Part shown: positions 1 through 64,000 of the stretch, one piece after another
How the letters are laid out: every line of letters begins with the position of its first letter
Numbering within the stretch: position 1 is the first letter of the stretch
Assembly: GCA_963402885.1 (NCBI GenBank)
Contig: OY727094.1
Span: forward strand, 7,752,501-7,816,500
DNA: 64,000 bases
Reading direction: 5' to 3'
Source of the DNA: Antedon bifida
Taxonomy: Eukaryota; Echinodermata; Crinoidea; Comatulida; Antedonidae
Position numbers and translations under genes: made by a program
The notes under the pieces: generated by a model
The model's database searches: none
Told to the model about the DNA's origin: nothing
Seen by the model: the letters and a program-made list of their open reading frames with translations, nothing else

Positions 1-83
1 CTTAGGCCTAGGAACATGGCTTGATATGGTCCTTGCTTGAGAACATGTAAACTAGAAAACCATGCGTTTATTATCTAGAATTC

Positions 84-214
84 TAAAGCCTTGTCTACAC
101 TATCAAACTTTATGTAACCATGGAGAAATAAGTATTTCTCCATGATGTAACAAAATGTGATGTGTCCATATATGGACATGATGATGTCATATCACTACCA
201 TTCGGGCACTTATT
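84..214. repeat. MITE family 1, copy a (truncated)
   Basis: It begins with the family terminus (GTCTACACTATCAAACTT) and continues into the internal ATATGGACATGATGATGTCATATCACTACCAT stretch shared, in pieces, with the copies at 12561, 25072 and 56846. The right inverted terminus is missing. Confidence 0.75.
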
Positions 215-1042
215 ATACTAGTTAAGATTAAAGTAAGAACATTTATTAATTCAATAATGGTAATAACAATACATATAATAATAAATAAGACATTTTAAAG
301 ATTATGGATTAGAAGACAGAGTAAAAACAGATACTTAGTAGATAGATTCACAGTTTTTTTTAATTAGACCTAACGTTATAACTTTTTAAATGTAATTACA
401 ATTACATCAATAATAGGTAATTCATATTCCATAAGTTAATTTAATCCACCGTCACCATCTGGACAATGTCATTGCTTAAAATTGTCACAAATGTGTTGTC
501 ATTACTATAAAATTAACATGTGAAGAATTTAACATGAATTTTTCAGTTCACATTTTTGTAGTAAAATAGTGGAAAATTATTACTAGATCAATTTTACGGA
601 ATTTTACTGAAGCTGACTTTTATTAATGATACCATGGAGGAAACTATGATGATACCACTTCTAGTTTCAACGAATTTAAGTAGGGTTAAATCAATTTAAA
701 TTCAACCTTCCGACGAACTATGATTAAATTATATTTTGTAGGAATCTCTTTTTAAATGTTACCAATTTGTTTCTGTTAAGTTTATTTAAAATGTCAATAT
801 TTGCTGCCGACGACCATTGTAGCGATCTCCTTAGAAGGTCCCGAATATTTGATTTCTATATTCGACCTCCTTATATTTCTATCTTCTCATATAGAGGGTA
901 CGACAAGTCAAGTAGTTAGGGCTTATTTGTATTGTTCATCGTCCTTCGATCTATCCGGAAGACCTCATGCATGTAGTCGGCCCTATTGTCATACTCTTAT
1001 CGTGTGTCAACGCCTTTGGTCTTGGTGGCTTTTCGTTGGACT

Positions 1043-1185
1043 TTCCCACACTCTGATCGAGTATACAAATTCAACGTACAGGTTGTAAGCCGTAGAAAAG
1101 CCCCGGTGTATTGTGGTTGTTTACAATTAGTAATAAGCACGAACAATGGCTGGGTGTGCAGGTCCTTTATTCTCTACCGTGGGAA
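1043..1185. promoter_or_regulatory. Two Su(H)/CSL consensus sites
   Basis: TTCCCACA at 1043-1050 (TGTGGGAA on the minus strand) and CGTGGGAA at 1178-1185 both match YGTGDGAA, the site bound by the Notch effector Su(H)/CSL. They sit in a locally GC-richer block about 6 kb upstream of the HES gene, in opposite orientations. A distal Notch-responsive element for HES is the obvious guess; function is unproven. Confidence 0.4.
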
Positions 1186-2029
1186 CGAGTGTCTACATCC
1201 CGTAGAATAATAACACCGAGCATGGGTTATTGTTAAGCGCACCCGAGCTTTCAAGTTCTCCTATTGAGGTTCGTGGCTAGAATAAAAGCCCTGTTTCGTC
1301 GGCATAAATACGAAAGAATAGCCAAAGGACCTTTCTATTTGCTACAAGGAGGATTAGTGCTTTCAATATCATGTACTTTACAAGTATGAATAAGACTTGT
1401 GGATGGGATAATTTTACATTCCTTCACACATACATTCACAGGCATGTGAATTCCCAGACTCTAATTTGCTGCGCGTATAAATAGGAGCTAACACAATTAA
1501 AAAAATCTCAATTTGCATCTTGTTTTGATGTCTCATACACACTTCTCTTTAAACTCAGATTGACGGCTACTTAAGTTAATCAGTAGAATTGATAATTAAA
1601 TCTACTTACTCTTGTTCTCCGAGTCTTTGGGCGCGAATAGGCAAAACTACAGTTTGGGCGCCAAGACAAGAACGCGTGTATCGAAATCAGATATTTTATA
1701 CGAGAAAATCCACCAAACAGAAATCTCTATTGGACAGGAAAAATTATATAAAATAATATAATATTTAAATCCATATTTAAAAGTATTGCATTAAAAAAGC
1801 CAATATAAGGCTTCTATTCCAACTGCACAAAAAAAAAACAAATTGAAAAAAAACCCCATTTTGTTTGTAATTCGCTCAATATTAATATTTTCATAGGTCA
1901 CGAAATAGCTTTACACAATATAAAATGCCTCAAATACAAATTTCCTGTTGAAAAATTAATATCTAATAATTAATCTAATCATAATCTAATTAGGCCTATA
2001 ATAATAAATTCAATTTATTAACTTTAAAT

Positions 2030-2500
2030 GCAGTGTTACATTAGCACCCCTATTATGGAATAATTCGAGACCTAAGAGTATCCCCTTTAATAGTAGTGTC
2101 TCTTGAATAGAGGTTGGCTTTAATGTTAACACATTATATCTAACCTCATTTATCAGGGGAAAGTGACCCTTAAAATAGGAGTGTCCCTTAAATAGGTGTA
2201 TACCATGCAAAAGAGGAATGTATTGTTGTTACAAATTAGCGTATAGTATACTATTTAAATAATTCTTTATTTACACCCCCTTTGGGACACCCCTATAAAT
2301 TGAACATTTTCTTGTGAACCGAATGATATATATATATTTAATTTATTCATTTAAACAATATTTTACGAGGGAGGTCTATCCAGCCGACGCTACTTTATAT
2401 TCAAATCCCAATTAAGGGGACACCACTATTAAGGTGAAACTTGTTTGGGCTCCAAATGTGTCCCCTCAATAGAGCTTATACTGTAATGTAATTTCCAGGC
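2030..2500. repeat. GGGGACAC-type dispersed repeat fragments
   Basis: Stretches such as AATAGAGGTTGGCTTTAATG, CAGGGGAAAGTGACCCTTAA and AAGGGGACACCACTATTAAG recur in the same order at 36755-36905, 45120-45262 and 25258-25370. Two tandem or nested partial copies lie here, and a further fragment is near 2910-2960. No coding capacity was seen, so this is probably a non-autonomous element. Confidence 0.5.
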
Positions 2501-2632
2501 CTATACTAGTAGTACAGTATCAGAAACTCATAACGTGCGTAATGATATTGCAATTGCCGTTACTATCAATTAAGTGAATGGCGTGACGTAACAAGAATGC
2601 CAAAAGCTTAAAGAAGACTTTAGAGGCTTCCT

Positions 2633-2640
2633 TTCCCACG
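2633..2640 (-). promoter_or_regulatory. Su(H)/CSL consensus site
   Basis: TTCCCACG on the plus strand is CGTGGGAA on the minus strand, a perfect Su(H)/CSL site, 4.5 kb upstream of HES. Confidence 0.35.
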
Positions 2641-5600
2641 GTAAAACGGATACAGTAGTGAGTTCTTGGTGGTAGTGAAGTTTATGCAAATTAATCAACT
2701 TCAATAATTAGTAAACAATCAGGCTGCACAGAAGCACCGTCATCGTTTCATAAGAAATGATAAAAAAACATATAATTTAATTTTTTTTTGTGTAGTTATG
2801 TTTCTGGTACACCGTGTATTTATAAAAAAAAAGGGGAAATACAATATAAACCCTCATTTTGGACTGCCTTGTTTATAGGATTTACAGTCACATTCAGAAG
2901 AAACTCATATTTAGGCGACACTCCTAATAAGGGACACTTTTTGAGTTCCGAATAAGTTCCTTAAAGGAGTATAATTGAGAATGTCTTGACATTTCTGTTG
3001 TTAAGTTGCAATCGTCTTCTGGAGTTTACTATTTACTAGCCATACAAACAATATTCTTGTTTTTAATTAAATCAGGAAATAGCTAATATACATTCGAAGG
3101 AAACATTACAGGGAAAGCAATTATGTGGAAAAACAGGGACTGAGTATCAAGATAACAAAACAGATATCAGACAAAGCAAGAAACTCAAACCAAATCGTCA
3201 AACAAAAAATATAAAGACAAAATAATGTTAAAATTATATTCATACTAGTATAATATTCATTTGTACATTCATTCATTCATTCATTCATTCAATAGTATGT
3301 AGGCCACTGGCACAAGTACAATAATAAATAATAATTTTAATTAAGTACTATCACTTAGACGTTTCATGAATGATTATATTTCTTTGTAACATTTAGAAAT
3401 TATTAATTTTGAAACATGTGGACTTTCCAAACACACTAGTAGCCTATACTTATTATTCTAAATCAATATAAAGATCTTTATAACATTTACAACATAAATA
3501 TAATTTCACCTCGAATGTGTTCATCTGTAATACCATGGTTAACTTGAATACATAACTGATTTTAAAAATAACGAAATGAGTAATAAAACAACATTAAGTA
3601 ATATAAAATTTAACAATTTAAATTCCTTCAATATTAAGATTTCTAATAAGCCTACTATGAGCTACAATACTTTGATTGAAGACTTTTGTCCTTTATTTGA
3701 TCTGGCTTAGTCATTTAGAACAAAACAAATTTACAAAATATTTATTGATGTTTCAGAAGTGGTTGTTCAATTTTCCAATATGTGAACGTGTTGCTGACTC
3801 ACAAGAATGCTTCTGATAAATAGCCAATTTACTAACACTCGATTTAACAGTAATTTGTATGATCAAGCGGAGGAATCAACTGAAGGGTAAAAATACAAGA
3901 AAATCAGTTCCGCGACCGAATACAAACATTGAATCATCACCAAGTCAACTTAAAAGAAAGGTTAAACACGTGTGTTCCTTCCAACAATATTATTTGTATA
4001 TTGTCTAGACTTTCCATTCTTTTATAAAATTTGTTATTTTTATTACTCATATATTTTTTAAATATTTCAAAGAACACGTTTTATAAAAATCAGTGGGTTA
4101 AAATCTCAAAACAAAATAAAAACAAGTTAAGGCTATTTGGATACATTACGTCGTGAGGTGGTTTCCCGAATGATCGTAAAATCAAAACGGTACTGGGTAT
4201 GACCAACTAGCGTTATTGTCACCGACTAGTCATCCATTCATAGAAGTACTGATGTAGTAGCCTACCTGTACGGTGACCATAGAATGTGACCCGAGGCATG
4301 ACTAACTACGACTTTTAGTTGATAGAAGATTGAAAAAATTGTTAAGAAGAGTTGTACTGTATGTGAATGTTTAATGTAAATATGTAAATAATGTTTACAC
4401 ACTAGCCTAGGCATATAAATAGTAATGTTTGTTAGTAAAAATAATTTTGAGTTAATAATAAGATATAAGGAAGAAAAGCAAAGAGACTATGGAGCGGCTA
4501 TTCCTGAATATACAATACAAAGTATCGTAGATTTAAATTATAAATTTTAGGCGATCTTGTCTTTAACTTTATTTTGTTCTAACAAATATTCAGAACAGGC
4601 AAAAATTAGTTGAGTTTAGATTTGTCTTACTTTATCTAAGTCTCAGCATTACTTGTTTAAAAAAAATGTAGAAAAAAACAAGCTTTTTATTTATTGATAT
4701 TTAGATATATTTTAGATTAAATTATATGTTGAAAGAAAAACAACAAATTAGTAAAAACATGGAGAAATAAGTTATGGTAAAAACAACTTTTAAAAGTCCT
4801 AGCTTTGGTGATGTGACAGGACTTTTAAAAGGTGTACACTAGCCAAATGTTACGAATAAAATACGAACATAAATAGAGGTTGAAATCAAATCTAAGCCTG
4901 TGCAAGTATTACTTGTTCATGATACAGTAGCACCCACACAGAAGGCCCATTATCCCGACAAGTACTGTATATACAGCGTGGTAAAATAAGTGCTTTCTTA
5001 CTTAGGCCTACTACCCTCGAAATCCCAGGGGCTTGACAATGACCAAGTACCAGGACTTTTGTGTCCTAATGACTCAGGCCAACTCCCAACGCTATGACAT
5101 CAATGGAATGAACTCTGAATAGATCTTTGTATAATACCTGTTTATTCATTCCAAATAATGGAAAAATATCTAAGGGAAGTGATTAGGCTACTAATTGAAA
5201 ATTAAGTTATTTTCTTTGTAGAAATAACTTTTTAAAAATTAATAATTTTTTCCCCTTAAATGTCTTATGCATATTATGTATATAATGCAATTTATCATAC
5301 AGCAAACCCACTACTAATGGACACATTTAGGATATAACAATTATTATTCTTAATCTTTAGTGGTCTCTCTGGAATACTAATACCGTATACCGTTTTCTAT
5401 ATGTATTTCTCAAAAGAAAAAGTATAGCCTATACAGTTTTCTTATTTTATTCTTGAATATGTAGGTAATGTTACCTTTAGTGTTTCTAGACAGTGATGTT
5501 AACATGTAGAGATAATAATAATAATAATATTAAGATAATAAGTGTAAAGTTTTACTTTGAAAAACTTCCAAAAAAGAAAATGTAGGCCTACTAAAATCTA

Positions 5601-6791
5601 AAAAGTTGAAATATGCTTTTATAACAGATTAATACAAATAATAATTAAAATGTTAACAGGTGCCCCTGTTGCTTGAGCTGGCAATTAAAGTTCGCGTCGC
5701 GTGTCTTAAAATCGTTCATATTTAAAATTCCTTATATTTAATCACCCTTTAGGAAAGGAGAATGGTTTTATAGCAATACATGAGTTGTGGACACTGTTAA
5801 GAATGTATGCTTACAATAATTAAGTGTTGGATCATTAACACAATTACTTTGCTATAATTTATATTTGGTTGGTGAATACATGTATCGATTAATATCAATG
5901 ATAATATAATAACAACAAAACTAAGTCATCCAAACCCATTAAGTTAAAAAATAAAATTTAAGTTCCTTTATTTAGCAAAAAATGTAAACAAATACTGCAC
6001 ATATAGGTATATTAATTTGAAAAACTTAATTAAAACATCAGGAAAAATACACAAAAATTAATGCGCAAAAAAAATCGTTGAGTTTCTAAATTTCCACTTT
6101 GGTCCTAAAATAAAACTACTTAGTTTTTATCAGAGTTAAGAGTTACTTTAACTCTTCTCTGTTTTTTATACATCATAAATCAACATTATTGAGAAAATGT
6201 TCTGTTTTAAGCCAACATAGAAACGACTCACATGTATTCAATCATCTGAGGCCATCGCCTCTAAATTTTATACTGATATTTTTCTCCTCTAGTTTCCTTG
6301 TTTCCATTTTCTTAGATGAAAGGAGTTTCAGAACCATTTGAAAGTATATGAAAATGTGAGGAAATTCGTGGTGCTTACATTTATTTTATAATTACAGTAA
6401 ACGGTAATTAGCATTTTACTGTGTAATTAAATGAAAATTGTTTTAATTAGGACACCAATTAGCGATTTAATTAGATATCTGATTTTGATTGGAATGTTGT
6501 ACAAATATTATTCAGTTATTATTAATGCTATGTTAATATATTAAAAATTAATAATAAATAAAATAATTTAGGGCCTATATAGTTATTTTAATGCTTAACA
6601 AGTTTTATTTTTTTTATTACAGTTCTTAGGCAATAACCAGCATTATCCGCCTATTGTTACTTTGGTATGTAGGTTGTTTACAATCCGTTTAGATAGCGGC
6701 TTATACTCGTGCCGAAGCCCCAAGTAGGCGGAGTTTTCCCATGGACTCTCAGCTCTTTTGGACGCTTTCCCAGGCTTTGAACAATAGAAGC

Positions 6792-7109
6792 CACGTGCCT
6801 AAGTAAAAACCACCGGTTCAGCGTACACAATCGAAACCATTATCACGGCGTCCGTATTATGCTGTATAGGGGTTATAGGAAATCCTTTATTACCGATTCT
6901 GATTGACATCGCGTACACATTCAACCAATCAGAAGCAGCGATCTATTTCAGGTAAGCCAATGAGATCGCTCGTGTCGCGCGCCCAGATTAATAGTCACAA
7001 AAGAGACGCGATCCTATTGGGCCGATGTGGAAGAATTTCGCGGTTGATTGCGCATTAGCTTAGGGCTTAGGACTCACGCGAGTGACGTTCTGTCTTAGGC
7101 CTATAAAAG
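6792..7109 (+). promoter_or_regulatory. HES proximal promoter
   Basis: A CTATAAAAGG TATA box lies at 7101-7110, about 100 bp before the start codon, so transcription should begin near 7130. Upstream are three CCAAT boxes (6924-6928, 6957-6961 and inverted at 7016-7020), a CACGTG (6792-6797) and a CACGCG (7075-7080). The last two are the class B/C E-boxes that HES and Hey proteins bind, so negative autoregulation is plausible, as for vertebrate Hes1. The block is clearly more GC-rich than its surroundings. Confidence 0.65.
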
Positions 7110-7205
7110 GATGCAAAACTTTGGATATAATCACTTCTTGCATTTGCCTTCAAACGATTACTACCTTTTCAGAAAGACTTATTACATTTACTTTGGAACT
7201 TTAAA

Positions 7206-8485
7206 ATGGCTCCTGTTGCACAGAATACTTCTAACAACCAAGGAAAGATGAGCGAGATCAGAAGGGTAAGCATCTTATTATAATTATTATTATTTAAAAA
7301 AATATATTTTGCAATCTTTTAGCTATTTGAATATTATTAATATTTTATTGTTAATAATATTCATTTTGCTATTATTATTGTATACTTTAAAAAAATACTT
7401 ATGTTTTTAAATAAATATTAAAATATCATTTCAATATCCCATGAAAATACATTATGTCTAAATATTTATATTTTTTATCTTTTATAGACGTCAAAACATA
7501 TTATGGAACGAAAACGACGTGCCCGAATTAATGACAGTCTATTGCAACTTAAAGGTCTTGTGTTCCCGGCAATTAAAAAAGAGGTATGTTACAAATTTAT
7601 TATGTACTTTAAAAAATAAACCAAACAACATTAAGAAGTCTTTAAATAATTGTGTGTACATTTGTACATCCTTGTTAGTATCTACAGTCACTAATCCGTT
7701 CATTTGTTAAAACCGTGGGAACTGGTTGATCATAACGTACTCATGGTGCTCGTGAATAATGGAGTATTTATACTCTTTGTTATTGAAACCAAATCGCTTG
7801 TGACGGTTTGACAATGCCTATTGAAAACTATGAACAACTACAATTCATTGTTTTGCCTATTGTATTTACCTCCTCAATAATACTGCGTGATTGGTACTGT
7901 ATTAGTGTGTTTTCCAATTCTATCAGTTTTCCTTTGACTAAATTTATTTTTAATTGCTTTTTTCAGGGTAATGGCCAACCAAAAATGGAAAAGGCTGATA
8001 TCTTAGAGATGACAGTAAAATACCTTCAACAGCAAAGAGTAAGCGGCTGCCAACAACTACCAAACGATGGATCTCAATTCAGAGCTGGATTTAGCGAATG
8101 TGTTGGAGAGATCTCAAAATGTCTTGGTGCTTGTGACGAAATTGACCTAGATGTCAAGATGAGAATTATGGGACATTTAAGCAACAAACTTACCTCTAAC
8201 GTACAACAATGCAGCCCAGCTCTTCCACCATCTCCACCACCACAGGCAGCTTACATTCCAAGTCCAGTACACGCAGTTTCACCAGCTTACAGACAGACAG
8301 AATGTACAGTGCTTCCTCCAAAAGTATCATGCTATCCAGTTGGAGCAGTATTCATCACTCCACCATCCTCTCCAGTTCGTTCATCAGCATCACCAGCACA
8401 TGGAATAACATCAGTTAATGTAATGCAACATCCTTTTGTCAAACAACAAATTGTTAGCAACGAACCAGTATGGAGACCGTGGTAG
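7206..8485 (+). CDS. hes: HES-family bHLH-Orange transcriptional repressor
   Basis: Coding exons are 7206-7265, 7488-7583 and 7967-8485, all joined in phase 0, giving 224 residues. Exon 2 carries the basic region (MERKRRARIN) and helix 1. Exon 3 carries helix 2 (KADILEMTVKYLQQQ), an Orange domain (about residues 88-127), a proline-rich tail and the C-terminal tetrapeptide WRPW (221-224), which recruits Groucho/TLE corepressors. Two introns split the bHLH as in other HES genes. Such proteins repress targets of Notch signalling in the nucleus. One oddity: the proline that marks the HES basic region (SKPIM in relatives) is histidine here (SKHIM). A CSL site in intron 2, E-boxes upstream and a miR-7-type site in the 3' UTR fit Notch regulation. 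Family assignment is secure; which paralogue it is remains unclear. Confidence 0.95.
7714..7721 (+). promoter_or_regulatory. Su(H)/CSL site in HES intron 2
   Basis: CGTGGGAA is a perfect Su(H)/CSL consensus, about 600 bp inside the HES transcription unit. It is the CSL site nearest the promoter; I saw none in the proximal promoter itself. Confidence 0.45.
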
Positions 8486-8543
8486 ACCGCGACAAAACGA
8501 ACATTTAAATAAATCTTATTTGAGTTACTTAAAAACAAAAGAT

Positions 8544-8551
8544 GTCTTCCA
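8544..8551 (+). promoter_or_regulatory. GY-box / miR-7 8-mer site in HES 3' UTR
   Basis: GTCTTCCA lies about 60 bases after the HES stop codon. GTCTTCC is the GY-box of Drosophila E(spl) 3' UTRs, and the 8-mer is the complement of the first eight bases of miR-7 (UGGAAGAC). A K-box-like TGTGAT occurs at 8856-8861 but lies beyond the likely poly(A) site. Confidence 0.5.
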
Positions 8552-8777
8552 TAGTACTATCATTAATTGACTCTTATGCGCCAAATTGACAATAGCATAA
8601 GTGAATTAATTTTTAATTTTACTGTACTTAATTACAAATGTTTAAATATTTTAACCATAACAATATGTATATAAAATGTATAAAATTATAAATGTTTAAT
8701 TAACAATGTATTTAAAATTTGTTGCTGGTCAACTTTCTATTTTTACAAAACCGTCCCTCACTGCGTTAATGTGAAGT

Positions 8778-8783
8778 AATAAA
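8778..8783 (+). terminator. Likely HES polyadenylation signal
   Basis: AATAAA lies about 295 bases after the stop. An earlier AATAAA at 8508-8513 would make a very short 3' UTR that excludes the miR-7 site, so alternative polyadenylation is possible. Confidence 0.45.
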
Positions 8784-10307
8784 TTATGAAAAATCTTAAT
8801 ATTTGGTCTTATGTATAATTATTTTTGAAGTTAAGTTTAAAATTGTGTTGATGACTGTGATGATGAAACTATGGAGAGATGCAAAAACCAATTACAAAAC
8901 TTTGTGTATATTGTAGATGGCGCTGTTATGAAGAAGTTCCCGATCTGTTTGACTTTTAATGCTTTGCAGCAAAACTTGTTCTTCTACTTAAACAGTGAAA
9001 TGATAATACTGTAAAGTAATAACAATAAACGATAATAACATTAATTATAACAATTGTTTCCACGGCATCGCCCTGACATACGACTCAACAGTTCCCCGTG
9101 TATTTGTTGATGTAGCAGTCTCATTTAACTACTTGGCATGGTCCGCGAGACATTTGCTTTGTGTCGACTGCCGACCGTTGCCTGGGAATGATTAGAGTAG
9201 ACATATTTGGCAAATATGGTTAATTAATATTTGATTCTCGTTTAAATTTGCACCACGGTCGACGGTATCAAAAGCTGATACATATTAATTATTTTATGCT
9301 AGGCCTATATACTAAATACCAACATCAGCCAATCACTGATTTTAATTTAACAAATTTAATTTAGTAATAGCTACAATTGGCAATGTTGTAGACACTAAGA
9401 TTACAAATACAGACGATTTAGAGTTGTATATATATACACACAAGTTTGCAAGAAGTGTGCGTGCTGCTAAGATGTACAGGAAAAAGAGGGCGCTATATAT
9501 GTTTATAATCTGTCAGGGCGTTTTTTAAACTCAAATTATCTCAGCTTTCATTCATATCGAAGTAAAAATAAAGCAATCTCTTTAACATTCCTGTTATGTA
9601 AGGACGTGGAACTGAGGTCGAACGCCCACACCCACAATCTACTTTATTGTTGTTCCACCCACGTTTTAAAATAATAAATATTGACGCAAAATACACAATA
9701 GAGTTACGTGGGCCTAACTGCATGGTTGTTTTGTCAGTAGGCCTAGTGTGCGTGTCTGATGACAAAGTATGTTGAACTGCAGTTAGCTATTATTAGACCT
9801 ATTTGTATTTTTTCATAACAACTAAAGGCAATCACATTATGCTAAAATGCGTACAATTTTTGCAGAAATAAAACACATCAACTGCAAGTCATTACATACA
9901 ATTATCAATCACCTATTATATTAAAAAATGGCTAAACAGAAAAACTTTTACAATTAATTATCTTGTCTAACATCTTAAACATATTTAGCATCATCAACGT
10001 CATAAACATTTACAGTCTGCGGTTTACAAACAAACGTGCCTTTTGTGCAGTTTTGTTGTGACAAGAAATGACTTTTGATATTTTGGTTGTCTAAGTAGAC
10101 ATGAAATGAATTCGGAAAATCGCAGCTCCCAAATCTCAAACTGCCTCTCAAATTGAAACAAACATTTAAAAACCTGGATATGGAAGTATTACAACTATCT
10201 CATGTGAAATTCACTTAATTCAGTCTTTAAGCGTATAAAAGAAAATTAAGCTATAATTACTGTACACTAAGATAAATTTTAATCTTGCAAATGGTAATTT
10301 TAAGTTT

Positions 10308-10451
10308 TAGTATTTTACTATTTCACTCATATAGGCCTAATAGTATTTTAATATTTCATTCAAACAATAGTATTTTACTATTTCATGCATACAATAGTAT
10401 TTTACTATTTCATTCATACAATATTATTTTACTATTTCATTCATACAATAT
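10308..10451. repeat. Minisatellite, about 25-27-bp unit
   Basis: Five to six imperfect copies of a unit around AGTATTTTACTATTTCATTC, the first copies diverged and the last ones nearly identical. The open frame across it exists only because the unit lacks stop codons. Confidence 0.8.
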
Positions 10452-10947
10452 AAAATGTGCGTCGTCATGAACATTATTTTAATTGAATTTGCGCAATATA
10501 AATAAATTATTATGTTTAATTACCGTAATATTGATCGTTGATAAATGAAATTGAACATTGAAATGATATTGGACATTGGTAGAATTAGGTCTAATATTCA
10601 TCGTTGCTAAACATGATATTGAACAGTTGATTGCGATTAATATTGCTTATAGAAACGGTTTTGACTACATTTAGAAATTATTATAAAAAAACGTATCAAT
10701 GATAAAATAAGATAGAAAACAAACGAGGTACCGGTAACTCATTCTGTAGGCCTATGTTGCACAAATAGCCTTTACAGGCACGGTAACAATTATAGTGTTC
10801 TCATGGATTAGCGCGGCAAAATTCTGTAGAACAAGCAGCATAAATAACAACTCATTAGGCATGTTTGATGTAAATACATTAAGACGAACAGAAAGAGGCG
10901 TTAACAATTCGCGATATTAAGTCGAAACCATTGACTCAGACCTAACT

Positions 10948-11436
10948 TTCCCACAGTGTTCCGAAGATACAACAGAATGCAACATTGTATGCATATTTAG
11001 CGCCCCTAACTTTGCGACACAATGTTACATAACTAATTCATTCTAAAACTCCTTTAAAGGAAAATACTTTGCACCTTAAATTCATTGTCTTTAGGTATTT
11101 ATATCTACTTTAACTATGCTTGATAATTTTTAATATAATCGATTACATTTACCAGGAAAGAGTGAATGCAATAGCTGATCGCTTATGATTTCCAACTATT
11201 CTTGATAACATCATTCATAAAGGCGGTGTCACATGCGCATTCCATTAAAGACCACGTGTGTGCTTTTATTTCTCATCTAACTACTTTGTGTTATTTAGTA
11301 CACAATGAAAAGTGCGAATTCCAAGTCAAAGTGTTAAATATACCCTTTGATAGAATCGTGGGAACTGAGGTTGCTTAAAATAACAGAAATTACCCTATTC
11401 AAATTCAAGTAGGCCTAATCCACGTGGTGGCACGCG
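10948..11436. promoter_or_regulatory. Candidate Notch/HES enhancer
   Basis: Two perfect CSL sites (TTCCCACA at 10948-10955; CGTGGGAA at 11357-11364) are followed by class B/C E-boxes: CACGTG at 11253-11258 and 11421-11426, and CACGCG at 11431-11436. CSL sites next to HES/Hey-type E-boxes are the arrangement expected of a Notch-activated, HES-repressed enhancer. It lies 2.5-3 kb downstream of HES. Confidence 0.4.
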
Positions 11437-12560
11437 GTGGCTAATTCATGTAAGTAATTAGGCCTATACCTGTGATTATATTTCGCGGGGTTTTCATTAA
11501 AAGACAAGCTTGTAGTGTGTGTGAGTTACCACTGTTATTGTTTTTACTGATAATAATAAAAAGAATGATGCGATGTTTGCATTGGGAAATTGTTGGATGT
11601 AGACATTATAGTCATGCTTTTCTGATTCTGATTTTATTTATTCTTTGTATGAAATTACTCGGAATTCGATATCCACTGAAGAAGGTTTTGACAACGTCTG
11701 TCTACCCTACTTATCCTACAAGTAAAAACAGTCAACATCTTTATGTGATTCAAAATGGTAACATTAAAGATGTACAGTGCCAAATAAACATGAAATATGA
11801 AGATTAATAAAATCACACTTTTAATAGACCATTTTCAGTTTTAATAAAGAAAAAAAAACAAATACAAAAATAATGAATTCACTTTACCAATTAAATCAAA
11901 CCTCATTGTTTGACCGACAATTTGTTTACAGTTTTTCAAGTATTTTTTTGCCCATCAATTTTTGGTCAAAGTGAATTGTAACTAATCTAATGTGACATTA
12001 AAATGGCATAGTATTAAAAAAGAAAGAGAAATGTTGTCAGGGCATATCAAGTACAGTGTGTACTGTTTTACCATTACATCATAGAGTTGCTTTTCAATAA
12101 ACTGCATTTCACCAGTTTCCGATCATTTGAGTCCCTATTTTAATCAAATATTAATAAATGAAAAGAAATCCAACCGCCCCGTCCCCAAGTTATAGAGGGC
12201 AGTGTTACTAATACAGTTAAATTAAACACTTGCATTAATTATTTTACTTTATTTGTTTAGTATTATAATATATTATATTATTTAATATTGGTTAAAGATT
12301 TACACGACTAATCAACAAAAAAGCAATATGTGTGGTATGCCCTATTGACATAGGTCTATTCCCAAAAAAGGCGGATATTCTCTCCTTATTTGCAGTAGGC
12401 CTATTTCAATTTTCTTCGAAAAATAGTCAGCCGAAAACTAGACTTTACTGCTGTTGATGTTATCCGTATTATAGTACTAGCCACTTCTGTACTATATACC
12501 TTTTTTTTGTACACATTTAGGTCTCATGTAGGAGGATACGTTAGGATTCCAAATGTTCCC

Positions 12561-12722
12561 TAAAGCTCTCTCTACAATATAACATTTTATGTAACAAAAA
12601 AAAATGTGCCCATATATGGAAATGATGATATCATATCACTACCATTGAGCATATATCACAACCATATTTGGGCATATCACTTTTTTTTTTCAAACTAGTA
12701 TGATAGTGTAGACAGAGCGTTA
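12561..12722. repeat. MITE family 1, copy b
   Basis: Starts TAAAGCTCTCTCTACA and ends with a stretch that includes GATAGTGTAGACAGAGCGTTA, imperfect inverted termini around the TATATGGAAATGATGATATC core. The internal CATATCACTACCATT and GGGCATATCAC motifs match the other copies. Confidence 0.85.
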
Positions 12723-15221
12723 AGAATGACTATCATATTGTCTTGGAATTACATACAAGAACGTTTCTATTCTGTTTCCATCTTCCGTTTATCAAGAGAC
12801 AACAATTATCTATGTTACAGAAACAACAATCGATAACTTTTTAATCACTACCATTATCAATTTACTTACATTATACCCGACAGATAACAATTCTACAAGA
12901 ATAAGGCTAGCGATAAAGAGAAATCAATAGGCAATTAAAACAAGAGTTAATTTTTAAGAGTTAATGTTAACCTCTTTCCGTTGCTCGAGAATAATGTGTG
13001 AATTAATTAGCAGTAATCGATTGACTTACATTGGGGCACTGGAACACATTAATAGCCGGCCCATACTTATCTCTTTAAATAGTATCAATACAACACCGGG
13101 CCCTTTGATGTCTTTGTAATGAAGGAAAATACAACATGATGAGGATGAAGTGAAAGAACTCAACGATACAAGAAAAAAAGGTAAAGAACAGAACGATAAA
13201 GAGGAAAACATATGTTCATCATCATCATCATTCGCGGTACTATACGTACCATTTATTTGTATCAACAGAATATATATATACAGTATTTCTTTTACAAGAA
13301 TATTTTTATAAACTTAGGCCTAATCCAAATCATAATAAACGGAAAAAACGTATTTAATACAAAACGGGTATGCAATGAGCCGACGCTCTTAAACACATTA
13401 CCCTATAATACCGATATCTACTTAACAAATAAAACAATAAAAGTACAAATAGAAATAAAAAGTAAAAGTAACAAAAGTGTAACAATAGTAGGTATATAAT
13501 TGCCTAATCTTCAAATTTTAATGAACAAACAAATATCACCATGAAAGGATATTCAAATTAATCTAATTAGGATGAATACCTAATTAGGATGACTACCTGA
13601 TTACTCGCTGTTTGACGCAAATTATTACACTCAAACAACAAAACAATTATTGGTCATCAATAATTTGTGTCATTGATAGAATAATTTACACACCAAAATT
13701 GGTATTTAGACCTATCAATAGGCAAAAACTCTTACTGAAAATCCAGTCTAATTACTATTAACGAATATTACGGTAGTTGTGAGTAGAAACTTATAACTTG
13801 CACATTGGCCTCTGCATATATTAATATTTCACGGGCCTGGTCCAACTTTGCGAAAACAGTATCAACTCAAATGCGACCATACATTTTTGGAAAGCTTATT
13901 ATGTGTACTTTTCAGAAATATATGATAGCAATGCCAATTGTTCAGCTTGATAGTCATTTTTATGATTATATAACAATGCCTACAGAAAATATGCAACACA
14001 CAATTTTGGGATAGGGGGTACCTTAATCTATATGGTTAAATTTACGTAAGGGCAAAATTCGGTAAATCGCGCGTTACTTCTAGAATGTTTACTCGATGAA
14101 GTTGGTTCGTACTTTCGGTACTGATTTTAACCACCTGATGTAACCCTTTTACTAATTAAATTGAGTTAGATAATTAGTTATTGACGATTAAAACGAATTT
14201 AGGTTCAACGATTCAAATAGAGGTGTTTTCTGATCGTGGTATATACACTGTTTAATGGATGTCCATTACCCGCACACAATAATACGACGATGCTTCACCT
14301 ATGATGATTTACCTATCTCCTTCTACGATAATTGTTTTTAGCTGAAAACCGGTTGAACAGCTCGAGTACAGCATCATAATGTTGAAGACAGGCCGATTTT
14401 CTTTTAAAACTATTTTAAACTATTTTGAAGTCTCTCAGTCTCAGTATAAATATTTGGTTTAACACAAATAGGTAAATGTATGTGTCCTTGGGGATAAACT
14501 TAAACCCTTTAGATATAGTATTGCAATACTTCGACAATACTGTAAATACTAATCGCAAATTTCTTACTGTGAGTGTGGATACTGTTAGATATATAAACAC
14601 ATATACAAATAAACTTGATTAATGTGAGTGTGGGTAGGCCCTACTGTTAGATATATCATACAGATATTATAGTGAACTATAATATCTCTATGGATATATA
14701 AACACATAATATACAAATAAACTTTATTACATTTATTGACAGTTGCTTCTCAAAGTTTGTATTAATGAATAATTACAAAAATATAAACGTCGTAGTGGTG
14801 TATCGTTACATGTACTTTACTATTTCAATTGACTATGACAGTGACATTTTTAACAATGTTTTAAATCGAAAATGTTTTACCGTATTTAGTGGAATATTAA
14901 AAACATATTTCGTTACTGAGTGGATAAAGAATATATTTAAAAATTGTTCCTCTTTGTACCCATCCTCTTCCCCGTCCCTAAACCCCAATGTTATATATAA
15001 AACAAAAATTGGGTTTGTTTAAAATTTGGACTCATTTTGTTTCTCTCTCGGAAGTAATTCCCAGGGTGCTAATTTTAGTTGACTACATAAATCATCGTGT
15101 CTATTTATTCGTTTCTGTAAACGACAATGTATTATAGTCCTGCGGTACGTACGTGTGTACAAAAAACAGTTTTTTTTACGCTGAAATTACTGTGTATTCG
15201 AGAACCATCTGTGGGCACGAC

Positions 15222-15258
15222 CTAGATGGTACGATCGCTTCGCTCGCGTACCATCTAG
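15222..15258. repeat. Perfect short hairpin
   Basis: CTAGATGGTACG (15222-15233) and its exact complement CGTACCATCTAG (15247-15258) flank a 13-base CG-rich loop. I saw no other copy in the window. Confidence 0.6.
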
Positions 15259-15658
15259 TATATATAATAACTTTACATTTAATAAACAGATTTGCATTTT
15301 CTTGGTATCAGTATGTAGTGAAAAAGTTGTCTTGGTTCAACAACGAGATTAACTGCGCCCATGTCGCAATATTTCATCGTATTAGGCCTAAGGGGATACG
15401 AGATTATTTGCGCGAATAGTCTGTGAGCAAATGTGCTTAAAAGTCGATTTCAACGATTTTACACAGTGAGCATAATTTTACAATTTTGAAACGAACTTTA
15501 TATTCAGTTGTCACGGAGTTTTTAAAAAGCAAAGCATTAGGCTTATAATTTCATGAATATGGATCAAACTTCAAACTTAGGTAAGTTCTCCCTTTACAGC
15601 ATAAATATTCCAAATATATATTTCCAAATAGGCCTACTTTATACATTTATAATAGGCC

Positions 15659-16759
15659 TCAATCAATTAACACCGCTACTCTGTTTCTTCTGAAGCGACA
15701 TAGTACTTTTGCAAAGAATTTTCTGAATTGAAGATTAGTAGCCACGTATAACAAGGGGTTCACCATGGAGTTTGACCAGATTAGATAGTTTAAAAACTTA
15801 AAATTCCACTTAGGCCAAGACCTATGAACCACAAGGGCAGTATTCACAGGCAACCAGCAAAGGCAGAATACAGACACAACCGTTACTAGCATGACAAATG
15901 ACTTGTTATGTATACGTGGTGGTAGTGGTTGTGAGTTGTGCCCGTGCAATGTGCTGCTTGTAGTAGTAGTAGTAGTAGTATGTACAATTGACATATTCAC
16001 GACTTCTGTCGCACGATCGATGCGGGATCTTCTTCGTGTACCCCAAGTCTGTGTTAATTTGTTCTGATGTCTTAATCGGTTTGATCGGCTCCGGATGTTG
16101 ATATATACCAAAGTATTTAAGTATATCAAAAGTATTAACGGTATTATGAATAGTGGAAAAATAAACAGAATACTGTTAACCTCACTGCCACTAACAATCT
16201 CACACGTATAGTAGTTAATATTAGTGGAGCCTGAGGTTATTATTGGCAGAACATAGGGTGGAATCGTTGCAAATGTAATGGAATTTATCCAACAGACACC
16301 AGCCATCACAAAAGCCCTACGATGTGTTTGAAAACGCCTATACTCCAAACCTTTCTTAAGCATCCAATATCGATCTAAACAAATTAATAAAATCATAAAA
16401 AGTGACTGTTGACCAGATGTAAATACAGCAACAGTCCACATTTTACAAGCAAAGTTGCCAAGCGTCCAGCGTCCATGGTGAGTGATGACATTGTACAGTG
16501 GCATAGTCACACACCCGGTAAGAAGATCAGCAATGGATAGGTTAAGGATCAGAATGTTTGCCGGTTTAGAGTTTATTTTCTTTTCTACAAACCAAGCAAC
16601 AATCACTATAATGTTACCGAAAATTGTAATGAAAACCATAAGCCATACACATATGTTTCCAAAAGAAAAGTCAAACTTCTGTTCGGTATTTGGTGATTGC
16701 GTTTCTTCAATCGGTAGTGAAATGTTCAGCAACGCATCATGCGACGATTGATTTTCCAT
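15659..16759 (-). CDS. Class A (Rhodopsin-type) orphan GPCR, amine-receptor-like
   Basis: A single-exon frame of 366 residues from the ATG at 16759. An in-frame ATG at 16912 would add 51 residues with an extra hydrophobic stretch; I prefer the inner start because it leaves a short N-terminus with glycosylation-type sites (NQS, NIS) before TM1. Seven hydrophobic segments are visible. Hallmarks: GN in TM1, NLSIADLLTG in TM2, a TM3 cysteine, DRYW at the end of TM3, CWLP in TM6 and NSMVNPLLY in TM7. The third intracellular loop is long, basic and contains a polythreonine run encoded by a trinucleotide microsatellite (about 15961-15981). The sequence resembles muscarinic, histamine and trace-amine receptors, but position 3.32, aspartate in amine receptors, counts as valine. 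Plasma-membrane receptor; ligand unknown. No introns and no neighbours that hint at function. Confidence 0.88.
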   Translation of the reverse strand: MENQSSHDALLNISLPIEETQSPNTEQKFDFSFGNICVWLMVFITIFGNIIVIVAWFVEKKINSKPANILILNLSIADLLTGCVTMPLYNVITHHGRWTLGNFACKMWTVAVFTSGQQSLFMILLICLDRYWMLKKGLEYRRFQTHRRAFVMAGVCWINSITFATIPPYVLPIITSGSTNINYYTCEIVSGSEVNSILFIFPLFIIPLILLIYLNTLVYINIRSRSNRLRHQNKLTQTWGTRRRSRIDRATEVVNMSIVHTTTTTTTSSTLHGHNSQPLPPRIHNKSFVMLVTVVSVFCLCWLPVNTALVVHRSWPKWNFKFLNYLIWSNSMVNPLLYVATNLQFRKFFAKVLCRFRRNRVAVLID

Positions 16760-17081
16760 TACTCGGCCTCGCTTTTCCGAGTCTTTGAAAACGTGTGTAA
16801 GTTGTATGTTTTTACAGTAAGGATAAACCGAACTAACACAAGAAGAAGAAACGATAAAGGTTAAGAAATCCAAGAACAATACGAAGTGAGCGAGAAATAT
16901 ATAATAATACATCAGACAGTGCGCAGAAGTTGCCAATGACAACAAAGCAATTAACTGCTACGTAAACAAAATATATACAATTAGTGGTCGAGAATGTTTA
17001 TAAAATCATAATTTATTTATTATTGTATTAGCAATTCATAAATCTACAGCATTCATTTATAAAAGAACCCTAAAAATGAGC

Positions 17082-17166
17082 CCATCTCAGTGTCATATCA
17101 CTACAATATTTGAGCATATCCCTACCATATTTTGGCACTTTTTTGTGAAACTATAGATAGAGCTTA
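17082..17166. repeat. MITE family 1, copy c (right part)
   Basis: Contains CATATCACTACAATATTTGA, ACCATATTTTGGCAC and an AAACTATAGATAGAGCTTAA terminus. The left terminus is absent. Confidence 0.7.
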
Positions 17167-17329
17167 ACATTAATAAACCAGGTACTTTTAAAAGTCATAT
17201 GATAGATCTTATTATTTAATATTAGTCTTCCCATTGTAGCTCACTATGTCGGTCGGTTGGTCGGATGGTCGGTCGGTAAACACTAACTCAAATTTGAGCA
17301 CGCGTCTGCAGCCTTGTTTGCTTTAAATT

Positions 17330-17473
17330 ACAGTTTTTTTTTCAAGTAAATACATTTTTTTTCATCCTCTTTTTAATCAAAATGGCCAACTGTTATGTGA
17401 CATTAAAATGGCATATTCAACACAAACATTTTTATAAATTATTTTTTCAGGGGGACAATAAATCTTTAAGCAT
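17330..17473. repeat. MITE family 2 fragment
   Basis: TGTGACATTAAAATGGCATA and CAGGGGGACAATAAATCTTTAAG match the arm and terminus of the full-length copies at 26298-26655 and 47548-47734. Confidence 0.65.
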
Positions 17474-17879
17474 ATGCCACCAGATTCTCGGTATAAATGT
17501 ATCTAGTACCGATCATGGACATTATTTTATTTATGTCGATACAAGCACCACATATGATACATATGAGATGGTGTATTACCACATATTCATATGATACTGG
17601 AGTAGTATGATTCTCATAATCAATCACCTCTCGTAATTGATTACCTCTCATAAGGGACCGATTCTCATAATCGATCACCTCTCCGTTAAATAAGTACTCA
17701 ACGGAAAAACTACACTCAAAGGTAAAACACCCAATCGAATACGACAAATGACAGCAGTTGCCAATGGCTGCAATGACATCAACGAACGGACATCATTAAT
17801 ACAGACGTAATCCAAAGTTGCGATTGAGTATATGCAAAACGTTGTTTGGAAAGAAAACAATCTAAATATATATATATAT

Positions 17880-18040
17880 ATATTATTATTATATTAATCC
17901 AAAGGAAAATAAATGAAAAATTACAATGCTGTAGGTATAAGTGGCTGGATCTCAATAGAGATACAAACTAAAGCCAGAAAAATAAGCAGAGCTTTCGGGC
18001 AACAGTAACCCTCATCAGTGCAAGTGCGAGTACTTAAAAT
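17880..18040 (-). mobile_element. Penelope-like element terminal fragment, copy 1
   Basis: About 150 bp closely matching 45955-46140, including AATCCAAAGG, GTGGCTGGATCTCAAT and GCAGAGCTTTCGGG. On the minus strand it contains a hammerhead core. Hammerhead motifs at element ends are known from Penelope-like retroelements; I infer that class from the motif, since no reverse transcriptase is attached. TA dinucleotides flank the left end. Confidence 0.5.
17984..18024 (-). ncRNA. Hammerhead ribozyme-like motif, copy 1
   Basis: Minus strand, 5' to 3': TTGCA, then CTGATGA (18018-18012), a GGG/CCC stem II, GAAA, then GCTC followed by TGC. This supplies all the conserved core bases (CUGAUGA, GAA, A-U and C17). 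Stem I is GCA/UGC. The stem III strand is AGCU, self-complementary, so stem III could only form between two molecules, as described for minimal hammerheads of retroelements. Predicted cleavage is after GAAAGCUC. Confidence 0.5.
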
Positions 18041-18149
18041 TTAAGAATATAAAGTGAGTCGACTGGAATAAAAAAAAACAAAAACAAAGGCGGCACAGGC
18101 TGGGGAATAAGAGAGTAAGAGTAGAAATATGAAGATAGCTTGGTAGTAT

Positions 18150-18620
18150 AAACAATTTGGAGAAATGGAGAATATCTTAAAGAACTGTGCGATGAGTATG
18201 GAAACCAGGTTGCGTTTATTAAACTGCTACATCTATCATGTGCTGATATATGTATGGAAGTGAAGCCTGGTCAATCACAACTGACCTCAGAAAAAGATTG
18301 GAAAGCTGTGAGATGTGGTTTCTAAGGAGAATGATGAGAATTCCATGGACAGATAGAGTTAGTGGAAGATGTGTTGATAAGAGCTGGAGTGTGTAGACAG
18401 ATGAGATTCATGAGACATGTGTTGAGGAAGGGAGGTCTGGAGAACTTGGCATTAACCGGTAAGAAGGAAGAAGGAGCAGGGGGAGAAAAAGAGTCACTTG
18501 GTTGGCCAGCATAGCTGAATGGATTCGGAATAGAGGTGAGAATACCAAAGAAGTGGAGTTGCTGAACATGGCAATAGACAGAGAATTGTGGCACAACATG
18601 ATTGCCAAAGTCTCATGATA
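18150..18620 (+). pseudogene. Decayed non-LTR retrotransposon reverse transcriptase C-terminus
   Basis: Plus-strand translation gives METRLRLLNCY, then YGSEAWSITTDLRKRLESCE, MWFLRRMMRIPWTD and later GRKRVTWLASIAEWI and DRELWHNMIAKVS. This is the pattern of the region after the reverse transcriptase domain in many invertebrate LINE proteins. In-frame stops and at least one frame change show it is dead. The 5' part of the element is missing. Confidence 0.7.
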
Positions 18621-19893
18621 TGGCACTTCGAGAGAGAGATATATAGGTCTATTATGTATTATTTATAAATGCATAATTTTGCAATGAGTTGGCGTGTGTC
18701 TTTTAAAGACCTATTATTATAAGCTTTGTTTTCCCCTTCAACTTTATTTTTTTTCTATAAAAATGAAATTAAATAATTGCTAAAACTCAAAACAATCAAA
18801 CTCAAAATAATCATAAAAACATAATGCAAATTGGTTGAATTGGGGGCGCGCACTATCTTATATGTTAAATAAAGACAGGAAAATGTAAAATATAAAAGTA
18901 ATTTTAAGATTGTACCAACAGTATCAATCCGCGCGCTATGAATGTCGGAATTATAGCGCCTGTGACCTTAATATAGACCGAAAAATCTTGCCTGTTAGCG
19001 TGAGTACAATACATGTCTAAAAATATATTTCCCGACCAACCAACCAAGTGAAATATACTGTAAATAGTTAATGCTTTTTATTGTTTTTATATCAAATATG
19101 TTTATAGTAATGTAGTTTCAATTGTTATTTTGTATTTTTTAATGCAAGCAATGGAATTTCCAGAAATGGATGAGAATAAAATTTGAATCTTTGAACCTCA
19201 CCTACAAATCAAAATTGCACCTTGTGAATTTATATCGCCATCGAAGTTTTGTTTAGATTTTGGCCAAATATATATTTTTAGTAGCAATACTTCATAGCTT
19301 ATAAAAACATCTGGCAGACTGACTGATCCTGTTTACAATGTATGCTATGCCTGGGTACCATTATAGGTCTCACGACACACACGACAGCAATAATAGGTAA
19401 TTACAATATGCCTACATCAATTAAAACAGATTATAGATTGTGTTTAATTTCATTTCGTATATAACATCTGACTTTATCATGCCATAGTCATGTAGTATAA
19501 CTATTAAAGGTAAATGTACTTAATATTCTTCCTCGAGCTAACTGGAAACTTAGAAATAAAAATGCCCTCTACGGAGCCAAACGGCAGCCGTGCCGAAGAG
19601 TCGATTGAGCACGAAACGAACCGATGAAGGAACTGCCGTACGGAAAAAATCGCCAGTCGCGCAGGGCCTACCCAGATAAGCACACCGGGAGACGATCCTC
19701 TACTTTTTGTTTGTAGGTTATAGGTATTATAAATATTAAAGTTGTAATATAATAACAAATAACGACTGACTTTCGTATTTTTAAAGAATAATTTAATTTC
19801 CAAAAGTTTCATTAGCATAGACTGTAGGCTTACGATGTATAGAACGTGAATTTAAATCAAAACACATCACGATTTTAAGATGATTGCCGCAGT

Positions 19894-22800
19894 TTATGGT
19901 AAAGCTTGTTGGACTGTGGGTCCAGGCTGCTTATAAAGCGGAGCAACACGTGTCCATGTATCTTCTTGTACTCTGTGGGAAAACAAAATCTTTAATCAAT
20001 TCAGAGAAAAAGACTATAATATAATTATTATAACAGTGAGTTTAGGCCTACTATCTAAATGAAATAATTTTCCTGGTGTCATACCTCTAACTATGCCTAA
20101 GAAGGTAGACTGTATTGCCGCATTTTTTTTTTCAAAACTAAATTCATGCTAAAGTATAGGTATGGCACGCCATGTGTGCCAAAGTGCTTCTTTTTACAAA
20201 TGCTACGCTGAATTGCCGTGTAAGAACAATAAAATAACTTGGCATTCAAAGTCGATTGTGTGTGAACAAATTAGCCGCAAGGACAATTATCGTATTTTTT
20301 CGAGTGCTATTACTGGTACCATATTAACTTTTTTTTCTGTCTTATTCCTTTGAATTGTATGGTATGGAAATACATTTGAAAGCAAATGAATTAAGCATGC
20401 TATGACTTTAGTACAACGTAAATGCAAAGTTTGTGCTGCGCTCGCTCTCAAAGGGGGAAATGCCTACAGCTTGGTTCACGCTAGAGATGCAACGCAAGCG
20501 AGTTGACCAATGACAACCGAAAGTTCCAATAATCCATCGCTTATGATTGGACAAATCACTTACGTTGCCCTTACGTCCTTACGTTGCCCTTACGTCCTTA
20601 CGTTGCGCATCTAGTTGGAACCAAGCATAATGGAGTGAGCAAATTGGGCTAGGCCTACCTGCTAGACATCTTATGGTCATGGCATGCATTCATTCTATCG
20701 GTTTCGACATTCGTTGTAAACAGTACATCCTGTCCGTTACACGGATAGCACTGCCCTGTCCAGCTTACCGTTGTCTCACCATTATTGCGTACGGTTGTAT
20801 AGCCAAATGTAATGTACTGCATGTTTTTGGCTGCATAACCGGCTATGATAGTCGGTGCTAAAATATAAAAATATTAATAATAATAGGCCTAATATCATGG
20901 ATTTATAAAACGCCTAAGTTTGTGAAACCTCTAAGCGCTATACATATAATATTACTCCGGTAAACACGTATGGAAACATACTCCCATAATGCAGCTAGTA
21001 ATCAGCGCAAAGTTGTATCTTGACCTTCACCAGGTACTCATTTATACACCTGGGTTGAGAGAGGCAAACGTAAGTAAAGTGCATTGCCTAAATACAAGGA
21101 ATACGACGAGCGTTGGATTCGAATCCACGATCTCACGAACAGTAGTTCAACGTCCAACATACTGCGCCACACGCGCTTACTTAAATAAAGGCAATCCAAC
21201 ATCAGAATGCTGATCCATAGATCAAACGTTTATCTGTGGCGGCGACACGATCAGTTCCACGCCTGAAAGTTGACAGACATCGCGCGCCGCGGAGAATATG
21301 TACATAGTACAGTGGTATTTGTCGCAGCCAGACATAAGATCAAATGTTACGCGTTCCTGTCTTGTTATGGCGAGCTCAGTGTCCTGTTACTGCTTGCTTA
21401 AATAAAACACGTAGACCTATATGGTTAAATCGCAAATAGTAATGTAATATCATATCACTCGATATGGATAATTATTGATATTAGTAATTGGCCAAAGTCT
21501 CCAAAAGAACTTACACGAGTGACCACTTGTAACATCCTGTTCGCTTCTGATGGTTCCCATGATTTCACTTTGTGACGGTGTTTTTGTCAAGTTGAGTTCA
21601 GCTCCTTTGGCATTATACCATACACCCTCCAGTGGACAGTGATGGACTGCAGAAAACAAATTATATTATTAAAGTCACCAATAAAAAAGTGTACTTTGGC
21701 AACGATAAAAAAAACAATTAAAAACGATATAGATATACAATGTGCCTATATATGGTGGCTGGGGCCAAAATATTAGGGAAACTTAAAACTTATTGTGTGT
21801 GGGTATATTACATAGGTTAATTTGCCTAGCTTTCGATTTGCGACAATCGACGACCAAATACGTTATGAGTAGTCACTATGCGCGGGAATATTGTGACGTG
21901 TTTCCTCGGTTCCCACTTCGACACAGTTTTTCAGGTATTCTAGGATTTAAGTGGTCACTAGAAAATCGAAAGCTCCCTAGTGTCTGAAGTTACTGTATCC
22001 ATTATGTTACGTAATTCTTCAGAATATTCACTAAAATAAAGTGAATCTTAAATGAGAACACACATATACACAAAACTGATAGCTGCTAAGTATGGTACGC
22101 CAAAACGTTTAATTAATATTAACTGTTTCTTTCTTACCGACATCACAGTTAGTACCAGTATAGCCTTCTTGGCAGGCACATTGGTATTGGTTGTTGCCTT
22201 GGTCTAGACAGGTACCGTCATTGATACAAGGAGACGAAGCGCAACCCTCAGCAACTGAAAAATAAAAAACACAGGATCTCAACGATCATAAGATAATCTC
22301 AACAATTTATGTAGGCCTACAGTAGGCCTACGTATTCTGTATTTTCTTCCCTTTCGTTGGCACAATTGAGAATTGTCAAAATCGCCTACATTATTGGCAT
22401 CTTCTGTGTATCCCACTGTATTTGTGATAACGCGTCGTCGTCATACTCTTATTTTCGTCATTAGCTAACTTTCTCAACTGGTTGAACTATTCTCATAGTT
22501 GTCTTCAACAGCATCATGTCAACATCTGCCGATTCCTATAGGCCTACAGTATCGTGTCTAGTGACAATAAACATTCGGCGGTATCATGTCTGCTGACAGG
22601 CTCATATCAGGGGCTACATGAGGCTACAAAGTCAGGAGTTGCTAGTCGGTAAACGATGAACGTTGCTGTCAGAAGACACGAATACAGCGTACAGTTTATT
22701 GTCGCTAGACATGATACTGTAACACTCGTGTATCGGGTGTATATTCATCGTCAGTGATTTTGTACGGCTTCGATAAACGCCATACCATTTTGCTAATATG

Positions 22801-24733
22801 AGAAATGAACAATTCAACTTACGTATTTCACAATTTGGACCCGAGTAGAGTGGAGGACACCGGCAATGGTACGAGTTCTCCAGATTGGCACACACGGCTC
22901 CATTGAGGCATGGGTTAGAGGCACATTCGTCAATATCTAGAAGACGATGAAAAATTCGCAATTAAGTAACCGGTCGTTGAAGAAATAGATTAACTTACAA
23001 CAATTACGGACATATATTATTGTGTCATCATCTGGGCGCGCTGAGCGTCCATTCTTTGTCGTCTGCTCTCTCTCTCCATTCCACTATCGGATGTTTTTTT
23101 TTATATTGATCTCGGACTCCCATAGACAAACATTTAACAATGGCTCAGTAAGTTTTGACACATGTGTAAACGTTAGTAAGTAGGCCTACAATACCTGTAC
23201 AAGTTGAAGTGCCTTTGCTATTGCCATTATATGTCCATTTGCCGTTGTCACAAGTTGCCGAAGACGGGCCTGTTAGATAGTAGCCAGGATCGCAGACGAT
23301 GTCCACGGATGACCCGTGCTTAGTGCTGCCCAAGTACGTCCCGTAGATTGGGGTAATTGGCTCATTACAGTCGGCTAGCATTGTAAAAGAAATAACAATA
23401 GTTATTTTTATCATAAATACGAGTACAGTAACTGGTTATTTTGTTTTAATTTATCTCTCTGAAGTGCTTTTAGAATAATACATACACTATAATGGACAGA
23501 CAGGTTCTTAAACATATTTGTAACCCAAAGGCACTACTACACCACCAACAGTGTATGAATTGAATTGGTCAGTGGGTTGCTCGATACATTGTTTACTGGG
23601 CATCGACACAATACAAATGCAGATTTTGTAGAGAAAAATAGAACAACTTAAAAGTTTCCAGTGGAACTGGAGTCCGGGTGAAAAATACGAAGGTACAGGT
23701 AGCTCACTTACCTTTGCATACCACTTTGATATTGCCGGGTGGGTACCACTTTGGTGTTTGGTCACAGGTAACTCTTTGTGACCCTTGTTTCACCAATAGT
23801 GAGTACCCCGGGTTACATTTGAACTCAATCGTAGTCCCAATCGGTACGGGATATTTAGTCACTTTCGCTCCAGTGTGGAAGTTAGCGTGGTAACCATTCT
23901 TGGGATCATTCTTTGAAATTGGTTCCTTGCAAGCTTAAAAGAGGGAGGAAATACATTTAATGTAACTGCTGTTTTCACAGACGATAGGTACTACGATCTG
24001 AGTTGAATTCCGACGAGACGAGTCGTCTTGAGATAGCGTCGGGCGTAGTTTTTATGTCGTCAGGAGAACTTCAAAAGTTTAATTTTCTCCCGACGAGCCG
24101 ACTCATCGGGGCAACGTCGTACGATGCCGTCTGAGTTTTCCGTTTGACGCCTAGGCCTACTATATTTCGGTGATGAAATAAGTGGACTTCGACCAGAACA
24201 TCGGTCATAGGCATGGTCATATTGTAGGCCTGATCCATAATTTGTTCTGTACCAACAACTTTGATTTCACTTTCCTATTATTACGTTTTGTTAATTGTTT
24301 ATGTGTTAATTCTATGAAAGAATAGGCCTATTTACTTTTTTGGCAGAGATTTACTAAACATGGTATTAAGGCGGGTCAAGATCCTATCTGAGCGTTTTAC
24401 TTTGAGACAACGTCTTAATTGACATGTAGGCCTACTTTGTTTTTCTCACAGTATCGGAGAAAAACTGTTCACAATGAAAAAATGTGGGGCTTAAAACATT
24501 TGGCCTATCGGAGATATGAATCATAAGGACGCTTCACAAGTAGCCTATCTCTTGTACATTTAAAATGGGAAAACTTTAATTTAAAAAAAAATGAAACCAC
24601 AAAAAGAAATGATCATTCGTTTAAAATAGTTAAGAAACATATATTTACCTTGGGCCTTGGCTGCACCTCTAGCTTTCATAAACAACGAACAGAAAATAAA
24701 TAGAAAAATCAGAGTAGACCTACACCTCGCCAT
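19894..24733 (-). CDS. Secreted CCP-CCP-EGF-EGF-avidin protein (fibropellin-like)
   Basis: Eight coding exons: 24649-24733, 23712-23933, 23195-23374, 22823-22936, 22138-22254, 21515-21646, 20659-20857, 19894-19972. All have GT-AG borders and agreeing phases; 375 residues. Exon 1 is a signal peptide ([18 protein letters not shown]). Exons 2 and 3 each encode a CCP/sushi module, and exons 4 and 5 each an EGF module, the first with the DIDEC calcium-binding start. All these are symmetrical phase-1 exons. Exons 6-8 encode an avidin-like barrel ([38 protein letters not shown]), the C-terminal module of sea urchin fibropellins, which are extracellular-matrix proteins. The cysteines matching the avidin disulfide are present, but two of the three biotin-contact tryptophans align to Arg and Asn, so biotin binding is doubtful. 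Exon 7-8 joining is the least certain part. Confidence 0.85.
20469..20631. repeat. MITE family 3, copy in exon 7-8 intron
   Basis: Inverted termini AGCTTGGTTCACGCTAGA and TCTAGTTGGAACCAAGC, with a 19-bp tandem repeat (TTACGTTGCCCTTACGTCC) at 20562-20605. Related copies: 42288-42470 and fragments at 43188-43284 and 44083-44175. Confidence 0.75.
20961..21180 (-). mobile_element. tRNA-derived SINE, copy 1
   Basis: On the minus strand it starts with an A-box-like TGGCGCAGTATG and a B-box GGATTCGAATCC is inverted in the plus strand. The body shares CACGTATGGAAACATACTCC, CAGCGCA and TTTATACACCTGGGT with copies at 28345-28656 and 31400-31575. It lies in the intron between exons 6 and 7 of the avidin-domain gene. 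Confidence 0.75.
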
Positions 24734-25071
24734 TTTTGTAACCTGTCTCTCTCAATCTGTCGACTACAGATACAAACTAATAATAAGTTACTATTGACTT
24801 TGCGTTGTGTTTTTATCATGTTCTAATATTTACCGATTGATAGAAACTACTTTGGTGTGCCAGAATATGATTAAGATTATTAACTGACGTCATTATTTAC
24901 CCATGTTTGTCGAACTTACTGTACTTTAAAATGCAGTAACAAGAAATAAAACACAAACCCCTTCTTTGTTTTTATGGTAGCACCACTCCATTCTATCCAA
25001 TGAGGTCCAATATAAACAACATTTCCGACGCTCAGAAAATTATAAATATATTATAAATCGGAGTAATGTAT

Positions 25072-25235
25072 AAAGCTCTGTCCACACTATCAAACTAGTT
25101 TGACAAAAAAATTGTGATGTGCCCAAATATGGTAGTGATATTCTTAAATATGGTAGTGATATGACATCATGTCCATATGTGGGCACATCACACCTTTCTT
25201 GTCACATAAAGTTTGATAGTGTAGACAGAGCTTTA
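25072..25235. repeat. MITE family 1, copy d (complete)
   Basis: The best complete copy. Termini are AAAGCTCTGTCCACACTATC and GATAGTGTAGACAGAGCTTT. Next inside are AAACTAGTTTGACAAAAAAA on the left and TTGTCACATAAAGTTT on the right, then an internally repeated unit (ATATGGTAGTGATAT). No open reading frame, so it is a non-autonomous fold-back element. Confidence 0.9.
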
Positions 25236-25257
25236 TTAAGGTATACATTAAATACAT

Positions 25258-25370
25258 GGTAGAACACCTCCTTCGGTGGGACACTTTTACCGTGAAACAA
25301 ACGAGATTATCTTTGCAACATTACAGTTAACCTCTATTCAGGGGACACTCTTACCAAGTGTTTCTACTGT
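25258..25370. repeat. GGGGACAC-type repeat fragment
   Basis: TAGAACACCTCCTTCGGTGG through CTATTCAGGGGACACTCTTA matches the elements at 36755-36905 and 45120-45262. Confidence 0.5.
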
Positions 25371-26297
25371 ACAAACGATAAACAACACGTATGTACTATT
25401 GCATACACACACCCAAAGAAAAACTTGTCAAAATCTATTTTATGTTCAAATAAATTTGAAACGCGTAGGAACAATTTCGATAACGTTACTTAAATAAACA
25501 GCCCACCATTTATTATCTCCACAAAATCGTGTGTTCTATTTATCGGACTATCTTACTGCGTAGGCACGCTGATTGAGACATTGTTGGTTTAGTAAAATCT
25601 GTTGAAGGATACAAACATACCACCTACACACCACCTAAATAAAATAATCTGTGTGTAAGTGTTTGATTCAATTTGTAGGCATATCATTACATGTTTTCCC
25701 TACTATTGTGCTGCTCATGCTTGGGTTTTTGTAAAAATAAGTGAAATTGTTATATTAGCGCAAACGCACGCGAGAAGCATGAATATTGCGCGACGGGAAA
25801 CCCACCTGTAAAGTGGGCCGGACACGATATTTTTTTCGTAAATGAGTTGGGGACGCGATATTTCTTTTTCGTACATAAGTTGGGAACCATTCATGAAACG
25901 TCACAAAATAAACATGAATAATTAATTACTAATTTCCATAAGAATTAACCGGACTACAATTCGCTAATACTTTCCATCGAGCCGTCTGTGTAGTCGAGAC
26001 TTATAGACTGTAGTTAGACTTTGAATATCGATGTAAGGGGTTCGATTCGTTTTAAAGTAAGAGAGAGATTATTTAGAGGGTTAAGTTATATTTAGGAAGT
26101 AGGTCGGCTATCTTTCACATAATTATGTACGAAAAACAAATCGCGAGTAAATTCATGTACTGTATATATACATCATTCGATTCATGAAAATATTATCTAA
26201 ATCTATTATCCACAACAACAGCTGGAGAAGGCCTTCACACAGCAGTGGGTGAAATAGGATATGAGATGAGATGAGATAAATATGTATATATATATAC

Positions 26298-26655
26298 CTT
26301 AAAGATGTATTGTCCCCCTGAAAAAACAATTCTGACAACATTTTTTGTTGAATATTCCATTTTAATGTAACATAATAGTTATCCACTTTGACCAAAAATT
26401 GGATGGAAAAAAATGTATTTACCTGAAAAAAATTTAATTTAAAGCAAAAAAATGGTCAAATGGGCTGCCAGTCAATGGATTTTTGGTTGAATTTAACCAT
26501 TTATTCTGTAATTTTACAAGTGAAAACATTATTTTTTTCGTTTTTTTTTCTATGGAAGTGATTAACTTTATTAAAACTACAAAATAACATATTCAAAGTC
26601 TGATTTAATTAATCTTCATTTTTCATGTTTTTGGAGAACAATACATCTTTAATTC
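26298..26655. repeat. MITE family 2, full-length copy
   Basis: Begins CTTAAAGATGTATTGTCCCC and ends GGAGAACAATACATCTTTAA, with long inverted arms around an AT-rich centre (AAAATGGTCAAATGGGCTGC region). Related copies: 30341-30768, 47548-47734, 49210-49422, 58496-58634. Confidence 0.85.
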
Positions 26656-27911
26656 TTTTAATATCAAATCTGTTAAATCTTGGGTCTTTGTATATACTGA
26701 AGTTAAACCCATCCTTAGAACACCCAAATTCAGGAGACACCATTTTAACAGTGCTTTAGTTTAAGAAATAAAATTAATATCTCTTTGTAATAAGTAGCAA
26801 TTTTATTTCAATTAATATACATTTACCATATCTCTGACATAACATTTAATACGAAATTGAGTAGCTCATTGTATATAAAACTTGAAATAAACTTTTTGTA
26901 TTTTATACATACTGCACTTCAGCATATGCTGTGCAGACCCTTTTTTAAATTGAGAAAACCACTCAATATAAATTAAATATAGGCGTGACCCTAAAACAAA
27001 CCGCACCTAGTTTTAATAGCATTTCCTCTATTGTCATTCATAGAAATATTATCTGTAAATAACATATTTTTCACTTTTTGTTTGCATAATACCGCAATAC
27101 CTATTAGTATATTTGTGCCAATTGTTCTGATAGCTTCTGTAACTATGCCAATTTTGGAAATTGGGTAAGCCACAGACGCAATCACAACACAGAATGTTTT
27201 TTAAGCGTGTACATTTTTTTAATGTGTAAATTTCTTTGTTCTATCGTTTTGTAGTTTATGACACCATGGCGTGTCATCGTTATTATCCTCTCTGAAAAAC
27301 TTCCAATTATATTTGCATGCAGCTTTCGCTGTTTTGTTAAATTTCAAACCGTTATTAGTGACAACATTTTAACTCCTCAACAAGGTGTTGGTTTTATGAC
27401 CCACAATGCAAAATTTTATGGCAAACATTTGTTGTTGGTTGATATTGGATAAGTCTTATTGAATACCCTTCGATTTGAATTCCGTAGATTTAAACCTTAT
27501 CTCAAATTGTATTGTTTGCTAAAATTCTATTCAACTGCATATCTCTTCAGTTCAATTATAAAAGTATTATACAAGACTTGTATTAACTTTAAACATGATT
27601 ATAGAATTATCAAACCATTTAGCAGAAGTTAGGGATATTCAATGTGGACAGTTAATCTGTGTACATTACTGACTCCTATCAAGAACAATGTACTGTACAG
27701 TCTTTTACAATAACTGAAAACCCAAAATCTTTCAAGACCCAAACCAAGGGCATGTCTATGCTTAGTTATTTACCTGGCGAAATTGGTTCCTACCCAAAGT
27801 TAGAGACAAATGTGTCCATGAAACCAACTTACACCGGAAAATAAATAATCTACCCGCCCTCACTAATTCGCCCATTATAAAATTCTAGCATCAAAATACT
27901 ATATTCACGCT

Positions 27912-30900
27912 TCACCATAGCTTCACATGTCTTTTGCGTTCTTTTGGTGTTCGTAACGTCATCTTGTGCGAGTGGACAACCTTTCTTGGATTGGTCCGTG
28001 TAATTGGTTTTTCATCTTCAGTTTTCAGAGGAGATATGAGTACAATAGGATAATTGTCTAAGCTCTGCACTGGTGACTTCCTCGACCTGTTGACAAATGA
28101 GAAAAATAACTGTGCTTGTGAGATGAAAAGTGAAATTTAGGTTAATGGTAAAAGCTGTTAGTGGTAAAGGTGATGAAAATAATGGCAGACAATGCTGGTG
28201 ATGACAAAGTTTGTGATGAATGTGACAATGATGGTGATGAATGTGACAATGATGGTGATGAATGCGACAAGGTTAGTGATGAATGTGACAATGATGGTGA
28301 TGAATGTGACAATGATGGTGATGAATGTGACAATGATGGTGATGAATAATAATAATACCAGATTTATATAGCGCCCTTTTCATGAGTAATCATGCTCAAA
28401 GGCGCTTTACAAGCATTATTACCCCAGTATTTTTTGGGATCAAACACGTATGGAAACATACTCCCATAATGCAGCCGGTAACCAGCGCAGTTGTGTCTAG
28501 ATCTAACTGGGTACCCATTTATACACCTGGGTGGAGAGAGGCAAGGTAAGTAAAGTATCTTGCCTACGGATACAAGCAATGCGGCGAGAGTTGGATTCGA
28601 ACCTAGGTCTGACGATCGGTAGTCCAACGTCCAACACACTGCGCCACACGCCCTCACTGTGTTAATGATGGTGATGAATATGATAATGATGACAAAGTTG
28701 GTGATGAATGTGATAATGATAACAAAGTTGGTGATGAATGTGATAATGATGAAAAAGTTTGTGATGAATGTGATAATGATGACAAAGTTGGTGATGAATG
28801 TGACAATGATGACAAAGTTGGTGATGAATATGACAATGATGACAAAGTTGGTGATGAATGTGACAATGATGACAAAGTTGGTGATGAATGTGACAATGAT
28901 GACAAAGTTGGTGATGAATGTGACAATGAATACAAAGTTGGTGATGAATGTGACAATGATGACAAAGTTGGTGATGAATGTGACAATGATGACAAAGTTG
29001 GTGATGAATGTGATAATGATGGTGATGAATGTGCCAATGATGACAAAGTTGGTGATGAATTTGAGAATTATGACAAAGTCTGTAATGTGACAATGGTGAA
29101 AAAGATGGTGCTGAATGTGACAATGATGAAAAAGTTGGTGATGGCAATGATGACAAAGTTTGTGATGAATGTGACAATGATGGTGATGAATATGACAATG
29201 ATGACAAAGTTGGTGATGAATATGACAATGATGACAAAGTTTGTGATGAATGTGACAATGATGACAAAGTTGGTGATGAATGTGACAATGATGACAAAGT
29301 TGGTGATGAATATGACAATGATGACAGAGTTGGTGATGAATATGACAATGATGACAAAGTTGGCGATGAATGTGACAATGATAACAAAGTTGGTGATGAA
29401 TGTGACAATGTTGGTAATGAATATGACAATGATGACAAAGTTTGTGATGAATGTGACAATGATGACAAAGTTGGTGATGAATATGACAATGATGACAAAG
29501 TTGGTGATGAATATGACAATGATGACAAAGTTGGCGATGAATGTGACAATGTTGGTAATGAATATGACAATGATGACAAAGTTTGTGATGAATGTGACAA
29601 TGATGACAAAGTTGGTGATGAATATGACAATGATGACAAAGTTGGTGATGAATATGACAATGATGACAAAGTTGGTGATGAATATGACAATGATGACAAA
29701 GTTGGTGATGAATATGACAATGATAACAAAGTTGGCGATGAATGTGACAATGATAACAAAGTTGATGATGAATGTGACAATGTTGGTAATGAATATGACA
29801 ATGATGACAAAGTTGGTGATGAATATGACAATGATAACAAAGTTGGCGATGAATGTGACAATGATAACAAAGTTGGTGATGAATGTGACAATGATGACAA
29901 AGTTGGTGATGAATATGACAATGATAACAAAGTTGGTGATGAATGTGACAATGATGACAAAGTTGGTGATGAATGTGACAATGTTGGTGATGAATGTGAA
30001 AATGATGACAAAGTTGGTGATGAATGTGACAATGATGGCAAAGTTGGTGATGAATGTGACAAAGTTGGTGATAAATATTACAATGATGACAAAGTTGGTG
30101 ATGAATGTGACAATGATGACAAAGTTGGTGATGAATGTGACAATGATGACAAAGTTGGTGATGAATGTGACAATAATGACAATAATGTTAGTGATATGAC
30201 AATGATGATAATGTTGATGATGAAGATTATGATAACAATGTTGGTGATAACTACAATGATGATAATAACGACAAACAAAATAGTACATAAAAATATGAGT
30301 CTTGATAACGGGTAAGATTATATTAATAGTACAGTTACTTAAAGATGTATTGTCCCTTTGTCAAATTCCAAAAAAAAAAAAAAAAAAAAAGATTTCGAAA
30401 AAAAGTCGGTCATTTTGAAGTATCATAATAGTTATTATCAAAAAAAAAAACATTTAACTGAAATACAGACGGATTTTGGTTCAAAAAAATAACTTCCAGT
30501 CAAAGTTTTCGATCAAAACATATCTCATAATGCAACACGCTTATATTTGGCTACTCTGTATGCATAATCATAAAACTTCCTCGCGATCTGTGTGAAAACA
30601 CCTTCTCAACCGTGACGAGTTCTAAACAATCCTAATTAGCATCATGCATAATGTATACTCATGGTTTAAAATCTTTGTTTACTTTCGCTCGCGACCATTT
30701 TCCAGACGAAATGTAATCAAATTAATTTAGCTGTTAATTACGTAAAATAATAATAATACATCTTTAAATAAGGATTTTAGAGGTAAAAAAAAAAAGTTAA
30801 AACCATGGATGATACCATCATGAATGAATAAATGTTAATATAAATAATCGCAGCAATGACAATTTCTGACAAAATGAATGGAGGCAATAAATGTTTTACC

Positions 30901-33900
30901 GTGTATTTCTCTTGGTTACTGAACTATCCACATCTTTTTTAGATCCTCTTGACCTAGTTGCAATGGCTTGACGGACAGCAATCATCTGGGGTGTTGGAGC
31001 AGGAGTCTTAACATCAGCAGGAGTATCGTTACTACCACCACCGGCAGATGCAGGAGTCCGTCCACCGGTTGTTCTCCTAGTTGAACCAGAACCAGTCCTT
31101 AGTTGTCTCACACCAGATGATGCAGGCGTTGATAGGTTTGTCAGAAGACCAGGTGTCATTGCAGGAGCTGGTGAAGGTGCGGCAACTTTAGTTAGAGTTT
31201 TTCTTGCAGAACGTTTTGCCCGAGAACGAGTTTGTGGAGGCGAGAAAATAAAAGACGGTGTTCCAATAGTTGGCTTTGGTGAACCTTCGAAGGGAAGAAG
31301 AAAAAAAAATATTTACACAAATTTAGCAAAGGTAAAATAATAATTCTCATAAACTAAAACTTCTACCATCATTATGTAATCAATAATCATAAATCATAAG
31401 GGCATATGGCGCAGTATGTAGGACGTTGGACTATTGACACATTGCTTGTATCCTTAGGCAAGATACTTATATTTGCCTCTCTCCACCCAGGTGTACAAAT
31501 GGGTTGATTACTGGCTGCAACAGTATGGAAATATGTTTCCAGAAGTGTTTGATCCAAAAAATGAGCACCATATAAGATCGATGTATCAAGTAAGTAATTG
31601 TTATTAATATTATACTGTTTTTATGTACCTTCTTTTTTCACAGGTTCTTGCTTGATGGTTGGCAGTTTAGAAGAACTAGCAGACCAAGTTGGGGAGTCTA
31701 ACTCTGGAATAGGGATCTCTGGACTACCAGGCTCTTGTTTGACTGGTGAAGTTGAATCTATAACAACAATTTGTTAACTTACATTAGATAAGTGGATATA
31801 ATTAGAATTGGTCTATATTATACAAATAATGAATGTTTATGAGTGGAATGGTACAAATAATGCCATGAGGTTTCACACTTGTATCATCACAGCGCAAGTA
31901 CAAAATAGGTGGCTCTGTTGGATTTCTAAAGTAATGGTCTTAAACAAATATTTTAACGATCGTTAAATAGTGCGTACTATTGAATGCCATGTGAACTACA
32001 ATCGTCCAATCAAATCACAGGAATTTATTTACGTGTTATATAAATAAGTATTATTAGTTAAGTATACCATTAACAGTCGTATTATATAGAATTGTTACAA
32101 AAATTACAAGGCTTGGCTAGTCCTAAAAAATGATAGAAAGTTATATGTTATAAGACAAACATTGTAACTAACCTATATCTATTGGTGATGTTGGTAACCC
32201 TAAATCTATCCTGTCATCTTGTTCAACAGCTGCTTCTGGAGACGTCGTCAAAGACGCAGTGAACGATGGCTTCTTAGTTGTAGAGCTCTCTTGCCTTAGT
32301 AACAACCCAGGAGTGGTCTGGATTGAAATCTCCGCAAATGTCTGAGAATGAACTGCAGCTTTGTCTTTCTTAAGGAGACCACTTGTTGGTGCAAAAGACA
32401 CCGACTTTGACATCGCTGCAGTCATTGGTGAAGACTCCGCTGACGCCGGAGGAGTCAGTGCTGATCTTGATGGTGATGGTGGGACAACATCCATTTTCTC
32501 ATCAAACATTTCTAAATGTTTACTTACTAATATCTCACTAAGAGGAGAGCGTTTTGCCGAAGGCGGAGTCGTATTACCAAATTGTAATGGAGATGTTAGA
32601 ACTGGTGAGTTTGGGGATTGAGTCATTGACCTAATTGGAAGACGTGCTAAGGCATCTATAAAAAATGAGAGTAACATTAATCATTAGAAATCTTAAATTT
32701 TTACCAAGAGCTAGACATTAAAGAATGTTGCCAACCATGAGCAACAAATGTTTGTAATACCTGCTTCTTGGTCAACTGGTGTGTCTTGTTCCATCTCTTC
32801 TGCGTGTGGATGATCCACTTCTTTCGATGGCTGGACATCAATATTAAAAGTTATTTCAGTATCTATTGATTCATCCTTAACTCCTCTTTCTTTGACATCT
32901 TCCATTACTTCTTCTGGTGTTTGCATTTTGATGTCTTCTAAAACTTCCTCTTGCTCTGGTGTCTGCATTGTCAAACTTTTCCTAACCTCTTGCTCAGGAG
33001 TGCTAAACCTTGCATCCTCATCATCTTCATCTTCTTTGTCGACTTTTTCTGGTGTGAGGAATTCTGGAGTTGCTGATCCTTCAACTTCAATAGAAACTCT
33101 AGTATCTGATCTGAATGGGAACAAAATTGAGAAAATTAGTATCAGGATAATCTATGAAAGCATAGCGAAACAAGAAAGTGATTTAAAAATTGAAAAAAAA
33201 AGCGCCCCTTATTAAAAACAATCTGAAGCATCTCCCTTTATTGTTAACAATGAATACCCAGGTGCTTTCCAGACAAGGCAGAATATGGCTGAGGAAGCGA
33301 TTTTTGACATTTATATAACTAGTAGAGAAGCCTAAATAATAAATGTATACATTGTCATCAAAGATTTTGTGGAAGGATGACTCAAAATATCGGAAATAAA
33401 TGTTGCTTACTGATCCATATCGTCAGGAGATGGTGACCTCTCTGTGACAGTGGAGAAGCGTATATGCTTCGGTAGTGTTGTCTGTGGCATTGGAGCAGAC
33501 TGTTGGTCATCGTGCATGGAGAAGACTGGTGGCGGCATCTTATTTATGGCAGTAGCTCTCACAGAATCCGACATTTCTGAATTTAAAGATTATTAAATAT
33601 TATTATTATTACCTAAACATCTGTGTATATATATATTTTATGGTCGAGTGAATGAATCAGTTAGTTGTTTTACAGTAAGGCTAGTAACTGTTCTGCAGTA
33701 AGGGTAGCTAGTCACTAGATTTCCAGAAACAAGACAAAAAATCCAACACTAGGTGGCTTCACCAGGCAGTTAAGGCAGGAGGCACCGCAAGCTATATAAA
33801 AAAAAGCTGCACAGGTTCAAGGATCTCTTTCACCAGGCAGTTAAGACAGGAGGGCGCCGCAAGCTGTATAAAAAAAAAGCGGCACAGGTTCAAGGATCTC

Positions 33901-36900
33901 TTTCACCAGGCAGTTAAGGCAGGGGGGCGCCGCAAGCTATATCCGCAAAAGCTGCACAGGTTCAAGGATCTTTGACCACAGTTCTGGTGGTGGTAGTGGT
34001 GGTGTTTTTGGATAAAGTCAAGTGTACACATCTGGCTTGTATGCACTTTAAATAACCAAGTTTGTATGAGCCCCATTTGGTGGCAACACTCAACATGAAG
34101 GGACCCCTAGAGGAGATAAAAGTTGTTGTACATGTAATATCGCTTTGAGATGATTATTGTAATGTAATGATATAGATTTATAATTGAAGAATCAACCTTT
34201 GTATTAAAATTCGATTGGGTTCACGAATTTGCCCCAGAAAGGTCCAGTGAAGAAATTGTCCAGATGTTTTAATGTCCATTAGTCCATAATAATTAAATCC
34301 CAAAAGAAAACAGTTGATTTGACCTCTAACCGTTCACATCGTAAAACTATTAGATATTGACAGTTTTTAGCAGAGATTCGACAGGGCCAATTCATCATTG
34401 TAACCACCCTAGATTAGATCAATCACTCCCATCCAAACGTACCTGGACAGACTTAGGACCAATCATTAAGCTCAGAGATAATGTAATGACATATGCTAAC
34501 GAACTGAAGCCAATATATCCCCAAGTTTGAGGAGTCTCCAAACACACCTCACAGACACTTCTTCGAAGACACACCTTACCGACACTTCTTCAGAAGCACA
34601 TCTAAAGCAACACCTCACTTACAGCATCACTTATACTTTGTTCCTGTTTCTGGACTACCGTATCATTCTTGTATTGTGTATTATACAGTATTATTGAATA
34701 AACAACTGTGATATTCAATCAACCAAGCGAGTAGAGTCTTTATTACAGTAAAACCTCCACACATTATATTACATTATCTTATAAAAATGCAATCAATACA
34801 AATCTATGTGCATACCTGTTTGTGTGCCTCCTATAGTTCTCAAAGCCGGATGTTTTGATTTCTCTTGTACCTTCAGAATCGACTGAGGTGTCTGTTGCGA
34901 AGGCATTCGTGGACGTCTTAAATGACCTGGTGACCTCTGTTTGGTAGACAAAAAAACAACTAATTTTAATTAACAGTCACAAATTGAAGTGGAATTGTGG
35001 CTTGGTGGTTCTCATGCCTGGCTACCAATCCAAAGGTCCTGGGTTCAAGTCCTGTTTTTTTTTGGGACAAATTAAAACTCCACTCTCAAAAATGAATTTG
35101 ATTACAGTTATCCTTGGCAATTTGCATAAATATATATATAAACAAATTTATAAAATTACTTACAGACATTGAATTAGTACAAAAGTGAGAAACTTACTTT
35201 TTTAATAGGTGGAGTTTGTAATAATGAAAGCCTATCAGCACCAGTGTAGTTCAACCTATATAAAAAAAGTATAAGGTATATGTTAAACTAGGACATAATG
35301 AACGACAATAAACAGATATGTTTGTGTTATCCTACAGAACAAAAACAAGGTTTCATCCTAGAATTATATGGTTACTATTTATACATTTTTTTTATTAAAA
35401 TAATATTTTAAAATGTCCAATCAAATGACGGCATGATAAATAAGAATGATTTAATCAGTACAGCATATTGTATGAATTTTATTCTTTATTGATTATATTA
35501 TTTTCTTTAAAACATCTTGCTTTCTTGAACTTTCTTGAAAATTCATACAATTCAACATAATTATTTTGATAAATGTAAAACAATTTTATAATCCAAACGG
35601 ACCTCTCAATTAAAAAATAAAAGGTTTTATTAATGATATTTAAATCAGAAGAAGAGAGATGACACAAAATGTTGGGAGACTCCTGTGATGCATCCCTCAA
35701 TTACATTACCTGTTGATTGTATCTTGCATTGAAAAATTAGGTATACTAGACTTGATTATTGGAGAGAACGATTTACGTGGAGAAAATGCACCGGCACCTG
35801 GTAGCGTCTCATCCATCATGTCTTCAATATTGGTGGGGTAAATAGTTTCCCCTGCTCCTTGACTAGAGAAGGAAAAATAAGAAATGTATTAACAATCTAA
35901 GAGAGAGAGAGATCTGAGAGCGTTTCTTATGCACATACCTTGAGGAACCAAAATGAATGGACTCAATTTATTTATACTAACAGTATATTCTAGTTGTAAC
36001 TAGCTAAAGTTCTGTCTATACTATCAAACTAGTTTGACAAAAAATTGTGATATTTCTAAAAATGGTATTGATATGCCCAAATATGGTAATGATATGACAT
36101 CATCATGTCCATATATGGGCACATCACATTTTTGATAGTGTAGACAGAGCTTAAGGATATATAGATTTGACATAGACTTACCTAAGGCGTGACTTTGAAT
36201 GAGAAACCATGGGCGTAGTGACAAATGGCATGTTACATGTGATGTCTACAAGTTCTTCGGTCCTGAAAAATAATACGGCAATCACATAAATGTTCAATTT
36301 GTCTTTCAATATACTATCAAAAATCATGATCATCCAGAATGTAATGGCATGGAAATGTTAGAGATTCTACCATGGAGGTGAACATGTGACCTGGAGTTCA
36401 ACATATGGAACGTGAGATTCTACCAGGGAGGTGAACACGTGACCTGAAGGTCAACATATGGAACGTGAGATTCTACCAGGGAGGTGAACACGTCTTCGAT
36501 TCTATTCTACACCAAGACATAATTTAAACAAACCTATTTTTGAATGGTGTGTCCTGTTCCTTAATTTGCTCTCTAGCCTCTGCTATCTTGTCCAGGACAG
36601 AGCTGATAAGACTTGAATGGGAAATGACCTGGCTTGCCTTAGCAGGGTTCACCACTGTGGACAACGGCTTTGGTCTTTGCACTGAGAATTGGTAATAAAA
36701 GCATAATACCGTTTAACACATGTTTTTAAAATCTGTCTTTTTATAACATACTACAGTAGAACACCTACAGGGGCACATTTGGGACCCAATAAGGTGTCCT
36801 CTGAATAGAGGTAGGTTGGCTGTAGTGTTAAAATGTATATCCTCATTCATTTAAGGTTGTCCCCTGAATAGAGGTATCCAAAGAGGAGGGATCTATTGTA

Positions 36901-37217
36901 CTGTACAACAGATTAACATAACTAATAGATTCAGTCTTTCCTTTATTTTAATAATTATAATAATTAATATATTATGCTACTGTTTGAATTTTTTTCCCAT
37001 AAGAGAAGAATGAAAATAAAAAAAGAATGAAAGATTGGAATATCTCTATAGATTAACATCATCTATTACCTTCTCTCTTGATGAATGTTGCCCTCTTATG
37101 ACTAGCTTCAGGTGAAAATGCAAGTTTACGTTGAACAGACGGCAAGAGTTTAGCATAACTTTCAACGATGGCGTTCCTCGTTGCATGGTGTTCTTTTGAC
37201 TTTAAATCACTCCCAGT
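27912..37217 (-). CDS. AHCTF1: ELYS exons 22-33: disordered, phospho-site-rich C-terminal half
   Basis: Exons: 37070-37217, 36534-36681, 36182-36262, 35710-35862, 35198-35255, 34816-34936, 33411-33576, 32761-33110, 32173-32655, 31629-31757, 30900-31284, 27912-28086. Exon 22 (ATRNAIVESYAKLLPSVQRKLA) and exon 27 (TPQSILK) align with vertebrate ELYS. Exon 29 is acidic with repeated TPE motifs; exons 29-32 are rich in SP/TP dipeptides, typical mitotic kinase sites. Exon 31 has VKQEP and IKQEP, which match the SUMO consensus. Exon 32 has TRSRAKRSARKTLTK and exon 33 ends in a basic tail, consistent with DNA or nucleosome binding. I saw no clear AT-hook. Confidence 0.88.
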
Positions 37218-40200
37218 CTACGGGGACAAGGAAAAAAAAAAACCTGTCAGTGATGCTAACAACACGATTTTAATTAAAAACACGACATCAAGAAAAATGC
37301 AAGTAAAAGAGAGAGCTTCTCCTTTTTTCTTGTGAATTAACTAATTCAACCCAAAATCAATTTCTCAGGTTAATGTTGATAGTGACATTAGTGTCACTTT
37401 GTGGTGTCACTGATAAACACATCTTAAGACCAATTTACACAGACGAGCGGTAACGGTAAGCAGAAAACTGCGTAGCTTGTCCAACATTATCTGTATCCTC
37501 TATTGTGTAAATAAGAAATAACATTCTATATTCATATTACCGTTACCGCTCGTTTGTGTATATTAGCCTTTAGAAGCAACACATAAACCAGACCTCCAAA
37601 CTTGAAAAAATGAAATATCGGAAGGGTTTATGAAACTATACTATAGATGCTGCTATAAAAAAACATATTGGTAAACATATGTTAGGCATAGCAAAGGCAG
37701 AAAATGTTGTGCCAACTCATTATTTCACTAAATAAACTAAGTAATTGATCATAAACATTCGTACAGACTGACGTATAAAACATATTTACAACCTATTTAT
37801 GTCATTCAAAAAATGTGTATGCAGTGTATAACTTTTTCTGATTTTAATGCTTCATCATCTCCGATATTTAAGCAACTTAATATTCTAGATGTTCATAAAC
37901 TATACGAATTATGTTAATTTTGTTTTTGATTTATATAATAGAAACTCTGCACATCAAATCAGTTATTATTTTAGTACAGTTGATCATTTACGAACTACTA
38001 GGTTTAAACAAGGTAATAACCTATCTATCCCAAAAGCCCGTACTATGGCAGGTCAATTTAGAATTTCGTTTACTGGCACAACATTTTGGAATAATTTATC
38101 ACTCGACATAAAAAATAATACATCAAAAATTAATTTCGTAAAAAATATAACTGAACTACTATTATCGAGATACTGATTAATGCTGGCCCACCTCTTTCTT
38201 TTTGTCATTAATTGTGTTTTTTTTTACATTATTGTATAATTATATTATCAAAATCGTTTGCACTGAACAGTATTATATTTGTTAATCAGGTGTAAACCAT
38301 TGACTAGCGAAAGCTATTTGTTTATACCGTTTTGCCTTTGGTGAATAAAGAATTATGATATATTACAATATTTTCTATTCTCCTATCTATATCTAGAGTG
38401 TAGTAGTAAATTGTAAATTTATGCGATTTTGCAATAGTTTTTTGGTTTATCCAAAATATCGGGAGAACTTGCATTTTAGCAGGAGGACGTTGATTGGAAA
38501 TATTGTGCCATTATCATGGGAGGTCTGAAGTACAGTTACAGATGACTACTTTACAAACAGGCTTCCAACTTTCATTTTTACTGATTTATAAACAAAAATC
38601 ATATAATTTTTCTGCATATGTCAAAAGTGTTTACGATTCTTTCCTTATAAATAATGGACAAATAACAATTTATGAACAAACACATTTTTAAAGGTCAGCT
38701 TTGTGAATATAAAATAGATAGATTTTAAATTATTATTTGTTTGTGAAGCAAGTAACCTTTCAATATGAACATATTTTCATAATTATTTAATTGTTATGCA
38801 AATGTTCTATTGACAGTTAATATAGCATAGGTACATACCTACCAGCATTTTTTCTATGGTAAATAAAATAATGATATTCTCACTCAAATACATAATCATA
38901 GTGTTATAAATTTCATGCTGTTCATGTATGTCTTGTTAGATATAAATAGTATAGTCATTGTTAGGCAAGCCTACGGTAAGATTGTTTGTTCCTTTTAGTC
39001 AAGTAAAGAACCTATGTTATTATTTTTAGTGACATGCATTTTTATGTTTTTTCAATTTATTTTTCCATAGTATGGTTAAGATCTGAAAGGCGTTTGAGGA
39101 CTGCTTGAGATGGAACAAAACGCTTCCTTAATTATTTTGTTCCACATTCAATCAGGCTTTTTAATCAACTATTAGTTAATTTCGTTGTTTATCAGAGTAA
39201 TATTGTAGCTCTGTTGTATTTTGGAAATATTTTTGTCTTTTTCTGTATTACTAAATTAACCTTCAACTAATTTTGATACAAGATAACTTGAGCAATTGTA
39301 TGTCAACATGAATTTCCTTTTGGACAAATAAAATGAACTATGAGATAAAATATCGATATCATGTAATGCAGCCTTTATCTAAATTTTGTTATTTGTAGAT
39401 GTTTGCATGTATATTATATTAAAAGTATTTCAGCCCTGATAATGGTGACGTATGGTCACTGTAGGGTAATGATGAAATAAAATAAAAATTAAAAAAATTG
39501 CTGAGACTTTTATAAAATTTGGCCATGATGTTAACAAAAAATAAACAGAAGGCAAGAGTTTAGCATAACTTTCAACGATGGCGTTTCTCGTTGCATGGCA
39601 TAAAAAAAGGTTTAAAAAAAAGATGTCAGTGATGCTACAGTACAAATTAATACTAACAATGTGATGTTATTAAACATAACATCAAGAAATATGCAATTAA
39701 AGTTGAGAGTTTCACAAAAGACAACGTTAATTGTAATTTTGTTAATTAACTAATTAAACCCAAAATCAATTTCCCAGTTTAGTGTCGGTAGTGACATTGG
39801 TGTCACTTTGTGGTGTCACTGATAAAATTGCCATACATTAGCAGTAACAAATATACCAGACCCCAAACTTGGAAAAATTAAATATCGGAAGGGTATAGGA
39901 AACTATAAATGGCGCTATACAAAACATGTTGGCATTTTGGCGGAAAATATTGGTCCAACTCATTATTTCACTAAATAAACTAAGCAATTGATTATAAACA
40001 TTCGTACAGACTGATATTACAATATTTTTTATTCTCCTATCTATATCTAGAGTGTAGTAGTAAATTGTAAATTTATGCATATTTCAATAGCTTTTTGGTT
40101 TATCCAAAATATCGGGAGAACTTGCGTTTAAATAGCAGGAGGGCGGGAGAGTTTCGCGCCATAATCGTGGGAGGTCTGAATTACAGTTAAAGATGACTTC

Positions 40201-43200
40201 TTTACAAACAGCCTTCCAACCTTCATTTTTACTGATTTATAAACAAAAACCAAAACATTTTTCTGCATAGGTCAAAAGAAAATAAAATTGTGTTTACGAT
40301 TTGTCCCTTATAAATAATGGACAAATAACTATCAATATAGAACAATCAAATTTTAAAAGGTGGTCAGCTTTGTGAATATAAATAGATTTAAAGGTACCAA
40401 TATGAATATATTTTCATAATTATTTTATTTGTTATGCAAATGCTATATTGACAGTTAATATAGCAATCATATTTTACTATTTAGCATAGGTACATACCTA
40501 CCAGCATTTTGCTTATATGCTAATAAAATAATAATATTCATATTCTCACTCAAATACATAAGGGTAAGCCTTCATAGTGTTTTATATTTCATGCTGTTCA
40601 CATCTTCTTTGATATAAGTAGTATAGTCAGTGTTAAGCAAGCCTATGGTAAGATTGTTCATTCCTTTTAGTCAAGTAAAGTTTTAGTGACATGTATTTTC
40701 AATTTATTATATCTCCTTTTTATGTCTTTTTCAATTTATTTTTGTGAGTACCAATATCGAGTAATTCAGCACTTATCTACATTGTGTTATTTGTAGATTT
40801 TTGCATGTACATTAAATTATAAGTCTTTCCGACCTGTTAACGGTGACATATGGTCAATGGAGGGTCATTAAAAAAAAAAACAAATTTGCTGAGACTTTTA
40901 TAAAAATTTGGTTGTGTGATTTTCTGGAATGTTTTTATCTATTGAAGCTTAAAATACTGCTCAGTTTCCACGCCAACCTGTGAGTAGATGGTAGGCATTG
41001 TTTTTTCAACTCTATTCTATGAGGCATTGTTTTTTGTTTAAAACCTGTTAACGCTTAAAATCAATTTTGTATCTTTTTTAGATGGCGAACAAAAGTGAAA
41101 ATAAAACTACAAATTCGGGACATCACCACATACTCGCATGCAAGATTTGCCTGTACCGTTTTAATAATGACACACGTATGCCAAAGTGTCTTCCACGATG
41201 TGGACATACGCTTTGCCTTGTTTGTGCCAGAAGGATTTACAGGAATGGCATGATTCGTTGTCCATTCTGTCGTGTAAGTTGCGACACCTCAGAGGACATA
41301 TCTGCAGATATACCAGACAATTGGGCTGTCAGAAACTTGGTGGAGATAAATTATCTGGATTCTGGTAATTTTAAGACTGTTGATGGTTTCTCTGGTACTG
41401 CCACCAGTGCTACAGGTGCACAGTGTTCTGCTGCCATTACAATGACTCCATCTTCTGATCAGCAAAGAGTTACTGATGGTGTGGAAAGCGTGTTACATGG
41501 AAATTCTACCTCAAACATCATGTTATCTGATAGAGATTTTAAAGTTCTACATAATGATGTTCCAGAAAGGATGTCAGAGGAACACAGAGGACAAGCTAAT
41601 TTGCATGAACCAGGAGTAAATACAAGATTTGAGATGGATCAGACTCAGGCAACAGAAAGAGAATCCTTAATACCATGTACCATAATAATACAGCCAATCT
41701 GTAAGAAAACTAACAAGAGGACAATCCTAGTAAGAACGGACGTACTCAGACCTCGTGATCTTCCAATTATGGAAGAAAGTTTAAGAGTAAGTGGAACCGA
41801 TCCAGAATCAAAATCAATTGCCGTAAACGTCCTTGAGACCGAAGAGACAAAGTTTGAATATACATACACACTGACCAAGCGAGGGATTTATAAGTTCAAC
41901 TTAACACTGTATGGTAAACAAGTAGTAGGCTGCCCTCTGGAAGTGGAGGAAACAAGCACGCACAAATTCCTTTTCAAAAGGAGTAGTAAAAAGACAGATT
42001 CAAAGAAGAAAAGCAAAAGAAGTCTGTTTTTTCACAGCGCCAACAAGCTTGATGAAACCAGAGCTCGGAATTCATTCAGCTATCAATCAAGAAGTAGGGG
42101 ATTGTTTAACGAGGCAGTCGTTCATGGCGGTATAGTGGATTACTCTTACTATTATTAGGTTGTGTTCACACTGACTTACTGACACTGAGGCCAAATTCCT
42201 TATATGAAAAATGAGTGTAATATTTTGAGAATTAACTCATTTCAGATTCTGTATGTTTGGCATAGAATTCAACTTTGAGCGTGGTAAAGCTTGGTTCCCA
42301 CTAGCGACGCAACGTAACGCAACCTATGCAACGGAACAAAATGCCCTTCCAATAATTGTGTTTGCCCCCGCCTGCATGAAATCAGATTTTTGCAGCACTG
42401 TTGCGTCGTCGGTTCGCACTTTGCGTCAATATGTCGCTGCGTTGCGTTCTAGTGGGAACCACGCTTTAAACATACATGTGTGAATGTAGCTCACAGAAAA
42501 TGTAACATAGCCCAGCGTTTCTCGGGCCACCTGGCCGAACCCAGATTCACTGTGGACATAGCTTAAAGGTAGTACAGAAAAACTGTTGAACATATTAGAT
42601 ATTTATGATTATGAATTATAATACTATATAATATATAATAACTGCTACAAAATTATTTACAATTACTTTTTTCTATGATGGTGTCATTTCGTAAAAGAAA
42701 TTTTGACTTTCTTTTTTGTTTCTTTGATTTGTACGTTACTTGTTCTTTTTTTAAACCATATTCTGTTTCATTGTTATATTTGATTTTGTTTCTATCTTTT
42801 CTGCTTTGGAAGAAAATAAATGTTTAATTTGGTTTGATTTGATTTTAATCTAGATTGTCATCTAAGCATATAACTTCTTTCTTGATTCTCTGATTTGTAC
42901 GTTACTTTTTCGTTTTTAAACGATATTACGTTTCATTGGTTTTTTTTTCTGCTTTGGAAGGAAATAAATGTTTATTTTGATTTGATTTGATTTTAATCTA
43001 GATTGTCATCTAAGCATATAACTTATGTAAATTTAATTCAGGCAAGGAAAATGACATGCAGGCTAGCTAATAAATACAGGTATCTAAATAAGGACTATTT
43101 GTAACCACTTTTTCTTTGTTTGAAATAATGGAAGCATATCATCAACAAAAATACAATGACATTTTATAAAAAAAAATTTTGCCTAAAGCTTGGTTCAGAT

Positions 43201-46200
43201 GTAAGCGCACCACAATGAATTTGACCAATCATAACAAACTATACTTGTGATTGGTCAACTCACTTGCGTCATGCATATGTGTCCCAGTGGAAATGGTTAT
43301 AAAGTAAATAAAATAAAAACTAACCATAATGTTGCGCTGTTTAAGACGTTCATTCAGCTGTATTGCTTCTACATAGCGCCCTCTTTGGAGGTAGTGCATA
43401 ACGAGCAGTTCTTGTGAATTTGGCTCAGTACTGGTTTCAAGGTAGCGAATAAGCATTGCTTCTTCTTCATCAGTAAAATGCAATTTTAAAAGATTGTCCA
43501 TTGTATGTGCTACAAAAACAATGTATTTGTTAAATTTTCAAAATCCTAAATATTGTATTTAAAAAAATTTTAAAAAGTAAACAAAAATATTTCTATGAAA
43601 TTCAACAAAACAAATATATGAATAGTAATAATATACAAAAATACTTAATGACTGAATAATTAATTCTAACTATTCTTACATTTGTCTCATTTTATGTTTT
43701 GCAACAACATGCATACAAATAATAATATATAATATAAATTATAAACATTCGTTACAAAAGAAATTCATCAATGAATATATATATATATATTTTGTATGTT
43801 ATTGTATTTTTATGTGAGCGATTGTGCCTGTCATGAATTTCTGCAAGAACCAAATAAATCAGAATCTGAATGAATATAACCATGGGCGCCTCAATCTGCT
43901 TTGAATGTTACATTTTTAAAAAAGATTTTTACTCAAATATAATTTGTGCTTTCTTTTGAGAGTATCATGTATTTTTGGAAGAATCTTTTAAACCACATTC
44001 AAGAACAGTACAGTAAACAGTTCTTTTTATTAAAATTTTACCCACTACATAAAACAACAAGGACATAATGTAAAGAAGTATTAACCAATCACATGCAATC
44101 CTTTGGAAAATCATCATTAGTGATTGGTCAAATTACTTTATTACATTTGCATTTTTCCAAGTGGAAACCAATCTTAATAGAATACAAATGAACATAAAAT
44201 GTGCAATGTAATGTCATAATATTTAATTAGGGAAAAAATGATGTGTACTAGATGGAGATTTAATTAAAGACAACATTACTTTGTTGACATCCTAGGAACA
44301 GGTGTAGCAGAAGGTCCTGGGCAGAAGCGGGATCGTTATACTTTCTCTGGAATTGAAATGCTTCAGACGTTAATCTGAAAGGAGAAGAAATATTATCGGT
44401 GAGTTTTTTATTAAAAACAAATATTGTGCAAATTTAAATGCCAACTTAATGTCAATGGCTACCAGATGTCTCTATGAGACTAGTACCAGATATGAATATA
44501 CACAATATCAGTTATTCACCCAATTCTCAGTGCTGTATCACCACATGACAATTATTCAACAGTATCACAGGCACATTCCATAATACAGAGTCAATGTGCA
44601 TCACATGTGGTGCCTGTATCATGGACAATTAGATTGATGGTTAGGTTAGAGTCTATGATGCAGGCAGGGAAGGTGAAACACATGAGATGTATCATGAACA
44701 GTTAGATTAAGGGTTAGCTTAGAGTCTATGATGCAGGCAGGGCATGTGAAACACATGAGATTCTGTATTATGGAATTTGCCTATGATACACAAGACAAAT
44801 TTAGATACAGCACTGAGAATAAGTTGGATTTATATATAAAACACACAATATTGCTAAATATACCCATTAGCAAGAAGAACCGTAAGGTGCATTTGAACGT
44901 CTTCTAGCGTGTTGAGAGGTGGGTTGCGTGTCCGTTGGTAATGCAGCGCCTTCTTACTGTTGTCGTGGTACAGGAAGGCTTTCATGATGCGTTGGTGTTG
45001 CCATGACGGTAGGTCAACAGTGATGAGTGGGTCAAGAAAGGTTGTTATAGCATCCTGTAAAAATATAGAAGAAAATTAATTCTTATACTTTGATCACCCA
45101 ATAAGAATATTTACTACATAAGGGCTCTATTAAGGGGACACCTTTAGGACCCATTTAATTGTCCGCTGAATAGATGATGGGTGTCGTATTAAAACATTTC
45201 TCGGCCACTTTTTTCACAGGAAAGTGTCCCCTTAATAGGGGTGTCCCAAAGGAATACATTTGATCTCTGGTGTGCGTGTGTACAATTGAGGGACTAGTGC
45301 TGTTCCGCCATACCACGTGTGTTAAAGAGTCGCTATCCAATCGAGTTTAAACAATACCATGAAAACCAGTGATCTAATGGTTAGGACATCTGAATATCAA
45401 ACAGAAGGTTCCGGGTTTGAATATCGGTTGGGGCGACATTTTTTTATTCTCACAGATTTCCTCATCTTATAGTTGCAAATTAATAAATTAAATTTTAGTA
45501 TATCATGGGGTGGTTTAGAATTTGTCTGTGGTGTTTATATAAAACTGTATATACTGTATATCAGAAAAACAGTAGAACAAATTAAACATTTACCTCAAAC
45601 AATTTATGATCGAGAAGAAAAAAGCCTCTTAGTAACCTAGCAACACCGGGTGGTATACAAAACGTTTGTTCAAATTGACCTATTTTATCCAGAATCTGAA
45701 ATATTAAAAATAAACTCATTAACATAGTAGAATTTAATGTCTATTTTACATATTTCTCTTTAATTTATTATTCATTTATGATAATTTATAACAGATTCAT
45801 GTCTGATTTTTGCATTTTTACTTTGCAAAAAGTTCTTTTGCGTTTTGGTTATTAAATTTATTTTACATAAATAACTATACAAGGTATATTTTATTTGTGT
45901 TTTTTTATGTTTCAAACTTTCATTTCTGGTTACATTATATTATATATATATATTATATAAATCCAAAGGCAAATTACTGAAAAAATGACAATGCTGTGGG
46001 TATCAGTGGCTGGATCTCAATGGAGATACAAAAAAAAAAAAAGCGAAAAGCTAAATCAAAACGATAAGTAAAACAGCCAGAAAAGTTAGCAGAGCTTTCG
46101 GGAAACACTAGCCCTTCATCAGTGCAAGTGAAGGAATTGGATAACGTATATATAAATATATTATATATATTTACATTAATGGCAGTGTGTTGCACTGATA

Positions 46201-49200
46201 AAAAGTGATAACCAATAGATAAAATAAAAATTCACTCACCTCTTCATGCTTATTTGGATCGAGGCAGATCTCAAGTCCTTGTAGAAAATATGCAACAATA
46301 CAATGTTTAGTCATAAGTGGAACATTCTCAAGTAGATAGATATCCAACAGTGCCTAAGAAAAAGATAACTTATACAGTCAACTCTCCCAATACCTTTAAG
46401 CTAGCCTAATATGTCTGGTATTCGTAATGTGTTTCAAAAGACGAGCGGTTACGGTAAGCGGAAAACCGTGTAGCTTGTCCCACGTATAATCTGTACTGTA
46501 TCTACCAAAGCATAAAACTGCCTGTCCGCTCCGCATTTTGTGTAAATGGTCATAAGGAATAACACATATTCTATATTTTTATTACAGTTACCACTCGTCT
46601 TTGCCGTAATGGGAAAAATGAATCTGGGACAATTTGGACCTCAGTCTGGTTTTGGGAGAGTTTCTGGTTTTCAGAGAGTTTAGTGTTGGGAGAGTCGACT
46701 GTATTTAAAATAATTCTGTTTTAAGATTTTAAAGGAATTTGTATTTAACTTGCTGAAGAAAATGTTGTGTGTATTACCCATGTGGTGGTTAACATGCTTG
46801 CCTTCCAATACTAAGGTCTAAGGTTCAATCCTTACCTCATGCCAAGGGTTATATTTCACAACGTTAAAACTATTCCACTCCCTAAGCCTCAAATGAGACT
46901 TGAATTTTCGACACGTTTCAAATGTCTGTGATGTTATGAGGATCAGTGACCTTCTTTGACCTTAGTAACAGTTCACCGAAGGTCATCAGGTCATAGAAGT
47001 CACCAATCCTCATAACATCATAGGATTCTTCTCATGAAGATAGAAAATTAAAGGTATGTTGAATTTATGCTGTAAGTTTGTTTAAAAACATTTCACATCC
47101 TGTAATAAGGTTTATCGCAAATTGCGTGAGCGATGCATAATGGGAAGGGTTTGGGAGCAATAGCACCACCACCAGCATATAAAGTTTGTATTATACGGTG
47201 GCGCTATTGCTCCCAAACCCTTCCCATCATGCATTGTGCAATGACGTTTCTTGCGAAATCAAGGTATTTGCAATCAACCTTATTGGCGAATTTACTTTCT
47301 GTGTATGATATAAAAATTATCCAAATGTATTCAAGATATAAAAGAAACTTACATGTATACTTGGGGGTGGATATTTTCCGTTACCGTCCTTGTCCTCTCG
47401 GTTCCACAAATGGACAACATGATCACCTAGTTCATCTATTATTCCATCTATCATCAATATATCACTATCTCCACCAGACCTTTGAAGAAGTGAAAAAAAA
47501 AATTTATTTCATTTATTAAATTTACTATGCTACATTGATTGAATTTAAAGATGTATTGTCCCCAAAAAACATGAAAAATTTAGATTAATAAAATCAATCT
47601 TTTGCTTTAAATTACCAATTTTTTTTAATTCAATCTTTGGTCAAAGTGAATAACTATTATGTGACATTAAAATAGCATATTGAAAAAAAAATGTTAACAA
47701 AATTATTTTTCAGGGGGACAATATATCTTTAAAGTTTATTGTGTATTTTTTATGTTGTACTATATATTGAAATGAATGTCCAATAAATGATTACTTTATA
47801 TTATATAATTTATTTCTCTAATATATATACACGAGAGGCATTGTTTTGCCATGCATATTATCCCAATGTGACCAGCTATCAAGGAAAACAATGTTCCAGA
47901 TTATATAAAATACTGAAACTTTATTTTGTACAAAATATAAAGATCTGTCTACACTATCAAACTTTATGTGACAAAAAAATGTGATGTGCCCATTTTTGGG
48001 CACATCACTACAAAACATCTGATAATTACCTTGTCATTGCTTGAAGTTCTTGTCTGCGTTGGTCAAACGCTTCTCGAAGTCGACTGGCTGGGTACGAAAA
48101 CTGACCTTCAATTACCGGTTGACCGTCATCTTAAAAAAAAAACATGTTAAATTTCAAATACATAAATTCAATATTTGCACTGCTCTCCATGGAAAGAACG
48201 TGCTAACAACACTTTGAATCCTGACAAAACAATTGGGTTGCAATTAAATCTCAGAATTGAGAATAATAAACAAATATTAAATATTTTTCGATTGTTTTTA
48301 GAAAATAAGACGTTTTTCAACATTTTCTGAACATTACTTAGTAAAAATTTGTTAAATATGAAAGTTAGACATCAGACAGCATTTGGGCATATCACACGTT
48401 TTTGTTTTGTTAAACTAGTTTGATAGTGTATACAGAGCTTCAGCGCCAGTGCGCCCTCATGGGCTAGAGTTGCTCGTGCTTTGTGGCTTTAATTTCCTTG
48501 TTGTTGTATTGAGTTATTGATTGTTATTAAAATACATTATTCGCATTACATCGGTCTATGTGTGATCTGTAGAGTTGTGGCATATAAACATCAACCTTAT
48601 TGGCGTAGGCCATGTGACAAGCAATTCATCACCGAATCTATCTATTGTTTTACCTGGACACTCTGGTAGCAGTCCAACACGAATAAACCAAATGACAGCT
48701 TGAAGATGATTGGATATAAGCATTACAACATTCAGTTTGGTTTCTAGATCTGCCTGACCTATAAAGTTAAAAAAAACAAATTAGTATGTATTTTTATTTT
48801 GATTTTCCTAATAAACTGGAAAAAAAGTTTACCATTGTTAAACCAAATAAAATAATGCATTTATTCATGCAATTTTGCTTGTGGGTCACCTTTTATAATA
48901 CAGTGTTCTTTTTAATTACAATAACAATAAGTAATAATGACGAAGGAATGGTGTTATTTCTTATTGACAGTAATTTTTATTTAGCTTTTAGCTTATTACT
49001 GTATAATACTTTAGTGTCTTTATTGAGATCCAGCTATATATAGCATTGTCATTTTTTTCAGTAAGAATGCCTTTAGATTTAAAATAATTAATGTGGCATT
49101 TGCGATGAGGAAAAAAATTATAAGATTAATAATACTACAGTTTATATACATATCATTTGACTCTCACATTTATTCATTCTTTTCATCATTTAATTAAAAA

Positions 49201-52200
49201 TCAAAAAAATGTGAGATTAACAAAAAAACAAAATTATATATTATATTATATTATTATATTGGTTAAAACTAACTGTTTCTTTTTATAAGTGAAATCATTA
49301 TTTTTGTTGATTTTTTTTTCTACAAAAGTGAATAACTTTATTAAAACTGCAAAAGGCCTATACAAAATCTGATTTTATTCATCTTTATTTTTCATGTTTT
49401 TGGGGGACAATACATCTTTAAATGTTGATATTTTTTAAAATGCGAATCTGGATAAGCACCCTTTTATCTTTGAAATTCTTTGTTATAACAAAGTTTTACC
49501 TTAATGCAATGTTAATAATATTACTCAAGAATACAATATACATAAAAGCTATATAAAAAAAACAGCTTATTTATACAATAGCTTTTTACTATCAACCTTA
49601 TATTACATGTATACAGTTTATGATTTTACGGGTCACAACCAATAAAGAATTATTTCCATCATGGCTGTTAATACCAACAGTTGATAATCTAACTAATCAA
49701 AGAGTGCATAGCAATTAACCAGTGTTTGATGAGTAACCATGGCAACAGATCAATAGAGTGGAAATACCTATTCAACTACTGTTTCCTGTTCTAGATATTC
49801 TTTTTTTCGAAAAAGATGATTTTAATTTTGAAAGTGGATCATGCTAAGCTGTCGATATAGTCGTTTCTGTTCATTACGGACTTAATTATACGGTAAGATA
49901 GGTGTAAATATATTCTTGTATTGAACAAACAAATATGTCAATGAAATTTCCGTTTCATTTTATGACAAGGTTGAACTGATTAAATAATATTTAATGTAGT
50001 CTACTGTAAGCTAGCTTGTAATGCTGTTTGATACAGTATAGTGTGTAAACCGTAACTTAAATCATTTTTACGGTTTGAAAGCGAGCAACATCTAAGAACC
50101 GTATGATAGGATAGGCTAGTAAAATAGTATTCTGACAGGGATGTTTAATTAATGCTCAGTTACAGGTTTAAAATAAAATACACTGTATTTTATTGTTCAA
50201 TTTATTATTTGACTCAATTTTAAGGTAAATTTTTTTTTTTTAAATAGAGGTTGCTGTTTTTTTATGTGCTTGCTTGCCCTAAGTTTCATGTAAACTGGTT
50301 CTTTTGAATAAAGTTCAGCAACATAGTAACTTTGCATTTCGTGTTCTTCGTTCTGCGACCATAAAATGCAACCATCGAGTGGTACTATTAAATCAGCGTC
50401 TTTACACACATGGCTAGGCATACATTCAAACACACTTCCAACATTAAATGTTTTGGTTAAGCCCAAACCGTTTTGTCCGCACTGTCCAGTAATTCCTGTT
50501 CTATCATGTAATGGCAACGCTTAGGTTGTCTGCAACAACTATGGAACTGCGTCGGTAAGCTCTTCAAGCAATTGATATTTCTTGCTGCTTAGTCTTCCAT
50601 AGTTGGTATTTATTTTATTAAATTCTATAGTTTTTGCTATTCACTTAAAATCCTTCTTGCAATTCTACAGACAAAACAACTGAAGGCACTTTCATTGTTT
50701 CTTTGGTTTTAATTGATTATTCCATAAAAAGCAGTTAGGTATTAATACAAGTAATTTTTTGTTATTCATATTTTATACAAATAATACTTTGGACGTTTAT
50801 TCAATCAAACAAAACAGATCATACAGATGTATTAATTTTCATAATGCGGAACACAATATGTACACATTTTTCTAATATCTGAAGGTAGAGGAATAAGGAT
50901 TTCTGTAGTAAGTGTATAGCCATGTTGCGGGACCTTCCAAAATTCGGGTTACCCAAATGGCAGCGCGAGAGAGTAAGAATTTGAATACAAAATATCGGGG
51001 GAAAAGATGTTGTCCGTATACAGTTCAGAAATGTGAAGCGTTCAAAGCCCAACAAATGAAAACCCTGGATTTTCCCATTTTGTTTTATTGAAGACTGAAT
51101 ATTCAGTGCTTATCGTTTAACTCCGATACAAAGTAGGCAGGACTACTGTACAGTTCATCCGTACCAAAGAACACTTTGTCTTTGGATGCTGGATCGATAC
51201 GGAAATTTAAGCAGTCTTTCTGTTTGTATAATTTCTAATTTAATAATTTCAATTAAATCTTTAGTGCAACTGCATACCTCAAGAAATTTAATCATTGTCA
51301 ACAATTCAGTAATGTGTTCAATACAATTATAAGCAGTGTCTATGTCTCCCTCTGTAAGAGATACAAATGCCTTTAAATAAAAGACAAATGCAACTGGATG
51401 TGGAATATGGTAATCCTTTCCGTTGAGTTTGAGATTTTGCTGTAAGTTGTCATAGTTCCACGTGCGAGGCCTACGCATAAGAACGTCTTCCGAACGTATA
51501 AAGATAGGAGGAAGTTTTGATATTAACTCTTTATTTTTCTCTACTTCGAGAATGATGTTTGGTACAGCATTTTCAAGGAGTTCTTTTACCATTTCATAAT
51601 TTGCCATTAAATAATAGTATTTCAATAACAGAGTTATGCCACCAATACCATTGTCACTCCATCCATTAGGAAAGACCATTTCACGTCCTAATTTGTAATA
51701 ATGCAGTGGTTTGCCCAGGTAGGGACTTAAATCTGTACGGGGAAAGGTGTTTCCAAAACGAACAATTAAGGAAGTCAACAGATCACCTAAATACCGATAA
51801 AGACACTGTTTTGATGTTTTTCCGAAGCCTTCTGGCACTAAATTATGAATATTTTCTGCAACCGGCATAACAATGTTTTCTACCCTTTCTAATATTTTAG
51901 GGTATTTGCCCTTTTCGTAGGTAATAGCAGGCAAACATGAGTTAAACAATCCATCATGTAGGCCTCCACTAACTAGCCTCGATACTTCTGAATGCTCATA
52001 GATATCATAAAATCTACTTCCAGGTGGTAACTGCGAAATCGCTTGTAAAATCGATGTTTCAGCTCTAGTGTGTTTCAATATGTTTGTTTTCATGGCTGTG
52101 TAATCAAAATCATTATAATGTGAGCTGGGTATCTTCAGGTTATCACACATATCACTGATGACAATTTTCACCAGAGGGCACTCAATGACACTTGACATCA

Positions 52201-55200
52201 CCACAACCCAGAGATCTCTTTTTAGCATTGCCAAATCTTCTATTACACGGTCACAGCATATTTTTGACAAATGACTAATGAGATTTTGTTGAGGAACAAA
52301 ATAATGTGGAAGATTTCTACGTGTGTAGCAGTTTATGAGCCAGTTTAATACAGTTCTTATCAAACCCATGATATTTGAGTGATTGTGTTCAATTGTTTCG
52401 CACATCCACAAGCACGCAGTTTTTATGAAATAAGAACAAAATGGCGTTGGGTGGCAGGTATCACTGTAAGTACAATATCTGTTCTTAAGTGCTTTTAAAA
52501 CAAACATACATCTATAGTAAGGTTCATTCAAATTGTAAATTAGTTCTTTTTCAGCTACAGAAAATGATAGTCTCCATTCAATGTCTTTTGATGAACTCCA
52601 ATAGCGTCCAACTGGAACGGCTAAACAATCCGAAAGGAATATCGTTTTCAATAGCTCTTGTGATGGCCAGTTAGTTGGTCTATTTCTAACGAAATAATCA
52701 TCTGTGATTGACGGCCATGACTGACATTTAATATAAAATACAATATCCTTCGCTTTCAATCCTCTGTTGTCGTCACCTAATACAAATGCAGGGCCATGCG
52801 TTTCAGTAAACGGATATGTAACCTCGAACAGTTTTTTTAACGCATCGGCGTTCAGATATCCGTCATTATTAATTTCGCTATTGGGTGTTGGTGTTTGTTT
52901 CAAGTGCTTACTTGCCCTAAGCTTCATATAAACTGGGTCTTTTGAATAAAGTTCAGCAATACAGTAATTTTGCATTTTGTGTTCTTCGTTCTGCGACCAT
53001 AAAATAATGGGATCATCTTGTAACATTGTATCTTGTACCATTAAATCAAAGTCGTTACACACATGGTCAGGCATACCTTCAAAATTACTTCCAACAGGAT
53101 ATATTTTGGGGAACCCCAATTTGTATTGGTACACGTTCAGTAATTCATGTTCTATCATGTAATGGCAACGCTTAGGTTGTCTGCAACAACTATGGAATTC
53201 AATTACTGCGTCGGTAAGCTCTTCAAGCAGTTGATATTTATTGCTGCTTTCTTCCATAGTTGGTATTTATTTTAATAAATTCTATAGTTTTTGTTATTCA
53301 CCTAAAATCCTTCTTGCAATTCTACAGACAAAACAACAACTGAATGCACTTTGGACTCGTTTCATTGTTTCTTTGGTTTTAATTGATAAAAAGCAGTTAG
53401 GTATTAATACAAGTAATTCTTTGTTATTCATATTATATACAAATAATACTTTGGACGTTTATTCAATCAAACAAATCAGATCATACAGATGTATTAATTT
53501 TCATAATGCGGAACACAATATGTACACATTTTTCTAATATCTGAAGGTAGAGGAATAAGGATTTTGTAGGTGTAAAGCCATGTTGCTGGACCTTCCAAAA
53601 TTCGAACTAGTTTGACATTATGTCCATATATGGGCATATCACATTTTTGTGTGTGTAGACAGAGCTTTAGTAGAGGTTCCCCAAAGAAAGGGTCATTAAT
53701 GCCTTCTTTGCCATTTATATCTTATTTATATTTCAGTTTAAAATCTTGGTTTATTTAAAATCTCTTCAAAAAACAATTGTACAGTACAATAAAAAAAATC
53801 AACAAATGTTTAAAATTAAACAAATTAATTATTTTAAAAATTCCAATAATCTAAAATAAAAATTATTTATCATAAAATTTAATTTTTTTCCCCATTCATT
53901 TTTTTTTACAGAATTGTGATTTGGATGAAATAAGTACAAATGGCAGCTTTTTCTATTAAAGTTGGATTTTTAAAATACCAGTATATTTTTGGAATATCAA
54001 TTCTATTTGGCACAACACTGTCTGTCCTTTCATGGCCATGCCCAAACCTGTGCACTTGTGATGAAAACAAAGGCCTGGTCAACTGTACTGACCGACAATT
54101 GACAGAATTTCCGGCCAATGTTTCAAGTTACACTACAATACTTCACTTGGGAATTAACAAATTGGAAAACATTAGTTGGAAAAATTTTGAAAATCTTGGT
54201 TTGTTGACGGAACTTAACATCAAAAGAAATAATCTTCAAGAAATAACCGACGCTCCGTTCAGACAATTACGCAATCTTACCAAGTTGGTGCTGCGTCACA
54301 ACGGACTAAGAACGCTTAGTTCCGATTGTTTCAGCGGTTTAACGTCACTGAAGACTTTAAGTCTGAGTTACAACAATCTAGCGACATTTCCGGAGAATCT
54401 TCGCACACATACGCCAAATTTAAAATTTCTTTGGCTGATATCAAACGAAATTACCGTAATTAGGCCGGAAAGTGTCAACTTGCCCAAACTAACTCGATTA
54501 ACGTTAGGTACTAACCAAATCCACACGATTGAAAGTGGTACTTTTCAAAATAATTCGCGGTTGGTATTTTTGGATTTTCGTAATAACATGCTATCCAGTA
54601 TTACATACGAGTTTATGTTACAGTCGCTTGGAAATCTGAAACATCTTGATCTGAGTGAAAATAATATATGGAACATATCTGACAAAGCTTTTATATATTT
54701 GAAGAAGTTGGAAACACTGAAACTTGATTATAATCCTTTTTATTCGCTACCATGTAATATTTTTAATGACGTCGTTAGCCTGAACCAATTAACATTACGG
54801 CAGAAGACCATGGAGGGTACTGCCGTAAGCGGAATGACCTGCACGGACGTCTGGTCACAAGTTATCAAACGTTTGTATGCCATTGAACAAATGAGAAATA
54901 ACGGACAGCTTATTGACGGAGATCGACCGGTGACAATTTCAGACTCCAGTTTAAATATTTGATATTAGGGGTGAATTTAAAATGGTAGCCCAACATTCAA
55001 CTCTTAAGTAAAATCTACTCAGTAGGCTAGAGAAAAATTAGAAGTGAAAAATAGGCTCACTGACCTAAATATTTATGGCCAAAAAATGCATTATGGGTTA
55101 GTAAACACAAATTGTACTAAGCTCACAAAGTCACTGTCGTGGACAGAAGAATTTGCGCTGTAGCTACCAGTACCAGTAATGGTTTTATGAAGCGTAAATA

Positions 55201-58200
55201 TTTATTTATCATCAGAATGTTAAGGACAATATTTTTAATACAAAATGGATACAATTAGAAACATTTATAAATCAAATATGAAATTATTAGAGATTAGAAT
55301 AATTTTTATGAACCTTTATTTAATGTATAAGGAGATGGATATCTATGTTGTTTTTGTTTGATTTTAATTTGATTATGTTTTTACTTTGTAATTTATTATA
55401 TGATGAAAAAAAAAAAAAAAAGTAATGACATGAGAGGATAGTAGTCCACAGCGTAATGAGTGAAATTGTTGCGAATATGGTGCTTAACAAATTTCCACCA
55501 TAATTTATTTTTTAATGCTGACCAGCAAATGTATTATGAAAATGTGTGTACTATAACAAATTTATCTTTTTTAATTTATTTCTTCTTGTGTTTTGTGACG
55601 TAAAATGAGAAAAAATGAGTGGCCACACGGTTAGAGAGGCGCCACAATCCATAGCACATGTTCAATGCTCTCCTCCACTATGTTTCTGGTGGCCTTCTCA
55701 GAAGGACTTAAAACTGGAGGTCTAGTGTACACATCTGCCTTGTGTGCACTTAAAAGAACCCAGTGTATATTGAAGAAAAGTGGAGGGTTACCACAGTGTA
55801 CTGGTCCTCTGCCCTTATCGTTAAAATTATATTTAAACAATTCAATTATTGAAGTTAAGTATCTATATAATGCACTACATTGTACCAGAAAAATAATAAA
55901 ATATTAGACAGATATTATATATAGACCTACCCTGCTCTGTAATTTGTACAGACTGCTCAATCAGTGCTTGGAAGATGGTGATAATGTGATTCAGTTGCAC
56001 AGCTAATTTATCCAGTAATCTCATCACTAAATCCTCAACATAATTACCATAGCCATTATAGAGAAACATACCTGTAGAAAAAAACAGAACTTCAGTAATG
56101 AATAAGTTTATTATAACAAAGCTAAAGTTCAAAATATGTTTATTTCGCCAATGAATGTACAGTGGTGTATATACAATAATAAATAAAAGATATCAATTAA
56201 TAAAAGTGCATTGATAATAGAAAAGTTCAATTTTATGTGAGTTGTATGATTAAAAGCCAATGTGCACAGACGAGCGATAATGGTAAGCAGAAAACTGCCT
56301 AGCTTGTCCCACATAGAATCTGTGTCTCTCCTGAGCAGAAACCACCTGTCCGCTCTGCATTTTGTGTAAACTAAATGGTCATAAGAAATAACATATATTC
56401 TATATTTTCAACTGCTCGTCTGTGTAAATTGGCCAGGACATTGACTGTAGGATTTACAAAACTTATTTTGATTATTTTTTGCTAACCCTACTATTAAATA
56501 TTAATAGTGACATGAATCTAATTGGCCAGGACATTATTAAACAAACAATATCCTGGCCTGACATTGACAAAGCACTAATTCATTTTGAACTGTGAACAAG
56601 ATTCATCTTTCCCAGGCCAAAACTAATTTGTTTCCCAAGCCCTTTAAACATGCCTTAAACTTCAGCATGTTCCCTTTCTTACTTACACTTTTCATCAATC
56701 GTCTCTTTGATCCTGGCTACTGTCTGCCAGGCCCAGTCTAATATTGTTCTTAAAGTAAGTGCTGTAACATAATCTGAAAAGATAAATTGAAAAGAACTGT
56801 TAAAGTCAAATTCGCTGAGGCGCGAAACTACATTAGGGTTAATTAAAACTATGTCTACACTATCAAACTTTATGTGATGTACCCATATATGGACATGATG
56901 ATGTCCATCACTACCATATTTAAGCATATCACTACCATATTTGGGCACATGACATTTTTTTGTCTAGTTTGATAGTGTACACAGAGCTTAAGATGATCAA
57001 ACATAATTATATGTAAATTGTAAGTCAAGTATTGCTATTTTATTTTGTGTACTTACCCCCTGTTGCCCAGCTTGATATACAAGTTACAATAAAGCTTACA
57101 AGGTTGTATTCTAAGCACATTGTTAGGATGGCTTCACGCTGAACAGCCTGTATATTGAAAAGAAGAGGGAATGAATACATAGACTGGCATAGCTCAATCT
57201 ATTATCTTTTGCAATACTCAAAACTTCTCATTTAACAGATCGCACAGGTTGTGTTAATGTAAATGTGTCATTAATTGTTCTCTATTTTACAATTTACACA
57301 CACTGGTAAGCAGGAAACTGCATGCTTGTCCCATGTAGAAACTGTATCTATCCTGAGCTAGTTTCTGCTCTATCGCCTTACACTCTGCATTTTGTGTAAA
57401 TGGTCATAAAAAATAACATAAATTCTATATTTTTGTTTTCTGAATAACGCTTTTCTGTGTAAATTGACCTTAAAACAGCAAAAAACATATTTATTATATT
57501 CTTAAAATCAATTAAATATCTAAGGCTATGAGGGTTGAATCTTACCACAGGTACTGAGCCCACTGGGTAGTCATGTTTTGGAATGATGAGGCCCACTGCA
57601 ACGCTGTGATTGTACAGAGCTTGTGGCGCCCTCAAACAACTTGGTCCTTGCTTCAGTATATCATGTAATACCTAAAGTAAAAATACGGTGATAACAAATT
57701 CATTATAGTAGTATCAATTGTTTGGTGCAGCACCATGGAAGACACGAAAAAGCCAAGCCACCAATATCAAAATGACCTTGGTCCTGGTTTAGTACCAGGA
57801 GACAAAAGAGTGCTATTTTTAATGCCGACACAAGACCAGTGTTAGTGTTAAGGTAAAAGTACCTTTATGAATCTGGAGAGGGAAGCCAGAGGTAAAATTG
57901 AAACAAGTTGTTAGCTCAGAGGCAATTGTACTCAACCTTGCAAACAAATGCGCAATAATCTTTGACTGGTACTCAAAAACACAACCTCCAGATCACTAGC
58001 CTGGAATTATGCCTCTAGACCACTGAGCTTGTGCGGATGGCTAGGGTTAGATTCAAGCCCAAGGGAGCAACAGGTACTGCACCAACAGTTCTCAATGTAC
58101 TGCACATTCACGTAAAAGATGTCAGGTAGGGCAGAAATCTGATTCTGGTTTCCTCAATTTTTTTACGCGTATGGTAAATTTGACCCAGCATTCTTACCTG

Positions 58201-61200
58201 TCTTTGATGACCTTTAAAGCTAGTGTTCACTAGTCCAGTCTCCATGAGGCAACAGACACTAAAACTTAATGATGACGGATAGAAGTGCTGCTCTGGAGCG
58301 GGCGCTTGGGATGACACAAACCGTGACATCAGAGATGTGTCTACAGATGTATTCTGAGATGATGAAAAGAATTAGAGATTTTTTGATCATTTCACGATCT
58401 CACAATTTTTTCTTCATACCAAATGAATATTTCAATAATGAAGGTAAACCAGACATTGAGGGAGAGGCCAAAGATACTTAAAAAATATTTTGTTTTTTTT
58501 AATGTCACTCACCAAAAATTGTATCATAAAAAATGTAATTTAAAGCTAAAATTGAAATCATATTGACTGGAATGGGTTTATTTTGTTTATTTAAATTAAT
58601 CTTTATTTTTCATGTTTTTGGACAACACTTTAAAAGTGAAGTTAATATGAAATATAATTCCTATTGAACTTTGTGAATCACATCAACACCGAACATAAAT
58701 TTTAATACTTACGAGTAAGACATCTGGACAGGAAGCTTCCATTACAGATTCCAAGGAACAGAACGCAACATACGGGCAAACATCAGGACGTTGAATATAC
58801 CTGTAAAAAAGAGAAACTAAGTATGTTTAACATCAAATTGAATATCTTTAATATTTGACGAAAAAGGGAACAAATCTTTGCCATCAGACAGAACATTTTT
58901 CTACTAAAAACTCATAGTAAAGTTTTCAAATCTTATATCAATATACTTTTTATTTTCTAGATTTTTCTGATTTAAAAAACAAAAACGATTATTTTGCTTG
59001 ATATGAGAGAGAAAAAGAAATGTACATACCGAACATTAGCAGGCATCTGAGCATGATACCAACGATTAAGGTCAAATAAAGCCAGGAAGCAAAGTGGGTT
59101 GGAGGTGCCTTCATCACCAGTCAATGCTGCCTCCCAACAGAACACACACAGGCCTAGGTCCATCTCATCCTCCTCTTCATCATGGTATGCGTCTTCTCCT
59201 CTTGTTTTCCTTTTCTGGATTGTAAAGCAGGAAATCATTCTACTGCCGATCGACGTTGCGCTGTCCGGATTTGCGTTGTCGGCTGTGAGTGCAAATTCAA
59301 ATCTTGCTTCACAATTAAAAAATTCCTGTGAAAATGTAATAAATACCATATAGGTAATTTTTTTTTTCATTTAATCAATTAAATCAATAATTAATTCTGC
59401 CAGCGGAGGAGGAGGGTATTTCTAGGTTAAAGGTCTGCTACCAAGCCTAAAGTTCTTCCATCCAACTAGGTCTAATGTGCTTCCACCAAGCCTAAAATTC
59501 TTTCACCACCCAGCCTAACATGCTGTCACCCAGCCAAAAATAAAGTTATTTTACCCAGACAAGCCTAAAATTCTTCCAATCAGTCAGGCCAAAAGTTCTC
59601 CTCCCCAGGCTTAAATTCGTCCACCAAGCCAAGGCTTAAATTCGTCCACCAAGCCAATGCTTAAATTCGTCCACGAAGCCTAGGCTTAAATTCATCCACC
59701 CAGCTAGGCCTAAAGTTCTTCAGCAGCCTAAACCTACCGACTGAAGATATATACAAACTACTTACGTGGTACATATAACCATGTCCTGGATAAAATTTCT
59801 TTCTTTCATAAGCTAATTGGAACAAATGAACGTCTGTTACTACGTCCGGGCTGCAAAAAAGAAATAAAAAATCTATTACATACTACTTACTTTTAACATA
59901 AAAAAAAAATGATCTATTTAAAGCTATGTTCACACTAGATCTGTCTACACTATCAAACTTTGTGACAACAAAATTTGATGTGCCCATATATGGAAATGAT
60001 GTTGTCATATCACTACCATATTTGAGCATATCACTACCATATTTGGGCACATGTATGGAATCACAAATGGATGGTGTGAGCATCTGAACAAAATACCAAG
60101 TTATATTAAAACGCTTTTGAGTAATTCAAACTCACTCACTCAGACGTCATCTCATGAACTCTACAAGTTTCTATTTTGCATACTGGTCTGTAGATATCTG
60201 GTTATTATTCTTTTTCTACACTATCAAACTAGTTTGACAAAAAAATGCCCAAATATGGTAGTGATATGCCCAAATATGGTAGTAATACCCATATATGGGT
60301 ATCACATTTTTTTGTCACATAAAGTTTGATAGTGTAAACAGAGCTTAGAAAGTCTATAATGTTGTTACCTGATGTCAGTAAGCATTGGTCCCCTTGCTGC
60401 CATCATGTAGGAGAAGTTCTCAGGATCATCATCAGGTTCCAGGTAAGCAAAATGAGTCACAGGTGAAACTACTTGCGTTAAAGGACTACTAAACCTGTAG
60501 ATATATAAAATAGTTTAGGTCTGGTCATATTTATTTATTTTTTATTTATTCAATTTTCTGCCATATACAATACAAAGAAGACAAAACAAATATAAAAGGC
60601 AAGGGACCAAACAGGTGCAAAACACCTATGCTATTTGGTGAACTCAGACCAGAGCACAGAAATAAACCAAAAAAAAATTATATTCTACAATTAAAGCATC
60701 TACAAGAAAGCGACCAACTACACACATTTTCAACATCAAAATTTTGTTAAAAATTTGGTTTTAAAAGAACTAACAGAAATATCTAGTTGTTCTTGGTCAC
60801 ACGTGGGATATATGATTGAAAAGAAGATTCTGTTCTGCAGCGACGAATATCAAAAAGAGTACCAACAGAAGATATACTGTAAGTACTAGAGCGTAAAAAA
60901 AATCAAATTCCATCATTTTTTTTTTAGAAAAATTCTATTACAAGTTCGAACCCTGTACTTACTCTAATATTGGTGCAGCTAGCCTCCAGATTTGAAAACA
61001 TCCAAAGTCAAAGCCTACAAATAAAGACCCTAGCTTAGGAACATATGTAAGTGCGGACACACAGACACCACTGGCCTGGAACGCCTTCAGTATCTCTCCA
61101 CTTGGTTTTGAAAAATTAAAAGCACGGTTTTTGTGATAATCACCTGATAAAACAAAATATGAAGTAAATGTATTATTATATATTGTCAGAAATTGAGAAA

Positions 61201-63032
61201 ATTCGGAATAAGCCTTTACTCACTCACGGCACTCACAGTAACCTGGGAGAAGATCTCCTACTTCTTTCCCTCAATAGATACTGTAGTTCACAAAATCCTT
61301 AATGTCCATTATATACACAGTCCCATCCAAAGACAGTTAATTGCTTTAGATTATTTTTTTAAGCAGTTATAGTAGTAAAATGAATATAAAGATTGAACTA
61401 TCTTTTTTAAAAAATGGTGCAGGACCATGAAGTAAAAACATTCTATAAAAGCAATAATAATTTGTTGACAAATTACTATAAATGCCTAGAAATGTGCATT
61501 TGTTGTTACCAGCAATAAAGGGGTCATGTTAAAATTATTCTACCGCAGTTACTGCAGTAATTGACTACATTTTGATTATTCTTTCCCAATTATGCAATTG
61601 TTTAGCAAGCCTTTTCATACGTTACTGCAGTAAAAAAATGCAGTTACTGCAGTAGAACTAGAATAGTTTTGACATGATCTCCAAGTACATACCTCCCAAC
61701 TCCAAGCACAGATGATCTCCGGTGCGTAACACTTTTCTTCGCAACTCAGGGGTCTTTGCTGACGCTGGTGTTATCACAAGAATATTTTTTGAGTCAGCTA
61801 GGGAGTCATATTCAACATCAAGATGCATGTCAACCAGATAAATATGACCACCTTCTGTGCCCACAGCAACGATACCAAAGAAACAACGCAGGTGGTCACT
61901 GAGGGCAAAGTTCGGAGCTTTGACACCTCCAGAACAAGTAACAGGCTCTATTGCCGTGACCTATATAAAGTGAAAACAATATTGCTAGTTTTAAGGCCCA
62001 TTTATACTAGGACAAAATAGATTGATGATCAATTAAAAATATAATACAATACAAATAAACATATAACAAAACCCATGACGGTGACAAACAAAAGCAAACT
62101 TAATTGCTGCAAAAGATTCTCTGCAAATTTTATCAAAGACAGTGACAGCATAAAGTGTTATCCTATAGTTTTAGAATGAAAACTTTTTTAATTTCTTTTG
62201 TTTTATGTAAGAAAAATGTATGTTTATCTACTATCATCGATTGTTTTATATGGCTTTTTTTATGACAAACTTTAAAAAGAAATGGAGAAAATTACCTTGA
62301 ATGGAAATGAAACTTGGGTTAAAATCTGCGAGGTGACAACATCAACAAGGCACAGCATACCACCATTTTGCACATCCAGTCCGACAAGAAGTTGAGACGA
62401 TCCTGGGATGCAGTATTCCTTCACGCTTGTGATCGTACACCTCTTTTCACTTTGAAAACAAAACGAGGCCAAGCGTTGACCCGATGATGTTCCGATGACC
62501 TCAAGTACTTGCCCACGTACAAGCCAATTCCACTTGCCATCTGAAATTTAAATTATTTACAATTGTTATGTACCGTATTGTGGTATCAAGTATTATGTTT
62601 TAAATTAATGGTGAAATGCAAATTAAATGTTACATTTTATTACAACAAAAATGTAAAAGTACTTCTTGGTTTTGTCATAAACTAATCAGAATTTTAAAAT
62701 GTTCTGATTAGTTTTAGAGTCATTATATCTGTTGATAATATTATGAATTGATTGGATTGTTTCAACAAAAATGTACAAAAGTACTTCTTGGTTTTGGCAT
62801 AAAACTAATTAGATTAAAAATTAAAAATGGTCTGATTAGTTTTAGAGTCATTATATCTGTTGATAATATTATGAATTGATTGAATATAAAGAAACTTACT
62901 GTCACTGGTTCCACCATAAATAGATGCCCCTACATCGCTGCCTTTCCCTAACTGACGTTGTAAGCTCTGGAGCGAAGCAGAGTTGAATGGAATTAAAGTG
63001 GAGGTTTGGTCAGCAAGCTGCTGCGCCCTCAT
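27912..63032 (-). CDS. AHCTF1: AHCTF1/ELYS (MEL-28) nuclear pore scaffold protein
   Basis: 33 coding exons, predicted 1812 residues (human ELYS is about 2270); every exon joins in phase and all borders are GT-AG. ELYS binds chromatin at the end of mitosis and recruits the Nup107-160 complex, seeding pore assembly; it is also a stable pore component. Diagnostic matches are FDLNRWYHAQMP, DHLRCFFGIVAV, GNGKYPPPSIHALLDIYLL and MDNLLKLHFTDEEE. Exon coordinates are given in the three block entries that follow. An in-frame TAA directly after the exon 32 donor would give a protein ending RNTR; I prefer splicing to exon 33 because the phase fits and the exon encodes a basic tail. Three introns are unusually long and carry nested genes or repeats (13, 21, 32). 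The shorter length than human lies in the unstructured C-terminal half; small missed exons of symmetric phase cannot be excluded there. Confidence 0.95.
28196..30270. repeat. 30-bp/21-bp minisatellite in the last ELYS intron
   Basis: About 50 copies of a 30-bp unit (GTTGGTGATGAATGTGACAA plus TGATGACAAA) from 28680 to 30200, and a 21-bp short form (the unit lacking GATGACAAA) at both ends, mainly 28200-28345. Since 30 and 21 are multiples of three, frames stay open on both strands for up to 466 codons; these are not genes. The plus strand is poor in C, so the array is strongly strand-asymmetric. Variant units (GTTGGTAATGAATATGACAA, GATAACAAA) recur as blocks, showing amplification of multi-unit segments. 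Confidence 0.92.
28345..28656 (-). mobile_element. tRNA-derived SINE, copy 2, inserted in the minisatellite
   Basis: Minus strand: A-box-like TGGCGCAGTGTG, B-box GGTTCGAATCC, then a unique body ending in GGCGCTATATAAATCTGG and an ATT-rich tail. AATGATGGTGATGAATA flanks both sides, which looks like a 17-bp target-site duplication, although the same sequence also belongs to the array. The element splits the array near its start. Confidence 0.85.
30341..30768. repeat. MITE family 2 copy, expanded
   Basis: Starts CTTAAAGATGTATTGTCCCT and ends AATAATACATCTTTAAATAA. The interior is diverged and includes a pure A run of about 20 bases. It lies in ELYS intron 32 between the minisatellite and exon 32. 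Confidence 0.7.
31400..31575 (+). mobile_element. tRNA-derived SINE, copy 3 (5' part, decayed)
   Basis: TGGCGCAGTATGTAGGACGT is the A-box end. TGCCTCTCTCCACCCAGGTG and GTTTGATCCAAAAAATGAGC match the body of copy 2 in the opposite orientation. The B-box region is deleted. ELYS intron 31. Confidence 0.75.
33577..34815. repeat. ELYS intron 27: three-copy tandem repeat and possible solo LTR
   Basis: 33760-33973 is three copies of a 71-73-bp unit (ACCAGGCAGTTAAGGCAGG, GGCGCCGCAAGCTATAT, GCACAGGTTCAAGGATCTCT). 33998-34080 shares GTGTACACATCTG and TGCACTT motifs with 55720-55760. 34120-34750 ends TGAATAAACAACTGTGATAT and AGTCTTTATTACAG, flanked on both sides by TAAAA, which may be a solo LTR; this is weak because the ends do not fit TG...CA neatly. 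Confidence 0.5.
34985..35110 (+). mobile_element. tRNA-like SINE head
   Basis: GTGGCTTGGTGGTTCTCATG (A-box-like) and GGGTTCAAGTCCTG (B-box), followed by poly(T) and GGGACAAATTAAAACTCCAC. The related copy at 46782-46900 has CATGTGGTGGTTAACATGCT, GGTTCAATCC and AACTATTCCACTCCCTAAGC. Not a functional tRNA gene as far as I can fold it. ELYS intron 26. Confidence 0.55.
36004..36152. repeat. MITE family 1, copy e
   Basis: CTAAAGTTCTGTCTATACTA to GATAGTGTAGACAGAGCTTA with the internal ATGGTAATGATATGACATCA core. ELYS intron 24. Confidence 0.88.
36755..36905. repeat. GGGGACAC-type element
   Basis: TAGAACACCTACAGGGGCAC, AGGTGTCCTCTGAATAGAGG, GGTTGTCCCCTGAATAGAGG and GAGGGATCTATTGTACT match the copies at 2030-2500 and 45120-45262. 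ELYS intron 22. Confidence 0.55.
37431..37567. repeat. MITE family 4, copy a
   Basis: CCAATTTACACAGACGAGCG and GTAACGGTAAGCAGAAAACT at the left are mirrored by TACCGTTACCGCTCGTTTGT at the right. Other copies: 46440-46603, 56265-56436, 57291-57472. Confidence 0.85.
37785..38372 (+). mobile_element. 3' end of a non-LTR retrotransposon
   Basis: Plus-strand frames give IFKQLNILDVHKLYEL, then after a frame change DLYNRNSAHQISYYF, RTTRFKQGNNLSIPKARTMA and TTFWNNLSLDIKN. This is the common C-terminal end of CR1/L2/Jockey-type reverse transcriptases (RT...G..SI...G..WN.L). The element ends in GAATAAAGAATTATGATA. It is absent from the matching position of duplicate B, so it inserted after the duplication or was lost from B. 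Confidence 0.75.
41082..42158 (+). CDS. RING-finger protein with filamin-type Ig repeat (probable E3 ligase)
   Basis: Intronless 358-residue frame inside ELYS intron 21, on the opposite strand. A C3HC4 RING lies near the N-terminus: C20-x2-C23-x16-C40-x-H42-x2-C45-x2-C48-x11-C60-x2-C63, so ubiquitin-ligase activity is expected. A low-complexity linker follows. About residues 198-290 look like a filamin/ABP280 repeat (TIIIQPICKKTNKRTILVRT; YTLTKRGIYKFNLTLYGKQV; GCPLEVE), the arrangement seen in TRIM-NHL relatives, but with no B-box, coiled coil or NHL. The C-terminus has a lysine/arginine cluster (KRSSKKTDSKKKSKRS), a possible nuclear signal. The ATG directly follows ATCTTTTTTAG, a good splice acceptor, so a 5' non-coding exon upstream is likely. 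AATAAA at 42815-42820 could end the mRNA. Filamin-RING proteins often act in immunity or RNA control; the role here is unknown. Confidence 0.85.
   Translation: MANKSENKTTNSGHHHILACKICLYRFNNDTRMPKCLPRCGHTLCLVCARRIYRNGMIRCPFCRVSCDTSEDISADIPDNWAVRNLVEINYLDSGNFKTVDGFSGTATSATGAQCSAAITMTPSSDQQRVTDGVESVLHGNSTSNIMLSDRDFKVLHNDVPERMSEEHRGQANLHEPGVNTRFEMDQTQATERESLIPCTIIIQPICKKTNKRTILVRTDVLRPRDLPIMEESLRVSGTDPESKSIAVNVLETEETKFEYTYTLTKRGIYKFNLTLYGKQVVGCPLEVEETSTHKFLFKRSSKKTDSKKKSKRSLFFHSANKLDETRARNSFSYQSRSRGLFNEAVVHGGIVDYSYYY
42288..42470. repeat. MITE family 3, full copy
   Basis: Termini TTGGTTCCCACTAGCGACGC and TTGCGTTCTAGTGGGAACCA form an inverted repeat. It lies just downstream of the RING-filamin stop codon, within the probable 3' UTR. 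Confidence 0.85.
42690..43025. repeat. Two-copy direct repeat, about 165 bp
   Basis: TTTGATTTGTACGTTACTTG, TCTGCTTTGGAAGAAAATAA and CTAGATTGTCATCTAAGCAT occur in order at 42720-42870 and again at 42887-43023. The first copy contains the AATAAA proposed for the RING-filamin gene. Confidence 0.8.
43188..43284. repeat. MITE family 3 fragment
   Basis: AAAGCTTGGTTCAGATGTAA, GACCAATCATAACAAACTAT and GTGATTGGTCAACTCACTTG match the family. A second fragment at 44083-44175 shares ACCAATCACATGCA and GTGATTGGTCAAAT. Confidence 0.55.
43325..57147 (-). CDS. AHCTF1: ELYS exons 11-21: alpha-helical core
   Basis: Exons: 57057-57147, 56687-56773, 55931-56071, 48654-48758, 48030-48129, 47353-47479, 46240-46353, 45594-45695, 44864-45054, 44280-44374, 43325-43509. 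About residues 569-1014. Conserved pieces include ILDWAWQTV, ISNHLQAVIWFIRVGLLPE, LMIDGIIDELGDHV, LLRGFFLLDHKLFE, SWQHQRIMKAFL, VQMHLTVLLANG and ELLVMHYLQRGRYVEAIQLN. Intron 13 (48759-55930) is 7.2 kb and contains two genes and a pseudogene. Exon 15 lies between two half-copies of MITE family 1. Confidence 0.93.
44514..44826. repeat. Nested fold-back element in ELYS intron 19
   Basis: Outer arms ATTCTCAGTGCTGTAT (44523-44538) and ATACAGCACTGAGAAT (44805-44820) are exact complements. Inner arms CATTCCATAATACAGA and TCTGTATTATGGAATT lie inside, and the centre carries a two-copy direct repeat (GAGTCTATGATGCAGGCAGG). No other copy seen. Confidence 0.8.
45120..45262. repeat. GGGGACAC-type element
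   Basis: AAGGGGACACCTTTAGGACC and GTGTCCCCTTAATAGGGGTG with the family interior. ELYS intron 18. A SINE-like stretch with GATCTAATGGTTAGGACATC and CCGGGTTTGAATATCGG follows at 45362-45445. Confidence 0.55.
45955..46140 (-). mobile_element. Penelope-like element terminal fragment, copy 2
   Basis: Matches 17880-18040 in order (AATCCAAAGG, CAGTGGCTGGATCTCAATGG, AGCAGAGCTTTCGGG, CATCAGTGCAAGTG) with an added A-rich tract. Flanked by TA/ATAT repeats. Lies in ELYS intron 17, same orientation as the gene. Confidence 0.5.
46087..46128 (-). ncRNA. Hammerhead ribozyme-like motif, copy 2
   Basis: Minus strand: TTGCA, CTGATGA (46122-46116), A, GGG...CCC stem II, GAAA, GCTC then TGC. Core bases are conserved, but an extra A precedes stem II, so this copy is probably weaker than copy 1. 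Confidence 0.45.
46440..46603. repeat. MITE family 4, copy b
   Basis: GACGAGCGGTTACGGTAAGC at left, TATTACAGTTACCACTCGTC at right, and the family interior CTGTCCGCTCCGCATTTTGT. ELYS intron 16. Confidence 0.85.
46782..46900 (+). mobile_element. tRNA-like SINE head
   Basis: CATGTGGTGGTTAACATGCT and AAGGTTCAATCCTTACC are A- and B-box-like; AACTATTCCACTCCCTAAGC parallels the copy at 34985-35110. Confidence 0.5.
47104..47265. repeat. Near-perfect long hairpin in ELYS intron 16
   Basis: GCATAATGGGAAGGGTTTGG plus GAGCAATAGC is mirrored by GCTATTGCTCCCAAACCCTT plus CCCATCATGC, with about 40 bases between. Weaker complementarity continues outwards (TCGCAAATTG / CTTGCGAAAT). Confidence 0.85.
47548..47734. 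repeat. MITE family 2, short copy
   Basis: TTTAAAGATGTATTGTCCCC at left, GGGGGACAATATATCTTTAA at right. ELYS intron 15. Confidence 0.85.
47938..48010. repeat. MITE family 1, copy f (left half), abutting ELYS exon 15
   Basis: AAAGATCTGTCTACACTATC through GTGATGTGCCCATTTTTGGG CACATCAC. It stops 20 bp before the exon 15 splice donor (minus strand, 48029). Confidence 0.8.
48380..48440. repeat. MITE family 1, copy g (right half)
   Basis: TTGGGCATATCACACGTTTT and AAACTAGTTTGATAGTGTAT ACAGAGCTT, without a left half. With copy f it brackets ELYS exon 15. Confidence 0.8.
50255..51030 (-). pseudogene. Truncated duplicate of the Mab-21/cGAS-like gene
   Basis: Matches 52895-53605 of the intact gene: the first 120 codons plus its 5' flank. 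The equivalent start ATG is followed after two codons by a stop, a frame change follows, and the coding part ends at about 50255 in a T/A-rich tract. A surviving frame (50197-50517) keeps a GS motif, HVCKDADL, ILWSQNEEHEMQ and VYMKLRASKH, but one of the two paired catalytic acids (N-D-F-D-L) reads K-D-A-D-L. Non-functional; its 5' flank duplication preserves promoter sequence of the parent. Confidence 0.85.
51155..53257 (-). CDS. Mab-21/cGAS-like nucleotidyltransferase (cGLR candidate)
   Basis: Intronless 700-residue frame in ELYS intron 13, same strand as the host. Residues about 50-75 hold the nucleotidyltransferase signature: GS at 56-57, E60, and the paired acids D69-F-D71 followed by LM. 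A third acid, D171 in KAKDIVFYIKCQSWP, fits the Mab-21 pattern. Then come NRPTNWPSQELLK, VPVGRYW, EWRLSFSVAEKELI, SYFIKTACLW and PHYFVPQQNLI, the helical half of the Mab-21 fold. All three metal-binding acids appear present, so catalysis is plausible, perhaps making a cyclic dinucleotide as cGAS and cGAS-like receptors do. No zinc-binding insert was seen. A C-terminal region of some 320 residues has no motif I recognise; cGAS lacks it. AATAAA (minus) lies at 51084-51089, close after the stop. Non-catalytic Mab-21 relatives remain an alternative. Confidence 0.85.
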   Translation of the reverse strand: MEESSNKYQLLEELTDAVIEFHSCCRQPKRCHYMIEHELLNVYQYKLGFPKIYPVGSNFEGMPDHVCNDFDLMVQDTMLQDDPIILWSQNEEHKMQNYCIAELYSKDPVYMKLRASKHLKQTPTPNSEINNDGYLNADALKKLFEVTYPFTETHGPAFVLGDDNRGLKAKDIVFYIKCQSWPSITDDYFVRNRPTNWPSQELLKTIFLSDCLAVPVGRYWSSSKDIEWRLSFSVAEKELIYNLNEPYYRCMFVLKALKNRYCTYSDTCHPTPFCSYFIKTACLWMCETIEHNHSNIMGLIRTVLNWLINCYTRRNLPHYFVPQQNLISHLSKICCDRVIEDLAMLKRDLWVVVMSSVIECPLVKIVISDMCDNLKIPSSHYNDFDYTAMKTNILKHTRAETSILQAISQLPPGSRFYDIYEHSEVSRLVSGGLHDGLFNSCLPAITYEKGKYPKILERVENIVMPVAENIHNLVPEGFGKTSKQCLYRYLGDLLTSLIVRFGNTFPRTDLSPYLGKPLHYYKLGREMVFPNGWSDNGIGGITLLLKYYYLMANYEMVKELLENAVPNIILEVEKNKELISKLPPIFIRSEDVLMRRPRTWNYDNLQQNLKLNGKDYHIPHPVAFVFYLKAFVSLTEGDIDTAYNCIEHITELLTMIKFLEVCSCTKDLIEIIKLEIIQTERLLKFPYRSSIQRQSVLWYG
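53605..53670. repeat. MITE family 1, copy h (right half)
   Basis: AACTAGTTTGACATTATGTC to GTGTAGACAGAGCTTTA. It lies exactly where the upstream similarity between the nucleotidyltransferase gene and its pseudogene ends. Confidence 0.75.
53940..54962 (+). CDS. Secreted leucine-rich-repeat protein
   Basis: Intronless 340-residue frame in ELYS intron 13, antisense to ELYS and divergent from the nucleotidyltransferase gene (683 bp between starts). A hydrophobic segment near residues 13-31 reads as a signal peptide. An LRRNT cap follows (cysteines 34, 38, 40, 49), then about nine leucine-rich repeats to residue 290 (for example LTELNIKRNNLQEI, LTKLVLRHNGLRTL, LKHLDLSENNIWNI). The end lacks the usual four-cysteine LRRCT cap, a membrane span and a GPI signal, so it should be secreted. 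Repeats are of the extracellular type shared by SLRP, Slit and Toll proteins. A strong acceptor (TTTTTTTTTACAG) lies 38 bp upstream of the ATG, implying a non-coding 5' exon. Ligand and role unknown. Confidence 0.88.
   Translation: MAAFSIKVGFLKYQYIFGISILFGTTLSVLSWPCPNLCTCDENKGLVNCTDRQLTEFPANVSSYTTILHLGINKLENISWKNFENLGLLTELNIKRNNLQEITDAPFRQLRNLTKLVLRHNGLRTLSSDCFSGLTSLKTLSLSYNNLATFPENLRTHTPNLKFLWLISNEITVIRPESVNLPKLTRLTLGTNQIHTIESGTFQNNSRLVFLDFRNNMLSSITYEFMLQSLGNLKHLDLSENNIWNISDKAFIYLKKLETLKLDYNPFYSLPCNIFNDVVSLNQLTLRQKTMEGTAVSGMTCTDVWSQVIKRLYAIEQMRNNGQLIDGDRPVTISDSSLNI
55640..55830. repeat. Dispersed repeat fragment
   Basis: GTGTACACATCTGCCTTGTG TGCACTTAAA parallels GTGTACACATCTGGCTTGTA TGCACTTTAA at 34020-34055. 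The beginning (TGGCCACACGGTTAGAGAGG) is loosely A-box-like, so it may be a SINE. Confidence 0.4.
56265..56436. repeat. MITE family 4, copy c
   Basis: GCACAGACGAGCGATAATGG and TCAACTGCTCGTCTGTGTAA flank the CCTGTCCGCTCTGCATTTTG interior. ELYS intron 12. Confidence 0.85.
56846..56990. repeat. MITE family 1, copy i
   Basis: AAACTATGTCTACACTATCA to GATAGTGTACACAGAGCTTA with two internal ATCACTACCATATTT units. ELYS intron 11. Confidence 0.88.
57291..57472. repeat. MITE family 4, copy d
   Basis: CAATTTACACACACTGGTAA at left, TTTTCTGTGTAAATTGACCT at right, interior CACTCTGCATTTTGTGTAAA. ELYS intron 10. Confidence 0.8.
57546..63032 (-). CDS. AHCTF1: ELYS exons 1-10: N-terminal beta-propeller
   Basis: Exons: 62900-63032, 62296-62540, 61693-61960, 60963-61143, 60369-60494, 59766-59850, 59030-59325, 58713-58800, 58198-58353, 57546-57671. 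Residues 1 to about 500 match the seven-bladed propeller of ELYS, which contributes to pore and chromatin binding. Recognisable pieces are VTAIEPVT, DHLRCFFGIVAVGTEGGHIY, FVGFDFGCFQIWR, FDLNRWYHAQMP and PEQHFYPSSLSF. Exon 7 has an acidic insert (DEEEDEMD), which may be a surface loop. The start is the first ATG after an AG acceptor-like TTTGGTAG (minus strand, just above 63050), so a non-coding 5' exon is likely. Confidence 0.92.
57850..58035 (-). mobile_element. Possible tRNA-like SINE
   Basis: On the minus strand CTCAGTGGTCTAGAGGCATA resembles an A-box and GAGGTTGTGTTTTTGAGTAC a degenerate B-box. No second copy in the window. ELYS intron 9. Confidence 0.3.
58496..58634. repeat. MITE family 2 fragment
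   Basis: AATCTTTATTTTTCATGTTT TTGGACAACACTTTAAAAG matches the right end of the full copies. ELYS intron 8. Confidence 0.6.
59435..59740. repeat. Degenerate minisatellite in ELYS intron 6
   Basis: Roughly 24-32-bp units around AAGCCTAAAATTCTTCCACC and GGCTTAAATTCGTCCACCAA. The last three units are nearly identical, the earlier ones diverged. Confidence 0.8.
59936..60056. repeat. MITE family 1, copy j (right end missing)
   Basis: GATCTGTCTACACTATCAAA and two ATCACTACCATATTT units; the right terminus is lost. ELYS intron 5. Confidence 0.8.
60211..60347. repeat. MITE family 1, copy k
   Basis: CTACACTATCAAACTAGTTT to AAGTTTGATAGTGTAAACAG with two GCCCAAATATGGTAGTGATAT-type units. ELYS intron 5, about 150 bp from copy j. 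Confidence 0.88.
60528..60905 (-). mobile_element. Possible LINE 3' UTR remnant
   Basis: ATTTATTTATTTTTTATTTA at the low end reads on the minus strand as a TAAA-type tail following GTATATGGCAGAAAATTG. Only non-coding sequence is seen. ELYS intron 4. Confidence 0.3.
62640..62883. repeat. Two-copy tandem repeat in ELYS intron 1
   Basis: Two adjacent units of about 121 bp share AGTACTTCTTGGTTTTG, CTGATTAGTTTTAGAGTCAT and GTTGATAATATTATGAATTG. Confidence 0.9.
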
Positions 63033-64000
63033 TATAATTTTTGTCCGAAATCTACCAAATTAAAAATAATAAATGCATTTTAACCAAAAAGATGGCGTTA
63101 TTATTAAGTCCTGGAAATAAAATAAATATTACCAATACAGTACTACTAGGCCTAGTTTGTTAATAAATAAGGAATGCAAATTAAACCTGTAGTATTATCT
63201 AGCTAGGCCTGCTATGCTAGGCCTTTTACAAGTGTGGTGTAACTGTAAGTGGAAAAAATATTAGGCTAGTTAGCCAATTTACCAGCTAGGCCTACGTAGA
63301 AGGCATTCAAGGAATCTCTAAATATTTCATTCCAATTTTCAATGCAAACAATAATATAATATTTGTTGGCATCAATCAATCATCAATTATTTGATTTAAA
63401 CAATTTTATTTAAACAAATTCCATTTAGGCCTAGGATATTTTAAAATTATTTTTAATGAATGATTGATTTATTGTATTGTATATAAATGTGTGATAGTAA
63501 AACAAGCAACTACAATTTAGCAATTCATCTGGGGCTAGCCCTCCATGATCATTTCTTGAGTTGACCCAACTGCAACTAGGCCTAGCCCTACACGGTGTGA
63601 CACATGCAATTGGCAAGGTGGCCACGCCGACGAGAGAAGAAGTCCAGCCCAGTCGGTCGGCACATTTATTTACGGTTATTAGCCTAGCAAATTATAGGGT
63701 TTTATTAACAACTCTATCTGTTTATAATGAATTATAACTACACAATATATTAAATAATTTTGTAGGTATACAAACTCACATAAACCAGTTTTTATTCTAT
63801 CGAACAATTTGAATTCACGTTCTCTATAAAAAATCCCGCGATCCGCTCTTTAATCGGCCATGTTTAAATTTGAATTGTATCTAAATGGTATTACATAAAC
63901 TATTTATTCTGTAGAAACATTATAATATTTCTAAATAAATTAAATATAGTATCAATAGTGTATTTTATTTTAAAGAATATATATTCATTTGTAATTTAAA
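63033..64000 (-). promoter_or_regulatory. ELYS 5' region: putative leader exon and promoter
   Basis: On the minus strand a donor-like TTTAT/GTGAGT at 63779 and an acceptor-like TTTGGTAG just above 63050 could remove an intron from the 5' UTR. The stretch 63800-63870 (CGCGATCCGCTCTTTAATCG, then GGCCATG) is GC-richer and is the likeliest start region. Six AGGCCT palindromes crowd 63149-63580. No coding sequence seen. Confidence 0.35.

Follow-up and report, generated by a model that had tools for sequence, protein, structure and literature searches.

An intronless gene of the cGAS/Mab-21 type lies in the 64-kb stretch of Antedon bifida DNA analyzed here (the window), and raises the question whether it encodes an active cGAS-like receptor (cGLR) and, if so, what such a receptor would recognize. 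The gene (51155..53257, minus strand) was identified as an open reading frame, by Pfam and through its paralogues in the genome. It runs from an ATG to a stop codon over exactly 700 codons (700 aa), and the absence of introns given in the original prediction was thereby confirmed. The nucleotidyltransferase core (residues 1-241; 52535..53257, minus strand) was recognized by a family profile and by Pfam Mab-21, the latter over residues 171-241 only (E 8.6e-8), and is followed by a Mab-21_C helix bundle (residues 249-342; 52232..52513, minus strand; E 2.6e-12). Both Pfam matches are above the cut-off, as expected of a member of the superfamily. The active site comprises the activation-loop motif G56-S57 (53087..53092), D69-F70-D71 (53045..53053) and the third acid, D171 (52745..52747), all on the minus strand. 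In alignments with chains of cGAS and of cGLRs, D171 falls on their aspartate, in agreement with its proposed role as third catalytic acid. For the cGLR chain 8gjy the motif was aligned by the family profile with GS and the first acid pair, in an alignment that spans profile positions 8-352. Among solved structures the family profile matched cGLR 8gjy at 2.8e-22, cGAS at best at 6.6e-15 and MB21D2 at 6.8e-15, while the match to Mab21L1 was weaker (6.5e-6).

The window gene does not conform literally to the published cGLR motif, h[QT]GS[X8-20][DE]h[DE]h[X50-90]h[DE]h. V and not Q or T precedes GS (among the 23 family members described below T was found in 8 and Q in none), the residue before D171 is K, and the gap between the acid motifs is 97 residues compared with 50-90 in the published motif (93-130 among the members, exceeding 90 in 23/23). 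The gap of 11 residues from GS to DxD is inside the published range. With both Mab-21 domains, GS, D69, D71 and D171 all present, the description of an apparently catalytic cGAS/Mab-21-like gene held. Judged from its sequence, the window protein is very likely catalytically competent, and the gene, which is intact, probably encodes an active protein related to cGAS, the immune alarm enzyme.

The gene had been described as nested in a nucleoporin gene, and the host was found to be ELYS. Upstream of the nested gene lie an ELYS beta-propeller piece (59017..59316; PF16687, E 3.6e-13, above the cut-off) and a beta-propeller C-terminal piece (58228..58335; PF16687, E 0.0015, below the cut-off). On the other side are a possible piece for residues ~649-681 (48655..48753; 7.6 bits, colinear, no Pfam match alone), a piece starting at residue ~754 (46213..46353; part of the joined match, no Pfam match alone) and two pieces of the ELYS domain (45594..45689; PF13934, E 1.7e-4, below the cut-off; and 44860..45057; PF13934, E 3.8e-7, above the cut-off; both part of the joined match). 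When joined, the downstream pieces matched solved ELYS at 8.1e-24. Since the pieces on both sides are on the minus strand, the gene is nested in sense orientation; ELYS residues ~490-649 are without mapped exons. None of the five papers listed deals with Mab-21 together with ELYS. Mab21 is reportedly (Tsang et al., in 2009) nested in Lrba/Nbea of animals, where the nesting is alike but the host and the branch of the superfamily are different. No RNA families at the gathering threshold and no tRNAs were found in the 64-kb window. Adjoining the gene is a remnant of a second copy (50250..50946, minus strand), which comprises upstream sequence and the 5' end, is ~85% identical to 52887-53604 and carries in-frame stops. 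The upstream flank 53258..53560 (minus strand) was found by sequence match to be common to the remnant and the paralogue L002, and may hold the promoter.

The gene does not stand alone: it belongs to a clade with 23 or more members, and the C-terminal module is conserved throughout this clade. We examined 30 of the 62 genome matches. One was the window gene (L001), three were pieces of a single broken copy (L007, L016, and L030) and four were dropped as broken or incomplete (L014, L025, L026, and L029), which left 22 full-length frames besides the window gene. All 23 keep the five active-site residues, i.e., the GS and three metal-ligand acids expected of a cGLR, together with the same C-terminal module. 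Invariant in 23/23 were G56, S57, D69, D71, D171, R229, S231, S233, S275, Y276, and K279, although the invariance of the active site is favored by the choice of full-length frames. At E up to 1, Mab-21_C was found in 23/23 members and Mab-21 in 22/23. Because 22 other full-length frames of the genome keep the motif, its occurrence by chance is excluded.

In a 39-row tree this long clade formed one group at 100/100, apart from the Mab21L orthologue, and it was also separate from the short cGLR-like genes, of which 13 were used (L048, L054, L057, L060, and L066 were omitted as split or partial). The orthologue (L044; E 1.2e-194 to Mab21L1) represents Mab21L1/2, which belong to the same superfamily, as a single-frame gene in this genome; unlike the window gene it lacks GS and the tail and lies outside the clade. 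A placement of the window gene among the non-catalytic Mab21L proteins was rejected by the tree and by the presence of GS.

Shrimp Mab21 proteins, which have the Mab21 family and an immune role in common with the reading given here, activate IKK-epsilon without cyclic dinucleotides according to the available text of PMC12928593. The window protein might similarly be a pseudoenzyme scaffold that makes protein contacts (e.g., with an IKK-type kinase) and gives no nucleotide signal; a helical tail would suit such contacts, and the departure from the literal cGLR motif points the same way. However, the three shrimp proteins are said in that text to lack essential nucleotidyltransferase residues (PMC12928593). 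In the clade described here, by contrast, 23/23 members retain GS, the active-site acids and, within the RxSxS stretch, the R and both S residues. We consider a scaffold unlikely.

The C-terminal module (residues 345-700; 51158..52225, minus strand) is common to 23/23 members. The region had been described as some 320 residues without known motifs; the lack of motifs was borne out, whereas the length is nearer 356 residues. The best Pfam match of the tail was DUF1672 (E 0.0039, in 5/23 members), the tail consensus gave CTD9 at E 0.0095 (16.9 bits compared with a cut-off of 27.9), and profile searches of the PDB gave a best E of 0.015, and 0.018 in a second search, so that no match was convincing. 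The module looks helical from its periodicity, which was as high in 0/200 shuffles; secondary-structure prediction from simple propensities gave no useful information. Profile self-comparison revealed no internal repeats in the tail, and the alignment of the tail profile to a TPR consensus was not significant. Solenoid-type Pfam matches were weak, in single members at E 0.03-0.2 and among unrelated families. No viral relatives of the tail were confirmed in viral contigs with one peptide pattern. A TPR-like fold appears fairly probable.

The module had also been predicted to be novel and undescribed. The lack of a convincing match agrees with this, but "undescribed" is too strong, since proteins with Mab-21/cGAS domains followed by TPRs have been published (PMC8195603 and PMC9980059) and the tail shows helical and weakly TPR-like features. 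By description the window gene resembles a protein from Crassostrea gigas with a Mab-21 cGAS domain and C-terminal TPRs (Kaur et al., 2021, PMC8195603). In the oyster protein, as far as that account goes, Mab-21 is located behind HEPN, immunoglobulin, DED and TRADD-N domains, whereas only a short stretch precedes GS in the window gene. The passages available of PMC9980059 give 87% of published cGLRs as having no added domain. The window gene may add a variant to the published cGLR-TPR fusions.

Relative to its nearest paralogue the window gene had 283/2088 differences in the coding sequence compared with 53/598 in the flanks (Fisher p 0.002); because 129 gapped positions were left out, the divergence of the flanks may be underestimated. 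Residues 1-170 (103/498, p 3e-8) and residues 345-700 (146/1068, p 0.004) also differed more than the flanks. Whole-gene omega was 1.27, not significantly above 1 (2dlnL 1.83). For residues 1-170 omega was 2.15 (2dlnL 4.90), in one of eight uncorrected comparisons and with a bootstrap range, 0.86-2.66, that includes 1; the other six comparisons, including the broken third copy, gave omega 0.86-1.74 and none reached a 2dlnL of 3. Residues 561-700 had omega 2.54 (1.38-7.35) in a five-part split chosen after the differences were seen, and 1.98 on another alignment; only 1/8 other pairs exceeded 1 in this part. Over nine paralogue pairs, hand-picked from close pairs, median dN/dS was 0.30 for residues 171-344 and 0.38 for residues 476-560, and 0.70, 0.79, and 0.55 elsewhere. 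The N-lobe and parts of the tail thus change faster than the catalytic bundle, and gene conversion could be the cause of the lower divergence in the middle part.

A whole-gene omega near 1 would also be found under relaxed constraint, as in a multicopy family that is decaying and now has little function, and broken copies are present, including the remnant adjoining the window gene. Against this, the two most closely related genes both keep an open frame of ~700 codons, while 283 random substitutions placed on the window gene introduced ~12 stops (mean 11.7, at least one in all 1000 runs). The active site is invariant, with the bias from full-length frames noted above, and the median omega of residues 171-344 is low. 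Decay is therefore very improbable.

A pathway from cGLR to STING requires STING genes in the same genome, and these were found. STING_LBD gave 19 exon matches in ~9 groups within 44 kb, forming one array; 14/19 exceeded the curated cut-off, two of them only when counted together with in-frame neighbors, and one STING copy matched solved STING at 3.5e-14. Neither STING nor Mab-21_C had a match in 14 control genomes; those named in connection with another family are prokaryotes, so the control is weak. Indirect support for the predicted innate sensor comes from the family expansion, from the array of STING genes and from the way the sequences have changed, and an immune role is likely.

With respect to the ligand, the charge of the catalytic part is informative. 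In the window protein its pI is 5.95 and its net charge is -7 (whole protein, pI 6.33). The median pI was 6.1 in the long clade, with 4/23 above 8, and 9.0 in the short proteins, with 11/13 above 8; the Mab21L orthologue is basic too. Nucleic-acid-sensing cGLRs are described as basic, with pI above 8.5 (PMC9980059, in the part available), which the window protein is not. The acidic core suggests that nucleic-acid sensing is less likely. As the long-clade cores are mostly acidic, a non-nucleic-acid ligand is plausible, and we give it an even chance. The same source proposes that acidic cGLRs sense non-nucleic-acid ligands, with none identified there, and choanoflagellate cGLRs are described as active but not responsive to dsDNA or dsRNA (PMC12424679, as excerpted).

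A conventional nucleic-acid-sensing cGLR would bind dsRNA or dsDNA on the back face of the nucleotidyltransferase, with the tail only oligomerizing or localizing the enzyme. According to the available text of PMC9980059, no cGLR ligands other than dsDNA and dsRNA were known in 2023, and the four long-clade cores with pI above 8 would fit. The charge of the window core and of the clade argues against it, a cGAS-type zinc insertion was not visible in the family alignment, and a tail kept in 23/23 members and fast-changing in places fits a recognition role as well. This reading is rather doubtful.

Taken as a catalytically competent cGAS-like receptor from a lineage-expanded, mostly acidic clade with a conserved helical C-terminal module, a description that the sequence data make moderately probable, the protein would bind its ligand through the back face of the nucleotidyltransferase and/or the helical tail. 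Once released by this binding, the enzyme would form a cyclic dinucleotide from two nucleotides, and one or more STING paralogues would read this product. With an acidic core, a non-nucleic-acid ligand or sensing by the tail would be likelier than direct binding of dsDNA or dsRNA. Tentatively, and at somewhat less than even odds, the clade may consist of NLR-like sensor-enzyme fusions, in which a pathogen ligand other than nucleic acid is recognized by the fast-changing tail and N-lobe, and a cyclic dinucleotide made by the acidic cGAS core carries the signal to the STING paralogues.

The clade has the nucleotidyltransferase and helix bundle, GS, DxD and the third acid in common with the animal cGLRs of Li et al. 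(2023, PMC9980059). These also show large lineage expansions with several STING genes, as here, and include some acidic members of unknown ligand, like the long clade. Compared with them, as far as the available text extends, the clade differs in its conserved tail of ~350 residues, a longer acid-motif spacing and mostly acidic cores. With its 23 or more members, mostly acidic and sharing one tail, the clade provides a built-in comparison with the mostly basic short set, in a genome that also has a STING array, and the conserved tail is a defined domain for further tests.

The predicted cGAS-like receptor (cGLR) frame at 51155-53257 on the minus strand of the window was found to be open from ATG to stop and encodes 700 residues. 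Above the Pfam cut-offs, the protein matched Mab-21 (residues 171-241) and Mab-21_C (residues 249-342), and its top PDB chains by phmmer were MB21D2, cGLR1 and cGAS. With the whole-family profile, the match to the cGLR chain 8gjy spanned profile positions 8-352 (2.8e-22); the best cGAS match was 6.6e-15, MB21D2 gave 6.8e-15 and Mab21L1 just 6.5e-6. The original prediction of three catalytic acids (D69, D71 and D171) is supported, since the alignments put GS56-57, D69-x-D71 and D171 at active-site positions.

The window protein was used to search the 315.6 Mb genome (27 contigs) in which the window lies, which gave 62 matches with E up to 1e-5 in 45 places, a few of these being other Mab-21 genes. 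We aligned 23 full-length frames, here termed the long clade; they include the window gene and run from 662 to 871 residues. G56, S57, D69, D71 and D171 were invariant in all 23, as were R229, S231, S233, S275, Y276 and K279; several of these residues correspond to nucleotide-contacting positions of cGAS. The acid motifs were 93-130 residues apart. The 871-residue frame (L027 733-3348; contig C12 of the same genome, about 19.985-19.989 Mb) has five strongly hydrophobic segments within its first ~200 residues, and its product is possibly a membrane-anchored cGLR.

The C-terminal tail (residues 345-700) was common to all 23 members, and its invariant residues include Y513, K516, Y521, P530, D535, W600 and D603. 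No convincing match was found for the tail in Pfam (best E 0.0039, DUF1672, in five of 23 members; for the consensus, CTD9 at 0.0095, below the CTD9 cut-off) or, using tail profiles, in PDB (best E 0.015). Hydrophobicity followed a helical period, with a mean moment of 0.77 compared to 0.556 (SD 0.042) in shuffles, none of 200 reaching 0.77, while beta periodicity was lower than in most shuffles. Residues ~622-655 resemble a TPR by eye; alignment to a TPR consensus was not significant. Because cGLR-TPR fusions have been published (PMC9980059; PMC8195603), a TPR-like fold is our best guess for the tail. Within C9:28530031-28745229 there are four instances of a lone tail fragment that starts ~2.4-3 kb ahead of a family copy, whole or partial.

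Pfam pieces of the ELYS beta-propeller (58.2 and 59.0-59.3 kb) lie upstream of the window gene and ELYS-domain pieces (45.6 and 44.9-45.1 kb) downstream, two of the four falling under the cut-off; the joined downstream pieces matched solved ELYS at 8.1e-24. All are on the minus strand, which agrees with the predicted nesting in a nucleoporin gene and, judged from these matches, places the window gene within ELYS in sense orientation. The same gap holds a single-frame leucine-rich-repeat gene of 340 residues (53940-54962, plus strand). A long minisatellite of 30-base units, with frames open on both strands, occupies 28669-30224. At 50250-50946 lie the broken remains of a second copy, ~85% identical across the upstream flank and 5' end, and the nearest intact paralogue, L002 (C7:2.26 Mb), likewise has a broken second copy immediately downstream. 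Copying has thus involved DNA blocks carrying flanking sequence along.

Between the window gene and L002, 283 of 2088 coding sites differed compared to 53 of 598 gap-free flank columns (Fisher p 0.002); the flank alignments also held 129 gap positions, and flank divergence may therefore be understated. Differences numbered 103/498 sites in residues 1-170 (p 3e-8), 146/1068 in residues 345-700 (p 0.004) and 34/522 in residues 171-344 (p 0.15). By codon ML, whole-gene omega was 1.27 (2dlnL 1.83, not significant). For residues 1-170, omega was 2.15 (2dlnL 4.90; one among eight uncorrected comparisons), with a bootstrap interval of 0.86-2.66 that includes 1. The interval for residues 561-700, a region picked after the fact, was 1.38-7.35 and excludes 1. 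Gene conversion may have contributed to the divergence pattern. Over nine paralogue pairs, chosen by hand and with some sequences in more than one pair, residues 171-344 and 476-560 were constrained (median omega 0.30 and 0.38), while the remaining parts evolved faster (medians 0.55-0.79); for residues 561-700 omega exceeded 1 in just the window pair and one other. The pattern fits a receptor whose engine stays fixed while its surfaces change, and positive selection is only suggested.

Mab-21_C gave 52 matches in the genome. Among them, L044 was found to be the Mab21L orthologue (1.2e-194 to Mab21L1) and lacks GS. Thirteen aligned short genes (319-444 residues) all carry the active-site motif GSS...EFD; 11 lie at C9:15.7-16.5 Mb, where short cGLR-like genes, most of them basic, form an array (C9:15715091-16519348). 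The 23 long genes formed one group in a 39-row tree (100/100), as did the 13 short genes (100/100). The tree was midpoint-rooted with MB21D2 left out, and its deep order is unsure, given the program's warning that the long branches of cGAS and Mab21L are possibly in the wrong place.

For the window protein, the catalytic part has a pI of 5.95 and a net charge of -7; the long-clade median is 6.1, with pI above 8 in four of 23, whereas the short genes have a median of 9.0, with 11 of 13 above 8. Nucleic-acid-sensing cGLRs were reported with pI above 8.5, and non-nucleic ligands were proposed for acidic ones (Li et al., PMC9980059). A basic pI alone is no proof of nucleic-acid sensing, since the Mab21L orthologue has one as well (9.2). 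Choanoflagellate cGLRs were reported to be active, yet unaffected by dsDNA and dsRNA (PMC12424679). A coral and an oyster were described as having expanded cGLRs alongside multiple STING genes (PMC9980059). In Antedon bifida, 19 STING_LBD exon matches, 14 marked over cut-off, were found inside 44 kb (C9:20658532-20702487), in tandem and in about nine groups, some with one exon only; pieces of one copy matched solved STING at 3.5e-14.

The superfamily and its TPR fusions were already known. What appears new here is a tail without convincing Pfam or PDB match, the longer motif spacing (93-130 residues) and a mostly acidic clade. Altogether, the window gene probably encodes an active cGLR and belongs to a clade that is expanded, mostly acidic and marked by a conserved helical tail.
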